Made by a program: the position numbers and the translations under genes. A stretch of 64,000 nt of DNA. It comes from Allomuricauda sp. GTDB lineage: Bacteria; Bacteroidota; Bacteroidia; Flavobacteriales; Flavobacteriaceae. Below, piece by piece: positions 1-64,000 of the stretch. The notes under the pieces were generated by a model. That model saw only the letters and a program-made list of their open reading frames with translations, ran no database searches and was not told the origin of the DNA. The DNA is taken from positions 62,001-126,000 of the forward strand of contig NZ_PABT01000027.1 in NCBI RefSeq assembly GCF_002699205.1, given 5' to 3'. Within the stretch, counting starts at the first letter, position 1. Every line of letters starts with the position of its first letter.

Positions 1-829
1 TGGCCTGTTCAGAAATATACAGGTATTCCAAGCCATCCGTTTTCTTTTGTCTGAAGATGATTCTTGCGCCATTATCCTCATCACGTACTTCCGCCCAAAT
101 CAGTTTATTGATATCGCTCCACCGTAACCCCGTTAGGCAACTAAAAATAAAGGCTTTTTTTAGAATTGGATACTTACACTTGGTGTTGGACAGTGCCTGT
201 AATTCGGAATAGGTAAGATATTCACGTTTCGATTCGGCCTGTTCAAAGCCTTTGACAGATTTAAGTACATTTTCATCAAGATAATTCTCCGTATAAGCTT
301 CTCGTAAAGCGGCCTTGAATTTATTGAAATAGGTGTATTTGGAATTCTGGGATAGGGGAGTGTTACTCTTGGTTTTTGCTTTGGTATCTAAATATCTTTT
401 GAACCCCTTAACGAAATCAGTGTCTATATCCTTTAATTGTTTATGTGGGGGACAGTATTTTTCAATATGCTTTTGGGCGGCATCCCAGTTGCCATAATTA
501 GCCTTTGTTTCAAAGCGGTCTTCTTTAAGTTTATCGAAATAGTCCAAAAAGAAAATTTCACCCTTTTTGTCATCTCTAATTTTATATTTACCCTGTATAT
601 ATTCCGCTTTGCGTATTGCCAGTATATTATCAGCCAATTCATAAATTTCTTTGTTCTTCCTTGTCTCTTCGGAAGAGCTGGGTTTTTCCAGAGGGTATAG
701 TTTTAAATATTCAAAACGTCTTCGATGCCTTTTTTTACCATTTTTATTTATGAAACTTCCTTCGTAGAATTCGATAAAAAGGCTCAACCTTTCATCTTTG
801 ATGCGTTTACTTTTTAAACTGATCTTCAT
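1..829 (-). CDS. Tyrosine recombinase / phage-type integrase, C-terminus cut by window edge
   Basis: The minus strand is open from an ATG at 829 to the window edge, giving 276 residues. The protein starts MKISLKSKRIKDERLSLF. It has a basic N-terminal arm-type DNA-binding region (about 1-75), then a SAM-like core-binding domain (about 90-190), then the start of the catalytic domain. The motif TGLRWSDI around residue 235 carries the first catalytic arginine of tyrosine recombinases. The HxxR motif and the tyrosine nucleophile lie outside the window. The order is typical of Bacteroidetes integrases of conjugative or mobilisable elements. It lies 187 bp from the 3' end of mnmE, a known integration hotspot in other bacteria, so it probably marks the edge of an integrated element extending leftwards. 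Whether it is intact cannot be seen. Confidence 0.9.
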   Translation of the reverse strand, partial: MKISLKSKRIKDERLSLFIEFYEGSFINKNGKKRHRRRFEYLKLYPLEKPSSSEETRKNKEIYELADNILAIRKAEYIQGKYKIRDDKKGEIFFLDYFDKLKEDRFETKANYGNWDAAQKHIEKYCPPHKQLKDIDTDFVKGFKRYLDTKAKTKSNTPLSQNSKYTYFNKFKAALREAYTENYLDENVLKSVKGFEQAESKREYLTYSELQALSNTKCKYPILKKAFIFSCLTGLRWSDINKLIWAEVRDEDNGARIIFRQKKTDGLEYLYISEQA

Positions 830-844
830 GATGTATTTCTTTTT

Positions 845-907
845 TCGAGGTGGAATAATTCCACCTTTTACACCTAATTTTCATCTCGAGGTGGAGAATA
901 GGTGTAA
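845..907. repeat. Palindrome and direct repeats upstream of the integrase
   Basis: Three repeat relationships are packed into 63 bp. Positions 848-866 are a perfect 19-bp palindrome, AGGTGGAAT-A-ATTCCACCT. The decamer TCGAGGTGGA occurs at 845-854 and again at 886-895. TTACACCT at 868-875 is complementary to AGGTGTAA at 900-907. The block lies 16 bp upstream of the integrase start. That position fits an operator or recombination-directionality-factor site, or a 5' leader hairpin of the integrase transcript. No function is proven. Confidence 0.6.
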
Positions 908-1016
908 TAAAAGTAGCAAGGTGAACAAATAAAAGATAAAATCAGTTAGAGAAGTTATCAACAAAACATTGATAATCAAACATATATAAATAAATGAAAA
1001 TATTGGAAAAATCAAT

Positions 1017-1034
1017 TTACTTCCCGATGCAGAA
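1017..1034 (-). other. Candidate attachment site at the 3' end of mnmE
   Basis: The last 18 bases of mnmE, including the stop codon, read TTCTGCATCGGGAAGTAA on the minus strand and encode the conserved C-terminus FCIGK. Integrative elements of the SGI1 type in gamma-proteobacteria use the homologous last 18 bp of this gene (also called trmE or thdF) as attB. A tyrosine recombinase sits directly beyond this end. The second copy needed to prove an att pair would lie left of the window, so this is an inference from position. Confidence 0.4.
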
Positions 1035-2387
1035 ATTGGAGAAGATATTCCCTAAAAGATCATCGGTGGTAACGCTTCCTGTAATCTCCCCCAAGTGATA
1101 AAGTGCCTGTCGGATATCAATGGCCATTAAATCGCTGGAAAGTTCCATATCCAGGCCTTCCTTTACTTTTTGGATTTCTTCCAAAGCTTTCAAAAGAGCA
1201 TCATAATGCCTGCTGTTGGTAACGATGGTACCGTCACCACTTAACGCCCCGGAATCTACCAGCGACAACAGTTTGTCCTCAAGTTCCGAAACACCATTTT
1301 TGAATTTTGCGGAAAGGAAGAGTACATCGGGTATTTCCAATTGTATTTTCTCTTTCTGTCCAGGTTTCAAAAGGTCCATTTTATTGCAGATGGGCAATAT
1401 TTGTTTATTGGGGTAGCGTTTTTGGATCTGTTCCAACTCCGTCTTGTCAAAATCCAAACCGTCAAAAAGATAAATAATGAGCCGGGCCTTTTCAATTTTA
1501 TCAAATGTCCGTTCAATGCCGATTTTTTCAACCACATCTTCGGTTTCCCGAATTCCAGCGGTGTCAATGAACCTAAAATTGATTCCATTTAAACTGATAT
1601 GATCCTCCACTGTATCCCTAGTTGTCCCCGCAATTTCACTCACAATGGCACGCTCCTCATTGAGCAATACATTCAACAAGGTTGATTTGCCAACATTGGG
1701 TTGCCCCACTATGGCAACGGGAATACCATTTTTGATTACATTGCCAAGTGCAAAAGAGTCAATCAGCTTTTTAAGGACATCGCTGATCTTGGTGAGCAGT
1801 TCGTTGAACTGTGTCCTATCCGCAAATTCCACATCTTCTTGTGAAAAATCCAATTCTAGTTCAATCAATGAAGCAAAGTTCAACAGTTCCTGTCGCAGTT
1901 CATGGATTTCGTTGCTGAATCCCCCGCGCATTTGTTGCATGGCAATATCATGGGCCGCTTCACTGTCACTTGCGATAAGGTCGGCGACGGCCTCTGCCTG
2001 ACTAAGGTCCATTTTACCGTTGAGGAAAGCTCTTAAGGTGAATTCTCCCGCAGAGGCGGCACGACAGCCGTTCCTCAATAAAAGTTGGACAATCTGCTGT
2101 TGGATAAAAGGTGAACCGTGGCAAGAAATTTCCACCACATTTTCACCCGTGTAGGAATGGGGTCCTTTGAAAATGGACACCAATACTTCGTCCAGAATTT
2201 TATCACCGTCTATAATATTCCCCAAATGAATGGTATGGCTTTTCTGCTTTTCCAGTTTCTTTCCTTTAATGGATTTGAAAAGGGGGTCCACCAAGGTTAT
2301 GGCATCTGGTCCGGAAACGCGGATTACGGCAATGGCCCCAATTCCTGAGGCTGTTGCCAAGGCTACGATGTTATCTGTATACGACAT
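1017..2387 (-). CDS. mnmE: tRNA modification GTPase MnmE (TrmE)
   Basis: The 456-residue protein matches the usual MnmE length. With MnmG it installs the (carboxymethyl)aminomethyl group on U34 of certain tRNAs. An N-terminal tetrahydrofolate-binding domain (about 1-120) is followed by a helical domain that is interrupted by a G domain. The G domain has P-loop GQPNVGKS, switch motif DTAG and NKMD. The C-terminus ends in FCIGK with the conserved catalytic-region cysteine. The start is the ATG at 2387 (MSYTDNIVALAT); a GTG two codons upstream is less likely. mnmG is not nearby. The 3' end faces an integrase, but the reading frame is complete. Confidence 0.97.
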   Translation of the reverse strand: MSYTDNIVALATASGIGAIAVIRVSGPDAITLVDPLFKSIKGKKLEKQKSHTIHLGNIIDGDKILDEVLVSIFKGPHSYTGENVVEISCHGSPFIQQQIVQLLLRNGCRAASAGEFTLRAFLNGKMDLSQAEAVADLIASDSEAAHDIAMQQMRGGFSNEIHELRQELLNFASLIELELDFSQEDVEFADRTQFNELLTKISDVLKKLIDSFALGNVIKNGIPVAIVGQPNVGKSTLLNVLLNEERAIVSEIAGTTRDTVEDHISLNGINFRFIDTAGIRETEDVVEKIGIERTFDKIEKARLIIYLFDGLDFDKTELEQIQKRYPNKQILPICNKMDLLKPGQKEKIQLEIPDVLFLSAKFKNGVSELEDKLLSLVDSGALSGDGTIVTNSRHYDALLKALEEIQKVKEGLDMELSSDLMAIDIRQALYHLGEITGSVTTDDLLGNIFSNFCIGK

Positions 2388-2473
2388 GGCCACAAAAGTA
2401 CAAATTAGCTGGTGTTTGTAACATTTTTAATAATTTCCATACTAATAAGTTGAATCATCAAAATCAATCAAAA

Positions 2474-2833
2474 ATGGAAGTTATCAATCAAAAAGCAGTT
2501 AGAACGGACAATACTTTGTTGGCCGTAACACATCTTACACAATTATTGAACTACACTTTAGGTTTTGGAGGACTCATCACGCCTTTGATCATATGGCTAT
2601 CCTCCCGGAACCAAGTGGAAGGGATGGACGAGCATGGTAAGGCCATCATTAATTTACAGATCAGCCTGATTCTTTACCTTATTATAAGTATTCCCGCAAT
2701 TTTATTTTTTGGTATTGGGCTACTAGGTCTTATCGGAACCGCAATATTAGGGTTTGTGATGCCCATAGTCAATGCCGTTAAGGCTGCAAATGGGGAACCG
2801 CCGTCTCACTTCATGACCATTAAATTTTTATAA
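2474..2833 (+). CDS. DUF4870 domain membrane protein
   Basis: This is a 119-residue protein starting MEVINQKAVRTDNTLLAV. The open frame extends further upstream, but this ATG gives the family's normal length and follows an A-rich leader. It has the DUF4870 (Tic20-like) layout: a short polar N-terminus, a first hydrophobic segment around GFGGLITPLIIWL, a polar loop with the typical EHGKAIINLQ, then two more hydrophobic segments and the NAVKAANGE region. The function of the family is unknown. It is a single-gene unit divergent from mnmE and ends in a hairpin terminator. Confidence 0.88.
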   Translation: MEVINQKAVRTDNTLLAVTHLTQLLNYTLGFGGLITPLIIWLSSRNQVEGMDEHGKAIINLQISLILYLIISIPAILFFGIGLLGLIGTAILGFVMPIVNAVKAANGEPPSHFMTIKFL

Positions 2834-2837
2834 AACA

Positions 2838-2868
2838 AAAAAGCTGGAACAATTTGCTCCAGCTTTTT
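2838..2868. terminator. Bidirectional intrinsic terminator between DUF4870 gene and dnaN
   Basis: An 11-bp stem (AAAAAGCTGGA with TCCAGCTTTTT) encloses a 9-nt loop. It is flanked by A and T runs, so it can stop transcription arriving from either of the two convergent genes. Confidence 0.85.
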
Positions 2869-2889
2869 CAATTATGGTTGGTAGTTAAT

Positions 2890-4008
2890 TTAGTTATTCA
2901 ACATTACGGGCATTACCAACATGGTAACGTGTTCACCTTCATCCAAACCGTCTATTGGGGTAAGGATTCCGGCTCTGTTGGGCAAGCTCATTTCCAAAGA
3001 GACTTCCTCCGAGGACAAATTGTTCAACATCTCCAGCAAAAATCTGGAGTTGAAACCTATTTGCATATCATCCCCTTGGTAAGCACATGAGAGCCTTTCC
3101 TCAGCTTTGTTACTGTAATCGACATCTTCTGCCGAGATATTGAGCTCTGCACCGGCAATCTTTAAACGGATTTGGTGTGTTGTCTTGTTGGAGAATATGG
3201 AAACCCTTCTGACCGAGCTCAAAAACTGGTTTCTGGCTATGGTCAACTTGTTCGGGTTTTCTTTTGGAATCACAGCTTCGTAGTTCGGATATTTTCCATC
3301 GATCAACCGGCATACCAATTCCGTATTGTCAAAATAGAATTTGGCGTTACTATCGTTGTATTCAATGGTTACATCGGATTCGGAACCTGCCAAAATACCC
3401 TTTAAAAGGGTCAATGGCTTTTTGGGCATAATAAATTCCGCCACCTCAGAAGCAGAGACATCCTGTCGTTGGTATTTGACCAATTTGTGGGCATCTGTGG
3501 CCACAAAGGTCAAATTCTCGGGAGAAAACTGGAAAAACACCCCGCTCATTACCGGGCGAAGGTCGTCGTTGCCGGCGGCGAATATGGTTTTGTTGATGGC
3601 CGTTGCCAGAATATCCCCCAATAGGGTAGTGGAACTCGGATTTGAGACTTCCACGGCCTTCGGGAACTCGGCACCATCGGCATACGCCAAGGCGTATTTA
3701 CCATGGTTGGAACTGATTTCCACTGTGTTGTTGTCCTCTACAACAAAGGTCAAAGGTTGTTCCGGAAAGGTTTTCAAAGTGTCAAGCAATAAGCGCGCAG
3801 GCACTGCAATGGCACCTTCAGAGTCGGAATCCACCTCCAAGACCGTACTCATAGTGGTTTCCAAATCAGAGGCGGAAACGGTCAATTTACTTTCTTTAAG
3901 ATCGAACAGGAAATTATCGAGGATGGGCAAGGTGTTGCTATTGTTGATAACTCCTCCCAAAACCTGTAGTTGTTTTAATAGATATGTGCTGGATACAATA
4001 AATTTCAT
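2890..4008 (-). CDS. dnaN: DNA polymerase III beta subunit (sliding clamp)
   Basis: This 372-residue protein is the standard clamp length. It starts MKFIVSSTYLLKQLQVLGG; the ATG at 4008 is chosen over a TTG one codon upstream. Three clamp repeats are recognisable, with conserved segments such as NTLPILDNFLF, MSGVFFQF and FIMPKKPL in the first two-thirds. The C-terminus is VMLNN, where the family usually ends in a short PMxLx motif. The ring-shaped dimer tethers polymerase III to DNA. The gene is monocistronic here and not next to dnaA, as is common in Bacteroidetes. Confidence 0.97.
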   Translation of the reverse strand: MKFIVSSTYLLKQLQVLGGVINNSNTLPILDNFLFDLKESKLTVSASDLETTMSTVLEVDSDSEGAIAVPARLLLDTLKTFPEQPLTFVVEDNNTVEISSNHGKYALAYADGAEFPKAVEVSNPSSTTLLGDILATAINKTIFAAGNDDLRPVMSGVFFQFSPENLTFVATDAHKLVKYQRQDVSASEVAEFIMPKKPLTLLKGILAGSESDVTIEYNDSNAKFYFDNTELVCRLIDGKYPNYEAVIPKENPNKLTIARNQFLSSVRRVSIFSNKTTHQIRLKIAGAELNISAEDVDYSNKAEERLSCAYQGDDMQIGFNSRFLLEMLNNLSSEEVSLEMSLPNRAGILTPIDGLDEGEHVTMLVMPVMLNN

Positions 4009-4128
4009 CAACGAAATACTTTAGTATTGTTGCCTTTATGGCAGTTTATTCCCGTTTATGGGGCTATAAAATCAATAAAAACAAATATATCCCAAATGGA
4101 CTTAGTAGAGAAACAAATTTATCAACAT

Positions 4129-5793
4129 CTATGCGGCAAATTTACGCTTCCTATAATAACTGAAGAAAAAGCCGAACAATATTGTCAAAACCACTGGTAA
4201 CCCAATGTTTATAAGCTGCCACTTGGTTTTTTGTTCCACTATTTTTTTAACATCCAAAAGTGGAATGGATACTTTCTTGTTCCGAATGTTAATAAGCCCG
4301 GTATTGTCCAAAAGGTAATTTGTGCTGTTTACCAAAAATTCCTTGTTTCCGTAGAAGCTATTGGTCCATTTGTCGTACCCCAGTTCCAGCGGTCTTCCGT
4401 TCCGCAACTGGTTCTTGATAATATCCCCATCAGAGATTACGATCATTTTATTTTCGGGGCCTTCTTCCATGGTGTTTTTCAACCTCAACGGCTTTACCCT
4501 GTTCTTGTACATAGAGGTGAAATTACCTTCTATCAATACGGCCAAGGGTAAATTTCCATTGTTGTAGGTTTCTTTGTCGGGCGGGGTGTTCAGTATATCC
4601 AAACCGATTTGCCTAGGGGTTCCATCCGTTTTGGAAAGAGGGGAACTCTGAAGTAGAACGGTTTTTTGGTAATCGTTTTCCAAAACATCCATCGGGCTGG
4701 TAAACTGAAAGCGAACGGCTTCAATATTGGTGTTGATGGGATGGTTGTTCTGTGAAAAAACCATTGGATAATAATACCACGGCAGGGGATTGTATTGGGA
4801 ATCGTTTCCTTCTCCCGTGGCCAAAACAATTTGGGTAAAATATAGGTCGTTCACCAATACGGGGTTGATCCTGACCCCATATTTAAAGAAAAAATCCTTT
4901 AAATTAAGATCTCGGGGAATGGCAATGGCCTCACCGCCACCGGCATAAATGCTGTCCATTTCCATAATTACTTGGTCCATCATCCAAATGGATTTACCCC
5001 CCTGGACCACATATTGATCCATAACATATTTTTCTTGATCTGTAAATGCTTCCGTCGGTTTTGCGATAATGGCCAGATCAAATTCTTTTAATTGGTCCAA
5101 AACCTTCTGTGGATCGGTGGCCACTGAATCCAGAGTAATGGCACCAATATTATAGTAATCGCGGATGGTGGTAAGGTAATCGGCGATAAAAACATCATCC
5201 AGTTCGCCGTTTCCTTTGATGACCGCTATGCTTTTTTTGTCCTCAATGCTCAATTTGGTAAAGGCATCGGCAAAGGCATATTCCAATTGCTGTACCGAAT
5301 TGTTGATGCGCTCTTCTGCCGTGGAGCCCAATTTGTTTTTTAGCAAGGGCACTTTTACGGTCTGGTCGTTGTAATTGACCATTGCCCAAGGGAATACCAG
5401 TTCATTGGAAACTTTCCCATTTTCCTCCACCGTTACATTGGCGGGCTGTAGCCCCAAGCTTTGCAGTTCCGCGATGGTTTGTTCCGCAAGTTCCTCATCT
5501 TCCAAGGGGTCCACCAAATTATATTTGATGTTACTGTTTTTTGACCCAAAGGATTCCAACAGCTGGATGGTCTCCGCTTTCAGTTTGGAGAACTCGGCGG
5601 GAATGTCCCCATCCAGCAAAACATCCACTATAACAGGGGATTCAAATTTTTGGGCCACTTCTATGGCAGGTTGGGAAAGGGTGTACCTTTTATCTTCGGT
5701 AAGATCAAAACGGGTATAGACAAAACTGGCCAACAGATTGATGACCACCACTGCTACAAGTACTTTTAATATGGATACAAATAACTTCCCCAT
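4129..5793 (-). CDS. gldG: Gliding motility-associated ABC transporter protein GldG
   Basis: The protein has 554 residues with an N-terminal membrane segment (about 5-25, VLVAVVVINLLASFVYTRF) and a C-terminal one near 525-548, followed by YYRKRKFAA. Between them lies a large extracytoplasmic domain of the GldG/ABC-2 auxiliary type. In Flavobacterium johnsoniae, GldA, GldF and GldG form an ABC transporter needed for gliding, although other gliding Bacteroidetes lack it. The start codon overlaps the gldF stop by one base (TAATG), so the two are translationally coupled. gldA is not in the window; in this family it is often encoded elsewhere. Confidence 0.95.
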   Translation of the reverse strand: MGKLFVSILKVLVAVVVINLLASFVYTRFDLTEDKRYTLSQPAIEVAQKFESPVIVDVLLDGDIPAEFSKLKAETIQLLESFGSKNSNIKYNLVDPLEDEELAEQTIAELQSLGLQPANVTVEENGKVSNELVFPWAMVNYNDQTVKVPLLKNKLGSTAEERINNSVQQLEYAFADAFTKLSIEDKKSIAVIKGNGELDDVFIADYLTTIRDYYNIGAITLDSVATDPQKVLDQLKEFDLAIIAKPTEAFTDQEKYVMDQYVVQGGKSIWMMDQVIMEMDSIYAGGGEAIAIPRDLNLKDFFFKYGVRINPVLVNDLYFTQIVLATGEGNDSQYNPLPWYYYPMVFSQNNHPINTNIEAVRFQFTSPMDVLENDYQKTVLLQSSPLSKTDGTPRQIGLDILNTPPDKETYNNGNLPLAVLIEGNFTSMYKNRVKPLRLKNTMEEGPENKMIVISDGDIIKNQLRNGRPLELGYDKWTNSFYGNKEFLVNSTNYLLDNTGLINIRNKKVSIPLLDVKKIVEQKTKWQLINIGLPVVLTILFGFFFSYYRKRKFAA

Positions 5794-6524
5794 TACCTTG
5801 GCAATTGTTTTAAACGTTGAAGGGTGATATATAAAAACAATAGGGTCAATGATATGAAATAGATTAGATCTCGAGTATCTATGACCCCTCTGGCAATGCT
5901 GTCAAAATGTGATTTTGCCCCCAGATTTTTTATAAGCTGTTGTGTTTCCCCATTGGAAAAGATGGAAGATACCGCATCAAACCCGTCAAAGACCAGAAAA
6001 CAGACCAATATGCCCACCAGGAAGGCAATGATTTGATTGTCCGATAGGGTAGAGGCAAATATGCCGATGGAGGTATAGCAAGCAATCAAAAACAACAATC
6101 CAAAATATGAGCCCAATACCACTCCGAGGTCGTAGTTTCCCTCTACCATACCCAGACCGGATATGGCAAAAACGTAGACGATGGTCGGGATAACGGCAAT
6201 GACACACAATAGGAATGCCCCCCAGAATTTGCCAAGGACCAATTCCCAAATGGAGATAGGTTTTATCAACAACAATTCCAACGTGCCCATTTTACGCTCC
6301 TCCGAAAAACTTTTCATCGTGATCGCCGGCACCAAAAAGATAAAGATCCAAGGGGCCAATAAAAAGAAGTTGCCCAAATCGGCAAAACCGTAATCAAAAA
6401 TGTTGTATTCGCCCTTGAACACCCATAGAAAAAGTCCGTTGAGCAGTAAAAACGAACCAACGATCAGATAACCGATGGGCGATGTAAAAAAGGATCGTAC
6501 CTCTCTCTTAAAAATTGCGAACAT
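5793..6524 (-). CDS. gldF: Gliding motility ABC transporter permease GldF
   Basis: This is a 243-residue ABC-2 type permease starting MFAIFKREVRSFFTSPIGYL, the usual GldF opening. Six hydrophobic segments are visible. The short loop TMKSFSEERKMGTLELLL is typical of ABC-2 permeases. It partners GldG downstream and the ATPase GldA encoded elsewhere. It overlaps gldG by one base, and its start overlaps the stop of the small monooxygenase-like gene by one base. The genes from 7657 down to 4129 therefore look like one operon. Confidence 0.95.
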   Translation of the reverse strand: MFAIFKREVRSFFTSPIGYLIVGSFLLLNGLFLWVFKGEYNIFDYGFADLGNFFLLAPWIFIFLVPAITMKSFSEERKMGTLELLLIKPISIWELVLGKFWGAFLLCVIAVIPTIVYVFAISGLGMVEGNYDLGVVLGSYFGLLFLIACYTSIGIFASTLSDNQIIAFLVGILVCFLVFDGFDAVSSIFSNGETQQLIKNLGAKSHFDSIARGVIDTRDLIYFISLTLLFLYITLQRLKQLPR

Positions 6525-6826
6525 TAAGATGGGTTTGTTGATTGTAATTTATTAACGCTCCAAGCTTCGGGTTTGTCGGAGAACAATTTTTTTGTATTGC
6601 CCCAAACCTTTTTGAAGAAATCTGATTTTCTATAATCGTTGAGATGCGCTTCCGAATCCCAAAAACTATAGGTGAAAAATATGTTGGCATTGTTGATGTC
6701 CTGGTACAGTTCCACCATATTGCACCCTTCAAATGCCAAGATACCATTTTTAGATTCTTCAAAAATCCGCTCAAAACTAGCAATATTTTCGGGTTTAAAA
6801 GTCAGTTTTACGATGCGTATCAACAT
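6524..6826 (-). CDS. Antibiotic biosynthesis monooxygenase (ABM) fold protein
   Basis: The 100-residue protein starts MLIRIVKLTFKPENIASF and has the ferredoxin-like alpha/beta pattern of the ABM/YgiN family. Features include the NGILAFEGCNMVELYQD strand-turn and a C-terminal helix around DFFKKVW. Family members act as small dimeric monooxygenases or quinol oxidoreductase-like enzymes. The substrate here is unknown. It follows the SAM hydrolase gene with no gap and overlaps gldF by one base, so it is co-transcribed. A functional link to gliding is not implied. Confidence 0.85.
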   Translation of the reverse strand: MLIRIVKLTFKPENIASFERIFEESKNGILAFEGCNMVELYQDINNANIFFTYSFWDSEAHLNDYRKSDFFKKVWGNTKKLFSDKPEAWSVNKLQSTNPS

Positions 6827-7657
6827 TTATAGGAAATTTATGGTTATCGTGTCCCTATAATTCAAGCCCAAAAGGGAGGATGCCCCCCCAACCGAATTAA
6901 GGTCACTTTTATAGATTGCAAGCTCTATGTAGCCAGCAGAATTGAACAGGGCAAGTGCATCGCCTGGACCATTCCGTTGGCTCCTGTCGAGATTGTAATT
7001 GATGATTCCGTTATAGCTTTGGTATACCTGGGTAATCTTGGTGGTCCTGGCAATTATTTCAAAATCCCGTCCACTCCGGTATGCTTCGAAAAGGCTTTTC
7101 TGGATGTTGGTGACCACGTTTCCGTAATTGTCGATATAGATCACGTTGCCGGATATGGTTTTGCCCTCATTGGTGATACGTGGTTCAAAATCACGCAATT
7201 CCCTTAGTTTTTCAAAAGGTTTGCCAATGACCCCCAATTTGCCGCCACGGGCTATATGACAGGCAACTTGGACAAATATGTTTAGAACGGGAAAAGAACC
7301 GGGTTCGGCATTGGGTAAACTGATTTCGACCACGTTTTCCGGTTGTACCTCAGAAGTTATCAAGGACATTACACCACTATTGGCGCTGACAAAATAATGC
7401 CCGTCCACCTGCACCACGATATGTTCATTTTCAGGGGATATTTCAGAGTCCACCCCAACAACATGGACCGTTCCCTTTGGGAACGATTGGTAGGAATTCT
7501 TAAGGATATATGCACATTCCTGAATATTGAATGGGCTAATGGCATGCGAAATATCAACAATGGAGATATCCGGGAGGTTGCTCAGTATTGCCCCTTTCAC
7601 AGCACCAACAAAGTGGTCCTTATATCCAAAATCCGTTGTTAAGGTTATAATGGCCAT
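6827..7657 (-). CDS. SAM hydrolase (S-adenosyl-L-methionine hydroxide adenosyltransferase, DUF62)
   Basis: This is a 276-residue member of the DUF62/fluorinase-like family. It opens MAIITLTTDFGYKDHFVGA, with the conserved aspartate of the SAM pocket. SANSGVMSLI and a C-terminal beta-barrel domain follow. Housekeeping members hydrolyse SAM to adenosine and methionine using water, whereas the halogenases are rare relatives. The protein lacks the long insertion typical of the fluorinase, so hydrolase is the safer call. It is the first gene of the run leading into gldF and gldG. Confidence 0.88.
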   Translation of the reverse strand: MAIITLTTDFGYKDHFVGAVKGAILSNLPDISIVDISHAISPFNIQECAYILKNSYQSFPKGTVHVVGVDSEISPENEHIVVQVDGHYFVSANSGVMSLITSEVQPENVVEISLPNAEPGSFPVLNIFVQVACHIARGGKLGVIGKPFEKLRELRDFEPRITNEGKTISGNVIYIDNYGNVVTNIQKSLFEAYRSGRDFEIIARTTKITQVYQSYNGIINYNLDRSQRNGPGDALALFNSAGYIELAIYKSDLNSVGGASSLLGLNYRDTITINFL

Positions 7658-7702
7658 GCAATACTGTTGATATGTTTTTCCGTGTTCAAATTGATTTTTA
7701 GT

Positions 7703-7710
7703 TAAGTTTG
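7703..7710 (+). promoter_or_regulatory. Possible -7 box upstream of phoH
   Basis: TAAGTTTG fits the Bacteroidetes -7 consensus TAnnTTTG. No TTG is present at the expected 19-21 bp upstream spacing, so the call is tentative. If real, transcription would start near 7716. That rules out the GTG at 7712 and favours the TTG at 7778 as the phoH start. Confidence 0.35.
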
Positions 7711-7777
7711 TGTGGTAAAATTAGTCAAAAAAGAAAGAATAAAATTCTGCAAGAACAACTGTAACACCTCACTTTTT

Positions 7778-8737
7778 TTGAACGAACTTGTAATTGAACT
7801 CACGGAAATAAGCCCCCAAGAATTTTTTGGGCATCAAAACGCCAATATTGAGCTGCTGAAAAAATATTTTCCCAAGCTAAAGATTGTGGCGCGGGGAAAC
7901 AAAATTAAGGTATTTGGAGACGAGGAACTTTTGGAAGAGTTCGATAAGCGCTTTGACGAGCTCACCAGTCAATTTGCCAAATACAACAAGCTGGACGAAA
8001 ACATGATCGAGCGGGTGCTTACCAGTACCAGCAAAGAAGATTATATTTCCTCCTCCAGCAGTGGGGACGTCCTGGTGCACGGGGTGAGCGGTAGGTTGAT
8101 AAAAGCCCAGACCGCAAACCAGCGCCGTTTGGTGGATGCCTGTAAAACAAATGATATGGTTTTTGCCATTGGCCCTGCGGGAACCGGAAAAACCTATACG
8201 GGAGTGGCGTTGGCCGTAAAGGCGTTGAAGGAAAAACAGGTGAGGCGTATTATCTTGACACGCCCTGCCGTGGAGGCTGGGGAGAACCTTGGTTTTCTTC
8301 CGGGCGATCTCAAAGAGAAACTGGATCCATATATGCAGCCCCTATACGACGCGCTTAGAGATATGATTCCTTCGGAAAAGTTGGAGAAGTATATCGAGGA
8401 CGGGACCATTCAGATCGCCCCAATGGCCTTTATGCGTGGGCGTACCTTGGACAATGCATTCGTGATTTTGGACGAGGCACAGAACACCACACACGCCCAA
8501 ATGAAAATGTTCTTGACCCGTATGGGGAAAAGCGCCAAGTTTTTGCTGACGGGCGATCCTGGACAAATCGATTTGCCCAGAAGGGTAATATCAGGCTTAA
8601 AGGAAGCATTGCTTATTTTGAAAAATGTAGAAGGCATCAAGATCATTTATTTGGACGATAAGGATGTGATCCGACATAAATTGGTGAAAAAGGTTATTGA
8701 CGCCTATCAAAATATAGAGCACCAAAATCAATTTTAA
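7778..8737 (+). CDS. phoH: PhoH family ATPase
   Basis: With a TTG start at 7778 the protein is 319 residues and begins [15 protein letters not shown] after the initiator, as flavobacterial PhoH proteins do. The frame remains open upstream to a GTG at 7712 but contains no ATG. An N-terminal KH-like region (about 1-90) precedes the PhoH ATPase domain, with Walker A GPAGTGKT and Walker B VILDEAQN. PhoH proteins are cytoplasmic ATPases linked to RNA metabolism, with no settled role. purC follows after 5 bp. Confidence 0.92.
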
Positions 8738-8742
8738 ATACA

Positions 8743-9696
8743 ATGGGAATGAACACAATCATGTCCACGGATTTCAACTTTCCTGGGCAAAAATCAGTTT
8801 ATAAAGGAAAAGTAAGGGAAGTCTATACCTTGGAAAATGATATTTTGGTGATGGTCGCCACGGACCGTCTCTCCGCCTTTGATGTGGTGATGCCCAAGGG
8901 AATTCCCTATAAAGGACAAATTTTGAACCAGATCGCCACCAAAATGATGGAGGCAACAAAAGATATTGTACCCAATTGGTTGATGGCGACACCAGATCCA
9001 AATGTTGCAGTGGGCAAAGCTTGTGAGCCTTTCAAAGTGGAAATGGTGATCAGGGGCTACATGTCCGGCCATGCCGCCCGAGAGTACAAAGCAGGTAAAA
9101 GGATGCTCTGCGGGGTCCCCATGCCCGAAGGAATGAAAGAAAATGATAAATTTCCCAAGCCCATCATCACTCCGGCCACAAAGGCAGAGAAGGGAGATCA
9201 TGACGAGGATATTTCCAAAGAAGATATTTTGAAGCGTGGTATCGTGTCCGAGGAAGACTATGGGGTGTTGGAAAAATATACACGTGCACTGTTTCAAAGA
9301 GGAACTGAAATTGCAGCCGAGCGAGGACTTATTTTGGTGGACACGAAATATGAATTCGGGAAGACCAAGGATGGGGAAATTGTGTTGATAGATGAAATCC
9401 ACACTCCGGATTCATCAAGGTATTTTTATGCGGACGGATATGAAGAACGCCAAGCGAAGGGTGAGGCACAAAAGCAACTTTCCAAGGAATTCGTGAGGCA
9501 ATGGTTGATATCCAATGGTTTTCAAGGGCTGGAAGGACAGACCGTTCCAGAAATGCCCGATGACTACATCGAATCTGTTTCCAACAGGTACATCGAGCTT
9601 TATGAAAACATTACGGGAGAGCAATTCGTTAAAAGTGATATTTCCAACCTCCGGGAACGCATCTTCTCAAATGTAATGGCTTATTTGGAAAAATAA
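8743..9696 (+). CDS. purC: Phosphoribosylaminoimidazole-succinocarboxamide synthase (SAICAR synthetase)
   Basis: The 317-residue protein catalyses the ATP-dependent ligation of aspartate to CAIR in purine synthesis. The SAICAR synthetase signatures [12 protein letters not shown] near the N-terminus, [13 protein letters not shown], and LVDTKYEFG with [13 protein letters not shown] are all present. The length is that of the longer, eukaryote- and Bacteroidetes-type enzymes. Several ATGs lie within the first 24 bases; the first is used, but MSTDFNFP, six codons in, is possible. It is probably co-transcribed with phoH and ends at a strong terminator. Confidence 0.95.
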
Positions 9697-9727
9697 CCAG
9701 CCTAATTATGATTTGACCAATAAAATA

Positions 9728-9757
9728 GAGGGAATTTTATCAATTCCCTTTATTTTT
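9728..9757 (+). terminator. Intrinsic terminator after purC
   Basis: An 8-bp stem (AGGGAATT paired with AATTCCCT) with a 5-nt loop is followed by a T-rich tract. It separates the phoH-purC unit from the carboxylate-uptake block. Confidence 0.85.
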
Positions 9758-9783
9758 TGCAGGTAGATTGATAAATATTTAAA

Positions 9784-9820
9784 GCTAATTTGATATATTT
9801 ATGCTAATTAAGTATATCAA
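9784..9820 (+). promoter_or_regulatory. Inverted and direct repeats just before the zinc-ribbon regulator gene
   Basis: TTGATATA at 9790-9797 is the exact inverse of TATATCAA at 9813-9820, with a 15-bp spacer, and ends two bases before the ATG at 9823. GCTAATT occurs at 9784-9790 and 9803-9809, a 19-bp step. GCTAATTAA at 9803-9811 recurs inverted at 10243-10251 upstream of the porin gene. This looks like an operator region, perhaps for the zinc-ribbon/HTH protein itself. No binding data can be inferred. Confidence 0.45.
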
Positions 9821-9822
9821 CA

Positions 9823-10236
9823 ATGGAAAGTTGTCCAAACTGCTCATCCACAGAGTTTACCAAAGCTGGAATCATCAAAGAAAGACAGCGTTATAAATGC
9901 AAGTCATGTGGTTACTATTTTACGGTCCCCAAATTGGGCAAACAGATTGATGACTATTTCGTAAACAAAGCACTGCAACTGTATTTGGAGGGATTGACCT
10001 ATCGTGAAATCGAACGGATTCTCGGGGTTTCACACGTCTCCGTAATGAATTGGGTACGAAAATATAACATCAAGCGGCCCTACAATTCCAAGTACCACCC
10101 AACCTATAGAATCTTGAACCATAGTGAACTTCAAAAATACTTCCAAAACCCTGAAAACTTGAAAGGTGCGGGTCAGTTGGTAACGGAATTGGGGGATAAG
10201 TTCATGCTGATTAAATGGGACCGTTTCAAAGATTGA
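9823..10236 (+). CDS. InsA-like zinc-ribbon / helix-turn-helix protein, probable regulator
   Basis: This is a 137-residue protein. The N-terminus holds a four-cysteine zinc ribbon (CPNC at 4-7 and CKSC around 27-30). An HTH of the IS1 InsA type follows (about residues 55-85, LTYREIERILGVSHVSVMNW). The C-terminal 50 residues match nothing I recognise. IS1-type transposases use this N-terminal half to bind DNA, but there is no DDE catalytic domain and no terminal inverted repeat nearby. A domesticated DNA-binding protein is the best reading. Its position at the head of the porin-symporter-kinase-acs block suggests it controls that block (inference). Databases may label it IS1 transposase. Confidence 0.75.
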   Translation: MESCPNCSSTEFTKAGIIKERQRYKCKSCGYYFTVPKLGKQIDDYFVNKALQLYLEGLTYREIERILGVSHVSVMNWVRKYNIKRPYNSKYHPTYRILNHSELQKYFQNPENLKGAGQLVTELGDKFMLIKWDRFKD

Positions 10237-10242
10237 GTATAG

Positions 10243-10251
10243 TTAATTAGC
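10243..10251 (-). promoter_or_regulatory. Inverted copy of the GCTAATTAA element upstream of the porin gene
   Basis: TTAATTAGC here is the reverse complement of GCTAATTAA at 9803-9811. It lies 82 bp upstream of the porin start, in the only sizeable gap between the regulator and the porin. The motif is short and AT-rich, so chance is possible. A shared operator for the same DNA-binding protein is a testable alternative. Confidence 0.3.
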
Positions 10252-10332
10252 AAAAATATATACGGTTTTTTATTTCGGGCTTTTTTTTTAGGATGTTCGT
10301 AGAGCACATAACTATCTAACATCCAAACTGAA

Positions 10333-11559
10333 ATGAAAAAAATCATCGTTGGAATAGTCTTTTGTCTATTGACCGTTCCACAATTATTTTCGCAAGGAAA
10401 CACCGAATATACCGGTGGTTTCAAAATCAACTTTAACGAAGATGGATCCAAATATCTTCGTATGATCGCTTGGGGGCAGTTTTGGGCCCAATACAATGAA
10501 GATGCCCCGGAAGACGAAAGCAGTACAAATTTGAGTGTAAGACGTGCAAGGTTATTGACCTTTACACAGTTGAACAAAAAATTCCTCATTCTTTCCCACT
10601 TTGGTCTAAATAGTTTGAATGGAAGTAATCTTAGTGCAACGGGAACTGGTGAGGCCTCCCAACTTTTTTACCATTCATTTTGGGGTGAATGGCAAGTTGC
10701 AAAGAATTTTTACGCTGGAACGGGACTCCATTATTGGAATGGGATATCCCGTTTGAACAACAGTAGCACCCTCAATTTTATGACACTGGACAATAACCGC
10801 CAGTCATGGGCAGTACTTGGACTCAGTGACCAATTTGCCCGTCATCTCGGGGTTTATATAAAAGGCAGGGTTGGACGTATGCAGTACCGCGTTTCGTACA
10901 ACGAGGCCATTGCCAACACCTTGGACGCATCAAACGACCCAACACCCAATGGTAGGGCTGTTTACCGTGGCAGGGAGCTGTTGGGATCGGCCGATGCAGG
11001 AAAAGTGATCCAAGGATATTTTGATTATCAGTTCTTGGATGAGGAATCCAACTTTCTCCCCTATAAGGTCGGAACCTATTTAGGCAGCAAGAGGGTCTTT
11101 AATATAGGGGCAGGTTTTCTATCCCATCCCAACGGCGTTGTGGTTATGGACGGAACGGGCAATTTGGAAGGGGAGGATGTGACCATTTTTGCCATTGATG
11201 CGTTCTATGACGCTCCCCTTGGCCAGGATGGTTCTGCAATTACTGCCTACGCAGTGTTTCAAAATAATGATTATGGTCGTAACTTCAACCTGGGACCCTA
11301 TGGTACTGGAAATATGGTATATGGACACGTGGGTTATCTAATTTCAGGTCCTGCGGACAAGTCAAGGGTGCAACCTTATGTATCGTACCAAACAAGAACC
11401 ATTGATGCAATTGATGATAACGCCACACGACTTGGACTTGGCATTAATCTCTTTATGACGGGGCATCATTCCAAATTGACTTTGGAATATGCAAATTCTA
11501 AAGTAGGCACTGGGGACAATAATGGCGTTGTGACATTGCAAGCACAGATTTATTTATAA
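10333..11559 (+). CDS. Outer-membrane porin of the carboxylate uptake block
   Basis: The protein has 408 residues. Its signal peptide is MKKIIVGIVFCLLTVPQLFS, with cleavage near LFSQG. The mature part is rich in alternating polar/aromatic beta strands and ends in the aromatic/hydrophobic strand VVTLQAQIYL, typical of outer-membrane beta barrels. It resembles the OprP/porin superfamily in layout, but substrate residues cannot be assigned. It lies 19 bp upstream of the DUF4212-symporter pair, which suggests it supplies that symporter's substrate across the outer membrane (inference). Confidence 0.8.
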   Translation: MKKIIVGIVFCLLTVPQLFSQGNTEYTGGFKINFNEDGSKYLRMIAWGQFWAQYNEDAPEDESSTNLSVRRARLLTFTQLNKKFLILSHFGLNSLNGSNLSATGTGEASQLFYHSFWGEWQVAKNFYAGTGLHYWNGISRLNNSSTLNFMTLDNNRQSWAVLGLSDQFARHLGVYIKGRVGRMQYRVSYNEAIANTLDASNDPTPNGRAVYRGRELLGSADAGKVIQGYFDYQFLDEESNFLPYKVGTYLGSKRVFNIGAGFLSHPNGVVVMDGTGNLEGEDVTIFAIDAFYDAPLGQDGSAITAYAVFQNNDYGRNFNLGPYGTGNMVYGHVGYLISGPADKSRVQPYVSYQTRTIDAIDDNATRLGLGINLFMTGHHSKLTLEYANSKVGTGDNNGVVTLQAQIYL

Positions 11560-11578
11560 CTAAACAAACCAACAAATT

Positions 11579-11842
11579 ATGTCAGAAAAACAAAAAAAGG
11601 CCACGGCCTATTGGAAAGAGAACCTAACATATCTGGTCATACTATTGGCCATTTGGTTCTTGGTCTCCTACGGAGCGGGCATCATCTTTAAAGATGCTTT
11701 GAACAACATTCGATTAGGTGGATTCAAACTAGGGTTTTGGTTCGCACAACAAGGATCCATTTATGTATTTGTCATCCTCATTTTTGTATACGTACGCCTC
11801 ATGAACAAATTGGATAAGAAATACGGATACGACGAAGATTAA
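11579..11842 (+). CDS. DUF4212 small subunit of a sodium/solute symporter
   Basis: This is an 87-residue protein with two membrane segments (about 17-37 and 58-77) and the family pattern YWKENLTYLVILLAIWFLVS near the N-terminus. DUF4212 proteins are encoded directly upstream of SSS-family symporters of the VC_2705 subfamily and are regarded as their small subunits. The symporter gene follows after 22 bp. No other partner is needed to explain it. Confidence 0.93.
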   Translation: MSEKQKKATAYWKENLTYLVILLAIWFLVSYGAGIIFKDALNNIRLGGFKLGFWFAQQGSIYVFVILIFVYVRLMNKLDKKYGYDED

Positions 11843-11864
11843 CTAACCAACAAAATTTAGAATT

Positions 11865-13580
11865 ATGAGTGATGCACAAATTTGGACCTATGTTTTGGTG
11901 GCACTGTCATTTGGTCTATATATAGGGATTGCGATCTGGTCAAGAGCCGGTTCCACCAAAGAATTTTATGTGGCCGGGGGAGGTGTTTCCCCATGGGCCA
12001 ACGGAATGGCAACGGCGGCAGATTGGATGTCGGCAGCCTCTTTTATATCCATGGCGGGAATCATTTCCTTTGCCGGTTACGATGGCGCCGTATATTTGAT
12101 GGGATGGACAGGGGGCTATGTGCTTTTGGCATTGCTATTGGCACCATATCTACGAAAATTCGGAAAATTTACGGTACCCGATTTTATCGGGGAACGCTAC
12201 TACTCAAAAACAGCCCGGGTTGTGGCCGTTATTTGTGCCCTGATCGTTTCCTTTACCTATGTAGCGGGACAAATGCGAGGGGTGGGAATCGTGTTTTCCA
12301 GATATTTGGAAGTTGATATCAATACGGGAGTGGTAATCGGTATGGTGATCGTACTGTTCTATGCCGTACTCGGTGGGATGAAGGGAATCACCTATACCCA
12401 AGTGGCACAATATTGTGTGTTGATATTCGCCTTTATGGTACCTGCCATATTTATTTCCATCCAGATGACGGGCAACCCAATTCCACAGCTCGGATTTGGA
12501 AGCACCTTGTCCGATGGTTCTGGAACTTACTTATTGGATAAGCTCGATGGTCTTTCCACGGAACTTGGTTTTACGGAATATACCGATGGCTCAAAAAGTA
12601 TGATAGATGTCTTTGCCATCACCCTTGCCCTAATGGTGGGCACGGCAGGATTGCCCCACGTAATCGTGCGCTTTTTTACCGTAAAGAGGGTTCGTGATGC
12701 AAGAAAATCAGCAGGATTGGCATTGTTGTTCATCGCTATTTTGTACACCACGGCACCAGCAGTGGCCGTATTTGCGAGAACAAACCTGATTGAGACTGTA
12801 AGTGGCAAAGAATACGAAAAGATGCCCGAATGGTTCCACCGATGGGAAAAAACAGGCTTGATTGCTCATGAGGATAAAAACGGTGATGGGGTGATCCAAT
12901 ATGTGGCCGCACCCGAAATCAACGAATTAACGGTTGACCGGGACATTATGGTATTGGCCAATCCGGAGATAGCCAATCTCCCGGCATGGGTAATCGGTTT
13001 GATCGCGGCAGGTGGGCTTGCCGCCGCCTTATCCACGGCAGCGGGGTTGTTATTGGTGATTTCTTCCTCCGTTTCCCACGACTTGATAAAAAATGTGCTC
13101 AAACCCGATCTATCTGAAAAGGGAGAGCTTTGGGCCGCAAGACTATCAGCTGCTGTTGCCGTGGTTATCGCAGGATATTTCGGAATCAATCCGCCCGGAT
13201 TTGTGGCAGCGGTGGTCGCCTTGGCATTTGGTCTTGCCGCGGCATCCTTTTTCCCAGCAATTATTTTGGGTATCTTTTATAAAAAGATGAACAGTAAAGG
13301 GGCCATATCCGGTATGGTCGTTGGTCTTTGCCTCATGCTTTTCTATATGTTGAAATTTAAATTTGGAATATTTGACGGAGGAAAAGAAGCTGTTCCCGGT
13401 CTTCAGGAAAATTGGTGGTTTGGCGTCTCGCCCGAAGGTTTTGGAACCATTGCGATGATTGTCAACTTCATTGTGGCCATTGTGGTAAACAGGTTTACGC
13501 CCGAACCCCCTGAAGAAGTACAGGAAATCGTGGAACATATAAGAATACCCAGCGATGCGGGTGAAGCATCGTCACATTAA
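11865..13580 (+). CDS. Sodium:solute symporter, VC_2705/ActP-like subfamily
   Basis: This is a 571-residue SSS-family transporter with about 13 membrane segments. It has the subfamily features FYVAGGGVSPWANGMATAAD and ADWMSAASFISMAGI near the N-terminus and GLAAALSTAAGLLLVISSSVSHD around 390-415. Residues 330-350 hold a polar insertion with an EDKNGDG loop. Relatives carry acetate or other short monocarboxylates with sodium. Here the link to acetate rests on the co-located acs and on the resemblance to ActP. A terminator follows, so the downstream kinase unit is separate. Confidence 0.9.
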   Translation: MSDAQIWTYVLVALSFGLYIGIAIWSRAGSTKEFYVAGGGVSPWANGMATAADWMSAASFISMAGIISFAGYDGAVYLMGWTGGYVLLALLLAPYLRKFGKFTVPDFIGERYYSKTARVVAVICALIVSFTYVAGQMRGVGIVFSRYLEVDINTGVVIGMVIVLFYAVLGGMKGITYTQVAQYCVLIFAFMVPAIFISIQMTGNPIPQLGFGSTLSDGSGTYLLDKLDGLSTELGFTEYTDGSKSMIDVFAITLALMVGTAGLPHVIVRFFTVKRVRDARKSAGLALLFIAILYTTAPAVAVFARTNLIETVSGKEYEKMPEWFHRWEKTGLIAHEDKNGDGVIQYVAAPEINELTVDRDIMVLANPEIANLPAWVIGLIAAGGLAAALSTAAGLLLVISSSVSHDLIKNVLKPDLSEKGELWAARLSAAVAVVIAGYFGINPPGFVAAVVALAFGLAAASFFPAIILGIFYKKMNSKGAISGMVVGLCLMLFYMLKFKFGIFDGGKEAVPGLQENWWFGVSPEGFGTIAMIVNFIVAIVVNRFTPEPPEEVQEIVEHIRIPSDAGEASSH

Positions 13581-13600
13581 TTAGTTGGTTGTGAAAAAAT

Positions 13601-13631
13601 GGTGCGGTATGGAATTACCGCACCGTTTTTT
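13601..13631 (+). terminator. Intrinsic terminator after the symporter gene
   Basis: A 9-bp GC-rich stem, GGTGCGGTA paired with TACCGCACC, with a 6-nt loop is followed by a T6 run. It separates the porin-symporter transcript from the kinase transcript. It also shows that the open frame upstream of 13665 is not coding. Confidence 0.92.
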
Positions 13632-13664
13632 GTAATTTTAAGATTAGCGACCGTGCAAATAAAA

Positions 13665-13859
13665 ATGAAGAAAAGGCATCAGCAGAAATTGATACTTGTT
13701 TCCATAGTTCTGTTCTTTTTATGGAATGTGCCGTTTGTTACCCTTTTTGATGGTGACACCCAAATTTTTGGCTTCCCCATATTCTATGTTTTTATCTTTT
13801 TGAGCTGGTTGTTCTCCATTGTCTTGGCCTATATTATTTTAAAGCGGTTCTATGAGTAA
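13665..13859 (+). CDS. DUF3311-like two-helix membrane protein
   Basis: The gene encodes 64 residues (MKKRHQQKLILVSIVLFFLW onward) with two hydrophobic helices. The interhelix motif is PFVTLFDGDTQIFGFPIFYV, in the pattern N-P-F..G.P.FY seen in DUF3311. Such small proteins are normally encoded just before SSS symporters. Here the next gene is the symporter-domain histidine kinase, whose start overlaps this gene by 8 bases. The protein may therefore be an accessory subunit of the sensor's transporter domain (inference). The upstream extension of the frame crosses a terminator, so the ATG at 13665 is used. Confidence 0.7.
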   Translation: MKKRHQQKLILVSIVLFFLWNVPFVTLFDGDTQIFGFPIFYVFIFLSWLFSIVLAYIILKRFYE

Positions 13860-16536
13860 TTATGTTGTAGGACTTGTAATTGTACTGTATTTGGCCATGC
13901 TTTTTGTCTTGGCCTATTTTGCTGAAAAGAACCCAAGGGGCAAATGGACAAGTAATCCTTATGTATATACGTTGTCCTTAGCAGTCTATTGTACGGCCTG
14001 GACCTATTATGGCAGTATTGGTATTGCCTCTCGTTCCGGAATAAGCTTTTTGGCGATTTATTTGGGCCCTGTAATTGCCCTGCCGCTTTGGATTGTTGTA
14101 ATGCGCAAAGTGATACGGATTTCAAAACAGCATAAAATATCAAGTATTGCGGATTTTATCTCCATGCGCTATGGTAACAATCGGTTTTTGGGGGCATTGG
14201 TTACAATTATCAGCTTGTTCGCCATTATTCCATATATAGCGTTGCAGTTAAAAGCCGTTTCGGAAACATTTTCCTTGATTTCTACCGATGGAGGGTATGC
14301 CTCCTCAGGTTTTTTTGACGATTCCACTTTTTACATTGCATTGCTCATCGCCGTATTTGTCGCCTTTTATGGAACACTGTCCACGGATACATCACAACAT
14401 AAAAAAGGGATTATTGCCACGGTAGCTTTGGAGTCCATTTTAAAATTGTGCTTTTTCCTGGCAATTGGTATTTATGTGACCTTTTATCTTTTTGATGGCA
14501 CCACTGATTTATATAATAGGGCAAGCCTCCAAGATAATTTTGGTGAGTTGACTTCTTTTGGCGGTTTGGAAAACGGATTCAATTGGCTTTTTACCATCTG
14601 TCTTTCCTTTTTTGCCATTTTCTTATTGCCACGCCAATTCCACGTAGCCGTGGTGGAAAATGACAATGAAAGACACTTAAGAAAAGCCATTTGGTTATTT
14701 CCTTTATATCTGTTGCTGTTCAACATATTCGTCATTTTTATTGCATGGGCGGGCAACATCAGTCTACCAGAAGCCGTAAACCATGATTACTATTCATTAT
14801 TGTTGCCCCTTCAGGAGAATAATTACGGGTTGGCACTTCTTGTATTTATAGGAGGATTTACCTCGGTCATATCCATGATCGTGGTGTCCACGCTTGCGCT
14901 CTCCACCATGGTAAGCAACAATATCGTAATTCCTTACGGTTTCATTAAAACCCTGGTGGAAGGCAACCCTGAAGAGAACACGAAGAGAATCAAGAATATA
15001 AGAAGGGTGGTCATTTTTCTATTGATCAGCACAGCCTATTTTTTCTATATAAGGTTTTCTGCCCAACTTTCTTTGTATTCGATCGGTCTGATTTCCTTTG
15101 TGGTCATTGCACAACTGGCCCCATCGTTTTTCTTGGGGCTTACTTGGCGCAGGGGAACGGCAAAGGGAGCTGAAATAGGGATGTTGTTGGGATTGGCCGT
15201 TGTGTTTTATACCTTGTTTTTGCCAATTATCAGTGAAGAGGTCATGCCCGATATAAAATTTGTGGAAGAAGGTTTGTTCGGTCATGCATGGCTACAACCA
15301 GCACATTTGTTCGGGTTGGATTATTTAACGCCGGAAAGCAATGCATTTTTATGGAGCCTGTCGATCAACACCTTATTTTTTGTCGGCTTCTCCCTTCGGA
15401 CCAAAGGTAATTATCGGGAGCGCAATTATGCTGAGATGTTCGTGAACCACGAAAACTATGGAAACCTACAGGAGGGAGGTTTCATTTGGAAAGGGGAGGC
15501 ATATGTGGCGGATATCAAAAGATTGCTAAACAGGTTTTTGGGAGAGGAGAGAACCGATAGGGCCCTTCGGGTCTTCAATAAAAAATATAATATATCGGAA
15601 ACGGAGGAAAAGGCGGATGCCCGATTGATAAACTTTTCCGAAAAACTTTTAACAGGAAGCATAGGGAGCACTTCGGCCAAGATATTGCTGGCTTCTGTTT
15701 CCAAAGAAACGCCCATCAGCTTGGTCGAGGTGCTCAATATTCTGGAAGAGAGCAAAGAAACCAAGGCAAGTAACAAATTGCTGAGGGAAAAGTCCGAAGA
15801 ACTTTCCAAAATGGCGCAACAATTAAAAGCTGCCAATGAAGAGCTTCGTATCCAGGACAAGCTAAAAGATGAATTTTTGGACACGGTGGCACACGAATTG
15901 AAAACTCCCATAACCTCCATCAAAGCAGCTTCCGAAGTATTGGAGGACGATGAAATGCCACCTGAATTAAGAAATCAGTTCTTGGAAAACATTAATAGGG
16001 ATAGTGATAGATTGGACACCCTCATCCATAATATCCTAGATCTTGAAAAATTATCCAGCAATAGATCGGAATTGGACATGAACCAATATGACATGTCCAC
16101 AACGATCAACAAGGCCATTAAAGGAGTGGAACGGATTGCATCAAAAAAGCAGGTGAAAATTAAATTCTCAAATAAGGAAAAGGTATTGGCAATCTACGAT
16201 GAGGATCGAATTTTACAGGTATTGACAAATTTGCTTTCCAATTCCCTTAAATTTACGGAGCCCCAAAAAGGAAGGATCAAGATTTTTCTGGAAGACTTCA
16301 AAAAAGAGGTCAAAGTTATTATAGAGGACAATGGCAGGGGAATACCTGAAGAGGACAAGGATTATATCTTTGAAAAATTCTATCAATCAAAAAACCAAAA
16401 TATAAAGAAGCCCCAAGGCAGCGGTCTTGGTTTGGCCATATGTAAAAAGATAGTGGAAAGCCATAAAGGGACCATTGCCGTTGACAAGGATTTCAACAAG
16501 GGGGGCCGAATGATATTTTCAATACCGAAAAAATAA
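13852..16536 (+). CDS. CrbS/CbrA-like sensor: Na+/solute symporter domain fused to histidine kinase
   Basis: The protein has 894 residues. Residues about 1-520 form an SSS-type membrane domain with roughly 13 helices (for example WTYYGSIGIASRSGISFLAI and HKISSIADFISMRYGNN). About 535-650 matches the STAC domain seen between SSS and kinase parts (LINFSEKLLTGSIGSTSAKI). A short coiled coil and HisKA follow, with H681 in AHELKTP. HATPase motifs are LLSNSLKF (N box), EDNGRGI (G1) and GSGLGLAICKK (G2). CrbS in Vibrio and Pseudomonas has this architecture and controls acs. The stop overlaps the response-regulator start (TAATG), so the two are a cognate pair. Confidence 0.92.
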   Translation: MSNYVVGLVIVLYLAMLFVLAYFAEKNPRGKWTSNPYVYTLSLAVYCTAWTYYGSIGIASRSGISFLAIYLGPVIALPLWIVVMRKVIRISKQHKISSIADFISMRYGNNRFLGALVTIISLFAIIPYIALQLKAVSETFSLISTDGGYASSGFFDDSTFYIALLIAVFVAFYGTLSTDTSQHKKGIIATVALESILKLCFFLAIGIYVTFYLFDGTTDLYNRASLQDNFGELTSFGGLENGFNWLFTICLSFFAIFLLPRQFHVAVVENDNERHLRKAIWLFPLYLLLFNIFVIFIAWAGNISLPEAVNHDYYSLLLPLQENNYGLALLVFIGGFTSVISMIVVSTLALSTMVSNNIVIPYGFIKTLVEGNPEENTKRIKNIRRVVIFLLISTAYFFYIRFSAQLSLYSIGLISFVVIAQLAPSFFLGLTWRRGTAKGAEIGMLLGLAVVFYTLFLPIISEEVMPDIKFVEEGLFGHAWLQPAHLFGLDYLTPESNAFLWSLSINTLFFVGFSLRTKGNYRERNYAEMFVNHENYGNLQEGGFIWKGEAYVADIKRLLNRFLGEERTDRALRVFNKKYNISETEEKADARLINFSEKLLTGSIGSTSAKILLASVSKETPISLVEVLNILEESKETKASNKLLREKSEELSKMAQQLKAANEELRIQDKLKDEFLDTVAHELKTPITSIKAASEVLEDDEMPPELRNQFLENINRDSDRLDTLIHNILDLEKLSSNRSELDMNQYDMSTTINKAIKGVERIASKKQVKIKFSNKEKVLAIYDEDRILQVLTNLLSNSLKFTEPQKGRIKIFLEDFKKEVKVIIEDNGRGIPEEDKDYIFEKFYQSKNQNIKKPQGSGLGLAICKKIVESHKGTIAVDKDFNKGGRMIFSIPKK

Positions 16537-16916
16537 TGAAGCAAAAAAAAATACTGATCGTGGATGATGAGCCCAACATTGTGATGTCGTTGGAATATGC
16601 CTTTAAAAAGAAGGATTTTGAAGTGTTTATTGCCCGGGATGGGACGGAAGCTCTGGAGATTGCCGAAAAAGAGAGACCAGACCTTGTCCTTTTGGATATT
16701 ATGATGCCGGAAATGGATGGGTATGAAACCTTGAAACAGGTAAGGGGCAATAAAGAACTAATGCATACCAAAGTGGTTTTTCTCTCCGCAAAAAGTAAAG
16801 AAAAAGATATTGAAAAAGGACTGAAAATGGGGGCAGACAGCTATTTGACAAAACCTTTTTCAATAAAAAAAATAATTTCCGATATAGAGGGATTATTGGC
16901 CCGAGATCAAGATTAA
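16536..16916 (+). CDS. Single-domain response regulator (REC only)
   Basis: The protein has 126 residues and is a complete receiver domain and nothing else. The acidic pair is D10-D11, the phosphorylatable aspartate is D54 in LLDIMMPEMDG, and FLSAKS and YLTKPF complete the active site. It is coupled to the kinase by a one-base overlap and precedes acs by 48 bp. The proteobacterial CrbR has a LuxR-type DNA-binding domain that this protein lacks. It must therefore pass its signal to another protein or act by protein interaction. Confidence 0.95.
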   Translation: MKQKKILIVDDEPNIVMSLEYAFKKKDFEVFIARDGTEALEIAEKERPDLVLLDIMMPEMDGYETLKQVRGNKELMHTKVVFLSAKSKEKDIEKGLKMGADSYLTKPFSIKKIISDIEGLLARDQD

Positions 16917-16964
16917 AAATTATAAGAAGTAGCAAATTCACATATTAACTAAACGTAACCTTAC

Positions 16965-18872
16965 ATGAGCAATTATCATATCAAGCATTTGGAAGAGTAT
17001 TATCAAGTGTATCGAAAGTCCGTGAGAAACCCCGAAGTATTTTGGGAAGAAGTTGCCGAAGAACACTTTCATTGGCGTAAAAAATGGGATTCTGTTTTGG
17101 AATGGGATTTCAGCAAACCGGAAATAAGTTGGTTCAAAGGTGCCAAGCTGAACATAACCGAAAACTGTATTGACCGTCATTTAAGATTCCGTGGTGATAA
17201 AACGGCCATTCTATTTGAGCCCAACGACCCGAAGGAAGAAGCCGAGCACATCACTTACAATCAACTTCACGAACGTGTTTGTAAGTATGCCAATGTATTA
17301 AAGGATAAAGGTGTAAAAAAAGGGGATAGGGTTGTCATCTATTTACCCATGATCCCTGATCTGGCCATTGCACTTTTGGCCTGTGCCCGAATTGGCGCCA
17401 TTCATTCTGTCGTGTTTGCTGGGTTTTCGTCCACTGCATTGGCCACTAGGATCAACGATTGTGGGGCAAAAATGGTGCTTACATCAGATGGTTCTTTCCG
17501 AGGGACCAAGGTTATAGACCTCAAAGCCATTGTGGATGAGGCGCTGGACAGTTGCCCGAACGTTGAAACCGTATTGGTCACCAAACGTACGGGGGGCAAG
17601 GTGACCATGAAGGAAGGACGTGATGTTTGGGTGCAACCACTTTTGGATAAAGCATATTCGGATTGTGTGCCGGAGATCATGGATGCCGAAGATCCTTTGT
17701 TCATTCTTTATACATCCGGTTCTACCGGCCTTCCAAAAGGTATGGTGCACACCATAGGGGGGTACATGGTGTACACGGCCTACACATTTAAAAACGTGTT
17801 TCAGTATCGGGAAGAAGATGTGTATTGGTGTACGGCGGATATTGGATGGATTACTGGCCACTCCTATATCGTTTATGGCCCGTTGGCCAATGGGGCCACT
17901 ACGGTAATGTTTGAAGGAGTACCTTCCTATCCCGATTTTGGACGCTTTTGGGATGTAGTCGAAAAGCACAAAGTAAACCAGTTTTATACGGCCCCAACGG
18001 CGATCAGGGCCTTGGCCAAGGAAAATTTGGATTTTGTAACAGAGCACGATCTGTCCAGTTTAAAGGTTTTGGGTACGGTGGGAGAGCCCATCAACGAAGA
18101 GGCCTGGCACTGGTACAATGATCATGTAGGTGATAAAAAATGTCCCATTGTCGATACTTGGTGGCAAACGGAAACCGGAGGGATCCTTATTTCCCCTATC
18201 CCATACTCAACACCTACCAAACCTACCTACGCCACTTTACCATTGCCCGGGATTCAACCAGCGCTAATGGACGAAGAAGGCAACGAAATCAAAGGAAACC
18301 AGGTGGATGGAAGATTGTGCATCAAATTTCCGTGGCCATCCATTGCCAGGACCATATGGGGCAACCACCAGCGTTATAAGGACACCTATTTCTCTGCTTT
18401 TGAAGGGAAGTATTTTACAGGGGACGGAGCGCTAAGGGATGAGGTAGGTTATTACCGTATTACGGGAAGGGTAGATGATGTGATTATTGTGTCCGGCCAT
18501 AATTTGGGCACCGCACCTATCGAGGATGCCATAAACGAGCATCCAGCAGTAGCAGAATCCGCAATTGTTGGATTCCCCCACGATATTAAGGGAAATGCGC
18601 TTTATGGGTACATTATTCTAAAAGAAACCGGCGAGACCCGTAACAGGGACAATCTTAAAAAAGAAATCAACCAATTGATCACAGACCATATTGGACCTAT
18701 TGCCAAGTTGGATAAAATTCAATTTGTTGAAGGATTGCCCAAAACAAGAAGTGGTAAGATCATGAGGAGGATCCTTAGGAAAATAGCTTCTAAAGATACC
18801 AGTAACTTAGGGGACACATCAACACTGTTGAACCCGGAAATAGTGGAGAGCATCATGAAGGAAAGCCTTTGA
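16965..18872 (+). CDS. acs: Acetyl-CoA synthetase
   Basis: This 635-residue AMP-forming acyl-CoA synthetase is the length of classical Acs. It has the core motif YTSGSTGLPKG, DTWWQTETGG in the acyl pocket, and GRVDDVIIVSGHNLGT at the hinge. The C-terminal KTRSGKIMRRILR contains the catalytic lysine that is the usual acetylation site. The enzyme activates acetate to acetyl-CoA. It lies downstream of the CrbS-like kinase and REC protein on the same strand. The gene ends 29 bp before a convergent exonuclease gene, with no clear terminator. Confidence 0.96.
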   Translation: MSNYHIKHLEEYYQVYRKSVRNPEVFWEEVAEEHFHWRKKWDSVLEWDFSKPEISWFKGAKLNITENCIDRHLRFRGDKTAILFEPNDPKEEAEHITYNQLHERVCKYANVLKDKGVKKGDRVVIYLPMIPDLAIALLACARIGAIHSVVFAGFSSTALATRINDCGAKMVLTSDGSFRGTKVIDLKAIVDEALDSCPNVETVLVTKRTGGKVTMKEGRDVWVQPLLDKAYSDCVPEIMDAEDPLFILYTSGSTGLPKGMVHTIGGYMVYTAYTFKNVFQYREEDVYWCTADIGWITGHSYIVYGPLANGATTVMFEGVPSYPDFGRFWDVVEKHKVNQFYTAPTAIRALAKENLDFVTEHDLSSLKVLGTVGEPINEEAWHWYNDHVGDKKCPIVDTWWQTETGGILISPIPYSTPTKPTYATLPLPGIQPALMDEEGNEIKGNQVDGRLCIKFPWPSIARTIWGNHQRYKDTYFSAFEGKYFTGDGALRDEVGYYRITGRVDDVIIVSGHNLGTAPIEDAINEHPAVAESAIVGFPHDIKGNALYGYIILKETGETRNRDNLKKEINQLITDHIGPIAKLDKIQFVEGLPKTRSGKIMRRILRKIASKDTSNLGDTSTLLNPEIVESIMKESL

Positions 18873-18900
18873 TCGTTCTACAGAATGGACAGGGCCTCTT

Positions 18901-19551
18901 TTACCTAAGGAGGTCCTTAAGTTTCTTTGGTTTCAGCTTTTCAATGGTGCGTATGAATGCGATGGCGGTGATAAATGCATCGCCCAAGGCAGTGTGCCGG
19001 TCCTTTCTGGAGATGCTGAACTTTTTGGCAAGGTCGTCCAAAGTGTACCTTTCCTTTCTTTGTACCACTGCAGATATGAGCAAAGTCCTAATGTACAGGG
19101 TCTCGGTGTCCAAGGTCTTGTTCTTTAGTTTGGGCAACCCATTTCTTTTTAAGGCAGCGTTGATCATGTTGATATCGAACATAACATGATGGCCTACCAG
19201 TACATGATTTTTTGCATAGGCCAAGAATTGTTTCAACGCTTCAAGCTCGGAGATGCGGTCCCGCTTACTTTTTTTTAGAATACCGTGGATTTCCGCACTT
19301 TCAGAACTATAGTGGTCCTGTTCAATGTACACCTCAAAACTATCTTTTACCACAATGTTGTTGTTGTATAGCTTGAGGGCACCAATACATAACATACGGT
19401 CTCTTGTCAAACTAAAACCCGTGGTCTCCGTATCCAAGACCACAAAGGTGTTCTCTTGGATACCATCGGGCAGTTTTTCCTTAAAATGCTCCACATATGA
19501 CCACCAAAAGTCCGGAAGTTCCAATTGCTTTTTCCTAGAGAACGGCCACAT
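18901..19551 (-). CDS. DnaQ-like 3'-5' exonuclease
   Basis: This is a 216-residue DEDDh-type exonuclease. Exo I FVVLDTETTGFS carries the DxE pair, Exo II GHHVMFDINMIN lies around residue 117, and Exo III has the H...D pair in DRHTALGDAF. It is PolC/DnaQ-epsilon-like but stands alone, without a polymerase. The start overlaps the stop of the DUF294 gene by one base. In many bacteria this pair is encoded next to acetate/SSS symporter genes, as here, where the pair faces acs. Its role in that setting is unknown. Confidence 0.9.
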   Translation of the reverse strand: MWPFSRKKQLELPDFWWSYVEHFKEKLPDGIQENTFVVLDTETTGFSLTRDRMLCIGALKLYNNNIVVKDSFEVYIEQDHYSSESAEIHGILKKSKRDRISELEALKQFLAYAKNHVLVGHHVMFDINMINAALKRNGLPKLKNKTLDTETLYIRTLLISAVVQRKERYTLDDLAKKFSISRKDRHTALGDAFITAIAFIRTIEKLKPKKLKDLLR

Positions 19552-21470
19552 CAGCGCAACAGATTTTTGACTTGGAACCTTATCTCGATCAAAGATTGGA
19601 TTTCTTTAACCGTTTTAAAGGTTCTCTTTAATTTGATTTTTTCTTCTTTGTTCAGTTTGTCCAAAGCAATATACCTGCCAGAATCGTTGTGCAACAGACC
19701 TTGTCTGGTCCTAAACTTAAGGAGTGCTTTACTGGCATAGGAGCAAGCTAGATAAAGCTCTTTGTTGTTGGGTTCCAGTTCAGCCAACTTTTCGTAACGC
19801 TCCGCAGTATTGTTTATGGATTTGATGGAATGTGACAGGATCAGTACCCTGGCCGCATCAATAATGGGCATAAGGGCACGTAGTTTCAAATCGAAAAAGT
19901 CTTTGTGCTCCCCATCCTGTTCCACCAAAAAGTCCCGAAAGAAACCTGATGGCGATGGATTTTGCAGGGCGCCGCTGGCCAAATGGGTGAAAAATTGGGG
20001 GTAATGGTTGGCATGGTCAAAAATGCTGTGGGACAGTTCATCTGCCAAGGCCTTATCACCAAAGGTTACATTATAATCAAAAAAGATGGACGACAGGAGT
20101 ATCTCCTCGGGTCCGGGATTGTGAATCCAATGGGCGGTCACCTCCTTCCATTCACTCAAACTACGGCACCAAGAACGGCTGGAAGCCATCATATCCGCCG
20201 GGCAGTATTCAAACCCTATGGTGTTGAGGTCTTTGGAAATGCGTTCACCTAATTTTAAAAAGTAATCCCTGGTTTTCTCCAACACTTCCTCCGGGACATC
20301 TTCAAAGATGATGGCATTATCCTGATCGGTGTTCAACAATTGTTCCCCTCGACCTTGACTGCCCATGCTCAACCAAGTAAATTTTACTGGGGGAGCTTCA
20401 TCCATTTTTGATAATGCGATTTGAATGACTTGTTTGGTTGATGCATCATTCAGTTCGGAAATTATTTTGGATACCAGCCCCAAAGGAATGTTTTGATCTA
20501 AATAGCCACGCAGTAGGTTCATGATACCGTGTCGAATACTTCTTAATCTCTTTGCGTCCGTAGCCCTTTTGATGGCCCTTAAAAGAACCGCAGGGTTGTT
20601 CCCGACAGCTACCATGATATCGTGTTTCGAAAGGATGCCTACGGCCCGAGAATCCGTGGTCCCATCTTCTGTGAGCACAAGATGGCTGATGTTGCTTTTC
20701 ATCATCGCCATTTGGGATTGTGCCAAGGTAAGTTCCTTGGGATAGGTGATTATGGGGGAGGACATGATTGTTTTGGCCGTCCCAGTGATGGGAAACAACC
20801 CCGTAGCAACTTTTTTCCTAAGGTCTTTGTCGGTTATGATCCCCACGGGCATGTGGTTTTTTTCCACCAAAATACTGCTTACATTGTGTTTGGTCATTTT
20901 GTTGGCGATGGTCTTTATTTTGGTGCCTTCCTTACATGTAATAAGGTCTGTGGAGTATTTAATGGGCTGAAGGTCCAAGATTTTATTGGTGGAAAATTGA
21001 TCCTCTTGGTTATTGGACCCATATAACTTCCCCCGGTGTTTAATGGAGTAGGGGTTGCCCGTGTTGGAAGCGAAACTTTCTATCAAAAAATTTCCGATTC
21101 GTTTGTTTTCGAGCGCCAAAGGCCTAAAATCCTTGATGGGAATAGCATAGAGAATGGTTTCTTCATACGCTTTGGCCTCCAATTTATAGCTTTCGTTGGC
21201 AAGTAGAGGCCGAAGACCAAAAACGTCACCTTCATCGCAAATATCCAGGATTTGGCTCGAACCTTCTTTTGATAGCGCCACGGCACCCTTGTTGACCACA
21301 TAAAAATGCTCGTGCGGATTCTCATTTTCGCAAAAAACAATGGCATTGGTCTCCTTGTGGATAATCACCACTTCAAGTGACAATTCATCCAACTGTTTGG
21401 AATCCATGGCGTTGAATGGTGGGTAGTTTTTTAAAAAGTCGGCTATGCGTTCGGAAATGGTGTTCTTCAT
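19551..21470 (-). CDS. cNMP-binding / CBS pair / DUF294 nucleotidyltransferase-like protein
   Basis: The protein has 639 residues. Residues about 15-140 form a cyclic-nucleotide-binding fold (GDVFGLRPLLAN). About 170-300 form two CBS motifs (VGIITDKDLRKK, VGILSKHDI). About 320-470 form a GlnD-like DUF294 nucleotidyltransferase domain with MGSQGRGEQLLNTDQD, which has the G-S...R...D-x-D metal-binding pattern. A DUF294 C-terminal helical domain ends the protein. The architecture suggests a nucleotide-sensing transferase that acts on another protein. It is coupled to the exonuclease and adjoins the acetate block, an association also known from proteobacteria. No target is known. Confidence 0.9.
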   Translation of the reverse strand: MKNTISERIADFLKNYPPFNAMDSKQLDELSLEVVIIHKETNAIVFCENENPHEHFYVVNKGAVALSKEGSSQILDICDEGDVFGLRPLLANESYKLEAKAYEETILYAIPIKDFRPLALENKRIGNFLIESFASNTGNPYSIKHRGKLYGSNNQEDQFSTNKILDLQPIKYSTDLITCKEGTKIKTIANKMTKHNVSSILVEKNHMPVGIITDKDLRKKVATGLFPITGTAKTIMSSPIITYPKELTLAQSQMAMMKSNISHLVLTEDGTTDSRAVGILSKHDIMVAVGNNPAVLLRAIKRATDAKRLRSIRHGIMNLLRGYLDQNIPLGLVSKIISELNDASTKQVIQIALSKMDEAPPVKFTWLSMGSQGRGEQLLNTDQDNAIIFEDVPEEVLEKTRDYFLKLGERISKDLNTIGFEYCPADMMASSRSWCRSLSEWKEVTAHWIHNPGPEEILLSSIFFDYNVTFGDKALADELSHSIFDHANHYPQFFTHLASGALQNPSPSGFFRDFLVEQDGEHKDFFDLKLRALMPIIDAARVLILSHSIKSINNTAERYEKLAELEPNNKELYLACSYASKALLKFRTRQGLLHNDSGRYIALDKLNKEEKIKLKRTFKTVKEIQSLIEIRFQVKNLLR

Positions 21471-21520
21471 GGTAACCTAAATTTAAGGGTAAATCCCATG
21501 AAATAAATATTTTACAAAAA

Positions 21521-21546
21521 AAAAAGACCACTTAAAGTGGTCTTTT
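21521..21546 (-). terminator. Intrinsic terminator downstream of tRNA-Met
   Basis: AAGACCACTT pairs with AAGTGGTCTT. On the minus strand the hairpin is followed by a run of ten T, so it terminates the tRNA transcript before the DUF294 gene. Confidence 0.85.
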
Positions 21547-21548
21547 GG

Positions 21549-21622
21549 TAGCGAGAGGGGGACTTGAACCCCCGGCCTCCGGGTTATGAATCCGACGCTC
21601 TAACCAGCTGAGCTACCTCGCC
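21549..21622 (-). tRNA. tRNA-Met (anticodon CAT)
   Basis: This 74-nt cloverleaf on the minus strand has acceptor GGCGAGG/TCTCGCT with terminal G-U pairs. The D arm is AGCTCAGCTGGTTAGAGC and the anticodon loop is TTCATAA. The T arm is GGGGG-TTCAAGT-CCCCC and the discriminator is A. CCA is encoded at 21546-21548. The anticodon CAT can mean elongator Met or lysidine-modified Ile2. The sequence does not look like an initiator because the anticodon stem lacks three G-C pairs. Elongator Met is preferred, with Ile2 not excluded. Confidence 0.93.
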
Positions 21623-21642
21623 ATGATTTTGCTAAGCGGGTG

Positions 21643-21673
21643 CAAATATATGTTTAAATTTTCGCTGAATCAA
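21643..21673 (-). promoter_or_regulatory. Bacteroidetes-type promoter of tRNA-Met
   Basis: On the minus strand TTG (21673-21671), a 20-bp spacer and TATATTTG (21650-21643) match TTG-N19/20-TAnnTTTG. The predicted start near 21636 leaves a leader of about 14 nt before the tRNA. Confidence 0.75.
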
Positions 21674-21760
21674 AATTCAGGATTAATTTATTATTTGACA
21701 TTTATTTTTATATCTTCCCAAACTATACTAAAGTTGAAAAACGATTTAAAGAACACGACA

Positions 21761-22144
21761 ATGAGTGATAAGGTTAAATTTGAACTGGAATTTGTGATCC
21801 AGGCTTCACCTCAGTTACTTTACCAATATATTTCCACACCTTCTGGTTTATCTGAATGGTATGCCGATAATGTAAATTCACGTGGGGAAATGTTCACATT
21901 TATTTGGGACGGGGCAGAAGAGCGAGCGAAAATGCTCAAACGCAAAAGTGAGGAATTTGTAAAATTGGCATGGGAAGACAACGACGATGACTCTTATTTT
22001 GAAATGCGGATTATTGTTGATGAGATCACCAAGGATGTGTCCTTGTTCATAACAGATTTCGCTGAGGAGGATGAGGTGGACGAAGCAAAAATGCTTTGGG
22101 AAAACCAAGTTTCGGACCTAAAACAGGTTCTTGGATCTACCTAG
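21761..22144 (+). CDS. START-like / SRPBCC-fold protein
   Basis: The 127-residue protein starts MSDKVKFELEFVIQASPQLL; the frame is open upstream but non-coding. It has the helix-grip pattern of AHSA1/START-like proteins: an N-terminal strand, then SPQLLYQYISTPSGLSEWYADNV, then strands around MFTFIWDGAEE, and a C-terminal helix (EAKMLWENQVSDLKQVL). This family is common and conserved in Flavobacteriia and is presumed to bind a hydrophobic ligand. The ligand is unknown. The gene ends 30 bp before a hairpin terminator. Confidence 0.85.
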   Translation: MSDKVKFELEFVIQASPQLLYQYISTPSGLSEWYADNVNSRGEMFTFIWDGAEERAKMLKRKSEEFVKLAWEDNDDDSYFEMRIIVDEITKDVSLFITDFAEEDEVDEAKMLWENQVSDLKQVLGST

Positions 22145-22174
22145 ACCAATTCTCAACTAAACCGTATCTTTGGT

Positions 22175-22198
22175 CCCGATAAAAATCGGGGCTTTTTT
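22175..22198 (+). terminator. Intrinsic terminator whose T-run touches the next start codon
   Basis: CCCGAT pairs with ATCGGG across an AAAA loop. After one further G and a C comes a T6 run that ends at the ATG (22199) of the aminotransferase gene. Read-through or an attenuation-like arrangement is possible, because the downstream gene has no leader beyond this hairpin. Confidence 0.8.
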
Positions 22199-23047
22199 AT
22201 GGTCAATTATAACGGAGAACTTTTAGCGGGGGACAAAGCAATTTTCACCCATAGCAACAGGGCGATTAAGTATGGTGATGCTCTTTTTGAGACGGTTCGC
22301 TATGTGAACGGCACACTGTTTTTTTGGGAGGACCATTACTTTAGGTTGATGGCTTCCATGCGCATACTCAGAATGGAAATTCCAATGGAGTTCACTTTGG
22401 AATTTTTGGAGGAGGAAATCAAAAACACCATTGAATCCAATGGATTGCATAACCGTGCGGTTCGTGTTCGTTTAACAATTTTTAGGAACGAAGGTGGTTT
22501 GTACACCCCAAGCACCAACGATGTGTCCTATGTTATTGAGGCGGATCCCATGGAATCTTCCTTTTACACCATCCAAGATAAGGACTATGAAGTGGAATTG
22601 TTCAAGGATCATTATGTGAACAAGGACATGCTTTCCAATCTTAAGTCCACGAACAAGTTATTGCATGTTGTTGCGGGCGTTTATGCACAAGAGAACGGTT
22701 ATGCCAATTGCCTATTGGTGAACACGGACAAAAAAGTTGTGGAGGCCATAAATGGAAATCTCTTTTTAGTGAAAGAAAATGTGGTGAAAACCCCACCGTT
22801 GAGCGATGGTTGCCTGGATGGCATCATCCGTAAAAACCTTATGGAAATCATCACAGGTTCTGAAGAATTTGAGCTGGTGGAAGAATCCATATCTCCTTTT
22901 GAGCTCCAAAAATTGGATGAACTGTTCATCACCAATTCCATTGTGGGCATACAGCCCATTAGTAAATACAGAAAAAAAGAATTTGATACCAAAGTAGCAA
23001 AGAGTTTGGTAGGCAAGTTAAATGCCAGGGCAAGGATAGGGGGTTAG
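22199..23047 (+). CDS. Class IV aminotransferase (branched-chain aminotransferase / aminodeoxychorismate lyase family)
   Basis: The 282-residue PLP fold type IV enzyme starts MVNYNGELLAGDKAIFTHSN. The pattern NRAIKYGDALFETVRY, the Schiff-base lysine region SNLKSTNKLLHVVAG, and EAINGNLFLV, the phosphate-binding loop equivalent to ExxxxNxF, are present. D-amino-acid aminotransferases, BCATs and PabC share these features, and single-sequence inspection does not separate them. The length (shorter than BCAT) and the group's gene content make PabC-like lyase plausible. The ATG directly follows a terminator T-run. The 3' end overlaps the convergent yqgE gene by 4 bp. Confidence 0.88.
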   Translation: MVNYNGELLAGDKAIFTHSNRAIKYGDALFETVRYVNGTLFFWEDHYFRLMASMRILRMEIPMEFTLEFLEEEIKNTIESNGLHNRAVRVRLTIFRNEGGLYTPSTNDVSYVIEADPMESSFYTIQDKDYEVELFKDHYVNKDMLSNLKSTNKLLHVVAGVYAQENGYANCLLVNTDKKVVEAINGNLFLVKENVVKTPPLSDGCLDGIIRKNLMEIITGSEEFELVEESISPFELQKLDELFITNSIVGIQPISKYRKKEFDTKVAKSLVGKLNARARIGG

Positions 23048-23604
23048 TTGAGGGATGGATTTTCCGGTGCGTTGCACCACAAAAGGTAATCACCGCCCAG
23101 CTCCACCATTTTTTCTTTCCAGAAAGCGTTCGCGGATTTTTCCAGGATATTGCTTTCATATTCATTCGGTAAAACGACCCAGGATTTTGAAATGAGCTCT
23201 TGATCTAATTGGCTTGTGCCCCATCCGGAATAGCCCAAAAAGAACCGGATATCTTGTTGGGTTATGGTTCCGTTGTTGATGAACTCGATGATCCTATCAA
23301 AATTCCCGCCCCAAAAGATACCATCCGAAATTTCAACACTGTTTTCAATAAGATCGGGGACTTTATGGATAAAGTAAAGATTATCTTGTTCCACCGGACC
23401 TCCATTGAACACTTGAAACGGAATTGTAATTTCAGAGACAAGATCGGAAATGGTATAGTCCAAAGGTTTGTTCAAAATAAAGCCTACAGAGCCTTCACTA
23501 TTGTGCTCAGCGATAAGCACAACGGACCTGTTGAAAGAAACATCACCGGTGAGCGATGGTTCTGCAACAAGCAAATTTCCTTTTTTTGGCTTCTGGGTTA
23601 CCAT
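23044..23604 (-). CDS. YqgE/AlgH family protein
   Basis: This 186-residue DUF179 protein has the family hallmarks GNLLVAEPSLTGD near the N-terminus, GFILNKPLD in the middle and FLGYSGWGTSQLDQEL towards the C-terminus. YqgE/AlgH proteins are conserved cytoplasmic proteins without an established biochemical role. Its 3' end overlaps the aminotransferase gene by four bases on the opposite strand. The upstream gap carries the terminator of the HU gene. Confidence 0.94.
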   Translation of the reverse strand: MVTQKPKKGNLLVAEPSLTGDVSFNRSVVLIAEHNSEGSVGFILNKPLDYTISDLVSEITIPFQVFNGGPVEQDNLYFIHKVPDLIENSVEISDGIFWGGNFDRIIEFINNGTITQQDIRFFLGYSGWGTSQLDQELISKSWVVLPNEYESNILEKSANAFWKEKMVELGGDYLLWCNAPENPSLN

Positions 23605-23676
23605 TTATTTGAGTTTCTTGTAATTAAATTTAACACATTATTTAACATATACAAAAAACAAAAACCATATAAACTA

Positions 23677-23706
23677 AAAAAGCACCTCTTAAAGAAGTGC
23701 TTTTAT
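23677..23706 (-). terminator. Intrinsic terminator of the HU gene
   Basis: AAGCAC..TCTT pairs with AAGA.GTGCTT. On the minus strand the stem is followed by T6. It lies 19 bp beyond the HU stop codon. Confidence 0.85.
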
Positions 23707-23724
23707 ATATTCAATTGTAATTGA

Positions 23725-23997
23725 TTAGTTTACTGCACTGCTCAATTCAGCACCTGCTTTGAACTTTACAACGTTCTTAGCGGCAATCTTAATGGTAGCA
23801 CCAGTCTGTGGATTTCTACCTTCTCTAGCGTTTCTTTTAGAAACTGACCAAGAACCAAAACCTACCAAGGAAACTCTGTCTCCTTTTTTTAGTGTTCCTT
23901 CTACATTTCCCAAGAAAGATTCCAATGCTTTTTTTGCTGCTGCCTTAGTGATGCCAGCATCAGCTGCCATAGCATCGATTAATTCTGTTTTGTTCAT
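23725..23997 (-). CDS. HU family DNA-binding protein
   Basis: The 90-residue protein has the exact HU/IHF length. It starts MNKTELIDAMAADAGITKAA, has GFGSWSVSKRNAREGRNP at the base of the DNA-binding arm, and ends FKAGAELSSAVN. HU is an abundant histone-like protein that bends and compacts DNA. The gene is monocistronic with its own canonical promoter and a terminator. Confidence 0.97.
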   Translation of the reverse strand: MNKTELIDAMAADAGITKAAAKKALESFLGNVEGTLKKGDRVSLVGFGSWSVSKRNAREGRNPQTGATIKIAAKNVVKFKAGAELSSAVN

Positions 23998-24041
23998 AAT
24001 GGAATTAAATTAATTGTTGTTAATATAATTTTAATGCTGAA

Positions 24042-24071
24042 CAAATTTATATGGATTCTCCAGTAACGCAA
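24042..24071 (-). promoter_or_regulatory. Canonical Bacteroidetes promoter of the HU gene
   Basis: On the minus strand TTG (24071-24069), exactly 19 bp, and TAAATTTG (24049-24042) match the primary sigma consensus TTG-N19-TAnnTTTG. The predicted start near 24036 gives a 5' leader of about 38 nt that is very AT-rich, as usual for strongly expressed Bacteroidetes genes. Confidence 0.8.
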
Positions 24072-24174
24072 GTAAAACCTAATGAAATAGGGTTTTTTGT
24101 TGATAACTTGAAACGTTTGTTGATAAAGTCGGAAAAAAATGACAGTTTTTTGCTAGCCCAATCATAGCAAGGCT

Positions 24175-25137
24175 TTAGCGTAGATGTGCGTCTTTGTCCA
24201 AATTCAATCCGTTCAAAACCTCGTTGACCTGCATTCTTCTTTTGCCTGGCAGTTGCAGTTCCAATAGGGAAATAAAACCTTCCTTCACGGCAACTTTCAG
24301 GAATTTTTTCCCAACCAACAGCTTCCCGACAGGGTAGTTGTGTTCGGACTGTTCCATCTCGGTTTTAAAAATCTTCATCGGTTCCGTCTTTCCGGCATTG
24401 ACCAATTGGGTCCAAGCTCCCGGATATGGACTGAGTCCCCGAATGTGATTATAAATGTCCTCCATTTCCGCGTTCCAATCAATTTGGCAGGTATCCTTAT
24501 GGATTTTTGGTGCGGGTCTAAGTTCCATGCCTTCGTCCTGTGCTTGTCGTGTAACTGTCCCATCCTCGATTTGTTTGCAGGTGTCCACTACTAAACAGGC
24601 TCCAAGCTCCATCAATCTGTCATGTAGGGTGCCTGCATTGTCATCAGGGAGAATTTTTTCCGTTTTCTGGAGTATGATACTTCCCGTGTCAATTTTTTCA
24701 TCGATAAAAAAGGTGGTAACACCGGTTTCGGTCTCTCCATTGATTATGGCCCAATTGATGGGGGCCGCTCCACGGTATTGGGGCAGGAGGGAAGCATGTA
24801 GATTGAATGTTCCATATTGTGGCATTTGCCAAACTACTTTGGGCAACATTCTAAAAGCAACAACGACCTGCAGGTTGGCATCGAGGTTTTTGAGTTCTTC
24901 CAAAAAAGTTTCGTCCTTTAAATTGGTCGGTTGCAACACCTTTAATTTATGCTGCACCGCAAATTGTTTTACGGCAGGTTCCTGTACCTTACGGCCACGG
25001 CCCGCTGGCCTGTCCGGTGCCGTAACGACACCAACCACGTTGAAACCCGCTTCCAAAATTTTTTTAAGACTGCCCACTGCAAAATCAGGGGTGCCCATAA
25101 ATACAATTCGTAAAGGATTATTTTTTAATGTACTCAT
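24175..25137 (-). CDS. fmt: Methionyl-tRNA formyltransferase
   Basis: The protein has 320 residues. Its N-terminal formyltransferase domain carries LRIVFMGTPDFAV, LHASLLPQYRGAAPINWAI with the catalytic asparagine-histidine region, and GVTTFFIDEKIDTG. A C-terminal OB-like domain follows. The enzyme formylates initiator Met-tRNA using 10-formyl-THF. The start overlaps the 3' end of recQ by 20 bases, so recQ-fmt is one transcript. A tail of about 50 residues after GKKFLKVAVKEG is normal for the family. Confidence 0.96.
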   Translation of the reverse strand: MSTLKNNPLRIVFMGTPDFAVGSLKKILEAGFNVVGVVTAPDRPAGRGRKVQEPAVKQFAVQHKLKVLQPTNLKDETFLEELKNLDANLQVVVAFRMLPKVVWQMPQYGTFNLHASLLPQYRGAAPINWAIINGETETGVTTFFIDEKIDTGSIILQKTEKILPDDNAGTLHDRLMELGACLVVDTCKQIEDGTVTRQAQDEGMELRPAPKIHKDTCQIDWNAEMEDIYNHIRGLSPYPGAWTQLVNAGKTEPMKIFKTEMEQSEHNYPVGKLLVGKKFLKVAVKEGFISLLELQLPGKRRMQVNEVLNGLNLDKDAHLR

Positions 25138-27010
25138 TCCTGAAATTTAGGGAGACCAACCCATCTTCGAGCAATCTCTCCAGTGTTTTTAAAAGTTCCT
25201 TTTCATTTGCCCCGATTTCCTTTTCAAGCTGTCGGGAGGTGTGTGGGCTTATGTCCAATAGTTCCATGATCCTTTTCTCCAGATCGTAGGGAGATACAAC
25301 CCTTTCTTTCCTGGTACAAATATCGCACGTACCGCACTTTTCAGTCGTCTTTTCACCAAAATAATTTAGAAGGTAGATGCTACGGCATACCTTTTTATTG
25401 GAAATGTACCCCAACATTGCTGCCATATTGTTCTGTTTTACCTTGTTGAAGTCCTTAATTTTTTTGGCAAATGGGTTAATGGTATGGTCATCTTCCCTAG
25501 GTACCAAAAAAGTGATTTCCAAGTCGGATGTGTTGTTGTGGTACTCTGCAATGTTGTCGTCCGCGAGTTGTTGTAAAATATGTTTTAACCGCTCCTCGTT
25601 TACATCTGTTTTTTGGGCCAACAAATACAGGTTGATTTTGGTCTCGTACTCGGTAATGCCCCCGTAGGTACGTAAAATGGTCTGGATTACGGGCGCTGTT
25701 TTTCTGTTTTTGTCCAGATAATCAAATATTTCGGACTTGGGTGCCACAAATTGAAGCGTTGTTTTCTCCTTAAAATTTTCGGCAAGTGACAGAACGGAAT
25801 TCTGGTCCAGAATACGAAGGGCGTTGAACGCCATGGTCGCGTTAAATTCATACCGTTTGCAAAACTCATTGAATTTGAATGCCAAAGGTTCCGTTATCAA
25901 CTCACCATAAGAGATTTGGAAATAATTGTTGAGCTTGGAATACACTGTTTTAACAAAGGCTACATCAGGTAAAGTGGACAAAAACTGTTGTTTGGCCTTG
26001 TCCCCATCCTCGTTTGAGGTTAAAATGATTGCTGTTGATGGTTTTCCATCGCGCCCCGCTCTTCCAGCCTCTTGGAAATAGCTTTCCAGACTATCCGGTA
26101 CCTGATAGTGGACCACCAATCTAACATCGGGCTTGTCCACACCCATACCGAAAGCATTGGTGGCGACCATTGTCCTTACTTTACCAGTTAACCAAAGGTT
26201 AAGTTTTTCCTCTTTTTCGGACTTTGGGATTCCACCATGAAAAAATGAGGCCGAAATACCATTTTTGATCAAAAAATTGGCTAGCGACACGGACATTTTT
26301 CTGGAACGCACGTACACAATGGCACTTCCGGAAACTTTGTCCATATATTTTTTGAGCTGATACAATTTGTCCTCAGTGTGCTTCACCCTAAAGTTGATAT
26401 TTGTGCGGGAGAACGAGTCCTTAAAAATGTTCACTTGTTCCAAACCCAGGTTTTCCACGATATCATCAACCACTCGTGGTGTTGCCGTTGCTGTCAGGGC
26501 TATCATGGGAGTGTTGGGAACAAACTCCTTTAAAATGGAGCAGCCAAGGTAGGCGGGTCTAAAATCGTTTCCCCATTGTGAGATACAATGGGCCTCATCA
26601 ATGGCAATGAGGTTCACGTTCATTTGCTGGATTCGTTCCTGCACAATGGTTTGCTGCAATCGTTCCGGGGACAGGTATAAAAACTTATAGTTACCGTATA
26701 TACAATTGTCCAAAAGGTTGTTCAACTCATCCGGGGGAATCCCACCTGTTAGAGCGATTGCTTTGATGTTTCTTTTTTTTAGCTGTGCCACTTGATCTTG
26801 GATCAGTGCCACCAAAGGAGAGACCACAATACAGATGCCTTCCATGGCCAAGGACGGTACTTGATAGCAGATGGATTTGCCACCGCCAGTGGGCATCAGC
26901 GCCAAAACGTCCTGTCCGGAAAGAACGGTGTCTATAATTTCCTTTTGGGATCCCCTGAAGTTATCATGGCCCCAAAAATCCCTTAAAATGCCTGTGGTGT
27001 CTTTATGCAC
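25118..27010 (-). CDS. recQ: ATP-dependent DNA helicase RecQ-like
   Basis: This is a 630-residue SF2 helicase. Walker A is MPTGGGKS, motif II is DEAH in AIDEAHCISQWGNDFRPAY (with the aromatic loop), and motif VI is QEAGRAGRDG. The RQC zinc-binding cysteines appear near 540-565 (CRSIYLLNYFGE, CGTCDIC). The C-terminus ends in a short helical region rather than a full HRDC domain. The start codon is GTG at 27010 and overlaps the stop of the upstream NTPase gene by one base. It probably acts in recombination and fork repair. Confidence 0.95.
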   Translation of the reverse strand: MHKDTTGILRDFWGHDNFRGSQKEIIDTVLSGQDVLALMPTGGGKSICYQVPSLAMEGICIVVSPLVALIQDQVAQLKKRNIKAIALTGGIPPDELNNLLDNCIYGNYKFLYLSPERLQQTIVQERIQQMNVNLIAIDEAHCISQWGNDFRPAYLGCSILKEFVPNTPMIALTATATPRVVDDIVENLGLEQVNIFKDSFSRTNINFRVKHTEDKLYQLKKYMDKVSGSAIVYVRSRKMSVSLANFLIKNGISASFFHGGIPKSEKEEKLNLWLTGKVRTMVATNAFGMGVDKPDVRLVVHYQVPDSLESYFQEAGRAGRDGKPSTAIILTSNEDGDKAKQQFLSTLPDVAFVKTVYSKLNNYFQISYGELITEPLAFKFNEFCKRYEFNATMAFNALRILDQNSVLSLAENFKEKTTLQFVAPKSEIFDYLDKNRKTAPVIQTILRTYGGITEYETKINLYLLAQKTDVNEERLKHILQQLADDNIAEYHNNTSDLEITFLVPREDDHTINPFAKKIKDFNKVKQNNMAAMLGYISNKKVCRSIYLLNYFGEKTTEKCGTCDICTRKERVVSPYDLEKRIMELLDISPHTSRQLEKEIGANEKELLKTLERLLEDGLVSLNFRNEYIKK

Positions 27011-27573
27011 TATAAATTTTTAAGCGTTTCCAAAATAAAATCAATCCGATTCAGGACTGCATCTTTTGGCACTTCGATAGGGGCATAGCCAAATTGGGTG
27101 TATATTTTCATTAGGGAATGGTGGATCTTCTCTGCCTCATCAAAGGTCTCCAACCGTTCATTGTCGGAAACATAAATTTCTTCCCAGGGAGGCACGATAA
27201 AAACGGAATCGTATCTGTGGCCCTCACAATGTTGTATGAAATATTGGTCGTAGGTTTGGCCAAAAAACTCCATATAGGCCAGTACATCAGGGATGCCCCG
27301 GTCAAAAAAACTTATGGGCACATCGGTCTCTAACGACTGTTTATAATGTAAGGTCCTGCCATGCAGCAAATCTTTGTTGAACTGCAGGGCATCATCAACA
27401 AAGACCAAAGGGTTTGAAATATATTCTTCGGATTGCCCTTCTTCCTTTGCCTTGGAGGTCATATCCCTAATAATTTCGTGAAAGCAATGAAAACCCTTTC
27501 TTTCGAGTCCATTCACTATGGATGTTTTTCCCGTTCCGGGTGCTCCTGTAATAACTACCTTTTTCTTGCCCAA
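27010..27573 (-). CDS. P-loop NTPase of the NadR/Ttd14-like AAA type
   Basis: With a TTG start at 27573 the protein is about 187 residues and begins GKKKVVITGAPGTGKTSIVN, with a Walker A motif. The frame stays open for 35 codons upstream, but that part overlaps the divergent DUF493 promoter region and lacks conserved features. Other visible features are SFFDRGIPDVLAYMEFFG and IFVPPWEEIYVSDNERLET (Lid-like region), resembling NadR-type kinase domains. The substrate is unknown. It is the first gene of the NTPase-recQ-fmt operon. Confidence 0.8.
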   Translation of the reverse strand: MGKKKVVITGAPGTGKTSIVNGLERKGFHCFHEIIRDMTSKAKEEGQSEEYISNPLVFVDDALQFNKDLLHGRTLHYKQSLETDVPISFFDRGIPDVLAYMEFFGQTYDQYFIQHCEGHRYDSVFIVPPWEEIYVSDNERLETFDEAEKIHHSLMKIYTQFGYAPIEVPKDAVLNRIDFILETLKNL

Positions 27574-27639
27574 GGACCTTAGATTAATAGTACAAAGTAA
27601 TGAAATAGCACGAAGGAAAAAAAATTGAAGGGTAAGCCA

Positions 27640-27647
27640 TATATTTG
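27640..27647 (+). promoter_or_regulatory. Possible -7 box of the DUF493 gene
   Basis: TATATTTG fits TAnnTTTG, but no TTG occurs at the expected distance upstream. If used, the transcript would begin about 8 nt before the ATG at 27662, giving a nearly leaderless mRNA. Confidence 0.35.
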
Positions 27648-27661
27648 TATAAAAATTGGGT

Positions 27662-27949
27662 ATGGACAAAAAGAACACGGAAGAGTTTTATAAAAGGCTG
27701 AGGGAAAAGTTGTTGGAAAATACAAGTTGGCCATCCAATTACCTGTATAAGTTTATTGTTCCCACAGACGAAGAGCGTATATCACAAGTGCATAAAATCT
27801 TTGACAACACCGGTGCTGTGATCGAATCCAAAAAATCCAAAAAGGGAACCTATACCAGTCTTTCCATAATGGTACACTTGGAAGGTCCCGATGCCGTCAT
27901 TGAAAAATACAAGGAAGTATCCGTTGTTGAAGGTGTAATTTCACTGTAA
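27662..27949 (+). CDS. DUF493 family protein (YbeD-like)
   Basis: The 95-residue protein starts MDKKNTEEFYKRLREKL; a TTG two codons upstream is less likely. It matches DUF493, with the pattern TSWPSNYLYKFIVPT near 20-35, SKKGTYTSLSIMV in the centre and the C-terminal YKEVSVVEGVISL. The family has an ACT-like ferredoxin fold, as in E. coli YbeD, and is thought to be an allosteric regulatory domain. No partner is evident here. Confidence 0.9.
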   Translation: MDKKNTEEFYKRLREKLLENTSWPSNYLYKFIVPTDEERISQVHKIFDNTGAVIESKKSKKGTYTSLSIMVHLEGPDAVIEKYKEVSVVEGVISL

Positions 27950-28032
27950 CACCCATTATTTGCCATAATTTTATTAATTTGCGGTCATTATCGAAATTAC
28001 TTTCCTAATTTCAAATCTCTAAACACATTAAT

Positions 28033-28677
28033 TTGAACGAAGTATATAACCTAGAATACAATACAGAACGTCCTAAACTTTTTATACCGGAGTATGGTCG
28101 TCATTTTCAGAAAATGGTTGATCACGCAGTAAGTATTGAGGACCGTGATGAACGTAATAAAGTGGCGAAGTCCATAATCAGTGTTATGGGAAATCTTCAG
28201 CCCCATTTAAGGGATGTCCCTGATTTCCAGCATAAGCTTTGGGATCAATTGTTCATCATGGCCGATTTTAAATTGGATGTGGACTCTCCATTTCCGATAA
28301 CCTCAAAAGAAGTTTTGCAACAACGGCCAGAACCGTTGGATTATCCGCAAAACCATCCAAAATATCGTTTTTACGGAAATAACATCAAAAGAATGATCGA
28401 TGTGGCCGTACAATGGGAGAAAGGGGATATGAGGTCCGGTTTGGAATATGCCATTGCCAATCACATGAAAAAGTGTTACTTGGTTTGGAACAAGGACACG
28501 GTGGATGACTCCGTAATCTTCAATCACTTGAAGGAACTTAGTGATGGACAAATAGATTTGGCCAAAAGTGATGAGAGCCTAACGGACAGTGGACAATTTC
28601 TTAAGAACAGACCCAGCAGGTCCAACAACAATAACAGAGGGAAAAAAGGACAGAGAGGTCGCAAGAAAAGATATTAA
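28033..28677 (+). CDS. DUF4290 domain protein
   Basis: This is a 214-residue protein initiated by TTG; the next bases give NEVYNLEYNTERPKLFIPEY, the characteristic DUF4290 opening, and no ATG is available. It is helical through about residue 185, then has a basic, asparagine-rich tail (NNNNRGKKGQRGRKKRY) that could bind nucleic acid. DUF4290 genes are confined to Bacteroidetes and are usually placed just before murA, as here with a 15-bp gap. The function is unknown. Confidence 0.9.
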   Translation: MNEVYNLEYNTERPKLFIPEYGRHFQKMVDHAVSIEDRDERNKVAKSIISVMGNLQPHLRDVPDFQHKLWDQLFIMADFKLDVDSPFPITSKEVLQQRPEPLDYPQNHPKYRFYGNNIKRMIDVAVQWEKGDMRSGLEYAIANHMKKCYLVWNKDTVDDSVIFNHLKELSDGQIDLAKSDESLTDSGQFLKNRPSRSNNNNRGKKGQRGRKKRY

Positions 28678-28692
28678 ATTCCAAAGGAATAG

Positions 28693-30000
28693 ATGGGTAC
28701 ATTTCGAATAGAGGGTGGACACCAATTACACGGAGAAATCACCCCCCAAGGAGCAAAGAACGAAGCACTTCAGATTCTTTGTGCCGTATTGCTTTCAGAA
28801 GAAAAAATCACCATTAACAACATACCGGACATTGTCGATGTCAATAAATTGATTGCCCTGCTTGAAGATTTGGGCGTGAAAATCCAAAAAAAAGGCAAAG
28901 GCTCCTACACCTTTATGGCAGATGATGTAAACCTGGATTATCTACAATCGGCCAAGTTCAAGGAAGATGGTAGGGGACTGCGAGGGTCGATTATGTTGGT
29001 GGGACCCTTACTGGCCAGGTTTGGTAAAGGATATATCCCAAAACCGGGTGGAGATAAAATTGGAAGAAGAAGGTTGGATACCCATTTTGAAGGTTTCATT
29101 AAGCTTGGTGCCAATTTCCGTTACAATAAGGAAGAACATTTTTACGGTGTAGAGGCGGATAAACTGGTGGGAACCTATATGCTGTTGGACGAGGCATCCG
29201 TTACAGGTACGGCCAACATTGTTATGGCAGCTGTCCTGGCCGAGGGAACGACTACCATCTATAATGCAGCCTGTGAACCTTATTTACAGCAATTGTGCAA
29301 GATGTTGAACCGGATGGGGGCCAAAATCTCGGGAATAGGTTCCAATCTTTTGGTCATTGAAGGTGTGGATTCTTTGGGAGGAACGGAGCACACTATGTTG
29401 CCGGATATGATCGAAATCGGTAGTTGGATCGGTCTGGCCGCCATGACGAGGAGCGAACTTACCATTAAAAATGTAAGCTGGAACGATTTGGGGCAAATTC
29501 CTACGGTATTCCGAAAATTGGGCATAACCTTGGAAAGAAAAGGAGATGATATCTTTATTCCCGAGCATGGGGATGGATATGAAATCCAGAATTTCATCGA
29601 TGGTTCCATCCTGACCATTGCTGATGCTCCATGGCCCGGATTGACCCCGGATCTGTTGAGCATTATTTTGGTGGTGGCCACCCAGGCTAGGGGAGAACTG
29701 TTGATCCATCAAAAAATGTTTGAAAGCCGATTGTTCTTTGTCGATAAACTTATAGATATGGGGGCGAAGATCATACTTTGTGACCCACACCGTGCCACGG
29801 TTATTGGACACGATTTCAAATCCACCTTAAAGGCCACCACTATGGTATCGCCCGACATCAGGGCAGGGGTATCTCTTTTGATCGCGGCTCTTTCGGCCAA
29901 AGGCACATCCACTATTCACAATATTGAGCAGATAGATCGTGGTTACGAAAACATTGATGAGCGCCTACGCGCCATTGGGGCAAAAATTGTGAGAGTTTAG
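28693..30000 (+). CDS. murA: UDP-N-acetylglucosamine 1-carboxyvinyltransferase, Cys-to-Asp type
   Basis: The 435-residue protein performs the first committed step of peptidoglycan synthesis, transferring enolpyruvate from PEP to UDP-GlcNAc. It has PQGAKNEALQILCA with the conserved lysine-asparagine pair, and the catalytic loop region PKPGGDKIGRRRLD. At the position of the E. coli Cys115 this loop has Asp121 (codon 29053-29055). Asp variants occur in Mycobacterium, Chlamydia and Borrelia and are active but insensitive to fosfomycin alkylation. The gene follows DUF4290 and ends four bases inside a convergent kinase gene. Confidence 0.96.
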   Translation: MGTFRIEGGHQLHGEITPQGAKNEALQILCAVLLSEEKITINNIPDIVDVNKLIALLEDLGVKIQKKGKGSYTFMADDVNLDYLQSAKFKEDGRGLRGSIMLVGPLLARFGKGYIPKPGGDKIGRRRLDTHFEGFIKLGANFRYNKEEHFYGVEADKLVGTYMLLDEASVTGTANIVMAAVLAEGTTTIYNAACEPYLQQLCKMLNRMGAKISGIGSNLLVIEGVDSLGGTEHTMLPDMIEIGSWIGLAAMTRSELTIKNVSWNDLGQIPTVFRKLGITLERKGDDIFIPEHGDGYEIQNFIDGSILTIADAPWPGLTPDLLSIILVVATQARGELLIHQKMFESRLFFVDKLIDMGAKIILCDPHRATVIGHDFKSTLKATTMVSPDIRAGVSLLIAALSAKGTSTIHNIEQIDRGYENIDERLRAIGAKIVRV

Positions 30001-31970
30001 TTTTTCGGTATTAAAATTGTCACCCGGGTACCTGTAGCACCCTCATCCTTAAGGTTTTCAATGGTGATCAACTCTTGGTCTGAAAATTTCCGCAAAGCTT
30101 CAATTCGTTTTGTTATGATGGACATGCCCCTTGAAGGACGGTCAAGTTTTTTCCCAACTGTTTTGGAAGGTATCCCGACACCATTGTCCTCAATAATGCA
30201 AACGATATTTTCCTTTGTATCATGGAACGAAATGGACAGCTCTTTTTTGCCTTCCTTGGGCATTAGACCGTGAATAATGGCATTTTCTATATAAGGCTGT
30301 ACCAGGAGCATGGGCACCTCATATTTATAAGTATCCAAATTTTTGTCGATTTCGAAAGTATATCTGAAGGAGTTGTCAAAGCGTAATGCTTCCAGTTCAA
30401 CATAAATTTTGAGCAGTTCTATTTCGTCTTTTAACGGTAAACTGATATTGATTGAGCTTTCCAATACTTGGCGCAGTAATTTTGAAAATTTGGATAAATA
30501 GCTTAGCGCTCCCTTTCTATCATTGGAATTGATCAAGTGTTGTATGGAGCTTAGGGAGTTAAAAATAAAATGGGGATTCATTTGGGCGCGCAGCATCCGT
30601 TTTTCCAATTCGACGTTCATTTTCTCAATAACCCCTTTTTGTTCAGAGATCAATGTGTTTTTTTCGCGAAGAAGAGCATTAGATCTTTGTTTACTGCGAT
30701 ATCGAAAGTATAATGAGCTCGCCGATAACAATAACAAAATAGCAATGATCCCCAGATATATCATTCGTTTTTCGTTCAGCTCGACTTTGGTGTTGAGAAG
30801 AGCCAGTTCCAATTCATTCTCTCTGATTTCCTTGTCTTTAAAATAAACATCGTGCTGTACCTGAAGGTTTTGTATTTCCCTGACCTTGGTTTCGTTCAAA
30901 AGACTGTCTTTATAGATCATGGTCTGGTTCAAATGGTGTATGGCCTTAGGCAGTTGACCATTCTTTTCATAAATTTTATAGGCCAATTCGTGAGCTTCTT
31001 TTTGCTGTTCATAACCCCCCATTATTGCTTTTAGCGCCTCAATGTTCTTATTGGAATAATCAATGGCCTGCTGATATCTTTTTTGGCGAAACCTCAAATC
31101 GGCAAAATTATGGTAGATGATTGGAATTCGTTGTTTAAGCGAAATTTGTTCCGCAAGTACCAATGATTTTTGAAGATATTCCTCAGCAAGTTTCCATTGT
31201 CCCATGTGTAAATAGGAGATTCCAATGTTGGAATAATTGGTGCACAAATCAATATTGTTATGTTGTTTTAAATGATACGCACTCAACTTCAGAAATTTAT
31301 CCAATGCCACTTTATAGTTCTCATTGGAATAATCTATCACTGCCAAGTTGGCCAAAACTTTATTTTCCAAGAACTCAGGGTCAGGCCCTTTATAAACCTC
31401 CAGTGCTTTTTCATAACTTTCAATGGCCTTGTCCTGTTCCCCCATTAAGTCATAAAGTACTCCTAGGTTCATGTAGGGAGACCAAATGTCCTGATCCAAT
31501 TGTAATGAATCTACAAGTTTAATGCACTTGAGGTAATAACTATGGCTTGTTGGGTAGTCCCCAATCCTTTTGTAGACTATACCCATGGAATTGTAAATGA
31601 AATTAATCCTTTTAAAATCTTGATTTTCCTTGGCGAGAATTAAACACCGGTTCAAGTAATCCAGAGATTCAGCATAACTTCCGGTCATACCATGGGTTGT
31701 GCCCAAAGAGTAGAGTCCATTTATCTCTCCCTTGATGAAACCAATTTGTTTTGCTTTCCCAACACTTTCTTTTAATAATTCAAGTGCCTTTTCCTTGTTC
31801 TGATTTCTAAATAATTCACCTTGTCTTCTTAATAGGTTGACCCGAGTTGTGTCGTTGGCAGTTTTCATTAAGTTCTGGAGGCTATCTATTTCCTTTGTTT
31901 GGGAAAAACAGATGTTTAAAAACAGAAATAGGAATAGTGTATGGCAAAGGTGTAATCGGGACATTGACAT
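29997..31970 (-). CDS. TPR-containing LytS-type sensor histidine kinase, orphan
   Basis: The protein has 657 residues: a signal peptide (about 1-23, SRLHLCHTLFLFLFLNICFS), then about seven tetratricopeptide repeats (40-375, for example GDYPTSHSYYLKCIKLVDSL). A membrane helix follows (about 400-420, YLGIIAILLLLSASSLYF), then a coiled coil and a His_kinase domain with QMNPHFIFNSL carrying the phospho-accepting histidine. HATPase motifs (IIEDNGVGI) end the protein. Such kinases normally pair with LytTR response regulators, but none is adjacent. Its upstream region holds a 22-bp-period direct repeat suitable for a LytTR protein. Confidence 0.92.
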   Translation of the reverse strand: MSMSRLHLCHTLFLFLFLNICFSQTKEIDSLQNLMKTANDTTRVNLLRRQGELFRNQNKEKALELLKESVGKAKQIGFIKGEINGLYSLGTTHGMTGSYAESLDYLNRCLILAKENQDFKRINFIYNSMGIVYKRIGDYPTSHSYYLKCIKLVDSLQLDQDIWSPYMNLGVLYDLMGEQDKAIESYEKALEVYKGPDPEFLENKVLANLAVIDYSNENYKVALDKFLKLSAYHLKQHNNIDLCTNYSNIGISYLHMGQWKLAEEYLQKSLVLAEQISLKQRIPIIYHNFADLRFRQKRYQQAIDYSNKNIEALKAIMGGYEQQKEAHELAYKIYEKNGQLPKAIHHLNQTMIYKDSLLNETKVREIQNLQVQHDVYFKDKEIRENELELALLNTKVELNEKRMIYLGIIAILLLLSASSLYFRYRSKQRSNALLREKNTLISEQKGVIEKMNVELEKRMLRAQMNPHFIFNSLSSIQHLINSNDRKGALSYLSKFSKLLRQVLESSINISLPLKDEIELLKIYVELEALRFDNSFRYTFEIDKNLDTYKYEVPMLLVQPYIENAIIHGLMPKEGKKELSISFHDTKENIVCIIEDNGVGIPSKTVGKKLDRPSRGMSIITKRIEALRKFSDQELITIENLKDEGATGTRVTILIPKN

Positions 31971-31989
31971 AAAGGAGACGTAGTTTATT

Positions 31990-32104
31990 TATTGAATGGT
32001 GTAGGTTGATTTCTATTCAATAAGGATTCTGGCTGGCACTTAATATAGGAAGAAATCCTATCACATTCGGTTAAATTATTCAACCAAACCCGTTAAATAA
32101 TTCA
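31990..32104 (-). promoter_or_regulatory. Repeat-rich control region of the TPR-LytS kinase gene
   Basis: The 13-mer GTTAAATTATTCA at 32070-32082 recurs with one change (GTTAAATAATTCA) at 32092-32104, a 22-bp step of two helical turns. Closer to the gene, TATTGAAT at 31990-31997 and ATTCAATA at 32015-32022 form an 8-bp inverted repeat. Tandem sites of this spacing are used by LytTR-domain regulators, which partner this type of kinase. The assignment is inferred. Confidence 0.4.
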
Positions 32105-32259
32105 TTTGTAAGAAAAAAATTATCATTTTCATGCCACTTTCCCATTAGTTACAAAGCAGGTCGATTTTTTGTACTTATCATATACATTATTAGGGTAAGG
32201 CCATCTACTAGAGAATAACAGCTATTATTCCATAGCTTTTAGGATTTACTCTTGGGTTT

Positions 32260-32690
32260 TCATCATACCATATGCCACCATGGGCATGATTGTCATGGTG
32301 TTACTTTCAGAGCCAGGGTCGCACCAAGTTTGATATTTAGAACAATCCATCGCACATCATCTCCAACATTTGTATATCCTCCATCTGGTAGTCCTGCGGT
32401 TTCTTTCAATGGATGGACCTCACCCTGTTACTTCCTGAATTGCTCTACCACAGGTAATTTCTTCATAAATACCAGAAATCAAGGAGTATCTATAATCCAC
32501 ATTGGCCATTATAGCAAATCTTTCCATCATGGCTTTTACACCCTCGAAAGTAGTGAAAATTACTTCTCTTTATGAGGCACGAACCCTGCATCAAACTCTC
32601 CCAAAACACTGATTACCGGTTTTCCGGAACCAAAGGTTGCCACAAAAGTTGTTGGGATATCAGCCCCAGAAGGAGTAAGGTTGAAATTTT
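32260..32690 (-). pseudogene. Eroded M20-family amidohydrolase (AbgB-like) remnant
   Basis: Three pieces of an AbgB-type amidohydrolase appear in order on the minus strand, in three frames. Piece 1 (32690-32560) includes IPTTFVATFGSGKPVISVLG and then GEFDA. Piece 2 (32545-32420) includes VKAMMERFAIMANVDYRYSL and then ISGIYE. Piece 3 (32421-32293, then PWWHMV past a stop) includes HPLKETAGLPDGGYTNVGDD. Intact enzymes have GSTDVGDVSW and PWHSW motifs and exceed 400 residues, so most of the protein is deleted. A possible original start with MKKISTLLLLGL lies at about 32696 in another frame. This explains the otherwise empty 31971-32779 interval. Confidence 0.75.
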
Positions 32691-32779
32691 CTTCATTTTA
32701 AAGTATTTGAGTTAGTATGAGTTGATTGAACCTGTTTTTATGAAACACTGTCAACAGTTACTAAATTTAAAGAAAAAGT

Positions 32780-34093
32780 TCAACTTACCGCCTGTTTGTA
32801 CACTTTTAGGCAGCGTTCCCGAGCTATTTTATGGTCTACCATAGGATCAGGGTAGCTGAGTTTTTGGAGGTCGGGAACCCATTTAGCGATGTATTTGTTT
32901 TCTTTATCAAACTTCCTTATCTGGGTGGTAGGATTGAAAATCCTGAAGTAGGGCGCTGCATCCACGCCGCTACTTGCTGCCCATTGCCAATTTCCCACAT
33001 TACTGGCCATTTCATAGTCCAGCAGTTTTTCGGCAAAGTAAGCTTCTCCCCACCGCCAATCGATCAATAAGTGTTTGCAAAGGAAACTGGCCACCAACAT
33101 GCGGACACGGTTGTGCATGTATCCGGTACTGTTGAGCTCACGCATCCCGGCATCGACCAATGGATAACCAGTTTCCCCTTTTTTCCATTTTTCAAATTCA
33201 TTTTCATTGTTTCTCCATTCAATCCTATCGTATTTAGGTCGGAAAGCCTTATTTATGGTATCCGGATAATGCCATAGAATCTGTATAAAAAATTCCCTCC
33301 AGATCAGTTCGTTCCAAAAAGTTTCATTCTTTTCATCTATGGCTTTTTTTATCATTTTACGGATGGACACGGTGCCAAACCGTAAATGTGGTCCTAATCT
33401 GGAGGTGCTTTGCTCTTTTGCGGGGTAGTTTCTTGTGTTCTCATAATTTTGGATCAAGGCGGAAGAAACTGTGAAATCGGGAACTTTTATGTTTGATTTT
33501 TCAAAACCTATATCTGACAACAATAGTTTTGGAATGGATTTACTTTTGAATAATTTCCCCCCTAATTGTGGAAGGGTATCGTGATTTACCAAATCAATGG
33601 AAGGCTTGAAATTTTCTTTCCAACGCCTCATGTAAGGGGTGTAGACCACATAGGGATTACCATCGTTTTTGACCACTTCATCTTTTTCAAAAATCACATG
33701 GTCTTTAAAAGTGTTGAAAGGAATGTTGTTTTCTGTCAGAAGATTTTCGATTTTATGGTCGCGTTCCGTGGCATAGGGTTCGTAATCTTGATTGGTATAG
33801 ACCGCTTCAATGTTGTAATCCTCTGTCAATTTTTTAAAAACAGCATCTGGCTTGCCGTAAAACTGGGCAATTCCACTACCGTGGTCAATATTTAATCGAT
33901 TGCTGATCTTTTGAAGTTGCTCGTGTATAAATGTGACCCTGGCATCATTTTTTGACAGGTTCTCCAGAATTTCGGGATCAAATATGAATATAGGAAGTAC
34001 CGGAATATCATGTTGTAGTGCCTGGTATAGCCCCACATTGTCCTCCAACCTTAGATCTCTTCTATACCAGAATAGTATAATTTTATCGTTCAT
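32780..34093 (-). CDS. phrB: Deoxyribodipyrimidine photolyase (class I CPD type)
   Basis: The protein has 437 residues. The N-terminal alpha/beta antenna domain opens with LFWYRRDLRLEDNVGL. The C-terminal FAD domain has TSRLGPHLRFGTVSIRKM, WRWGEAYFAEKLLDYEMASN and NWQWAASSGVDAAPYFRIFN, the flavin and lesion-binding signature. The enzyme uses blue light to split cyclobutane pyrimidine dimers. No iron-sulfur cysteine cluster is seen, so it is not a FeS-BCP type. It is a single gene whose upstream region has a long imperfect palindrome, suggesting light- or stress-dependent control. Confidence 0.95.
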   Translation of the reverse strand: MNDKIILFWYRRDLRLEDNVGLYQALQHDIPVLPIFIFDPEILENLSKNDARVTFIHEQLQKISNRLNIDHGSGIAQFYGKPDAVFKKLTEDYNIEAVYTNQDYEPYATERDHKIENLLTENNIPFNTFKDHVIFEKDEVVKNDGNPYVVYTPYMRRWKENFKPSIDLVNHDTLPQLGGKLFKSKSIPKLLLSDIGFEKSNIKVPDFTVSSALIQNYENTRNYPAKEQSTSRLGPHLRFGTVSIRKMIKKAIDEKNETFWNELIWREFFIQILWHYPDTINKAFRPKYDRIEWRNNENEFEKWKKGETGYPLVDAGMRELNSTGYMHNRVRMLVASFLCKHLLIDWRWGEAYFAEKLLDYEMASNVGNWQWAASSGVDAAPYFRIFNPTTQIRKFDKENKYIAKWVPDLQKLSYPDPMVDHKIARERCLKVYKQAVS

Positions 34094-34229
34094 GAATCAA
34101 CGTTTAAACCAGAAAGTCCATCATCAACACCGATTATTTGTCAGGACAACATGACCCTTTCATCTCTTTTCAAATTATTAAAACCTATAAGATCCAAGGC
34201 TTAATATTTATACAAAGATACCTTATTAT

Positions 34230-34257
34230 GTTTAGTAAATATTCATAAATATTAAAC
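34230..34257. promoter_or_regulatory. Imperfect palindrome between photolyase and DUF2911 genes
   Basis: GTTTA at 34230-34234 and TAAAC at 34253-34257 bracket two AAATATT copies (34237-34243 and 34247-34253) around CAT. The result is a 28-bp nearly symmetric AT-rich site in a divergent intergenic region. It could be the operator of a dimeric regulator for either gene. Confidence 0.4.
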
Positions 34258-34331
34258 AAAACTATATTCGTCTGGATTGAAGGCCATTTCTTTTTAGGGT
34301 TTCGTTAACAAATAACAGATTGGTTTATATA

Positions 34332-34339
34332 TAGTTTTG
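34332..34339 (+). promoter_or_regulatory. Possible -7 box of the DUF2911 gene
   Basis: TAGTTTTG fits TAnnTTTG and lies 27 bp before the ATG at 34367. No TTG is found at the expected upstream spacing, so support comes from one box only. Confidence 0.4.
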
Positions 34340-34366
34340 TTGCGCTAAACATTTAATCCAACAACT

Positions 34367-35221
34367 ATGAAAAAAATTGCACTTCTATTATTTGCCGTAT
34401 CCGTTTCCTTTTCTTTGGAAGCACAGATACAGACTCCTGCGCCCAGCCCGTTTTCCAAATTGGAACAGAAGGTCGGGTTGACAGATGTTACCGTTGAATA
34501 TTCACGCCCGGGAATGAAAGGCAGGAAAATATTTGGTGATTTGGTTCCTTTTGATGCCATTTGGAGAACAGGAGCCAATCAAAATACTAAAATCACCTTT
34601 AGTGATGATGTTACCGTGGAGGGAAAAGAACTAAAAGCGGGATCCTATGCCCTTTATACCCGGCCCAATGAAGCTGTATGGGAGGTTTTCTTTTATACTG
34701 ACACCGAAAACTGGGGCAATCCCCAGGAATGGGATGCATCCAAAGTTGCTGCGACCGTAAAAGTTGAGACTTATAAAATGCCAATGCCCATTGAAACATT
34801 TACCATTACCATAGATGATCTTCACAACAATGGAGGTACATTGGGCATTTTATGGGAGAACACTTATGTTGGGGTTGATTTTGTGGTTCCTACGGTTGAT
34901 AAGGCCATCAAGAGTATTGAAGATACCATGGCGAATAAAAAAGATTTGGAAGCCAATGACTATTATGCGGCCGGATCTTATTATTTCGATGAAGGCATGA
35001 ACTTGGAACAGGCCAGTGAATGGGTGAACAAAGCTGTTGAAATGGATGGCGGAAAGTCTTATTGGATGATGCGCACACAGTCATTGATCTATGCAAAATT
35101 GGGCAACAAGAAAGCCGCTGTTGAAGCTGCCAAAAAATCCTTGGCCGCTGCACAAGCCGCGGGTAACCAAGACTATGTGAAGATGAACAAGGACTCCTTG
35201 AAAGAATGGGCGGAAATGTAA
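34367..35221 (+). CDS. Secreted DUF2911 domain protein
   Basis: This 284-residue protein has the signal peptide MKKIALLLFAVSVSFSLEA, with cleavage near EAQIQ. The DUF2911 domain (about 25-170) shows the typical SRPGMKGRKIFGDLVPF, WRTGANQNTKI and GSYALYTRP. The C-terminal 110 residues form TPR-like helices (DYYAAGSYYFDEGMNLEQAS). The family is widespread in Bacteroidetes and its function is unknown. It is a single gene ending in a strong hairpin. Confidence 0.92.
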   Translation: MKKIALLLFAVSVSFSLEAQIQTPAPSPFSKLEQKVGLTDVTVEYSRPGMKGRKIFGDLVPFDAIWRTGANQNTKITFSDDVTVEGKELKAGSYALYTRPNEAVWEVFFYTDTENWGNPQEWDASKVAATVKVETYKMPMPIETFTITIDDLHNNGGTLGILWENTYVGVDFVVPTVDKAIKSIEDTMANKKDLEANDYYAAGSYYFDEGMNLEQASEWVNKAVEMDGGKSYWMMRTQSLIYAKLGNKKAAVEAAKKSLAAAQAAGNQDYVKMNKDSLKEWAEM

Positions 35222-35250
35222 ACAACGTTTATCATTGAGATATTGGAAAG

Positions 35251-35275
35251 GCCCACTTTTAAGTGGGCTTTTTTA
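35251..35275 (+). terminator. Intrinsic terminator after the DUF2911 gene
   Basis: GCCCACTT pairs with AAGTGGGC and is followed by T6. Its right edge reaches the stop codon of the convergent symporter gene. Confidence 0.88.
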
Positions 35276-36979
35276 TTCCTCTATGATCGAGTCGCCCAAA
35301 AAATTATCGAAGAGCTGAATAATCGATGCCAAAACAATTACCAATACGCAGCCGAAAGCATTTAACCACAAGTAGGACATCCAGTCCAACGACCAACCGA
35401 TGACCACAATGATCTGGGTTATTATTGCGGCCACAAAAACGGCATTTCCTTTTACAAACTTGAAGAAAAACGCCAAAAGGAATATTCCTAAAACATTTCC
35501 GTAAAAAATGGACCCTATTATGTTGACCAGTTGGATAAGGTTATCAAAAAGGTTGGCAACGTTGGCAATTAAAATGGCAATTATTCCCCAAATAAGGGTA
35601 AAGGCTTTGGTCGCTTTTAAATAATGTTCTTGGGAACGCTCCTTTTTTATACTTCTCTTATAAAGGTCCAAAGCGGTAATGGTGCCCAGCGCATTAAGTT
35701 CCGAAGCAGTGGACGACATGGCAGCTGAAAGTATGACGGCCAAAAGCAATCCAATAAGCCCTATGGGCAAATTGTTCAGGATAAAATGTATGAACACATA
35801 ATCCTTGTCGTTGGTCTCCACGGAACCATCTGCCTTGGCAATCAGGTCTTTTGCTGTTTCCCTACTGGCCTTTTCTTTCTCATTTATTTTTATAATGTTC
35901 TGCTTGGCCTGTTCTATGGCGTTGTACTCTTTTAGTTCCAGAGCTGCCGAAAACGAATGTTGGGCCATTCTTTTTTCTTTTTCCAGCTCCTTGTGGTCTT
36001 CTTCCAGAGATTGGTAATCGTTGGCATATTCCGATTGCATTACCGCTTCGGTAGCGGCTGGATTAAAGTTTAATGGAGAGGAATTATATTGATAAAAAAC
36101 AAAAACCATGGTACCCACCAAAAGAATGAAGAACTGCATGGGTATTTTAAAAATTCCGTTGAAAATCAATGCCAATTGGCTTTCACGTACCGATTTTCCG
36201 GACAAATAGCGCTGAACCTGACTCTGGTCTGTTCCAAAATAAGCCAAAGCCAGGAAAAATCCACCGGTGATCCCACTCCAAAACGTATATCGGTTATTGG
36301 TGTCAAAAGAAAAATCCAAGATATTGAGCTTGTTGTTGGCCCCGGCAATTTTTAATGCCTTGCCAAAAGAAACATCCGTGGGCAGGGCTCCCATGATAAA
36401 GAAGAACGCAAAAAACATTCCCAACATAATGATGAACATCTGCTGCTTTTGGGTGACACTTACGGCCTTGGTTCCCCCGGATACCGTGTATATGATCACC
36501 AGTATTCCAATGATCACGTTTAATGTTCTTAGGTCCCAGCCCAATACTGCTGAAAGGATTATGGAAGGGGCAAAAATCGTGATGCCCGCAGCAAGTCCGC
36601 GCTGCACCAAGAACAAAAGTGCCGTTAGGGTCCTGGTTTTGAGGTCAAAACGTCCCTCGAGCATTTCGTATGCTGTGAACACCTTTAATTTTTTATAGAT
36701 AGGGATAAATACCAAGCAGATGACGATCATGGCCAAGGGCAGTCCAAAATAAAACTGGACGAATCCCATTCCATCATGGAAAGCTTGGCCCGGTGTGGAC
36801 AAAAATGTAATGGCACTGGCTTGGGTGGCCATAACAGAAAGGCCTATGGTCCACCACTTTACATTGTCCCCGCCCCTAACATAGTCATCCACATTACTCT
36901 TGCCCCTCGTTTTCCATACACCGTATGCAACAATGAAGAGTAGCGTGCTACCAAGAATAATCCAATCGAGTAATGCCAT
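35273..36979 (-). CDS. Sodium:solute symporter with a charged cytoplasmic or periplasmic insertion
   Basis: This 568-residue SSS transporter opens MALLDWIILGSTLLFIVAYG and has STPGQAFHDGMGFVQFYFGLP and the core helices with TVSGGTKAVSVTQ. Residues about 312-395 are an 80-residue polar, coiled-coil-prone insertion (ELEKEKRMAQHSF, QNIIKINEKEKAS) between membrane helices, which ordinary SSS proteins lack. It is the last gene of an operon with a secreted PIG-L deacetylase and a 33-residue membrane peptide. Uptake of a deacetylated sugar is a plausible role, but only by context. Confidence 0.9.
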   Translation of the reverse strand: MALLDWIILGSTLLFIVAYGVWKTRGKSNVDDYVRGGDNVKWWTIGLSVMATQASAITFLSTPGQAFHDGMGFVQFYFGLPLAMIVICLVFIPIYKKLKVFTAYEMLEGRFDLKTRTLTALLFLVQRGLAAGITIFAPSIILSAVLGWDLRTLNVIIGILVIIYTVSGGTKAVSVTQKQQMFIIMLGMFFAFFFIMGALPTDVSFGKALKIAGANNKLNILDFSFDTNNRYTFWSGITGGFFLALAYFGTDQSQVQRYLSGKSVRESQLALIFNGIFKIPMQFFILLVGTMVFVFYQYNSSPLNFNPAATEAVMQSEYANDYQSLEEDHKELEKEKRMAQHSFSAALELKEYNAIEQAKQNIIKINEKEKASRETAKDLIAKADGSVETNDKDYVFIHFILNNLPIGLIGLLLAVILSAAMSSTASELNALGTITALDLYKRSIKKERSQEHYLKATKAFTLIWGIIAILIANVANLFDNLIQLVNIIGSIFYGNVLGIFLLAFFFKFVKGNAVFVAAIITQIIVVIGWSLDWMSYLWLNAFGCVLVIVLASIIQLFDNFLGDSIIEE

Positions 36980-36987
36980 TCAGGGTC

Positions 36988-37089
36988 CTAAGTGTTTAAA
37001 ATCATTATGAGGTAAAAAACTAAAATATAAATGGCATTTAGAAGGATTACAATGCTGTATTCCTTTTTCCACTCAAATTTGGTATCCAT
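36988..37089 (-). CDS. 33-residue single-helix membrane peptide between PIG-L deacetylase and symporter
   Basis: This ATG-started small frame begins MDTKFEWKKEYSIVILLNAI and continues YILVFYLIMILNT. A polar, lysine-containing N-terminus is followed by one strong membrane helix of about 21 residues. It starts 4 bases after the deacetylase stop and ends 8 bases before the symporter start, so it fills the gap exactly. Tight spacing, ATG start and hydrophobicity support a real gene, perhaps a small symporter subunit. Automatic annotation usually omits frames of this size. Protein-level evidence is absent. Confidence 0.6.
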   Translation of the reverse strand: MDTKFEWKKEYSIVILLNAIYILVFYLIMILNT

Positions 37090-37093
37090 GTTG

Positions 37094-39625
37094 TTATCCT
37101 TTGACATTACTGTCTTTTTTTACTTCATCCTTTCCCACTGAAAGCATATTTGCAAAGAGCTTATATGCCCCCGAAACCCCAACAGGTAATTCCCTAAAAA
37201 AGCTTAAACCGGTGTAAATATAATGACCTTCTCCATAAGGTGCTATAATAAGGCTTCCTTGTTTTTCGGCTTCACCTTCATCTTTCATGGAGAGAATAGG
37301 GGTAAACTCTAAACTCCATTTATTGGGGAAATATAGTCCACGCTCTTGGACCCATCCATCAAAATCTTTTTTACTTATAGGGTTTGGGAAATTGACCAAT
37401 GAATGATCCGGCGCCAAAATTTTGACCTCTGCATTTTCGTCGGTCACCCGATCTCTGGAAAGTGTAAGGTCGTATGGGGCGATATTGTCAAACTGATTGG
37501 ACCATCTTCCGGCAGTATTGTACTGTACGATCATGGTACCACCTTTCTTCACGTAATCAAATAAAATGGGCTGTTTAAATTTAAGGGCATCCACGACATT
37601 GTATGCCCTGATGCCCACAACAACAGCATCATATTTGTCCAAGGTGCCATTTTGGATATCATTTGGATCCACAATATGGACCTGGTATCCAATTTGCTCC
37701 AAACTTTCAGGGACTTTGTCTCCAGCTCCCATTATATAAGCAATGTGTTCACCGGACTTTTGGATGTCCATCCGTACCACCTTCGCTTCAGATGGAAGCA
37801 AAACGGATTGCTTTGGAATATGGTCGTAACTGATTTCCACTAGTTCCTTACTGTATTTTTTGTTCCCAACAGTGATCATAGGCTCAATTTTCCCTTCACT
37901 TTCTGTATTGGGGGGTGCAACGTTGAAGGTTACTGATATTTCCTCCCCTTTTTGTGCAATGGAAAATGGGATGCTTTTGGGGGTGACCGACCAACCCGAT
38001 GGGTGGTTCAATGTAACTGTTCCGGATACGTCGTTTTTTCCAGCCCTTATTTTTACCTGAACTTCCTTGGTATCGGTATTGGCGAAAATTAATACCTTTT
38101 CATCAATTCTGGAAGTGACTTCGGGCAAGATGACAAAGGGCTCGTACAATTCCCCTTTATCTGGTCTGGAATAACGGTAAATTACATCTTTCCCAAACGG
38201 AATCTCCACCCCATCAATGACCAAGGTAAACACGGCTTTAAAGGCACTGGGCGTTTCGGGTTTTCCGATTAAGCTTTGGTCCTTTACCATGTATGTCCCC
38301 AAAGTGCCGGGCTCGTCCAACCAATAGGGACTGGTGTACGAAGTGTTTTCCGGAACCGTAAAGCTGATCTTGAAATTCTCTTTCTTGTTATTATCCAAAA
38401 CTTTGTTGGGAAGCAATTTGGCATTGGCTCCAATTATGTCTATTTGTTTTAGTGTAACATTTGCCCCAGTCCTGCTGATAGCTTCTATATTCACGTTTGC
38501 TTCACTGCCGGGAGTGGTCGAAGCACTTTCCGAACTGGCTTCCAAATACAATCCGGCAGCGGCCAAGATGATGTTTTTTAATTGTTCCGATTTTAGGGTC
38601 TTCCAATGTTCGTCCTCAATTTTCTGTAACAGTTCATAGGCCTTGACAAGTTCGGGGATATGTTTTGAAGGATTCTGGAAGTCAAAATTCTTTTCAACTT
38701 TGTATAGAATATCGCCAACGGCATCACCGCCCTTTACTCGGGACCAAGTGGTGTTGATCCCTTCAAAAAGGTCGTTTCCTTGGGGGGCATCACCCTTAAG
38801 AAATTCCAAATATTCATCGGATGAACCGCGATCGGTCAACCTACCGAAGCCTTGGCATAAGTGTTGGCTACGGGCCATTGCTGCGATTTCATTGTTGGAT
38901 AGGCCCAGTTCGGGATAATAGGTGCCTACATCCATTTTGATCATGTTCGATTTATCCGCTTCGGCAAACTTTTCCCTACTACCATATTGCCACCAAGATG
39001 TATTGTAAAAAATACGTTTGGGTTGCCAAGTGGTTGTCATCTTTAACTGTTCCGGATAAACTTCAGGCTTATTGGCCAGGTCGAAGGCCTCCATACTTAA
39101 CATGGCCGAAGCAGTGTGGTGGCCGTGTGTGGTTCCTGGTGTTCTGTGGTCAAAACGGTTGATGATCACATCGGGCTTAATGGTACGGATCGCCCAAACC
39201 ACATCGGCAAGTACTTTTTCCTTGTCCCATATATTCAAGGTTTCTTTTGGGAGTTTGGAAAATCCAAAATCGTTTGCCCTGGAAAATTGTTGTTCGCCAC
39301 CGTCCACATTTCTTGCTGCCAAAAGTTCCTGTGTTCGCAATACTCCCAAGAGTTCGCGGAGCTCGGAACCAATCAGGTTTTGTCCCCCGTCACCTCTTGT
39401 CAACGACAAATAGACCGTTCTGGCTTTTTTATGATTGGAGAGATAGGAAATCAGACCGGTGTTTTCATCATCAGGGTGGGCGGCTACATAGAGCGCTGTT
39501 CCCAGGAAATTCAATTTTTGGACTTCGTGGAACAGTTCAGCAGAAGTAAGCTTTTCTGGCTTTTGGGCAAAAGAGCTTGTGGAAATTAATATGGTTAAGG
39601 AAAGAAGTACCCAAATATTCTTCAT
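37094..39625 (-). CDS. Large secreted PIG-L family deacetylase
   Basis: The protein has 843 residues. The start MKNIWVLLSLTILISTSSFA is chosen because it gives a signal peptide ending SFAQ; the longer frame adds 18 residues in front. Residues about 30-300 form a LmbE/PIG-L domain with zinc ligands in AAHPDDENTG and a distal histidine pair (THGHHTASAM). The remaining 500 residues are beta-rich, with an NEW3-like region and a C-terminal glutamine-amidotransferase-like fold (VVVGIRAYNV). PIG-L enzymes remove acetyl groups from N-acetylglucosamine-type substrates. The gene heads an operon with a small membrane peptide and an SSS symporter. Confidence 0.88.
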   Translation of the reverse strand: MKNIWVLLSLTILISTSSFAQKPEKLTSAELFHEVQKLNFLGTALYVAAHPDDENTGLISYLSNHKKARTVYLSLTRGDGGQNLIGSELRELLGVLRTQELLAARNVDGGEQQFSRANDFGFSKLPKETLNIWDKEKVLADVVWAIRTIKPDVIINRFDHRTPGTTHGHHTASAMLSMEAFDLANKPEVYPEQLKMTTTWQPKRIFYNTSWWQYGSREKFAEADKSNMIKMDVGTYYPELGLSNNEIAAMARSQHLCQGFGRLTDRGSSDEYLEFLKGDAPQGNDLFEGINTTWSRVKGGDAVGDILYKVEKNFDFQNPSKHIPELVKAYELLQKIEDEHWKTLKSEQLKNIILAAAGLYLEASSESASTTPGSEANVNIEAISRTGANVTLKQIDIIGANAKLLPNKVLDNNKKENFKISFTVPENTSYTSPYWLDEPGTLGTYMVKDQSLIGKPETPSAFKAVFTLVIDGVEIPFGKDVIYRYSRPDKGELYEPFVILPEVTSRIDEKVLIFANTDTKEVQVKIRAGKNDVSGTVTLNHPSGWSVTPKSIPFSIAQKGEEISVTFNVAPPNTESEGKIEPMITVGNKKYSKELVEISYDHIPKQSVLLPSEAKVVRMDIQKSGEHIAYIMGAGDKVPESLEQIGYQVHIVDPNDIQNGTLDKYDAVVVGIRAYNVVDALKFKQPILFDYVKKGGTMIVQYNTAGRWSNQFDNIAPYDLTLSRDRVTDENAEVKILAPDHSLVNFPNPISKKDFDGWVQERGLYFPNKWSLEFTPILSMKDEGEAEKQGSLIIAPYGEGHYIYTGLSFFRELPVGVSGAYKLFANMLSVGKDEVKKDSNVKG

Positions 39626-39720
39626 AATAGTTGGTGATTTAGTGGTTGATTCAAATATAGGCAGTTTGTTCCCAGTCATCCGATTCTTTAGAAGACTTTT
39701 AACATAGCAATTTTCTGGTG

Positions 39721-40668
39721 TTACAAACCTAAACTGTCCCTTAAAATTAAATCTTTGTTACTGTTTTGGCTCCAATATGCTGTTTTCAAGGTTCTGATTT
39801 TGGTAGCAGTGGTCGTTAGTGATTTGGCATTTGGGCCATAACCACTTATGGTTTGTTCCGTCCAACTTTCGATAGTGTGGGGAAAGTCGGCGGTGAAATT
39901 AATGCTCAATGTACGCTCCAGATCGGGATAAGTGAGTGTGTAGGTTGAGATGCCATCTTTTGAGGAGAGACTGCCTACGGCACGATACGCCTTTATTTCT
40001 TGGTGTCCCAAACGCAAATATTCCAAAGAAGGGATTATGGAAATATTGCCCACTGGAAGATCTTTCGGGCGTATTCGAATCTTTGTCCAGATTTCATTTT
40101 CTAGAATTGATTTATCCAAAGAAATTTCTTGGTCAGCCTCTTTTTCAAAATAGGAATGTGATGTAAATTCAAATTTTTCCCGATTGTTCAGTTGTGAATA
40201 TACGTGTCCGCACCATTCCTGAACGGATAAACTCGTTTTTATGGCGTGTTGGTTATCATAAACAGGATAAAACGTGCTTGCCATTATGGAATAGGGATAG
40301 ATTCCGGTCAGAAACTTTTTGGTGGCGTTTAATTTTAGTACGGAAACATTTTCGGAACCGGCACGGTCCGCCTTCACCTGTTTCACTGGTAAAAAAGGTT
40401 CCGTCACGTAAATAAGAACGGCATGGCCATCACGCAGTTCCCCATATCTGGCCTGTTCCAGTTTGTACGAGGTTATTTCGGCATCACCGGCATACCAATA
40501 ATCCTTGAAATCGCCTGGCAAAGGTTTTTTTGGTGATTGTTTTACAGTTTCAGGATTGGTGGCGGCATCGGTATCGGTATCCGTGGTATTTTCTTGCTTA
40601 CATCCCACAATACTCAGTATCATGGACAGTATTAAGAAGGCATTGGGCGTTGAACAGAACGGTTTCAT
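39721..40668 (-). CDS. Conserved flavobacterial lipoprotein of unknown function
   Basis: This 315-residue protein has a lipoprotein signal (LILSMILSIVGC, with the lipidated cysteine at 23). A polar linker rich in T, D and N follows, then a conserved domain with DYWYAGDAEITSYKLEQARYG and SVQEWCGHVYSQLNNREKF. The C-terminal part has the pattern GPNAKSLTTTATKIRTLK. Homologues in Flavobacteriaceae often carry the label septum formation inhibitor Maf, which this sequence does not support: it has no Maf motif, and the real Maf is at 42255-42848. It probably faces the periplasm. Confidence 0.8.
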   Translation of the reverse strand: MKPFCSTPNAFLILSMILSIVGCKQENTTDTDTDAATNPETVKQSPKKPLPGDFKDYWYAGDAEITSYKLEQARYGELRDGHAVLIYVTEPFLPVKQVKADRAGSENVSVLKLNATKKFLTGIYPYSIMASTFYPVYDNQHAIKTSLSVQEWCGHVYSQLNNREKFEFTSHSYFEKEADQEISLDKSILENEIWTKIRIRPKDLPVGNISIIPSLEYLRLGHQEIKAYRAVGSLSSKDGISTYTLTYPDLERTLSINFTADFPHTIESWTEQTISGYGPNAKSLTTTATKIRTLKTAYWSQNSNKDLILRDSLGL

Positions 40669-40746
40669 GAACGAAATTTTATTAAAGTTACGGGTAAAGT
40701 CGGTTTATATCAAAATACTTAACTTTTTCCAATGCACGGAAAAATG

Positions 40747-40754
40747 TAGTTTTG
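40747..40754 (+). promoter_or_regulatory. Possible -7 box of the U32 gene
   Basis: TAGTTTTG fits TAnnTTTG and is 25 bp before the start codon. The sequence at the expected -33 position is TTT rather than TTG, so the match is partial. Confidence 0.45.
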
Positions 40755-40779
40755 CAAAATATTTCAAAGGCTAAACAGT

Positions 40780-42024
40780 ATGCAAAAGATTGAGTTGATG
40801 GCACCTGCCGGTAATTTTGAATCCCTCCAAGCTGCGTTGGACAATGGGGCGGACTCGGTATATTTTGGTGTTGAGCAGTTGAACATGAGAGCTAGGGCCA
40901 CGATGAACTTTACTTTGGACGATCTTCCCGAGATAGCCAGGCGATGCAACGAGAAAGGGGTGAGAACCTACCTTACACTCAATACCATTATTTACGATCA
41001 TGATCTTTCCATTGTCAAAACTTTGCTCAAAAAAGCGAAGGAAGTTGGGCTTTCTGCCATAATAGCCATGGATCAGGCGGTCATAGCTTCTGCACGGGAG
41101 ATGGGATTGGAGGTGCATATTTCAACCCAGATCAATGTAACCAATATCGAAACAGTTAAATTTTATGCCCTGTTTGCCGACACCATGGTGTTGAGCCGTG
41201 AGTTGAGTTTGCGCCAGGTAAAGAAGATTACGGAGCAAATAGAAAAGGAGCAGATAAAAGGGCCGTCAGGTCGTCTGGTAGAGATCGAGGTGTTTGGTCA
41301 TGGGGCTTTGTGCATGGCTGTTTCCGGTAAGTGCTATATGAGTTTGCACTCCTATAACTCATCGGCAAACCGAGGGGCCTGCAAGCAAAATTGCCGTAAA
41401 AAATATACGGTGATCGATCAAGAGACAGGGTTTGAAATGGAATTGGACAATGAGTACATTATGTCTCCAAAAGATTTGTGCACTATCGATTTTTTAGACC
41501 AAGTGGCGGATGCTGGTGTCAAAGTACTGAAAATAGAGGGTAGGGGACGTGCTCCGGAATATGTGGCGAAGGTGATTAAGTGTTATCGCCAGGCCTTGGA
41601 TAGTTTGTACGAGGGCAATTACAATAAGGAAAAAGTGATTGCTTGGATGCAAGAACTGGAAAAAGTATATAACCGTGGATTCTGGAGCGGTTATTATTTG
41701 GGCCAAAAATTAGGTGAATGGAGTAAAATACCGGGCTCGTCGGCCACGCAAAAGAAAGTGTACATTGGCAAGGGAGCGCACTTTTTCCCTAAATCAAATA
41801 TTGGGGAGTTCATTATTGAAGCCTATGATATTTCCGTTGGTGATACTATTTTGATCACAGGCCCCACCACAGGTGCCAAAGAAATGAAAATAACCGAAAT
41901 GCTGGTGAACGATGCCAAACTTTCCACCGCTAAAAAAGGAGATTCCGTAACCATCCCTTTGGATTTCAGGATCCGACTTTCGGACAAATTGTACAAAATC
42001 GTGGAAAATAAGGTAGAGGCTTAA
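40780..42024 (+). CDS. U32 family peptidase-like tRNA hydroxylation protein (TrhP/YegQ type)
   Basis: The 414-residue protein starts MQKIELMAPAGNFESLQAAL. It has the U32 signature around 165-200 (EVFGHGALCMAVSGKCYMS) with conserved cysteines and SANRGACKQNCRKKY. The C-terminal part is a beta-barrel, as in TrhP. U32 proteins of this group (E. coli TrhP/YegQ) are involved in prephenate-dependent 5-hydroxyuridine formation at tRNA position 34 and bind an iron-sulfur cluster through cysteines. The stop codon overlaps the start of a ferredoxin gene by one base. Confidence 0.88.
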   Translation: MQKIELMAPAGNFESLQAALDNGADSVYFGVEQLNMRARATMNFTLDDLPEIARRCNEKGVRTYLTLNTIIYDHDLSIVKTLLKKAKEVGLSAIIAMDQAVIASAREMGLEVHISTQINVTNIETVKFYALFADTMVLSRELSLRQVKKITEQIEKEQIKGPSGRLVEIEVFGHGALCMAVSGKCYMSLHSYNSSANRGACKQNCRKKYTVIDQETGFEMELDNEYIMSPKDLCTIDFLDQVADAGVKVLKIEGRGRAPEYVAKVIKCYRQALDSLYEGNYNKEKVIAWMQELEKVYNRGFWSGYYLGQKLGEWSKIPGSSATQKKVYIGKGAHFFPKSNIGEFIIEAYDISVGDTILITGPTTGAKEMKITEMLVNDAKLSTAKKGDSVTIPLDFRIRLSDKLYKIVENKVEA

Positions 42025-42254
42025 TGGTTGTTGTTACCCTTCAGCGAGAAAAATGTATCGGTTGCAACTATTGTGTGGAAATGGCCCCGGAGCAATTCGC
42101 CATGTCCAAGAAAGATGGCAAGTCCGTTTTGCTGCATTCCCAAAACAAGAAAGGGTTCCACACGATAAAATCACATGACGAGGGCATTTATGACAATTGC
42201 GAACAAGCCTCCAAAGCCTGCCCTGTTAAGATTATTTCGGTAAAACGAACTTGA
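42024..42254 (+). CDS. Small 4Fe-4S ferredoxin
   Basis: The 76-residue protein has CIGCNYC near residue 12 and CPVKI at the end, giving the CxxCxxC...CP pattern of a single-cluster ferredoxin. It starts inside the stop codon of the U32 gene (TAATG) and is therefore translationally coupled to it. The pairing suggests electron delivery to, or cluster maintenance in, the U32 enzyme (inference). Its stop codon abuts the end of the convergent maf gene. Confidence 0.9.
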   Translation: MVVVTLQREKCIGCNYCVEMAPEQFAMSKKDGKSVLLHSQNKKGFHTIKSHDEGIYDNCEQASKACPVKIISVKRT

Positions 42255-42848
42255 TTAGAGCTCCATTAAGGTCTTGTACACCAAATGGGTCGGCAGACCC
42301 ACCACATTGGTGTAAGAACCTTGAATCTCAGAGATGCCGATCATTCCGATCCATTCTTGAATACCGTAAGCACCTGCTTTGTCAAAAGGTTGACAGCTAT
42401 CAATATAGTAGTTTATTTCGTCATCCGAGAAATCTTTCAGTTTTACTTTGGTAATGCAACTAACCGTTTTTTGGGCATCTATCGTAGTAAAACAGACGGA
42501 AGTGATCACTTCATGCCAATCACCTGAAAGCGTACGAAGCATTTTAAAGGCTTCCATCTTATCGGCAGCTTTTGCCAATGAGGTATTGTTGTGCCAGACC
42601 ACGGTATCCGAGGTTATTACGATTTGATCGGGTCCCAGTTCGTTTTTAAAGGGAGTTGCCTTGAGTTCCGCCAAATATTCCGAAATTTCCTGACCTTGTA
42701 ATGTTTCCGGGTAAATTTCCTCTACGGATTTTGGTCGAACCTCAAAGTCAAGTCCCAAATCCTCCAAAAACATTTTTCGCCTGGGAGAACCTGAGCCCAA
42801 TATGATTTTTTTGTGTTTGAGTTTTTCTTTGAGTGGATTTTTAGTCAT
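42255..42848 (-). CDS. maf: Maf-like nucleotide pyrophosphatase
   Basis: With the ATG at 42848 (MTKNPLKEKLKHKKII) the protein is 197 residues, typical of Maf. It has the ILGSGSPRRKMFL phosphate-binding loop, PETLQGQEISEYLAELKA, ITSDTVVW and GAYGIQEW. Maf proteins hydrolyse non-canonical or UTP/dTTP-type nucleotides. The start overlaps the 3' end of the kdsC-like gene by 8 bases, making DUF2520-kdsC-maf one operon. An upstream frame extension overlaps kdsC further and is not used. Confidence 0.94.
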   Translation of the reverse strand: MTKNPLKEKLKHKKIILGSGSPRRKMFLEDLGLDFEVRPKSVEEIYPETLQGQEISEYLAELKATPFKNELGPDQIVITSDTVVWHNNTSLAKAADKMEAFKMLRTLSGDWHEVITSVCFTTIDAQKTVSCITKVKLKDFSDDEINYYIDSCQPFDKAGAYGIQEWIGMIGISEIQGSYTNVVGLPTHLVYKTLMEL

Positions 42849-43368
42849 TCTTCGCACTAAAATTATCGTTCCAGTCCCCACGTACTTTTAACACCTGTTC
42901 AATAATATCACGGACACATCCATCACCGCCATTTTTATGGGAAACATAGTCAGAAATGGCTTTTACTTCCGGTACTGCATTTTGTGGTGAAGTGGCCAAT
43001 GCCACCATTTTCATGGGCGGAATGTCGGGTACGTCGTCTCCCATGTACACCACTGACCCTGGGTCGATACCGTGAATGTCCAAATACTCTTCCAAAGGCT
43101 CTTGTTTATGGTGGGCGCCCATATAAAAATCGGTTACTCCAAGACCTTTCAATCGTTCTTTGACCCCTTGATTGGTCCCTCCGGTAATGATACAGACATT
43201 GTAGCCTTTTTTTATAGCGGTTTTAAGCGCATATCCATCCTTAACGCTCATTTTACGAAGTAGTTCCCCGTCGTTGGTGATCAATACCGACCCGTCGGTA
43301 AAAACCCCATCGACATCAAAGACAAAGGTGGTAATATTGCTCAAAAGCTCTTTATAGTTTTTTTTCAT
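42841..43368 (-). CDS. kdsC: HAD phosphatase, KdsC-like (KDO 8-phosphate phosphatase)
   Basis: This 175-residue C0-type HAD protein has the first motif FVFDVDGVFTDGSVL, TGGTNQGVKERLK, and the last motif YMGDDVPDIPPM. The short cap-less form and the DVDGVxTDG pattern are typical of KdsC, which makes KDO for lipopolysaccharide. It overlaps the 3' end of the DUF2520 gene by 17 bases and maf by 8, so all three are co-translated. Some KdsC-like proteins act on other sugar phosphates, so the substrate is assigned by family. Confidence 0.9.
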   Translation of the reverse strand: MKKNYKELLSNITTFVFDVDGVFTDGSVLITNDGELLRKMSVKDGYALKTAIKKGYNVCIITGGTNQGVKERLKGLGVTDFYMGAHHKQEPLEEYLDIHGIDPGSVVYMGDDVPDIPPMKMVALATSPQNAVPEVKAISDYVSHKNGGDGCVRDIIEQVLKVRGDWNDNFSAKND

Positions 43369-44113
43369 GGGCTTGTTTTATGGCTTGGCTCAATAATTTA
43401 TAGAGTGTTATGTGTTCTTTTTTGTTCAGTAGTTCAAGGTGGCTTTCCATGCTTTTCACATCATTTCGGCGAGCCGGACCTGTTTGGGCATCTTTCGGTG
43501 ATATGTTCTGAACTTTTTCGGCAGTTTCCATAATCAATGGCTTCAACAAATCAAAAGAGAGCCCTTCCTCCAAACATAGCTCTTCTCCAACACCATACAG
43601 GTAATTGGTAAAGTTGTTCACAAAAACGGCTGCAAGATGCAATTTTTTTCGCTGTTCCGAGTCAATATGGTGTACGTTTTTAGAGATGGAACCAGCCAAT
43701 TTCTTTAGAGTTTCCAACGATTTTTTTTGTTGCGCCTCAATACAGATGGGAATGGTCCTGAAATCTACAGCTTTACCTTTGGTAAAGGTTTGCAGGGGAT
43801 AAAAAACGCCTTTGTTTTCAGGTTGAATGGCATTCAGGTCAATGGCCCCGGAAGTATGGACCACCAATCCTTCTTTATCCAGTAAATACCCGGACACTTC
43901 GGTAATGGCATCGTCTTTTACCGCAATTAGATAAAGATCTGCATCAGCTATGGTGTTAAAGTCATCCGAAGTGGAAACATGTGCTGAAAACAGTCGTAAT
44001 TCTTCCCGATTTCGTCCTACAACTTGGACTATTTTTACGTGGTCGGCTTTGGAAAAAGCACTGTACAGGTGTTTGGCGAGGTTACCGGTTCCTAATATAA
44101 CAATCTTGAGCAT
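43352..44113 (-). CDS. DUF2520 domain, NADP-binding Rossmann protein
   Basis: This protein has 253 residues from the ATG at 44113 (MLKIVILGTGNLAKHLYSAF). An N-terminal Rossmann fold has the nucleotide loop GTGNLA. The pattern VVHTSGAIDLNAIQ and the C-terminal helical DUF2520 domain (HLAAVFVNNFTNYLY, GPARRNDVKSMESH) follow. It resembles F420/NADP-dependent oxidoreductases of the ProC type. The substrate is unknown. It heads the DUF2520-kdsC-maf operon, divergent from the cytochrome c biogenesis gene. Confidence 0.92.
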   Translation of the reverse strand: MLKIVILGTGNLAKHLYSAFSKADHVKIVQVVGRNREELRLFSAHVSTSDDFNTIADADLYLIAVKDDAITEVSGYLLDKEGLVVHTSGAIDLNAIQPENKGVFYPLQTFTKGKAVDFRTIPICIEAQQKKSLETLKKLAGSISKNVHHIDSEQRKKLHLAAVFVNNFTNYLYGVGEELCLEEGLSFDLLKPLIMETAEKVQNISPKDAQTGPARRNDVKSMESHLELLNKKEHITLYKLLSQAIKQAHEKKL

Positions 44114-44246
44114 GCCCAAAACTACAAATTTAGGGTAGATGGAGGGGGGGAAGAATTAACAAATTTGTATGATTTTTATCCGATCATGGAGCATGGAAGT
44201 TCTAAAAAGGCCGTATTTTTGGAGGCCGAAAGTAGACCGAATTTCC

Positions 44247-47200
44247 ATGATCGATATTCTAAAGAAAACGCTTTTTTCCACAAGACTTATGGCCGTTCTT
44301 TTCTTGGTTTTTGCTGCAGCATTGGCCATGGGAACTTTTGTGGAAACCTGGTACAGTACCGAAACCGCTAGAATTTATATTTACAACACGACTTGGTTTG
44401 AGGCCATCATGGTCTTTTTTGTGATCAATTTTTGTGGGAACATATACCGGTACCGTTTGTTGACATGGAAAAAATGGCCGGTACTTATTCTTCACCTTTC
44501 TTGGATTTTGATAATCGTGGGGGCTTTTGTCACCCGTTACATCAGTTACGAGGGAATGATGCCGATTCGGGAGGGGGCGACCGAGAAAATATTTTATTCC
44601 GATAAAACCTATTTGACCGCTTTTGTGGACGGGGAGATCAATGGGGAAACCAAGCGGAGGGTTTTGGAGGATGATATTTTGGTCACTCCTGAAGGGAAAC
44701 GTACGAGCCTGCCTTGGAAATCGGACTTCAATGGCCAACCGTTCACCATCAGTTATGTGGACTTCATCAGAGGTGCGGAAAAAGGATTGATTCCGGACGA
44801 AAATGGGAATGAATACCTTCAAATTGTGGAAGCCGGAAATGGCCAACGCCACGAACATTATCTGGAAAATGGCAAAATTGCCAGTGTCCACAATATACTT
44901 TTTGCCTTAAACAACGAAACGGACGGAGCCATCAATATTTTTTATGACGAAGAAAATGGTTATCGCATCAAACCTCCATTTCAGGGAAACTTTATGCGAA
45001 TGGCCGACCAATTTCAAGGAGAGGTCATAAGTGATAGTATCCAACCCCTGCAATTACGTTCACTATATACCATGGGAGGTATGCAATTTGTGGTTCCGGA
45101 ACCTATGGTCAAGGGAAGGTACGGAATTGTCAAAGTTCCCGAAAATGAAATTACCAAAGTGACTCAGGATGCTTTGGTCGTTGCCATCTCCGCCAATGGA
45201 GAGACCAAGGAGGTAAAATTGTTGGGAAGCAAGGGGACCTCTAATTTTTCTGATAAAGTTAATGTGGGCGGATTGGATTTTTCTTTGAGCTATGGCTCCA
45301 AAGTTTACGAACTTCCCTTCTCCATTGAGTTGAACGATTTTATTGCCGAAAAATATCCCGGTACCGAAACAGGGTATGCCTCCTTTATGAGCAAGGTAAC
45401 GGTACACGATGACCGGCCTTTTGACTACGATATTTATATGAACCACGTTCTGGACCATAAAGGGTATCGCTTTTTCCAGGCAAGTTTTGATCCCGACGAA
45501 AGGGGTACTGTCCTTTCTGTAAACCACGATTGGTGGGGCACATGGATCACTTATGTTGGTTATTTTCTACTTTATATTGGTTTGATGGGCATTATGTTCT
45601 TTGGCAAAACACGTTTCAGGGACCTTCAGGCAATGCTCGAAAAAATAAAGGCACAAAAAGCAGCCTTGACCACGATCATGCTTCTCTTTGCCTTTGTATC
45701 GGTAAATGCGCAGGAAGGCCATGAACATGCTTCGGCGCCCACAAAGGCCCAGATCGACTCGGTTATTCGGGCGACCACAGTGGCCAAGGAGCATGCGGAG
45801 AAATTTGGTGCCTTGGTCATCCAGGATGGGGGGCGAATGAAACCCGTAAATACGTTCGCTTCCGAATTGTTGAGAAAGTTGAGTGGCGACGACAAGTACA
45901 AAGACCTTTCCGCAAACCAAGTGTTCCTATCCATGATGCTGAACCCAGGGGTTTGGTACACGGTGGATTTTATTGCTTTGGGAGGAAAGGGAAATGACAG
46001 CATCCGAAAAGTGATCGGTGTTCCCAAAGACACGAAGTTTGTCAAGGCAACCGACTTCTTTGACGATAAGGGAAATTATAAACTAAAACCTTTTTTGGAG
46101 AAGGCTACCTCCACGACCAATCCGAACAAATTTGAAACGGACTTTAAAAAGGTGGGGGAGCGGTTGAGCTTGCTCAATATTGCTTTGAGTGGAAGTATGG
46201 TTAAAATATTTCCCTTACTGAATGATGAGAACAATAAATGGATATCAGCCGTGGAATATCGTTCCGGGCAATATCAAGTGCAGGATTCCCTGTATTCCAA
46301 TTTTATCAGGAATGCCATGCCCTATTATTTGAATACCCTGCAACAATCCATCGCAACAGGGGATTATTCCCAACCAGACAGATTGTTGGAAGCTTTCAAA
46401 CAAAACCAGAAAAACCATGGAGCGGAAATTCTTCCATCGGAGAATAAGATAAAAACAGAGGTCATATACAATAAACTACACATTTTCAATCGGTTGTACA
46501 AGTACTACGCCATGGTTGGTGTGTTGTTGTTGTTTGTGTTGGTCGCGAAGATCTTCAAGGAGCGCAAATTTCTCGATGCCTTCGCTTATCTGTTAAAAGG
46601 GACCATCATTATATTTTTTGTATGGCATACCATCGGGTTGATATTGCGTTGGTACATATCCGGGCACGCACCTTGGAGCGATGCCTATGAAAGTATTCTT
46701 TATGTGGCTTGGGCAACCATGGGCATTGGATTGGCACTTGGTCGAAAGAGTGAATTGACCATTGCCTCGAGTGCTTTTGTAACTTCCATGTTGTTATGGG
46801 TCGCCCACCAGAGTTGGGTGGATCCCGCCATTGCCAATTTACAGCCCGTACTCGATAGTTATTGGCTGATGATTCACGTAGCCGTGATCGTGGGTAGTTA
46901 TGGGCCTTTAACGGTGGGAATGATCTTGGGCGTCGTAGCTTTAATTCTCATGATTCTTACCACGGAAAAGAATAAAAAACGAATGGATATCAACATAAAA
47001 GAACTTACGGTGATAAACGAGTTGGCACTAACTGCCGGTTTGGTGATGCTTACCATAGGTAACTTTTTGGGAGGCCAATGGGCCAATGAGAGTTGGGGCC
47101 GGTATTGGGGCTGGGACCCCAAAGAAACTTGGGCTTTGGTCTCTATTATGGTCTATGCATTTGTTTTACATATGCGATTGGTTCCGGGGCTTCGTGGCAA

Positions 47201-47408
47201 ATGGATATATAATTTCGCCAGTATTGTGGCCTATGCCAGCATTATGATGACCTATTTCGGGGTTAATTTCTACTTGGTTGGTCTGCACAGTTATGCGAGC
47301 GGGGACCAAGTAATAACCCCAAGCTTTGTATGGTATACAGTGCTCGGGGTCTTTATTCTTGGAGGGATCAGCCTTTGGCGTTATAAGGTACATTACGCTA
47401 AAAAATAA
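44247..47408 (+). CDS. Cytochrome c biogenesis protein, ResB-CcsA fusion
   Basis: The fusion is 1053 residues from the ATG at 44247 (MIDILKKTLFSTRLMAVLFL). In-frame upstream ATGs exist at 44169 and 44193 but add only unconserved residues. The N-terminal ResB-like half has membrane helices near 15, 55, 85 and 440 around a large extracytoplasmic domain. The C-terminal CcsA half (about 760-1050) has the tryptophan-rich WGRYWGWDPKETWALVSIM haem-handling loop and flanking histidines. Such System II fusions attach haem to apocytochromes c on the outer face of the inner membrane. It is a single gene, and it ends directly against a convergent peptidase gene. Confidence 0.94.
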   Translation: MIDILKKTLFSTRLMAVLFLVFAAALAMGTFVETWYSTETARIYIYNTTWFEAIMVFFVINFCGNIYRYRLLTWKKWPVLILHLSWILIIVGAFVTRYISYEGMMPIREGATEKIFYSDKTYLTAFVDGEINGETKRRVLEDDILVTPEGKRTSLPWKSDFNGQPFTISYVDFIRGAEKGLIPDENGNEYLQIVEAGNGQRHEHYLENGKIASVHNILFALNNETDGAINIFYDEENGYRIKPPFQGNFMRMADQFQGEVISDSIQPLQLRSLYTMGGMQFVVPEPMVKGRYGIVKVPENEITKVTQDALVVAISANGETKEVKLLGSKGTSNFSDKVNVGGLDFSLSYGSKVYELPFSIELNDFIAEKYPGTETGYASFMSKVTVHDDRPFDYDIYMNHVLDHKGYRFFQASFDPDERGTVLSVNHDWWGTWITYVGYFLLYIGLMGIMFFGKTRFRDLQAMLEKIKAQKAALTTIMLLFAFVSVNAQEGHEHASAPTKAQIDSVIRATTVAKEHAEKFGALVIQDGGRMKPVNTFASELLRKLSGDDKYKDLSANQVFLSMMLNPGVWYTVDFIALGGKGNDSIRKVIGVPKDTKFVKATDFFDDKGNYKLKPFLEKATSTTNPNKFETDFKKVGERLSLLNIALSGSMVKIFPLLNDENNKWISAVEYRSGQYQVQDSLYSNFIRNAMPYYLNTLQQSIATGDYSQPDRLLEAFKQNQKNHGAEILPSENKIKTEVIYNKLHIFNRLYKYYAMVGVLLLFVLVAKIFKERKFLDAFAYLLKGTIIIFFVWHTIGLILRWYISGHAPWSDAYESILYVAWATMGIGLALGRKSELTIASSAFVTSMLLWVAHQSWVDPAIANLQPVLDSYWLMIHVAVIVGSYGPLTVGMILGVVALILMILTTEKNKKRMDINIKELTVINELALTAGLVMLTIGNFLGGQWANESWGRYWGWDPKETWALVSIMVYAFVLHMRLVPGLRGKWIYNFASIVAYASIMMTYFGVNFYLVGLHSYASGDQVITPSFVWYTVLGVFILGGISLWRYKVHYAKK

Positions 47409-47409
47409 A

Positions 47410-48705
47410 CTATTTTTCCATTAAAAGCTTCATGATTTCTTCTGCGGCAACCTTACCTTTTTCTTTTAAGAATGCTCTGGAAGTGTTGTCGCCCAGTTCA
47501 AATACAATGGCTGGCATACCGTGGTTAACGTAAAAGTATTTGCTGGACACCATGGTAGGGTCAATCTCGTCGGAAGCACTTATGTTGGTTTTCTTTTGCG
47601 GTAATCTTTTACTGATGTTTTCTATCCAATCAAAGATTATTTTCCCCTTTTCACCCGTTACCGTGGTGTCGATAGGATAGTAGATATCGTCCCAAGTGGA
47701 GTGGAAGTCTGCGCCAAATACAAAATCATATTCCTTGTCTTTTTCTATAAGAAAGTCCCTAACGTTCCTAGTTTCGGGCTGATTGAAGTTTTGCCAATCC
47801 CTGTTAAGGTCGATTCCACCCATATTGTGCCTCCAATGACCGTTGTCAACACCATCGGGATTCATCAAGGGTACCACAAAGACCGTATGTTCTTGCCTAA
47901 ACTCCCTGGCTTGTTCGGAATCTCCGGAAATAGTTTCAATGAAAGATTTCATCGCCAAGAACCCTGTAACCTCAGGTGGATGTTGTCTGGAAATGATCAT
48001 CAAGGCTTTTTGGGCATCCTTGTTTTCATTGATTTCCATCAAATACATGGTTCTTTTCTCTTTGGACAGCCCAATGGGATAATTTTCAATGAAAGGTTTC
48101 TGGCTCAGGGAATCCACCCATTCCTTTACCACTGATGATGTATACAGTTCTTGAGCAGTGATCCATGTTGGGTTTTCACTCACACTGATGGTAAGTTTGG
48201 CAGATTCCGGTGCTGCTTTGATTCCAAATTCACCTTCCCCTGGATTGATGGCTTTGAATTTGGTACTGTCCAAAGGTTTGAAGTTTCTTCCATCAGTACT
48301 GATTTTTGGATAATATCTACTTCTGGAGTCTTGATAATTGAGCTGTACGGTTATGTCACGGGGCTCTTTGGACCAAACCTGAAAAGCATACCAGGGACTA
48401 ACGTTTATCGGCGTGTTTTCTGCAGTTACCCATATAGTATAATGGTCGTTGCCATCATAGGCTACGCCGTTCAAACGGGCACCATCAAATTTATTTGAAA
48501 AGAAAGTTGTACTGTCGTTGAAGGCCCAAATGCCTCTCCATTGTTTTTGAACCGGTTTGTCCACTGTGGGCACAACCGGACTTTTTCCTTGCCCTTGGTA
48601 CCCAGATGTTTTCTCCGTTTTGGCAGTTTCAGGGTTCTTTTTACAGGACGTGGTAAATAGTATGGAAAATAGTATTCCAATGGCAATCAAACTTTTAATA
48701 CGCAT
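47410..48705 (-). CDS. M14 family zinc carboxypeptidase, lipoprotein
   Basis: This 431-residue protein has a lipoprotein signal peptide (MRIKSLIAIGILFSILFTTSC). Residues about 60-190 form a beta-rich N-terminal domain. The M14 domain (about 200-431) has ISRQHPPEVTG, which supplies the HxxE zinc ligands, GIDLNRDWQNF, and FGADFHSTWDD with the second histidine. FELGD near the C-terminus gives the catalytic glutamate region. It is probably attached to the outer or inner membrane and trims peptides in the periplasm. It is a single gene. Confidence 0.92.
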   Translation of the reverse strand: MRIKSLIAIGILFSILFTTSCKKNPETAKTEKTSGYQGQGKSPVVPTVDKPVQKQWRGIWAFNDSTTFFSNKFDGARLNGVAYDGNDHYTIWVTAENTPINVSPWYAFQVWSKEPRDITVQLNYQDSRSRYYPKISTDGRNFKPLDSTKFKAINPGEGEFGIKAAPESAKLTISVSENPTWITAQELYTSSVVKEWVDSLSQKPFIENYPIGLSKEKRTMYLMEINENKDAQKALMIISRQHPPEVTGFLAMKSFIETISGDSEQAREFRQEHTVFVVPLMNPDGVDNGHWRHNMGGIDLNRDWQNFNQPETRNVRDFLIEKDKEYDFVFGADFHSTWDDIYYPIDTTVTGEKGKIIFDWIENISKRLPQKKTNISASDEIDPTMVSSKYFYVNHGMPAIVFELGDNTSRAFLKEKGKVAAEEIMKLLMEK

Positions 48706-48823
48706 GGTTTTTAGAATTATTTGAGTTGGTTTGATTACGAAAATATGAACAATGAACTAAGAAATGAATGTAAAAATATAAAAGCATCGTTTTTTTTACC
48801 ATATTTGCATCATCATGAAGTTA

Positions 48824-48933
48824 TAAGAATTATGTACGCGATAGATGTCATCATTGGGGAACCCCGATTTATGTAACCGAACACTCCTCGGTTCGTTGAG
48901 ACATTTCACTTCTTTTTTTACACATAATTCTTA
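48824..48933 (+). promoter_or_regulatory. Structured 5' leader of the MATE gene, candidate riboswitch
   Basis: A perfect 12-bp closing stem pairs 48824-48835 with 48922-48933. Inside it, 48844-48849 pairs with 48900-48905. Two hairpins sit within that: 48853-48858 with 48863-48868 (four-base loop) and 48875-48880 with 48888-48893 (seven-base loop). A T7 run lies at 48913-48919. The closing stem ends 4 bases before the ATG (48938), so folding would occlude the start. A near -7 box, CATATTTG at 48800-48807, would place the transcript start around 48814. I recognise no known riboswitch class. Alternatives are a small inverted-repeat element or chance pairing. Confidence 0.5.
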
Positions 48934-48937
48934 GATA

Positions 48938-50347
48938 ATGACAAATCAACATACAAATTCGTTTAAAAAAATCATCCAATATTTCTGGATAGCTATTTCT
49001 GGTAAGGAAATGGAATTCACCTCGGGAAGCATTCGAAAGGCCATTTTTATGCTTTCCATTCCTATGATCTTGGAAATGCTAATGGAATCCATTTTTGCCT
49101 TGGTAGATATTGCCTATGTCTCCAAGGTGAGCGTCAATGCGGTGGCCACTATCGGGCTTACAGAATCCGTGATTACCTTGGTCTATGCCTTGGCCATCGG
49201 GCTAAGTATGGCAGCGACAGCCATTGTGGCGCGTAGAATTGGCGAGAAAGACTCGGCTGGCGCACGAATTGCAGCGGTGCAAGCCATTGGCTTGGGGATT
49301 ATGATTTCTATTGTTATAGGAATCCTTGGAATTTTCTTTGCCAAAGATATTTTGGCGTTAATGGGAGGTGAGCCTGATTTAATAGCCGAAGGTTACGGCT
49401 ACACACAACTCATGATCGGTGGCAACATTACAGTTGTTCTTCTTTTTTTGATCAATGCCATTTTTCGTGGAGCGGGTGATGCATCAATTGCGATGTGGAC
49501 CCTAGTGCTATCCAATGGACTCAATATTATTTTGGATCCAATGTTTATTTTCGGATTTGGGCCCATACCTGAATTCGGTGTCAAAGGAGCTGCCATTGCC
49601 ACCAATATTGGTAGGGGGACCGCAGTAATTTTTCAATTGGGAATCTTGTTCTTTGGGTGGGGTAAAATCAAATTGATGGTTAAGGATCTTGTCTTGAACC
49701 TAAAAGTGATGGTCAATCTGGTAAAGGTTTCTCTAGGAGGAATTGCCCAATTTTTGATTGGCACTTCGAGTTGGATATTCCTCATGCGTATTATGTCCGA
49801 GTTTGGAAGCGAAGTATTGGCGGGTTACACCATTGCCATTCGAGTAATGATGTTCACCTTGATGCCATCTTGGGGCATGAGCAATGCTGCGGCAACTCTG
49901 GTAGGCCAAAATCTTGGAGCTAAAAAACCAGATAGAGCGGAACAATCTGTATGGAAAACAGGTAAGTATAATGCAATTTTCATGGGGTTGGTTTCTTTGG
50001 GCTATTTATTTTTTGCCAAAACAATCATTTCTTGGTTCAATACAACACCGGAAGTATTAAAAAACGGGGCACTATGTCTTCAGATAATCGCTTTGGGTTA
50101 TGTGTTCTACGCTTATGGTATGGTGGTGACCCAAGCATTCAATGGAGCAGGGGACACCCGTACACCGACCAAGATTAATTTGATTTCATTTTGGTTCTTC
50201 CAATTACCATTGGCTTATATTTTAGCCTTGGTTTTGGGATGGGGAGCTACCGGTGTTTTTGTGTCCATTACTTTGGCAGAAATCCTGATAGCGGTTTTGG
50301 CCATGATTTGGTTTAAAAAAGGGAAATGGAAGAAATTCCAAGTGTGA
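48938..50347 (+). CDS. MATE family multidrug/toxin extrusion transporter
   Basis: This 469-residue protein has 12 membrane helices in two pseudo-symmetric halves, opening with SIRKAIFMLSIPMILEMLME. The pattern GLSMAATAIVARRIGEKDS and the mirror ATLVGQNLGAKKPDRAEQS in the second half are typical of MATE/NorM proteins. These sodium- or proton-coupled exporters remove cationic drugs or metabolites. The substrate is not predictable. It stands alone behind a leader with strong secondary structure, which suggests post-transcriptional control. The trans-sulfuration gene follows after 37 bp. Confidence 0.93.
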   Translation: MTNQHTNSFKKIIQYFWIAISGKEMEFTSGSIRKAIFMLSIPMILEMLMESIFALVDIAYVSKVSVNAVATIGLTESVITLVYALAIGLSMAATAIVARRIGEKDSAGARIAAVQAIGLGIMISIVIGILGIFFAKDILALMGGEPDLIAEGYGYTQLMIGGNITVVLLFLINAIFRGAGDASIAMWTLVLSNGLNIILDPMFIFGFGPIPEFGVKGAAIATNIGRGTAVIFQLGILFFGWGKIKLMVKDLVLNLKVMVNLVKVSLGGIAQFLIGTSSWIFLMRIMSEFGSEVLAGYTIAIRVMMFTLMPSWGMSNAAATLVGQNLGAKKPDRAEQSVWKTGKYNAIFMGLVSLGYLFFAKTIISWFNTTPEVLKNGALCLQIIALGYVFYAYGMVVTQAFNGAGDTRTPTKINLISFWFFQLPLAYILALVLGWGATGVFVSITLAEILIAVLAMIWFKKGKWKKFQV

Positions 50348-50384
50348 TGGGTTTCGTATCTTTATACTAAAGAAAAGAGTCAAT

Positions 50385-51554
50385 ATGGACAACGATAAAA
50401 AAGGACTTAACACCATTTGTACCCATGTAGGGGAATTGGAGGATAAAGAGTTCAAAGGAGCCGTATCACCATTGTATATGGGTACATCCTATCAATTTGA
50501 GGACGTAGCGATAAAAAGATACCCCCGATATTTTAACACACCCAACCAGGAGGCATTGTGCAAAAAACTGGCAGCCCTGGAACATACTGAGTCCGCTTTG
50601 ATTTTTGGGAGCGGTATGGCCGCCATTAGCACCGCATTGTTGACCTTTTTGCAAAAAGGAGATCATGTGGTATTGCAACAGACCATTTATGGCGGGACCT
50701 ATCATTTTGCCGTAAGCCAGTTTGAAAGATTTGGAATCGAGTATTCCTTTACCACAGGTTGGGACGTAGAGGACTTTGAAAGGGAGATCAGACCCAATAC
50801 CAAAGTGTTGTATTTGGAAACCCCGTCCAATCCATTGTTGACGATTACCGATATAAAGGGAGTGGCCGATTTGGCAAAAAAGAAAGGAATCCTTTCCATG
50901 ATCGACAATACCTTTGCCAGTCCGGTAAATCAAACCCCTATTGATTTCGGGGTAGACGTGGTTGTTCACAGTGCCACAAAGTATATGGGAGGGCACTCCG
51001 ATATTTGTGCCGGTGTGGTGGCCTCGACCCAAGAAAATATGGACAAAGTATTCCAAACTGGGATTTGTTTTGGTGGAAGTTTGAGCGATTATACGGTTTG
51101 GCTTTTGGAAAGAAGCTTGAAAACGATGGCGATTCGTGTGAGGGCACAAAATGAGAATGCCATGAAAATGGCCACCTATTTGAATCAGAATAAAGATGTG
51201 GATAATGTCCATTACCCGGGCTTGGCAGACCATCCGGGTCATGAGTTGGCCAAATCACAGATGAAGGGTTTTGGTGGAATGCTTTCATTTGAGCTAAATC
51301 CAGAATTGGATACCTCATTGTTTTTCAAAGAACTAAAGCTTATAAAACCCTCCATGAGCCTTGCTGGAATTGAAAGCACCATGCTTTCACCTACCCAGAC
51401 TTCACACGCCCTCATGAGTCCAGAGGACAGGACCAAACAGGGGATAAAGGATTCATTGATTCGTTTCTCCTTGGGTATTGAAGAAGTAGAGGATTTGATA
51501 GCGGATATTGAGCAGGCCATTGCCAAAGTAAAATCCATGACCATTACGGTATAA
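50385..51554 (+). CDS. Trans-sulfuration family PLP enzyme (cystathionine gamma-synthase/lyase type)
   Basis: This is a 389-residue fold-type-I PLP enzyme of the Cys/Met metabolism family. It has NTICTHVGELEDKEFKGAV, YGGTYHFAVSQFERFGIE, and the cofactor lysine in VHSATKYMGGHSD. The C-terminus has SLAGIESTMLSPTQTSHALM. Members interconvert cysteine, homocysteine and cystathionine, or cleave methionine, and sequence alone does not settle which. It sits 7 bp upstream of bshB1 and could supply cysteine for bacillithiol, but this is contextual inference. Confidence 0.9.
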   Translation: MDNDKKGLNTICTHVGELEDKEFKGAVSPLYMGTSYQFEDVAIKRYPRYFNTPNQEALCKKLAALEHTESALIFGSGMAAISTALLTFLQKGDHVVLQQTIYGGTYHFAVSQFERFGIEYSFTTGWDVEDFEREIRPNTKVLYLETPSNPLLTITDIKGVADLAKKKGILSMIDNTFASPVNQTPIDFGVDVVVHSATKYMGGHSDICAGVVASTQENMDKVFQTGICFGGSLSDYTVWLLERSLKTMAIRVRAQNENAMKMATYLNQNKDVDNVHYPGLADHPGHELAKSQMKGFGGMLSFELNPELDTSLFFKELKLIKPSMSLAGIESTMLSPTQTSHALMSPEDRTKQGIKDSLIRFSLGIEEVEDLIADIEQAIAKVKSMTITV

Positions 51555-51561
51555 ATATAAT

Positions 51562-52284
51562 ATGAAGTTAGACATTTTAGTTTTCGGTGCGCATCCCGAT
51601 GATGCCGAGCTTGGGGCAGGGGCCACCATTGCCAAGGAAGTTTCCAAAGGAAAAAAAGTAGGAATCGTGGATTTGACCCGTGGAGAACTGGGTACTCGGG
51701 GTTCCGCGGAAATCAGGGACAGGGAAGCTGCAAAAGCCGCCCAAATATTGGGTGTATCCGTTAGGGAAAACATGGAATTTGCAGATGGATTCTTTGTCAA
51801 CGATAGAGAGCATCAATTGGAACTCATTAAAATTATCAGAAAATACAGACCGGAAATCGTACTGTGCAATGCTGTTGATGACCGACATATTGACCATGGA
51901 AGAGGCAGTAAACTGGTAAGTGATGCCTGTTTTTTGAGTGGTTTGATAAAGATTGATACCAAAATGGACGGTGATGATCAATGGCAAGATGCATGGAGAC
52001 CCAAACTAGTCTATCATTACATCCAATGGAAAAGCTTGGAACCTGATTTTGTGGTGGATGTATCCGGGTTTATGGATAAGAAGACCGATGCCATTATGGC
52101 GTACAGTTCACAATTCTATGACCCTAACAGTGATGAGCCGGAAACACCTATCAGCAGTAAAAATTTTACGGATAGCGTGGACTACCGCGCCAGGGATTTG
52201 GGCAGGATCATCGGGGTTGAGCATGCTGAAGGATTTACCGTGGAAAGATACCTAGGAGTGGACAGTCTGGAAGATTTGATCTGA
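51562..52284 (+). CDS. bshB1: Bacillithiol biosynthesis deacetylase BshB1
   Basis: The 240-residue LmbE/PIG-L enzyme has the zinc motif GAHPDDAELG and the distal HIDHGRG. GELGTRGSAEIRDREA and EHAEGFTVERYLGVD are characteristic of BshB1. It deacetylates GlcNAc-malate to GlcN-malate, the second step of bacillithiol synthesis. bshA and bshC are not in the window, as is usual for the dispersed Bacteroidetes genes. It is probably co-transcribed with the trans-sulfuration gene. Its stop codon abuts that of the convergent kinase gene. Confidence 0.95.
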   Translation: MKLDILVFGAHPDDAELGAGATIAKEVSKGKKVGIVDLTRGELGTRGSAEIRDREAAKAAQILGVSVRENMEFADGFFVNDREHQLELIKIIRKYRPEIVLCNAVDDRHIDHGRGSKLVSDACFLSGLIKIDTKMDGDDQWQDAWRPKLVYHYIQWKSLEPDFVVDVSGFMDKKTDAIMAYSSQFYDPNSDEPETPISSKNFTDSVDYRARDLGRIIGVEHAEGFTVERYLGVDSLEDLI

Positions 52285-54396
52285 TCAGGATGCTTTCTGG
52301 TACCTGTTCAAAGCTTTGGGCACGGTAAAAAAGAAAGTGGATCCCTTGCGAGGAGTACTTTCCACCCATATTTCCCCTTTGTTTTTATGTACCATTTCTT
52401 TACACAGGGACAGCCCTAAACCGGTTCCTTTTTCATTATTGGTGCCGTAAGTGGTAACATTGGAAGAATCCTTAAAAATGGCTCTTTGCATCTCAGCGGT
52501 CATACCAACACCTGTATCCCTGATGGATATTTGCCACATACCGGATTTTTCCTCCGCTCCGATTGTAATGAGCCCGTTCTCTGGGGTAAACTTTATGGCG
52601 TTGCTCAGAAGGTTTCGGATAACAATGTCCATTTGGTTGTTGTCCGCCCATATCCTTGGGTTTTCTGGAAGCTGGTTGATAATCTTGATGGATTTGCTGT
52701 TGGCGATTTCCGATAATAATTGGATATTGTTTACAACCAGGGTGGACAAAGAAACTCGTTTTGGTTTGGTTACCACCCCGTTGAGCTGGTTCATGCCCCA
52801 AGACAAAAGATTGTTTAGGGTAAAGGATATGTTGTCAACATCGGTTTTTAGTTTGGGAATAAAGGAGACCAGTTCTTTTGTACTTATGTCACCATCGGTA
52901 AACATTTTCAAAATTCCCTGTAGCCCACCTATGGGACCTCTCAGGTCATGACCGATTATGGAAAAAAGTTTGGTGTTTGTCTTATTTATCTCATGCAATT
53001 GTGCTTCTCGCTGAATCACAGCTTGCGATTTCTCCTTGAGTTCCTTGTTCAATTTTTTCTGGATATTCTCGCTCCTACGTATCACAAAGGTTATTATACT
53101 TAAGATGAGCAGGACAATGATTGAAAAATATATATAATTCCGCTGCTTTGCCAGTGCAGCTTCATTGGCTTCGATCAGTTCCTGTTTTTCCTGTTCGTAG
53201 TGCAATTTGGTCTCTAAAAGCGACAGGCTTTGTTTGTTCTTATCCCTGAACAATGAATCGGATAAGGTCTTAAAAGTTTCCAGATAGGCCAATGCTTCCG
53301 CATTATCACCATTTTTTTTGTACACCTTGTACAAGGTTTCAGAACAATCGATCTGCCCCTGCAATGATTTTATTTTTTTGGAAAGGGCCAGACCTTTTTT
53401 GGCATAGTTTAGGGAAAGGCTATCATTTTCAAGGCCAAAATATACTTTGGCCATACCGTTCAACAATTGAATTTTTATTCTGTCGTCCTCAATTTGGTCT
53501 TTAAAAAGCATATTGCTCTGATCGTACCAATAGAGCGCCCATTTGTATTTTCCTTGATCGAGGTAAATATCTCCCTTTACCTCATACGCATAGGCAAGCC
53601 AATCGTAGATTTTGTTTTTTTCAAAGGTGTTTATACTCCTGTTGATGTTGAACATCGCATTTTTATAATCTTTGGCATCCTTATATAGGGAGGCCATATT
53701 GCTCTGCGTTTCTGCATCGATGATTTCGTTTCCCAAGCTCCGGTTAATTTTTTGTACCGTATCATAGAACATCAGGGCATTTTTAAAATCTTTTTGGTCC
53801 GCGTACAGACCTGCAATGTTCTCATTTAGTATAGAGAGCATTTTTTTGTTGTCAATTTTTCTGGCCAGATCGATTCCTTTAAGGTTTAGGTTTAGGGCTT
53901 CCGCATAGTTGCCTTCAAAGCTATAGTTTTGGGCAAGGGTATTTATAATGGAGACTTCCGAACTTACATCTTCGGTTTCATCTGCAAGTTTTAAGGCCTG
54001 TTGGTACAATGGCATCGCTTTTTCACGATTTCCTTTGTTGTAGTAATATGTTGCAATGGCATCCAGGGCCTTAATCTTGCCATGGGCATAATTGATGTCC
54101 TCACTATACTTTAAGGCCCTTTTCCCAATAGAGTAAAGACTGTCGGTTTCCAAGTAACGGTAAGAGAAAGCCAAACGAAACAAAAGGTTGATGTGTGCGG
54201 TATCTTTGGCGTTAAATCTATTTGTGGACTCCAAACGCCGCAGTTTGTAGGCCAAACTATCATGCTTACTAAAATACTGGCCCTTAACAGGTAACGTCAT
54301 AAAGAGAACGCATATAAATATGGCCAGTCCAATAGTTGGTTTCTTGTTATAGCGTATGAAGTTTTTTTCTGACAACAACGAATGAAAATTATACAC
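52285..54396 (-). CDS. TPR-containing sensor histidine kinase (HisKA type), orphan
   Basis: The protein has 703 residues with a GTG start; no ATG is present before the signal-like helix (KKPTIGLAIFICVLFMTLPV, cleavage near KGQ). Tetratricopeptide repeats fill about 45-370 (GNREKAMPLYQQALKLADET). A membrane helix is at about 430-450 and a coiled coil follows. HisKA has the phospho-accepting histidine in IGHDLRGPIGGLQ. HATPase motifs LLSNAIKFTP and GTGLGLSLCKEMV close the protein. The start is uncertain by several codons. No response regulator gene is near. Confidence 0.9.
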   Translation of the reverse strand: MYNFHSLLSEKNFIRYNKKPTIGLAIFICVLFMTLPVKGQYFSKHDSLAYKLRRLESTNRFNAKDTAHINLLFRLAFSYRYLETDSLYSIGKRALKYSEDINYAHGKIKALDAIATYYYNKGNREKAMPLYQQALKLADETEDVSSEVSIINTLAQNYSFEGNYAEALNLNLKGIDLARKIDNKKMLSILNENIAGLYADQKDFKNALMFYDTVQKINRSLGNEIIDAETQSNMASLYKDAKDYKNAMFNINRSINTFEKNKIYDWLAYAYEVKGDIYLDQGKYKWALYWYDQSNMLFKDQIEDDRIKIQLLNGMAKVYFGLENDSLSLNYAKKGLALSKKIKSLQGQIDCSETLYKVYKKNGDNAEALAYLETFKTLSDSLFRDKNKQSLSLLETKLHYEQEKQELIEANEAALAKQRNYIYFSIIVLLILSIITFVIRRSENIQKKLNKELKEKSQAVIQREAQLHEINKTNTKLFSIIGHDLRGPIGGLQGILKMFTDGDISTKELVSFIPKLKTDVDNISFTLNNLLSWGMNQLNGVVTKPKRVSLSTLVVNNIQLLSEIANSKSIKIINQLPENPRIWADNNQMDIVIRNLLSNAIKFTPENGLITIGAEEKSGMWQISIRDTGVGMTAEMQRAIFKDSSNVTTYGTNNEKGTGLGLSLCKEMVHKNKGEIWVESTPRKGSTFFFTVPKALNRYQKAS

Positions 54397-54596
54397 GTAA
54401 AACTACTTTTACACTACCTTTTTTGAAATTATTTGTTGTGAAAAGCTTAAAAATGTGTGTTTGGTCTTAAAAACGTGCATTTTATCGGTAAATTGTACTG
54501 CCCTGTGTTAATGTTAGTTGCCCGTGGTCCAATTCATCCAAAAAAAGCAGATGAGTCTTATTTGGGTAAAAATTTGATGGAATTAGAAAAAATATT

Positions 54597-54627
54597 TTGG
54601 TTGAATCATTACAAAAAAGTATTTTTG
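54597..54627 (+). promoter_or_regulatory. Promoter of tRNA-His
   Basis: TTG (54597-54599), a 20-bp spacer and TATTTTTG (54620-54627) match TTG-N19/20-TAnnTTTG. The expected start near 54634 is 9 nt before the tRNA. Confidence 0.65.
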
Positions 54628-54642
54628 CATCCGCTTTAAATG

Positions 54643-54716
54643 GTGGTTGTAGCTCAGCTGGTTAGAGCGCTGGATTGTGGTTCCAGAGGTCGCCGGTTCG
54701 AACCCGGTCTTCCACC
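54643..54716 (+). tRNA. tRNA-His (anticodon GTG)
   Basis: This 74-nt cloverleaf has an anticodon stem CTGGA/TCCAG around TTGTGGT. The T arm is GCCGG-TTCGAAC-CCGGT and the discriminator is C73. A G at 54642 supplies the extra 5' G-1 typical of tRNA-His, which pairs with C73. CCA is not encoded. The acceptor stem GTGGTTG/CTTCCAC has two adjacent U-U mismatches (positions 5-68 and 6-67). It stands alone between two long genes. Confidence 0.93.
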
Positions 54717-54728
54717 CTTGAGTTTAAC

Positions 54729-54760
54729 AAATCCCAAGCCGTATGGTTTGGGATTTTTTT
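54729..54760 (+). terminator. Intrinsic terminator after tRNA-His
   Basis: AATCCCAA pairs with TTGGGATT and is followed by a run of T. It ends the tRNA transcript before the surface-protein locus. Confidence 0.88.
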
Positions 54761-54790
54761 GTTTACACCAAATTTTTATGGACGGAACTT

Positions 54791-54823
54791 CATCCGTCAA
54801 TTGAAAAGGGGCATCCGTCAATT
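54791..54823 (+). promoter_or_regulatory. Tandem 12-bp direct repeat upstream of the surface-protein locus
   Basis: CATCCGTCAATT occurs at 54791-54802 and 54812-54823 with a 21-bp step, two turns of the helix. GACGGA at 54781-54786 can also pair with the first TCCGTC. It lies about 90 bp before the first large gene. Tandem operators of this form bind LytTR-type regulators. The binding protein is unknown. Confidence 0.5.
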
Positions 54824-54909
54824 CAGACTCTGATTACACTTCATTTTAACTACTTTTCCCTCTAAACTGGTTAAGTATTTTCTTTCCCTCTTAAGAAAAG
54901 TTGATTTTT

Positions 54910-57900
54910 ATGTATAAAAAGGTAGTGCTGTTTTGTGTTCTGTTTGTTCAAATATTTCAATTTGTAAAGGCAAGTAGTCCAAAAGAAAAGGATTCATTAT
55001 CAAATAGAAAATCAGTAATAGAGAAAAAAACGGTTCGTCGTTTTTTTGAAGGATTGAATGATAAACAAAATCATTTTTCATTTTCTTCTACAACCAAAAG
55101 TGAATTTGATCAGGACTATATCAACAAAAACTTTTCTCGAGACACTATCATAAATCAACAAATAGGTACTGCCCAAACGGTTTTTGAAAAACTGGAAGAG
55201 ACTCAAAATTATATAGACCTCATTTCATCAAAAGACTTTGCGATCTTACCTATAGGTGTCAAAAGCACAATAGGGACAATTACTTATACAATGGCTATAA
55301 GTAAAGCTAAAATTATGCCCACTTATACAGAGGTCACTGCATTTGTTCATATTCAACTACCACAATCGGATTCAGATGATAATCCAATAGAGTTATTTTT
55401 TGGAGCTGACAATATCAAAATATCACATCAGGGAGGTATTTATGGTGATGCCAATTTGGTGTTGTTGGGAGATATAGGTATTCCTATAAATGGAGGTAAC
55501 GGATTAGTGGCTTTAAAGGGAGGGTTTGATATGGAAACCGGAAACGTTCAAGACCTTACCTATGTTACCATTGATTGTGGAGGATTCAAAGAATTGGGCA
55601 TTACCGCAGATGTACTTTTTCCTCGAAGTATGTTGGAGCCGGTAGATGCCAATTATGAGGTAATAGCAGATGAGAATATAAAAGTTCAAGGACATTTCCA
55701 AACCATCGTTGGGGATTGGAACGACATTTTGGTGGAGATTGATTTACCTTCTTTTCAACTGGCAAAAAATCAAAGCTCGGATAATTCAGGAAAGGCAGGG
55801 CTCATTTTTGAAATCAATACTGCTGTTTTTGACTTTAGCGATGTTAGAAATTCATCGAGTGTGCAATTCCCTGAAGGCTATCAACAATATTTGGTTCCAG
55901 GAAATGAGCAATTATGGCGCGGGGTATATGTAAACAACTTGCAAGTTATTCTACCCGAACAATTCAAAAAAAGAAATAGTGACAAACGCATCTCTTTTCA
56001 GGCTTCCAATTTACTTATTGATGGTGTTGGGGTTTCTGGACAGTTTTCTGTGGATAACGTCTTGCCGCTAAGTGAAGGGGAAGCTTCCAAATGGCAGTTT
56101 TCTGTGGACCATATTGAAGCTGATTTCATTGCCAATGACCTAGTTGGTGCAGGTTTTGAAGGTAAAATCGTTTTGCCGGTCACTAAGGAAGTAACGACGG
56201 AAGAGGCGATAGAAAGTGATAAAACAGCACTCAGCCAAAAAACACTGAGTTATCAAGCCATAATCGATCCAATTAATGATGAATATTTACTTAGAGCGGA
56301 AACAGAGGATGCAATTCCATTTGATGTATTCAAAGCCAAAGCCACAATAACAGCCAATTCCTATGTAGAATTGCGTGTTTCGGAAAAAAAGTTCAGGCCA
56401 AAAGCTGTCCTTCATGGGAATTTGGCCATAAAAGGCAGTAATAGTACCTCGGACCCCAATAAAGGCACTGTGGATTTTAAAGGAGTAACCTTCCAAAACC
56501 TACAGTTACAAACAGTTTCACCCTATTTCCAAGTGGACTATATGGGGTATAATGACGAGGTAAAGTTTGCCGATTTCCCAGTTACGATTTCTGAAATAGA
56601 ACTAACCGCAAACAATTCCACTACAGCACTTTCCTTTAACCTTGATGTAAATATGATGGAAAAAGGTTTTGCGGGAAGTACCACCTTATCCATAGTAGGA
56701 GGATTTAACGAAAATGAAGAATTACATCGTTGGCGATTTCAGAAAATTGAAATAGGAAAAATAGAGATTGAGGCTGACTTGGGAACCATCCAGATTAGAG
56801 GAATGGTGGATATTAAAAGTGATGACCCAGTTTACGGAGATGGTTTTTATGGCGAACTGGGAGCCACTTTTAATGGAATCGCTGTGGATGCTTCAGCATG
56901 GTTTGGCAAAAAAGATTTTAGGTATTGGTTTGTTGATGCCTATGCAGATTTATCACAAGTGCCAACACCCCCAATGATTGGGCCAGCCATTGTAAATGGT
57001 TTTGGAGGAGGCGCTTATTATAGGATGAGCAAAAAGCCAGGTGAATATTCCGCATTGGTTCCTTCTGGACAATCTTATATTCCAAATGCGAACAATGCGC
57101 TAGGTTTTCGTGCGCTAATTGGTTTTGCGCTAGCCAACGAAAAAGCATTCAATGGTAAAGTAGGTTTTGAGATGGACTTTAACAGGAACTATGGGCTTAA
57201 CCGGGTCATGTTTTATGGAGAAGGACATATCGTAAAAGCACTGGATTTTGAGTTTGGAGATCAATTCAAACAAAAGTTGCAGGGCATGGAAGAAAAAATA
57301 AATGCTTTTGGTGAGAACAACCCCACTATGCAACGTCTTAAGGAAACCAATCTGGTTGATTATAGCAAAGTTAGTTTTCCTCAAGATGGTTTAACCTTTG
57401 ATGTTGGGATCGATGCCAATTTTGCCATGGAGATGGATTTTCAGCATAGTACGTTCCATGCCGAGCTGGAAATTTTTGTGAATGCTCCTGGTAACTTTTT
57501 TCAAGGTGTTGGGCCTAAGGGAAGGGCTGGCTGGGCTGTTTTTCACATAGAACCGGATGAATGGTATCTCCATATCGGAACACCTGAAGATCGTATTGGG
57601 TTAAAACTTGGATTGGGTAGTTTTAGTCTGACTAGCACATCATATTTAATGATTGGGGACAACATCCCGGGAAGTCCACCGCCACCTGCCATTGTTGCCG
57701 AAATTTTAGGAGTTGACACAGAAAGTTTGAATTATATGCGAGATCTCAATGCGCTTGAAAGCGGAATGGGATTTGCCTTTGGTGCAGATTTTAGTATCGA
57801 TACAGGTGATATGACCTTTTTGATATTTTATGCACGTTTTCAAGCGGGACTGGGCTTTGATATCATGATTAAAGACTACGGCGAAACGGCTTGTAAAGGG

Positions 57901-59628
57901 AGTGGCCAGATTGGAATTGATGGATGGTATGCCAATGGTCAAGCATATGCTTACTTACAAGGTGAGCTCGGCATCAATATAAAATTGCTGTTTGTTCGGA
58001 AGAAAATACCCATAATCAAAGCTGGTGCTGCGGTTTTGCTACAAGCCAAATTACCCAACCCTGCTTGGTTTAAAGGGTATTTAGGGGGGCATTTCAATTT
58101 ATTGGGAGGTCTAGTTAAGGGTAGGTTCCGATTCAAGATTGAACTCGGCGAGGAATGTGAGATAATCGGAGGGGCTCCTTTGGGTGGTTTAAAGGTTATT
58201 TCCGATGTAACCCCAAGGGATGGCACCAGTGAAATGGATGTTTTTACCGTACCACAAGCCGCATTTAACATGCGTATAAACCATCCGTTTGAATTGGAGG
58301 ATGATGAAGGTGTAAAAACCTATCGTATTCTTTTAGATGAGTATAGTGTCACCAGTGAGGGGAACCCCATCAATGGCGAATTGCAGTGGAATGAAAACAA
58401 CGACCTGGCCAACTTTGTGTCCCACGATATTTTACCACCTCATTCCCCAGTGCATGTTAAGGTTGTCGTTAGTTTTCAAGAAAGAAAAGGCAATAGATGG
58501 GTGACGTTGACCTATGAAGGAAAACCAGCTAAGGAAATTGAGGAACGCAGTTTTACCACAGGCGAAGCACCGGATTATATTCCACTTTCCAACGTAGTGT
58601 ACACATATCCCGTGGTTGACCAGCACTATTTTTATCAGAATGAGAGAAACTCGGGCTATGTAAAATTGGAAAGAGGACAGCCCTATTTGTTCAATCCCCA
58701 AACAGATTGGGTCCAATCCACAAGTTTTGGAACAGAAACGCAAAGTATATCCAATAACAAAGTATCATACAATGCTTCTGATAAAATGGTTCATTTTGAT
58801 TTCCCGACGCTTCAGAATCAGCAGACCTACAATTTTACAATAGTCAGTCTATCCCCAGAAGAAGCATCAGCTGGAAGCGTGGCTGAAAATTATGTGGAAG
58901 GGAACACTGGTCAAGATGGAAATTCCGTTGAGGTCCGTAATCGAGAAATAGGCACTACTGCCCAAAAAGCCGCAGGAACCGAAGTTTTGGTTTATGAATT
59001 TACTACAAGTCAATTCAACACCTTTAAAGAAAAAGTATCGGCAAAAGAAGTGGATCAATATTTATTGGATCCCATATTTTCCAATGTACATGCATTGCAA
59101 GTAGACGTGATTCCTTCGGAAAGATTTGGTAAAGAGGAGTTGCTAGGTGATGATTTTACGGCTAATGAGCCAATGATAACCAGACAAGCGGTTTTAAGTG
59201 ATAGCTATTACCATGAAGTCATAAATCCCCTGATTTACGAAGGGTATCCATTGGAACCCCGTTTCACAGTTGATCGAGAAGTTAATGAATTGGGGATACC
59301 ACCAAAAAAGGGTGTTGATATAATGACTTGGTACATCTCCTACCTGGAGTCGAATCCAAACTATTCCTTGCTGGATAGAAGAATACCCTATCGTTACAAT
59401 TTACCTTTTTACTACAAACAGGATTTTATCGATATCCAATATAAGGTAGTGAATGCGTACCTACATGAACCTGAAAAATATCAGTCACAAATTGATAGGT
59501 ATAACTACATTATAAATGGAGTAATGCCACCCATTCGTACAGGAGATTACAAAGTAAGGTTCCAATACATGCTCCCTGGGAATATTCCAGGAACCTCCCA
59601 AATCTTTAAGTATAACAATCCCTATTAA
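54910..59628 (+). CDS. Very large secreted protein of unknown function, first gene of surface locus
   Basis: This 1572-residue protein is read from ATG 54910 (MYKKVVLFCVLFVQIFQFV). That gives a signal peptide ending near VKASS; a TTG three codons upstream is less likely. The body is mostly beta-strand with long repeats of amphipathic segments. The region around 700-1050 is glycine-rich and porin- or adhesin-like (GAYYRMSKKPGEYS, GLGFDIMIKDYGE). Near 1100-1400 are Fn3- or Big-like modules (FELEDDEGVKTYRILLDEYS, PPHSPVHVKVVVSF). The C-terminus is FKYNNPY, with no obvious type IX sorting domain. I do not recognise a named family. It is coupled to the Fn3 gene by TAATG. Confidence 0.85.
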   Translation: MYKKVVLFCVLFVQIFQFVKASSPKEKDSLSNRKSVIEKKTVRRFFEGLNDKQNHFSFSSTTKSEFDQDYINKNFSRDTIINQQIGTAQTVFEKLEETQNYIDLISSKDFAILPIGVKSTIGTITYTMAISKAKIMPTYTEVTAFVHIQLPQSDSDDNPIELFFGADNIKISHQGGIYGDANLVLLGDIGIPINGGNGLVALKGGFDMETGNVQDLTYVTIDCGGFKELGITADVLFPRSMLEPVDANYEVIADENIKVQGHFQTIVGDWNDILVEIDLPSFQLAKNQSSDNSGKAGLIFEINTAVFDFSDVRNSSSVQFPEGYQQYLVPGNEQLWRGVYVNNLQVILPEQFKKRNSDKRISFQASNLLIDGVGVSGQFSVDNVLPLSEGEASKWQFSVDHIEADFIANDLVGAGFEGKIVLPVTKEVTTEEAIESDKTALSQKTLSYQAIIDPINDEYLLRAETEDAIPFDVFKAKATITANSYVELRVSEKKFRPKAVLHGNLAIKGSNSTSDPNKGTVDFKGVTFQNLQLQTVSPYFQVDYMGYNDEVKFADFPVTISEIELTANNSTTALSFNLDVNMMEKGFAGSTTLSIVGGFNENEELHRWRFQKIEIGKIEIEADLGTIQIRGMVDIKSDDPVYGDGFYGELGATFNGIAVDASAWFGKKDFRYWFVDAYADLSQVPTPPMIGPAIVNGFGGGAYYRMSKKPGEYSALVPSGQSYIPNANNALGFRALIGFALANEKAFNGKVGFEMDFNRNYGLNRVMFYGEGHIVKALDFEFGDQFKQKLQGMEEKINAFGENNPTMQRLKETNLVDYSKVSFPQDGLTFDVGIDANFAMEMDFQHSTFHAELEIFVNAPGNFFQGVGPKGRAGWAVFHIEPDEWYLHIGTPEDRIGLKLGLGSFSLTSTSYLMIGDNIPGSPPPPAIVAEILGVDTESLNYMRDLNALESGMGFAFGADFSIDTGDMTFLIFYARFQAGLGFDIMIKDYGETACKGSGQIGIDGWYANGQAYAYLQGELGINIKLLFVRKKIPIIKAGAAVLLQAKLPNPAWFKGYLGGHFNLLGGLVKGRFRFKIELGEECEIIGGAPLGGLKVISDVTPRDGTSEMDVFTVPQAAFNMRINHPFELEDDEGVKTYRILLDEYSVTSEGNPINGELQWNENNDLANFVSHDILPPHSPVHVKVVVSFQERKGNRWVTLTYEGKPAKEIEERSFTTGEAPDYIPLSNVVYTYPVVDQHYFYQNERNSGYVKLERGQPYLFNPQTDWVQSTSFGTETQSISNNKVSYNASDKMVHFDFPTLQNQQTYNFTIVSLSPEEASAGSVAENYVEGNTGQDGNSVEVRNREIGTTAQKAAGTEVLVYEFTTSQFNTFKEKVSAKEVDQYLLDPIFSNVHALQVDVIPSERFGKEELLGDDFTANEPMITRQAVLSDSYYHEVINPLIYEGYPLEPRFTVDREVNELGIPPKKGVDIMTWYISYLESNPNYSLLDRRIPYRYNLPFYYKQDFIDIQYKVVNAYLHEPEKYQSQIDRYNYIINGVMPPIRTGDYKVRFQYMLPGNIPGTSQIFKYNNPY

Positions 59629-61868
59629 TGGTAATGTCTATGAAAGGACTTTTGATTCCACGGAGCTTTCTCCCTGTTATTTTATTAAGTTGTCTGTTTG
59701 CGGCCCAAGCCTATTCGCAACAGGACTCCCTAATAGTTGTCGAGCCTCAAATTGTTGCCATGGCACGCCCACAACAAGATGGAAAGATATTGATCAGGTG
59801 GGCCGTTACCACTCCGCTTGCTTGGCGTAAACTAAATGAATATGGGTATGAGTTAAAGCGCTATACGGTAACTCGAAACAACACTACACTATCGGTGCCC
59901 ATTGAAAAATCACTTGGAATATTTATGCCGAAACCATTGGAAGAATGGATGCCGATGTTGGAAAATAACGACAATGCCGCTGTAATGGCCCAATCCATTT
60001 ACGGGGAAGGTTTTGATGTGGAGGGAATGGATGAGCTTTCTGCCATAGTCAATTTGGCCGAAGAACAAGAACAACGATTTACATGGGGACTGTATGCTGC
60101 CGATCAAGATTATGAAGTGGCGCAAATGGCAGGCTTGGGGTTTATTGATCAAGAGGTGGAGGACAATGAGAAGTATGCGTATCAAATCACCTCATTGGTT
60201 CCCAAAGACATTATGGAAATTCAAGAAGGTGGAGTGTTTACGGGACTCCAAGATTATGAAGAATTACCCAAACCCATGGACTTGGCAGGAGTGTTTTTAG
60301 ATGGGAAATGCATGTTAAGCTGGAATTACGCCATCCATAATCAAATTTACAATAGCTATTTCATTGAACGCTCGGAGGATGGAGTAAACTTTGAAGGTCT
60401 TAACGATTTACCCCTCACCAGTCTCAACAACAGCGATAAAACAGACCCTTTACGAATGTTTTATACCGATTCCATTACCAACGGAAAAACCTACCATTAT
60501 CGCATTAGGGGAAAAACACCTTTTGGGGAAATTAGTCCCGTATCCGAGGTGGTTTCAGGGAAAGGAGAGAAAAAATTGGCCTACGTGCCACACATTACCA
60601 CCAAATACTATGAGGATGATAAGACCGTATTGTTGGAATGGGAGTTTTTGGAAGAAGGCAATGACCTGATTACCGGTTTTGAACTCAATCAAAGTGATAA
60701 TGTAGACGGAACCTACAAGCCCGTAGTAAAAAATATTCCACCCGAAGCTCGAAAAGTGCGCTATGATAGTTTGATGCCTACAAATTATATGACGATTACT
60801 GCCTTGGGCAAAAATGGGGGTAAACAGACATCGTTTCCTGCTTTGGTACAGCCCGTGGATTCGGTACCCCCAGTTAAACCCAAAGGGTTTATGGGAACCG
60901 TGGACAGTTTGGGCGTGGTTACGTTGACCTGGACTCCGAACCCCGATAAGGATATTCTTGGGTACCGTGTGTATAAAGGCAACAACAAAAAAGAGGAATA
61001 CAGCCAAATTACGGTTTCCCCGCACCAAGCAACCACATATTACGACAGTGTTTCAGTAAAAAACCTGAACAGTAAAGTGTATTACCAGCTTATTGCCGTG
61101 GATCAACGTTTCAATATGTCGGAACCCTCGGATATTTTGGAACTCAAGAAACCGGATTTCATCAAACCCACCCAACCCGTATTTAAATCCTACAATATAA
61201 AAGAAGGAAAAGTACACCTCACATGGGCCAGTAGCTCCAGCGACGATTTGTTAAGGCACGAGCTATATCGGAAGGCGGGTGATAGTCTGGATTGGAAACT
61301 TGTTTATACGGTTGACAGTCGGCAGAATGCAGGTAGCAGTATGCAGTATGCGGATAACGGTATGCAGAATGCAGATAACAGTATGCAGTATGCAGGTAGT
61401 AGTAAAGATTCCCTGCTTACTGCCCAACTGCCAACTGAACCCCTGCCTACTGCAAAACTGCCCACTGAACAATGGACGGACAAGAATGTAGAAGAACAAC
61501 AATACAGCTACACCCTAATAGCCATTGACGATAGTGAATTGGAATCTGACCCAGCACCTCCGCTTACCGTAATTGTACCCAAAACTAGTTTGTATCCAGC
61601 TATGGAAGGCCTTTATGGACAAGCGGATAAAGAAGCGGGAACCATAACGATTCGTTGGAAACCTTATAAGGAAAAAGGAGCCTCAAAGATTACCATTTAT
61701 AAAGGGATTCAAGGCAAACCCCTAAATCTTTTAAGGGAAATATCTGTAGATGTTAGTGGAATTGTGGATAGTAAAGTAAAACCGAACAATACCTACGAGT
61801 ACCTGTTTCGGGTAGTTTTTAGGGATGGAGGGGTAAGTGTGGTTTCAACGTTGAATGTAAAATATTGA
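59628..61868 (+). CDS. Secreted fibronectin type III repeat protein
   Basis: The 746-residue protein starts MVMSMKGLLIPRSFLPVILL, with a signal peptide ending around AYSQQ. Its ATG overlaps the previous stop by one base. Five or more Fn3-like modules follow. Examples are VTLTWTPNPDKDILGYRVYK near 425 and VHLTWASSSSDDLLRHELYR near 528. An internal short-repeat tract (61321-61470) extends one loop by about 50 residues. No catalytic domain is seen. The C-terminus ends in VVSTLNVKY without a clear sorting signal. It probably works with the neighbouring giant proteins at the cell surface (inference). Confidence 0.88.
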   Translation: MVMSMKGLLIPRSFLPVILLSCLFAAQAYSQQDSLIVVEPQIVAMARPQQDGKILIRWAVTTPLAWRKLNEYGYELKRYTVTRNNTTLSVPIEKSLGIFMPKPLEEWMPMLENNDNAAVMAQSIYGEGFDVEGMDELSAIVNLAEEQEQRFTWGLYAADQDYEVAQMAGLGFIDQEVEDNEKYAYQITSLVPKDIMEIQEGGVFTGLQDYEELPKPMDLAGVFLDGKCMLSWNYAIHNQIYNSYFIERSEDGVNFEGLNDLPLTSLNNSDKTDPLRMFYTDSITNGKTYHYRIRGKTPFGEISPVSEVVSGKGEKKLAYVPHITTKYYEDDKTVLLEWEFLEEGNDLITGFELNQSDNVDGTYKPVVKNIPPEARKVRYDSLMPTNYMTITALGKNGGKQTSFPALVQPVDSVPPVKPKGFMGTVDSLGVVTLTWTPNPDKDILGYRVYKGNNKKEEYSQITVSPHQATTYYDSVSVKNLNSKVYYQLIAVDQRFNMSEPSDILELKKPDFIKPTQPVFKSYNIKEGKVHLTWASSSSDDLLRHELYRKAGDSLDWKLVYTVDSRQNAGSSMQYADNGMQNADNSMQYAGSSKDSLLTAQLPTEPLPTAKLPTEQWTDKNVEEQQYSYTLIAIDDSELESDPAPPLTVIVPKTSLYPAMEGLYGQADKEAGTITIRWKPYKEKGASKITIYKGIQGKPLNLLREISVDVSGIVDSKVKPNNTYEYLFRVVFRDGGVSVVSTLNVKY
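61321..61470 (+). repeat. In-frame short tandem repeats inside the Fn3 gene
   Basis: Three 21-bp units (61339-61359, 61360-61380, 61381-61401), each starting GTATGCAG, encode heptads of the form SMQYADN. They are followed by CTGC-rich units encoding LPTEPLPTAKLPTEQ. The GCAG-rich left arm is roughly complementary to the CTGC-rich right arm, so the tract can form a long imperfect hairpin. It lies in a loop of an Fn3 module and keeps the reading frame. Confidence 0.8.
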
Positions 61869-64000
61869 TGGTCATGAAAAAAAATGTAATTCTACTTAGT
61901 TCACTTTTTTTATTCTTAATAAATAGTGCTTTTGGACAAGATTATGCTTTATGGACCTCCACAAAACCATATCAGGCAAATACTCCAGGATATAATTATA
62001 GTGCTGGTTATGTGAAATTAGCAGATAATTGGTTATTAGACGATCCCAATCCAGGTATTTATACAAATATTCCTCAACCACCAATCAAAGCAGGGGCTTA
62101 TGAAAGACAAACCTTTAATTTATTGGGTAATCCAAATACTCTTTTATGTTCAGGTGGTGGATCTGAATGGATCAACAAGTATGAACCGTTTGTATTTGGA
62201 CATAATGGAGTAATACAAATATGTCATGATATAATTTCTGATGAACCAGAAGATTATACATCTGTATGGCAATATGCCGTAATACTGCCATACTATGTAC
62301 AGCCAAATGATAATGAAAGAACACATGACGATTTACTGTTCATAACCAACCAGAATAATTTTCAAGACCAAATTAGTAATGTGTCAGGTGTAAAATGGAG
62401 ATATAGCTTTGATAACAACGTAAACTTTATTGATTTTCCTGAAAACATAAAACACCAATTTCCACTTAATGCTACAGTAGGTGAAATTCTGGCAAATGAG
62501 GTCAATGCCAATTCTATACAAAACCTAAGGGTTAAAATGGCTTTGGATGTTCCTAATAGTATAATCCCTCAAATTGAATCAGGAATTCTAACTTTTACTA
62601 TAATCCAGAGTTCCCCCAATCTTATCCCCCCAATTATCCCCATAGCCGAAGAATGCCCCAATACAAATAATGGCAGCTTTACCATGACTGTTGATCGGGA
62701 TTTGGATGAAGATGAGTTTCTATTTGTGGCATTGTATGCGGAAAATAATGATGATCAAGTTATTGATAATGAGTATACAGAGACCTTATTTGACAATGAA
62801 GATGGGACCTACAGCTATACTTGGCCCGAGAATTTGGCCCTGGGGAATTACAAGATAAAATATCAAACTCGTACAGAAGGCGAAGATGAACCCGATGATC
62901 AATCTTGGAATAGTTTGGAACACTCACTTGTCTTTACCATAGACCCAGCAGACCCGGTAACCTATACCTTGACCCCGATTGATGTAAACTGCTTTGGTGG
63001 CAGCGACGGCCAAATCCAGATCAATGCCAATGGTGGCACTGATGGGAACTATCAATTCCGATTGGATGGAGGGAACTGGACTAATTTTTCTGGACAACAC
63101 AACCACACTATAACAGGTCTTCCAGTGGACGATTATAGTGTTGATGTACGGGATGGCAATAATTGCGCAGGAACTATTAATGATAATGAAGTGACCATTG
63201 ATGAACCGGAGGAGGAAATACAGTTCTCAGGCATAACAATTCAAGACGCTACAGCCTTTGGCTTTACCAATGGAAGCATCAATGTACATGTAAGTGGCGG
63301 AACCGAAGGTTATACCTACGAATGGACCGACGGGAACAACAATACAGTTGATACAGGTGCAGCACAACACATTAATGGAGTTTACAAAATTACCTTGGAA
63401 GATATTTCCGCAGACACCTATACGCTTACCGTTTGGGATTCCAAATATAATTTGGCAAACCAAAATAATAATGGGGGCTGTACCTATTTCGACAGTTTTG
63501 CGGTAGATGAACCACCCCTATTGCAATTGGAGGTTGAAGAAACGATACCCATCTCCTGTAATAGCGCCAACAATTACAACAACCCATCCAACGATGGGCA
63601 ATTGACTGCCGTCGCTTCCGGAGGTGTGCCTCCTTATCAATACTCCTGGAAAAAGAAAATCAATGGTTTTTGGCAGGATATACCCAATCAAGATACAGCG
63701 ATATTGAACAATCTGGAAGCGGGCGAATATGCTGTAAATATTGAGGATGTGAATGGGATTGTAATCGGCACCTATGTTAACAACCAACTGCAACAAACCA
63801 ATGATGTGACCTATGCATTGGAAGAACCCGAACTCCTCACTGTTCAGATAGAAAAAACGGATATCAACTGTTTTGGAGGCAGCGATGGAACAGCTACAGC
63901 AATCATTAATGGAGGAACCCCGCCTTACGAATTTTTATGGTCATCAGGCGCGAATACCGAGGCCGCAGAGGGACTTTGGTTAGGCAACCATACAGTTTAT
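61868..64000 (+). CDS. SprB-repeat surface adhesin, 3' end beyond window
   Basis: The frame is open from ATG 61868 or 61874 (MKKNVILLSSLFLFLINSAF, signal peptide ending FGQ) to the window edge, about 709 residues with no stop. The first 370 residues match no domain I know and are AT-rich. Later residues hold SprB-type modules with the hallmark NCFGGSDG (encoded near 62990 and 63870). A third, diverged copy begins ISCNSANNYNN. SprB of Flavobacterium johnsoniae is the large moving adhesin of gliding, secreted by type IX secretion. The C-terminal sorting domain would lie outside the window. The start overlaps the previous stop by one base. Confidence 0.9.
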   Translation, partial: MVMKKNVILLSSLFLFLINSAFGQDYALWTSTKPYQANTPGYNYSAGYVKLADNWLLDDPNPGIYTNIPQPPIKAGAYERQTFNLLGNPNTLLCSGGGSEWINKYEPFVFGHNGVIQICHDIISDEPEDYTSVWQYAVILPYYVQPNDNERTHDDLLFITNQNNFQDQISNVSGVKWRYSFDNNVNFIDFPENIKHQFPLNATVGEILANEVNANSIQNLRVKMALDVPNSIIPQIESGILTFTIIQSSPNLIPPIIPIAEECPNTNNGSFTMTVDRDLDEDEFLFVALYAENNDDQVIDNEYTETLFDNEDGTYSYTWPENLALGNYKIKYQTRTEGEDEPDDQSWNSLEHSLVFTIDPADPVTYTLTPIDVNCFGGSDGQIQINANGGTDGNYQFRLDGGNWTNFSGQHNHTITGLPVDDYSVDVRDGNNCAGTINDNEVTIDEPEEEIQFSGITIQDATAFGFTNGSINVHVSGGTEGYTYEWTDGNNNTVDTGAAQHINGVYKITLEDISADTYTLTVWDSKYNLANQNNNGGCTYFDSFAVDEPPLLQLEVEETIPISCNSANNYNNPSNDGQLTAVASGGVPPYQYSWKKKINGFWQDIPNQDTAILNNLEAGEYAVNIEDVNGIVIGTYVNNQLQQTNDVTYALEEPELLTVQIEKTDINCFGGSDGTATAIINGGTPPYEFLWSSGANTEAAEGLWLGNHTVY

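Follow-up and report, generated by a model that had tools for sequence, protein, structure and literature searches.

Inducible resistance governed by upstream open reading frames (uORFs) is chiefly found at Gram-positive ABCF and methyltransferase genes. Listeria lmo0919, mentioned in PMC10201436, is reportedly a further case. In Bacillus subtilis, vmlR is described as having a tripeptide uORF (MIN), the translation of which is required for induction (PMC9226507), and for both vmlR and cplR initiating ribosomes are reported to be held by retapamulin and lincomycin (PMC9226507, PMC10201436). The uORF of cplR in Clostridioides difficile is given as MR[I/M] (e.g., MRI) and that of VmlR2 as MK[L/Q] (PMC10201436). 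In the toiL-topAI system of Escherichia coli, toiL is described as pairing with the ribosome-binding site (RBS) under its control (PMC12121999).

Here we describe a leader in Allomuricauda sp. that lies upstream of a gene for a MATE exporter, within a window of 64,000 nucleotides (the whole stretch of DNA analyzed). We think it likely that this leader is a ribosome-mediated translation attenuator, in which stalls on a 5'-terminal tripeptide uORF would derepress the exporter. The presumed target (48938..50347, + strand, as are all leader features given below; ATG at 48938) encodes 469 aa and matches PF01554 (E 3.1e-62) as well as the subfamily model TIGR00797 (264.7 bits vs. a cut-off of 147.4), with no equivalog model reaching its own cut-off. 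Among solved structures, it comes closest to MATEs of archaea and bacteria, with 4mlb as the top match (E 3.6e-37).

Like vmlR as described, the locus has a tripeptide uORF near the mRNA start and a resistance gene downstream, and our proposal shares with that account a stalled initiating ribosome that remodels the leader, and translation attenuation as one layer of control. Unlike the leader here, vmlR is reported to encode an ABCF ribosome-protection factor, with a Shine-Dalgarno site and an intrinsic terminator; here the target is a MATE protein (PF01554) and not an ABCF protein, the first uORF (uORF1) begins ~3 nt past the predicted start of transcription, a second one (uORF2) is present, and a simple scan found 0 terminator-like sites in 48700-49050. 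In the published accounts, cplR and VmlR2 also have a three-codon uORF and an RBS that is hidden by a hairpin unless a ribosome is stalled there, and the VmlR2 consensus includes MKL, the peptide of uORF1, which is a matter of resemblance, not descent; unlike the case here, these are Gram-positive ABCF genes with a terminator hairpin. The similarity to toiL, as it is described, is that the uORF region itself pairs with the start/RBS region of the next gene, and the derepression of that system by stalling anywhere on the uORF, with several drug classes as inducers, can be likened to what we propose; it differs in its toxin-antitoxin target, its longer uORF, and a Rho-dependent layer. Stalling on a leader ORF is also reported to open the start of the resistance gene in the erm and msrD macrolide leaders, which, unlike uORF1, need nascent-peptide motifs, uORF1 being too short for exit-tunnel drugs. 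The logic of uORF attenuation is known; new would be the lineage, the target, the 5'-terminal tripeptide ORF without a Shine-Dalgarno sequence, and the coupled second uORF. Searches of the open-access literature brought up no report of a MATE gene under uORF control in Bacteroidota or Flavobacteriaceae.

The first-pass annotation of this DNA, which had read the leader as a candidate riboswitch, missed a -7 promoter box and the pair of conserved uORFs that the element contains. The box (CATATTTG, 48800..48807) differs from the consensus TAnnTTTG in its first base, and its fixed distance to uORF1 is conserved. Because the flavobacterial consensus -7 box is reported to span -12 to -5 (PMC9723704) with 4-5 nt between box and start (PMC6847099), transcription is predicted to start at 48812 or 48813. 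The ATG of uORF1 (ATG AAG TTA TAA, Met-Lys-Leu-stop; 48815..48826) would then lie ~2-3 nt past the transcription start, at the 5' terminus of the mRNA or very close to it, and in eight leaders with a 4-nt spacer uORF1 is predicted to begin exactly at +1. With only 3 nt ahead of it, uORF1 may be initiated inefficiently, which could make a weaker sensor.

We collected 166 distinct MATE leaders, 143 of which have the box followed 3-9 nt on by an ATG, this ATG being chosen blind to the sequence after it. uORF1 reaches its first stop at codon 3 or 4 in 141 of the 143 (66/66 in the genus Muricauda/Allomuricauda/Flagellimonas, hereafter the genus, and 75/77 elsewhere), a count, like the others across leaders, of observations that are not independent because the leaders share ancestry; as background, a comparable early stop follows 72 of 249 other upstream ATGs. 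The two leaders that fail, L186 and L192, belong to distant orthologues. The stops are TAA in 111 leaders, TAG in 29 and TGA in one, and all six leaders without a stop at codon 4 have one at codon 3. Codon 2 is mostly Lys, with Ile in Winogradskyella, Psychroserpens, Flavivirga, and relatives, and Asn in two leaders; codon 3 is variable across the leaders, and within the genus the MKL codons hardly vary. The 23 leaders without box plus ATG, which were left out of the count, comprise eight of genus g152, eleven distant loci, and the exceptions L124, L135, and L140 (no ATG at the box) and L148 (early stop lost).

uORF2 (MYAIDVIIGEPRFM-stop, 14 codons, 48832..48876) starts within the 5' arm of the closing stem, and its frame, stop, and codon pattern are conserved. 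It is 13-14 codons long in 66/66 genus leaders. In the MK-type leaders of other genera its ATG is found in 46 of 49, 33 of these 46 having 13 codons, and the stops are TAA (31), TAG (8), and TGA (6), with one frame open; the exceptions are L084, L143, and L162, without the ATG, and L083, without the stop. The distance from the uORF1 stop to the uORF2 start is 5 nt in 62/66 genus and 37/46 other leaders. In pairwise comparisons within the genus, uncorrected for the tree, codons 2-7 give a pN/pS of 0.25 in frame vs. 0.58 and 2.57 in the other frames, and codons 2-13 give 0.77 vs. 0.99 and 1.07, the contrast over the longer stretch being weaker because P3 (see below) constrains the rest of uORF2. 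Codon 3 is mostly Ala, Thr, or Ser in the genus, and Phe, Arg, Asp, Val, His, and others are found outside it. The uORF2 stop lies 55-67 nt from MATE in the genus table, a distance without three-base rhythm. No uORF2 is recognizable in the MI-type leaders. A leader peptide of the amino-acid-biosynthesis type was also considered and does not fit, as the uORF peptides have no run of regulatory codons and the region scanned has no terminator-like site.

The fold described earlier from the sequence was confirmed in its details. A perfect 12-bp stem, P1 (48824..48835 with 48922..48933), closes the leader, and its 3' arm ends 4 bases 5' of the MATE ATG. Inside it, a 6-bp stem, P2 (48844..48849 with 48900..48905), and two further 6-bp hairpins, P3 (48853..48868; 48853-48858/48863-48868) and P4 (48875..48893; 48875-48880/48888-48893), are found exactly where they had been placed, and the T7 run reported between the inner and outer stems falls within a pyrimidine-rich tract at 48910..48918, which forms no intrinsic terminator by the scan. 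The 5' arm of P2 and the P3 hairpin are inside uORF2, and P4 overlaps its stop codon. The predicted folding energy of the leader (-29.2 kcal/mol, z -1.99) is only modestly unusual, with 9/200 shuffles equal or better. The earlier impression that the leader fits no known class agrees with Rfam, in which gathering scores were reached by two tRNAs only across the whole window, and each of the four matches at E <= 10 in 48700-49000 was below gathering.

Comparison of the leaders supports a conserved, covarying cis-regulatory RNA. Among 60 genus leaders, 90.3% of the cells at 29 pairs are paired, the covariation score is 0.103 vs. 0.067 +/- 0.004 in shuffles (reached by 0/500), and two-sided changes occur at 11 pairs vs. 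5.4 +/- 1.5 (2/500 shuffles as high). These changes fall in P2, P3, and P4, and P1 is nearly invariant in the genus, with no two-sided change, so that the covariation support for P1 rests on other genera. There, P1 and P2 of 40 leaders give a covariation score of 0.191 vs. 0.124 +/- 0.008 (0/500 shuffles), with the P1 columns 15-132 changed from GC to AU in 11/40 and 16-131 from AU to GC in 17/40. RNAalifold on the genus alignment (A1) returned nine P1 pairs only, with zero two-sided changes, because P3 and P4 shift register, and the proposed stems were therefore counted explicitly. Covarying changes in the four stems had been put forward as support for a riboswitch. They do support a structured RNA (P2-P4 within the genus, P1 and P2 outside it), and do not separate a riboswitch from an attenuator.

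The closing helix is kept with other sequences. Tested against shuffles of the MATE start zone, the strongest helix joining that zone to the 5' zone is significant (p <= 0.05) in 123 of 154 leaders, and the other 31 have no significant P1. The arms of these P1-like helices are unrelated in sequence between clades: in Psychroserpens-type leaders, for example, AACAATCAT at the start codon of MATE is paired with ATGATTGTT. P3 and P4 vary in sequence and length, the junction interior being the variable part of the leader, and in Winogradskyella/Psychroserpens-type leaders the junction core has no counterpart by eye, the tripeptide uORF and the MATE-start stem being kept. At the sequence level, this comparison demonstrates that the uORFs and stems are under selection, and that P1 ties them to the MATE start.

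Genus g152 (loci L182-L190) has a related but distinct leader, in which a MIVSA-stop uORF pairs with MATE codons 2-5 (TGTTTCTG with CAGAAACA, the latter within the reading frame of MATE). MIVSA-stop is found in 8/9 of these loci, farther from the box, with interchange of ATT/ATA, GCC/GCT, and TAA/TAG. Besides such synonymous codon exchanges, one change is matched on both sides (L187 vs. L182).

Flavobacterium johnsoniae and its phylum are reported to lack Shine-Dalgarno sequences, with initiation depending on the structure of the start region (PMC6847099). As there is no Shine-Dalgarno pairing in Bacteroidota, attenuation would have to act through the start-codon region. We calculated the predicted energy needed to open MATE -20..+15 with and without a masked ribosome footprint, which was assumed to extend to 15 nt beyond the first base in the P site, near the 16-nt toeprint reported in PMC9226507. 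In this prediction, which ignores co-transcriptional folding and proteins, opening costs a mean of 9.3 kcal/mol in the free genus leader and 2.9 kcal/mol with a footprint at the uORF1 start (a drop in 66/66 leaders). Footprints at the uORF1 stop and uORF2 start give 2.3 and 2.8 kcal/mol, respectively, one at uORF2 codon 6 gives 4.8 kcal/mol, and one at the uORF2 stop gives 9.2 kcal/mol and eases the MATE start in 6/66 leaders only. The uORF1-start footprint likewise lowers the cost from 9.2 to 3.4 kcal/mol in the MK-type leaders of other genera (49/49), and from 6.5 to 2.5 kcal/mol in the MI-type leaders (26/26). In each of ten leaders tried, the drop was reached by 0/60 shuffles. A ribosome on uORF1 is thus predicted by the model to free the MATE start region. 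The first-pass annotation had suggested that the closing stem, 4 bases from the ATG, could gate translation: the distance is correct, and the covariation together with the predicted opening energy indicates that P1 probably does gate the translation of MATE.

Conservation is seen in P1, in both start codons, and in the frames and stops of the uORFs, which suggests that the thing sensed is the ribosome itself. We propose the following mechanism. The mRNA would begin ~3 nt 5' of uORF1, and, with no obstacle, ribosomes would leave uORF1 fast and P1 would fold, so that the uORF1-stop/uORF2-start region would bind the bases just 5' of the MATE ATG and MATE translation would be turned off. A ribosome held on uORF1 (at the AUG, codon 2 or 3, or the stop) or at the uORF2 start would cover the 5' arm of P1, so that the 3' arm would be free and MATE would be translated. 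We infer that the uORFs are translated and that ribosomes stall on them; the inducers may be inhibitors of initiation or of the first peptide bonds, e.g., pleuromutilins, lincosamides, or tetracyclines, some of which the MATE pump might export. It is quite possible, if short of probable, that many Flavobacteriales place a MATE exporter under a leaderless or nearly leaderless 5' ORF of two to three codons, without a Shine-Dalgarno sequence, which would report generally on ribosomes stopped during or directly after initiation at a leaderless start, and that in the MK-type the coupled 13-14-codon uORF2 widens the range of stalls sensed; the literature consulted describes no attenuator of this design. 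If the leader works as proposed, uORF-inducible resistance reaches an exporter in Bacteroidota, a 5'-terminal tripeptide ORF is an unusually simple natural reporter of drugs on initiating ribosomes, and the ribosome inhibitors that induce would point cheaply and directly to the substrates of the MATE pump.

Other readings were weighed against this one. P1 could simply lower MATE translation constitutively, with the uORFs supplying ribosomes by reinitiation or holding the leader open, and no sensing at all. Tandem uORFs with mostly 5-nt spacing suit termination-reinitiation, and reinitiation from leader ORFs is an idea already in print (PMC4833913); however, uORF2 ends 55-67 nt from MATE, which is far for reinitiation, and a lock of 9 kcal/mol and a tripeptide ORF kept in step across genera would be left unexplained, so we find this reading unlikely. 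It seems quite unlikely that the nascent peptide is what is sensed, with a drug stalling ribosomes at the conserved start of uORF2 (M-x-x-I-D-V) in the manner of the erm or cat leaders, and uORF1 playing an accessory part. The protein-level constraint on uORF2 codons 2-7 would fit, as would the opening of the MATE start by a masked codon 6 (66/66), and the prevalent codon-3 residues of the genus are phenicol-stalling ones (as cited in PMC12121999). However, codon 3 differs outside the genus, and the MI-type leaders have no recognizable uORF2. A phenicol-type rule (Ala/Ser/Thr at uORF2 codon 3) was dropped as the main mechanism because it fails outside the genus.

The element is probably not a metabolite-binding riboswitch either. 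The ligand-gated leader proposed earlier, in which the P2-P3-P4 junction would bind a metabolite or drug directly and P1 would gate MATE, draws on a conserved three-way junction that covaries, a closing stem that adjoins the start codon, and an exporter downstream. It is not supported by the comparison, as the junction core, where the aptamer site would be expected, is the variable part, and what is conserved is P1 and the starts, frames, and stops of the uORFs. The inner loops, like P3 and P4, differ in sequence and length, L059 (see below) and the MI-type leaders have no junction by eye, yet keep uORF1 and the MATE-start stem, and the conserved inner bases are accounted for by uORF2 codons and P2; with no Rfam match in addition, direct ligand binding appears highly unlikely. 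We regard it as most improbable that the short ORFs are untranslated by-products of constraints on the RNA (promoter-proximal sequence and stems): start codons and parts of the ORFs do sit in stems, and the MKL codons are near-invariant in the genus, but the stops interchange among TAA, TAG, and TGA and shift between codons 3 and 4, and the pN/pS of uORF2 is frame-specific.

For its distribution in the genus, the leader DNA was searched in 99 genomes and the matched stretches were then fetched. The leader precedes MATE in 59/60 genus genomes, the sole genome without it (G030) being 71% complete, and MATE is next to the leader in 58/59 loci (tblastn). In the remaining locus, L059 (G003), the contig stops 88 bases into the gene; L059 is part of alignment A1, and was left out of later counts because its contig ends inside MATE. 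No other genus leader is as diverged as this one (727-849), which keeps MKL-stop and an 8-bp P1, whereas its uORF2 is reduced to six codons (MSVFAV-stop) and its P2-P4 are unrecognizable. A covariance model built from the 60 genus leaders, to which G004 contributes two copies, matches 48 of 397 sampled Flavobacteriaceae genomes and 32 of 237 genera (E <= 0.1, strict filters). A mobile inverted repeat (MITE) at many loci, the other origin considered for the stem, was ruled out, because the repeat is single in its genome, with one covariance-model match at E <= 10 and the P1 pattern at one place; a search of plasmids with the element gave no match. Farther out, the genus g5 loci, at the level of the order, have no leader of this type, and among 28 further MATE orthologue loci from the class a possible uORF1 was seen only in L207 (MKLAF-stop, found by script) and L202 (MKLIMPIF-stop, found by eye and not flagged by the script), the remaining loci having no uORF1.

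Two observations concern the surroundings of MATE. A gene for a Cys/Met-metabolism PLP enzyme (PF01053; 50385-51554 of the window) begins 37 nt past MATE on the same strand, and the two may share a common transcript. In L055 (G004, 865-8422), the leader, the MATE start, and the start of a divergent M14 peptidase gene are present in two copies 4.65 kb from each other, one with the full M14 gene and a MATE shortened to 138 aa, and the other with a shortened M14 frame (269 aa) and the full MATE. This suggests that the leader was the site of a duplication or rearrangement.
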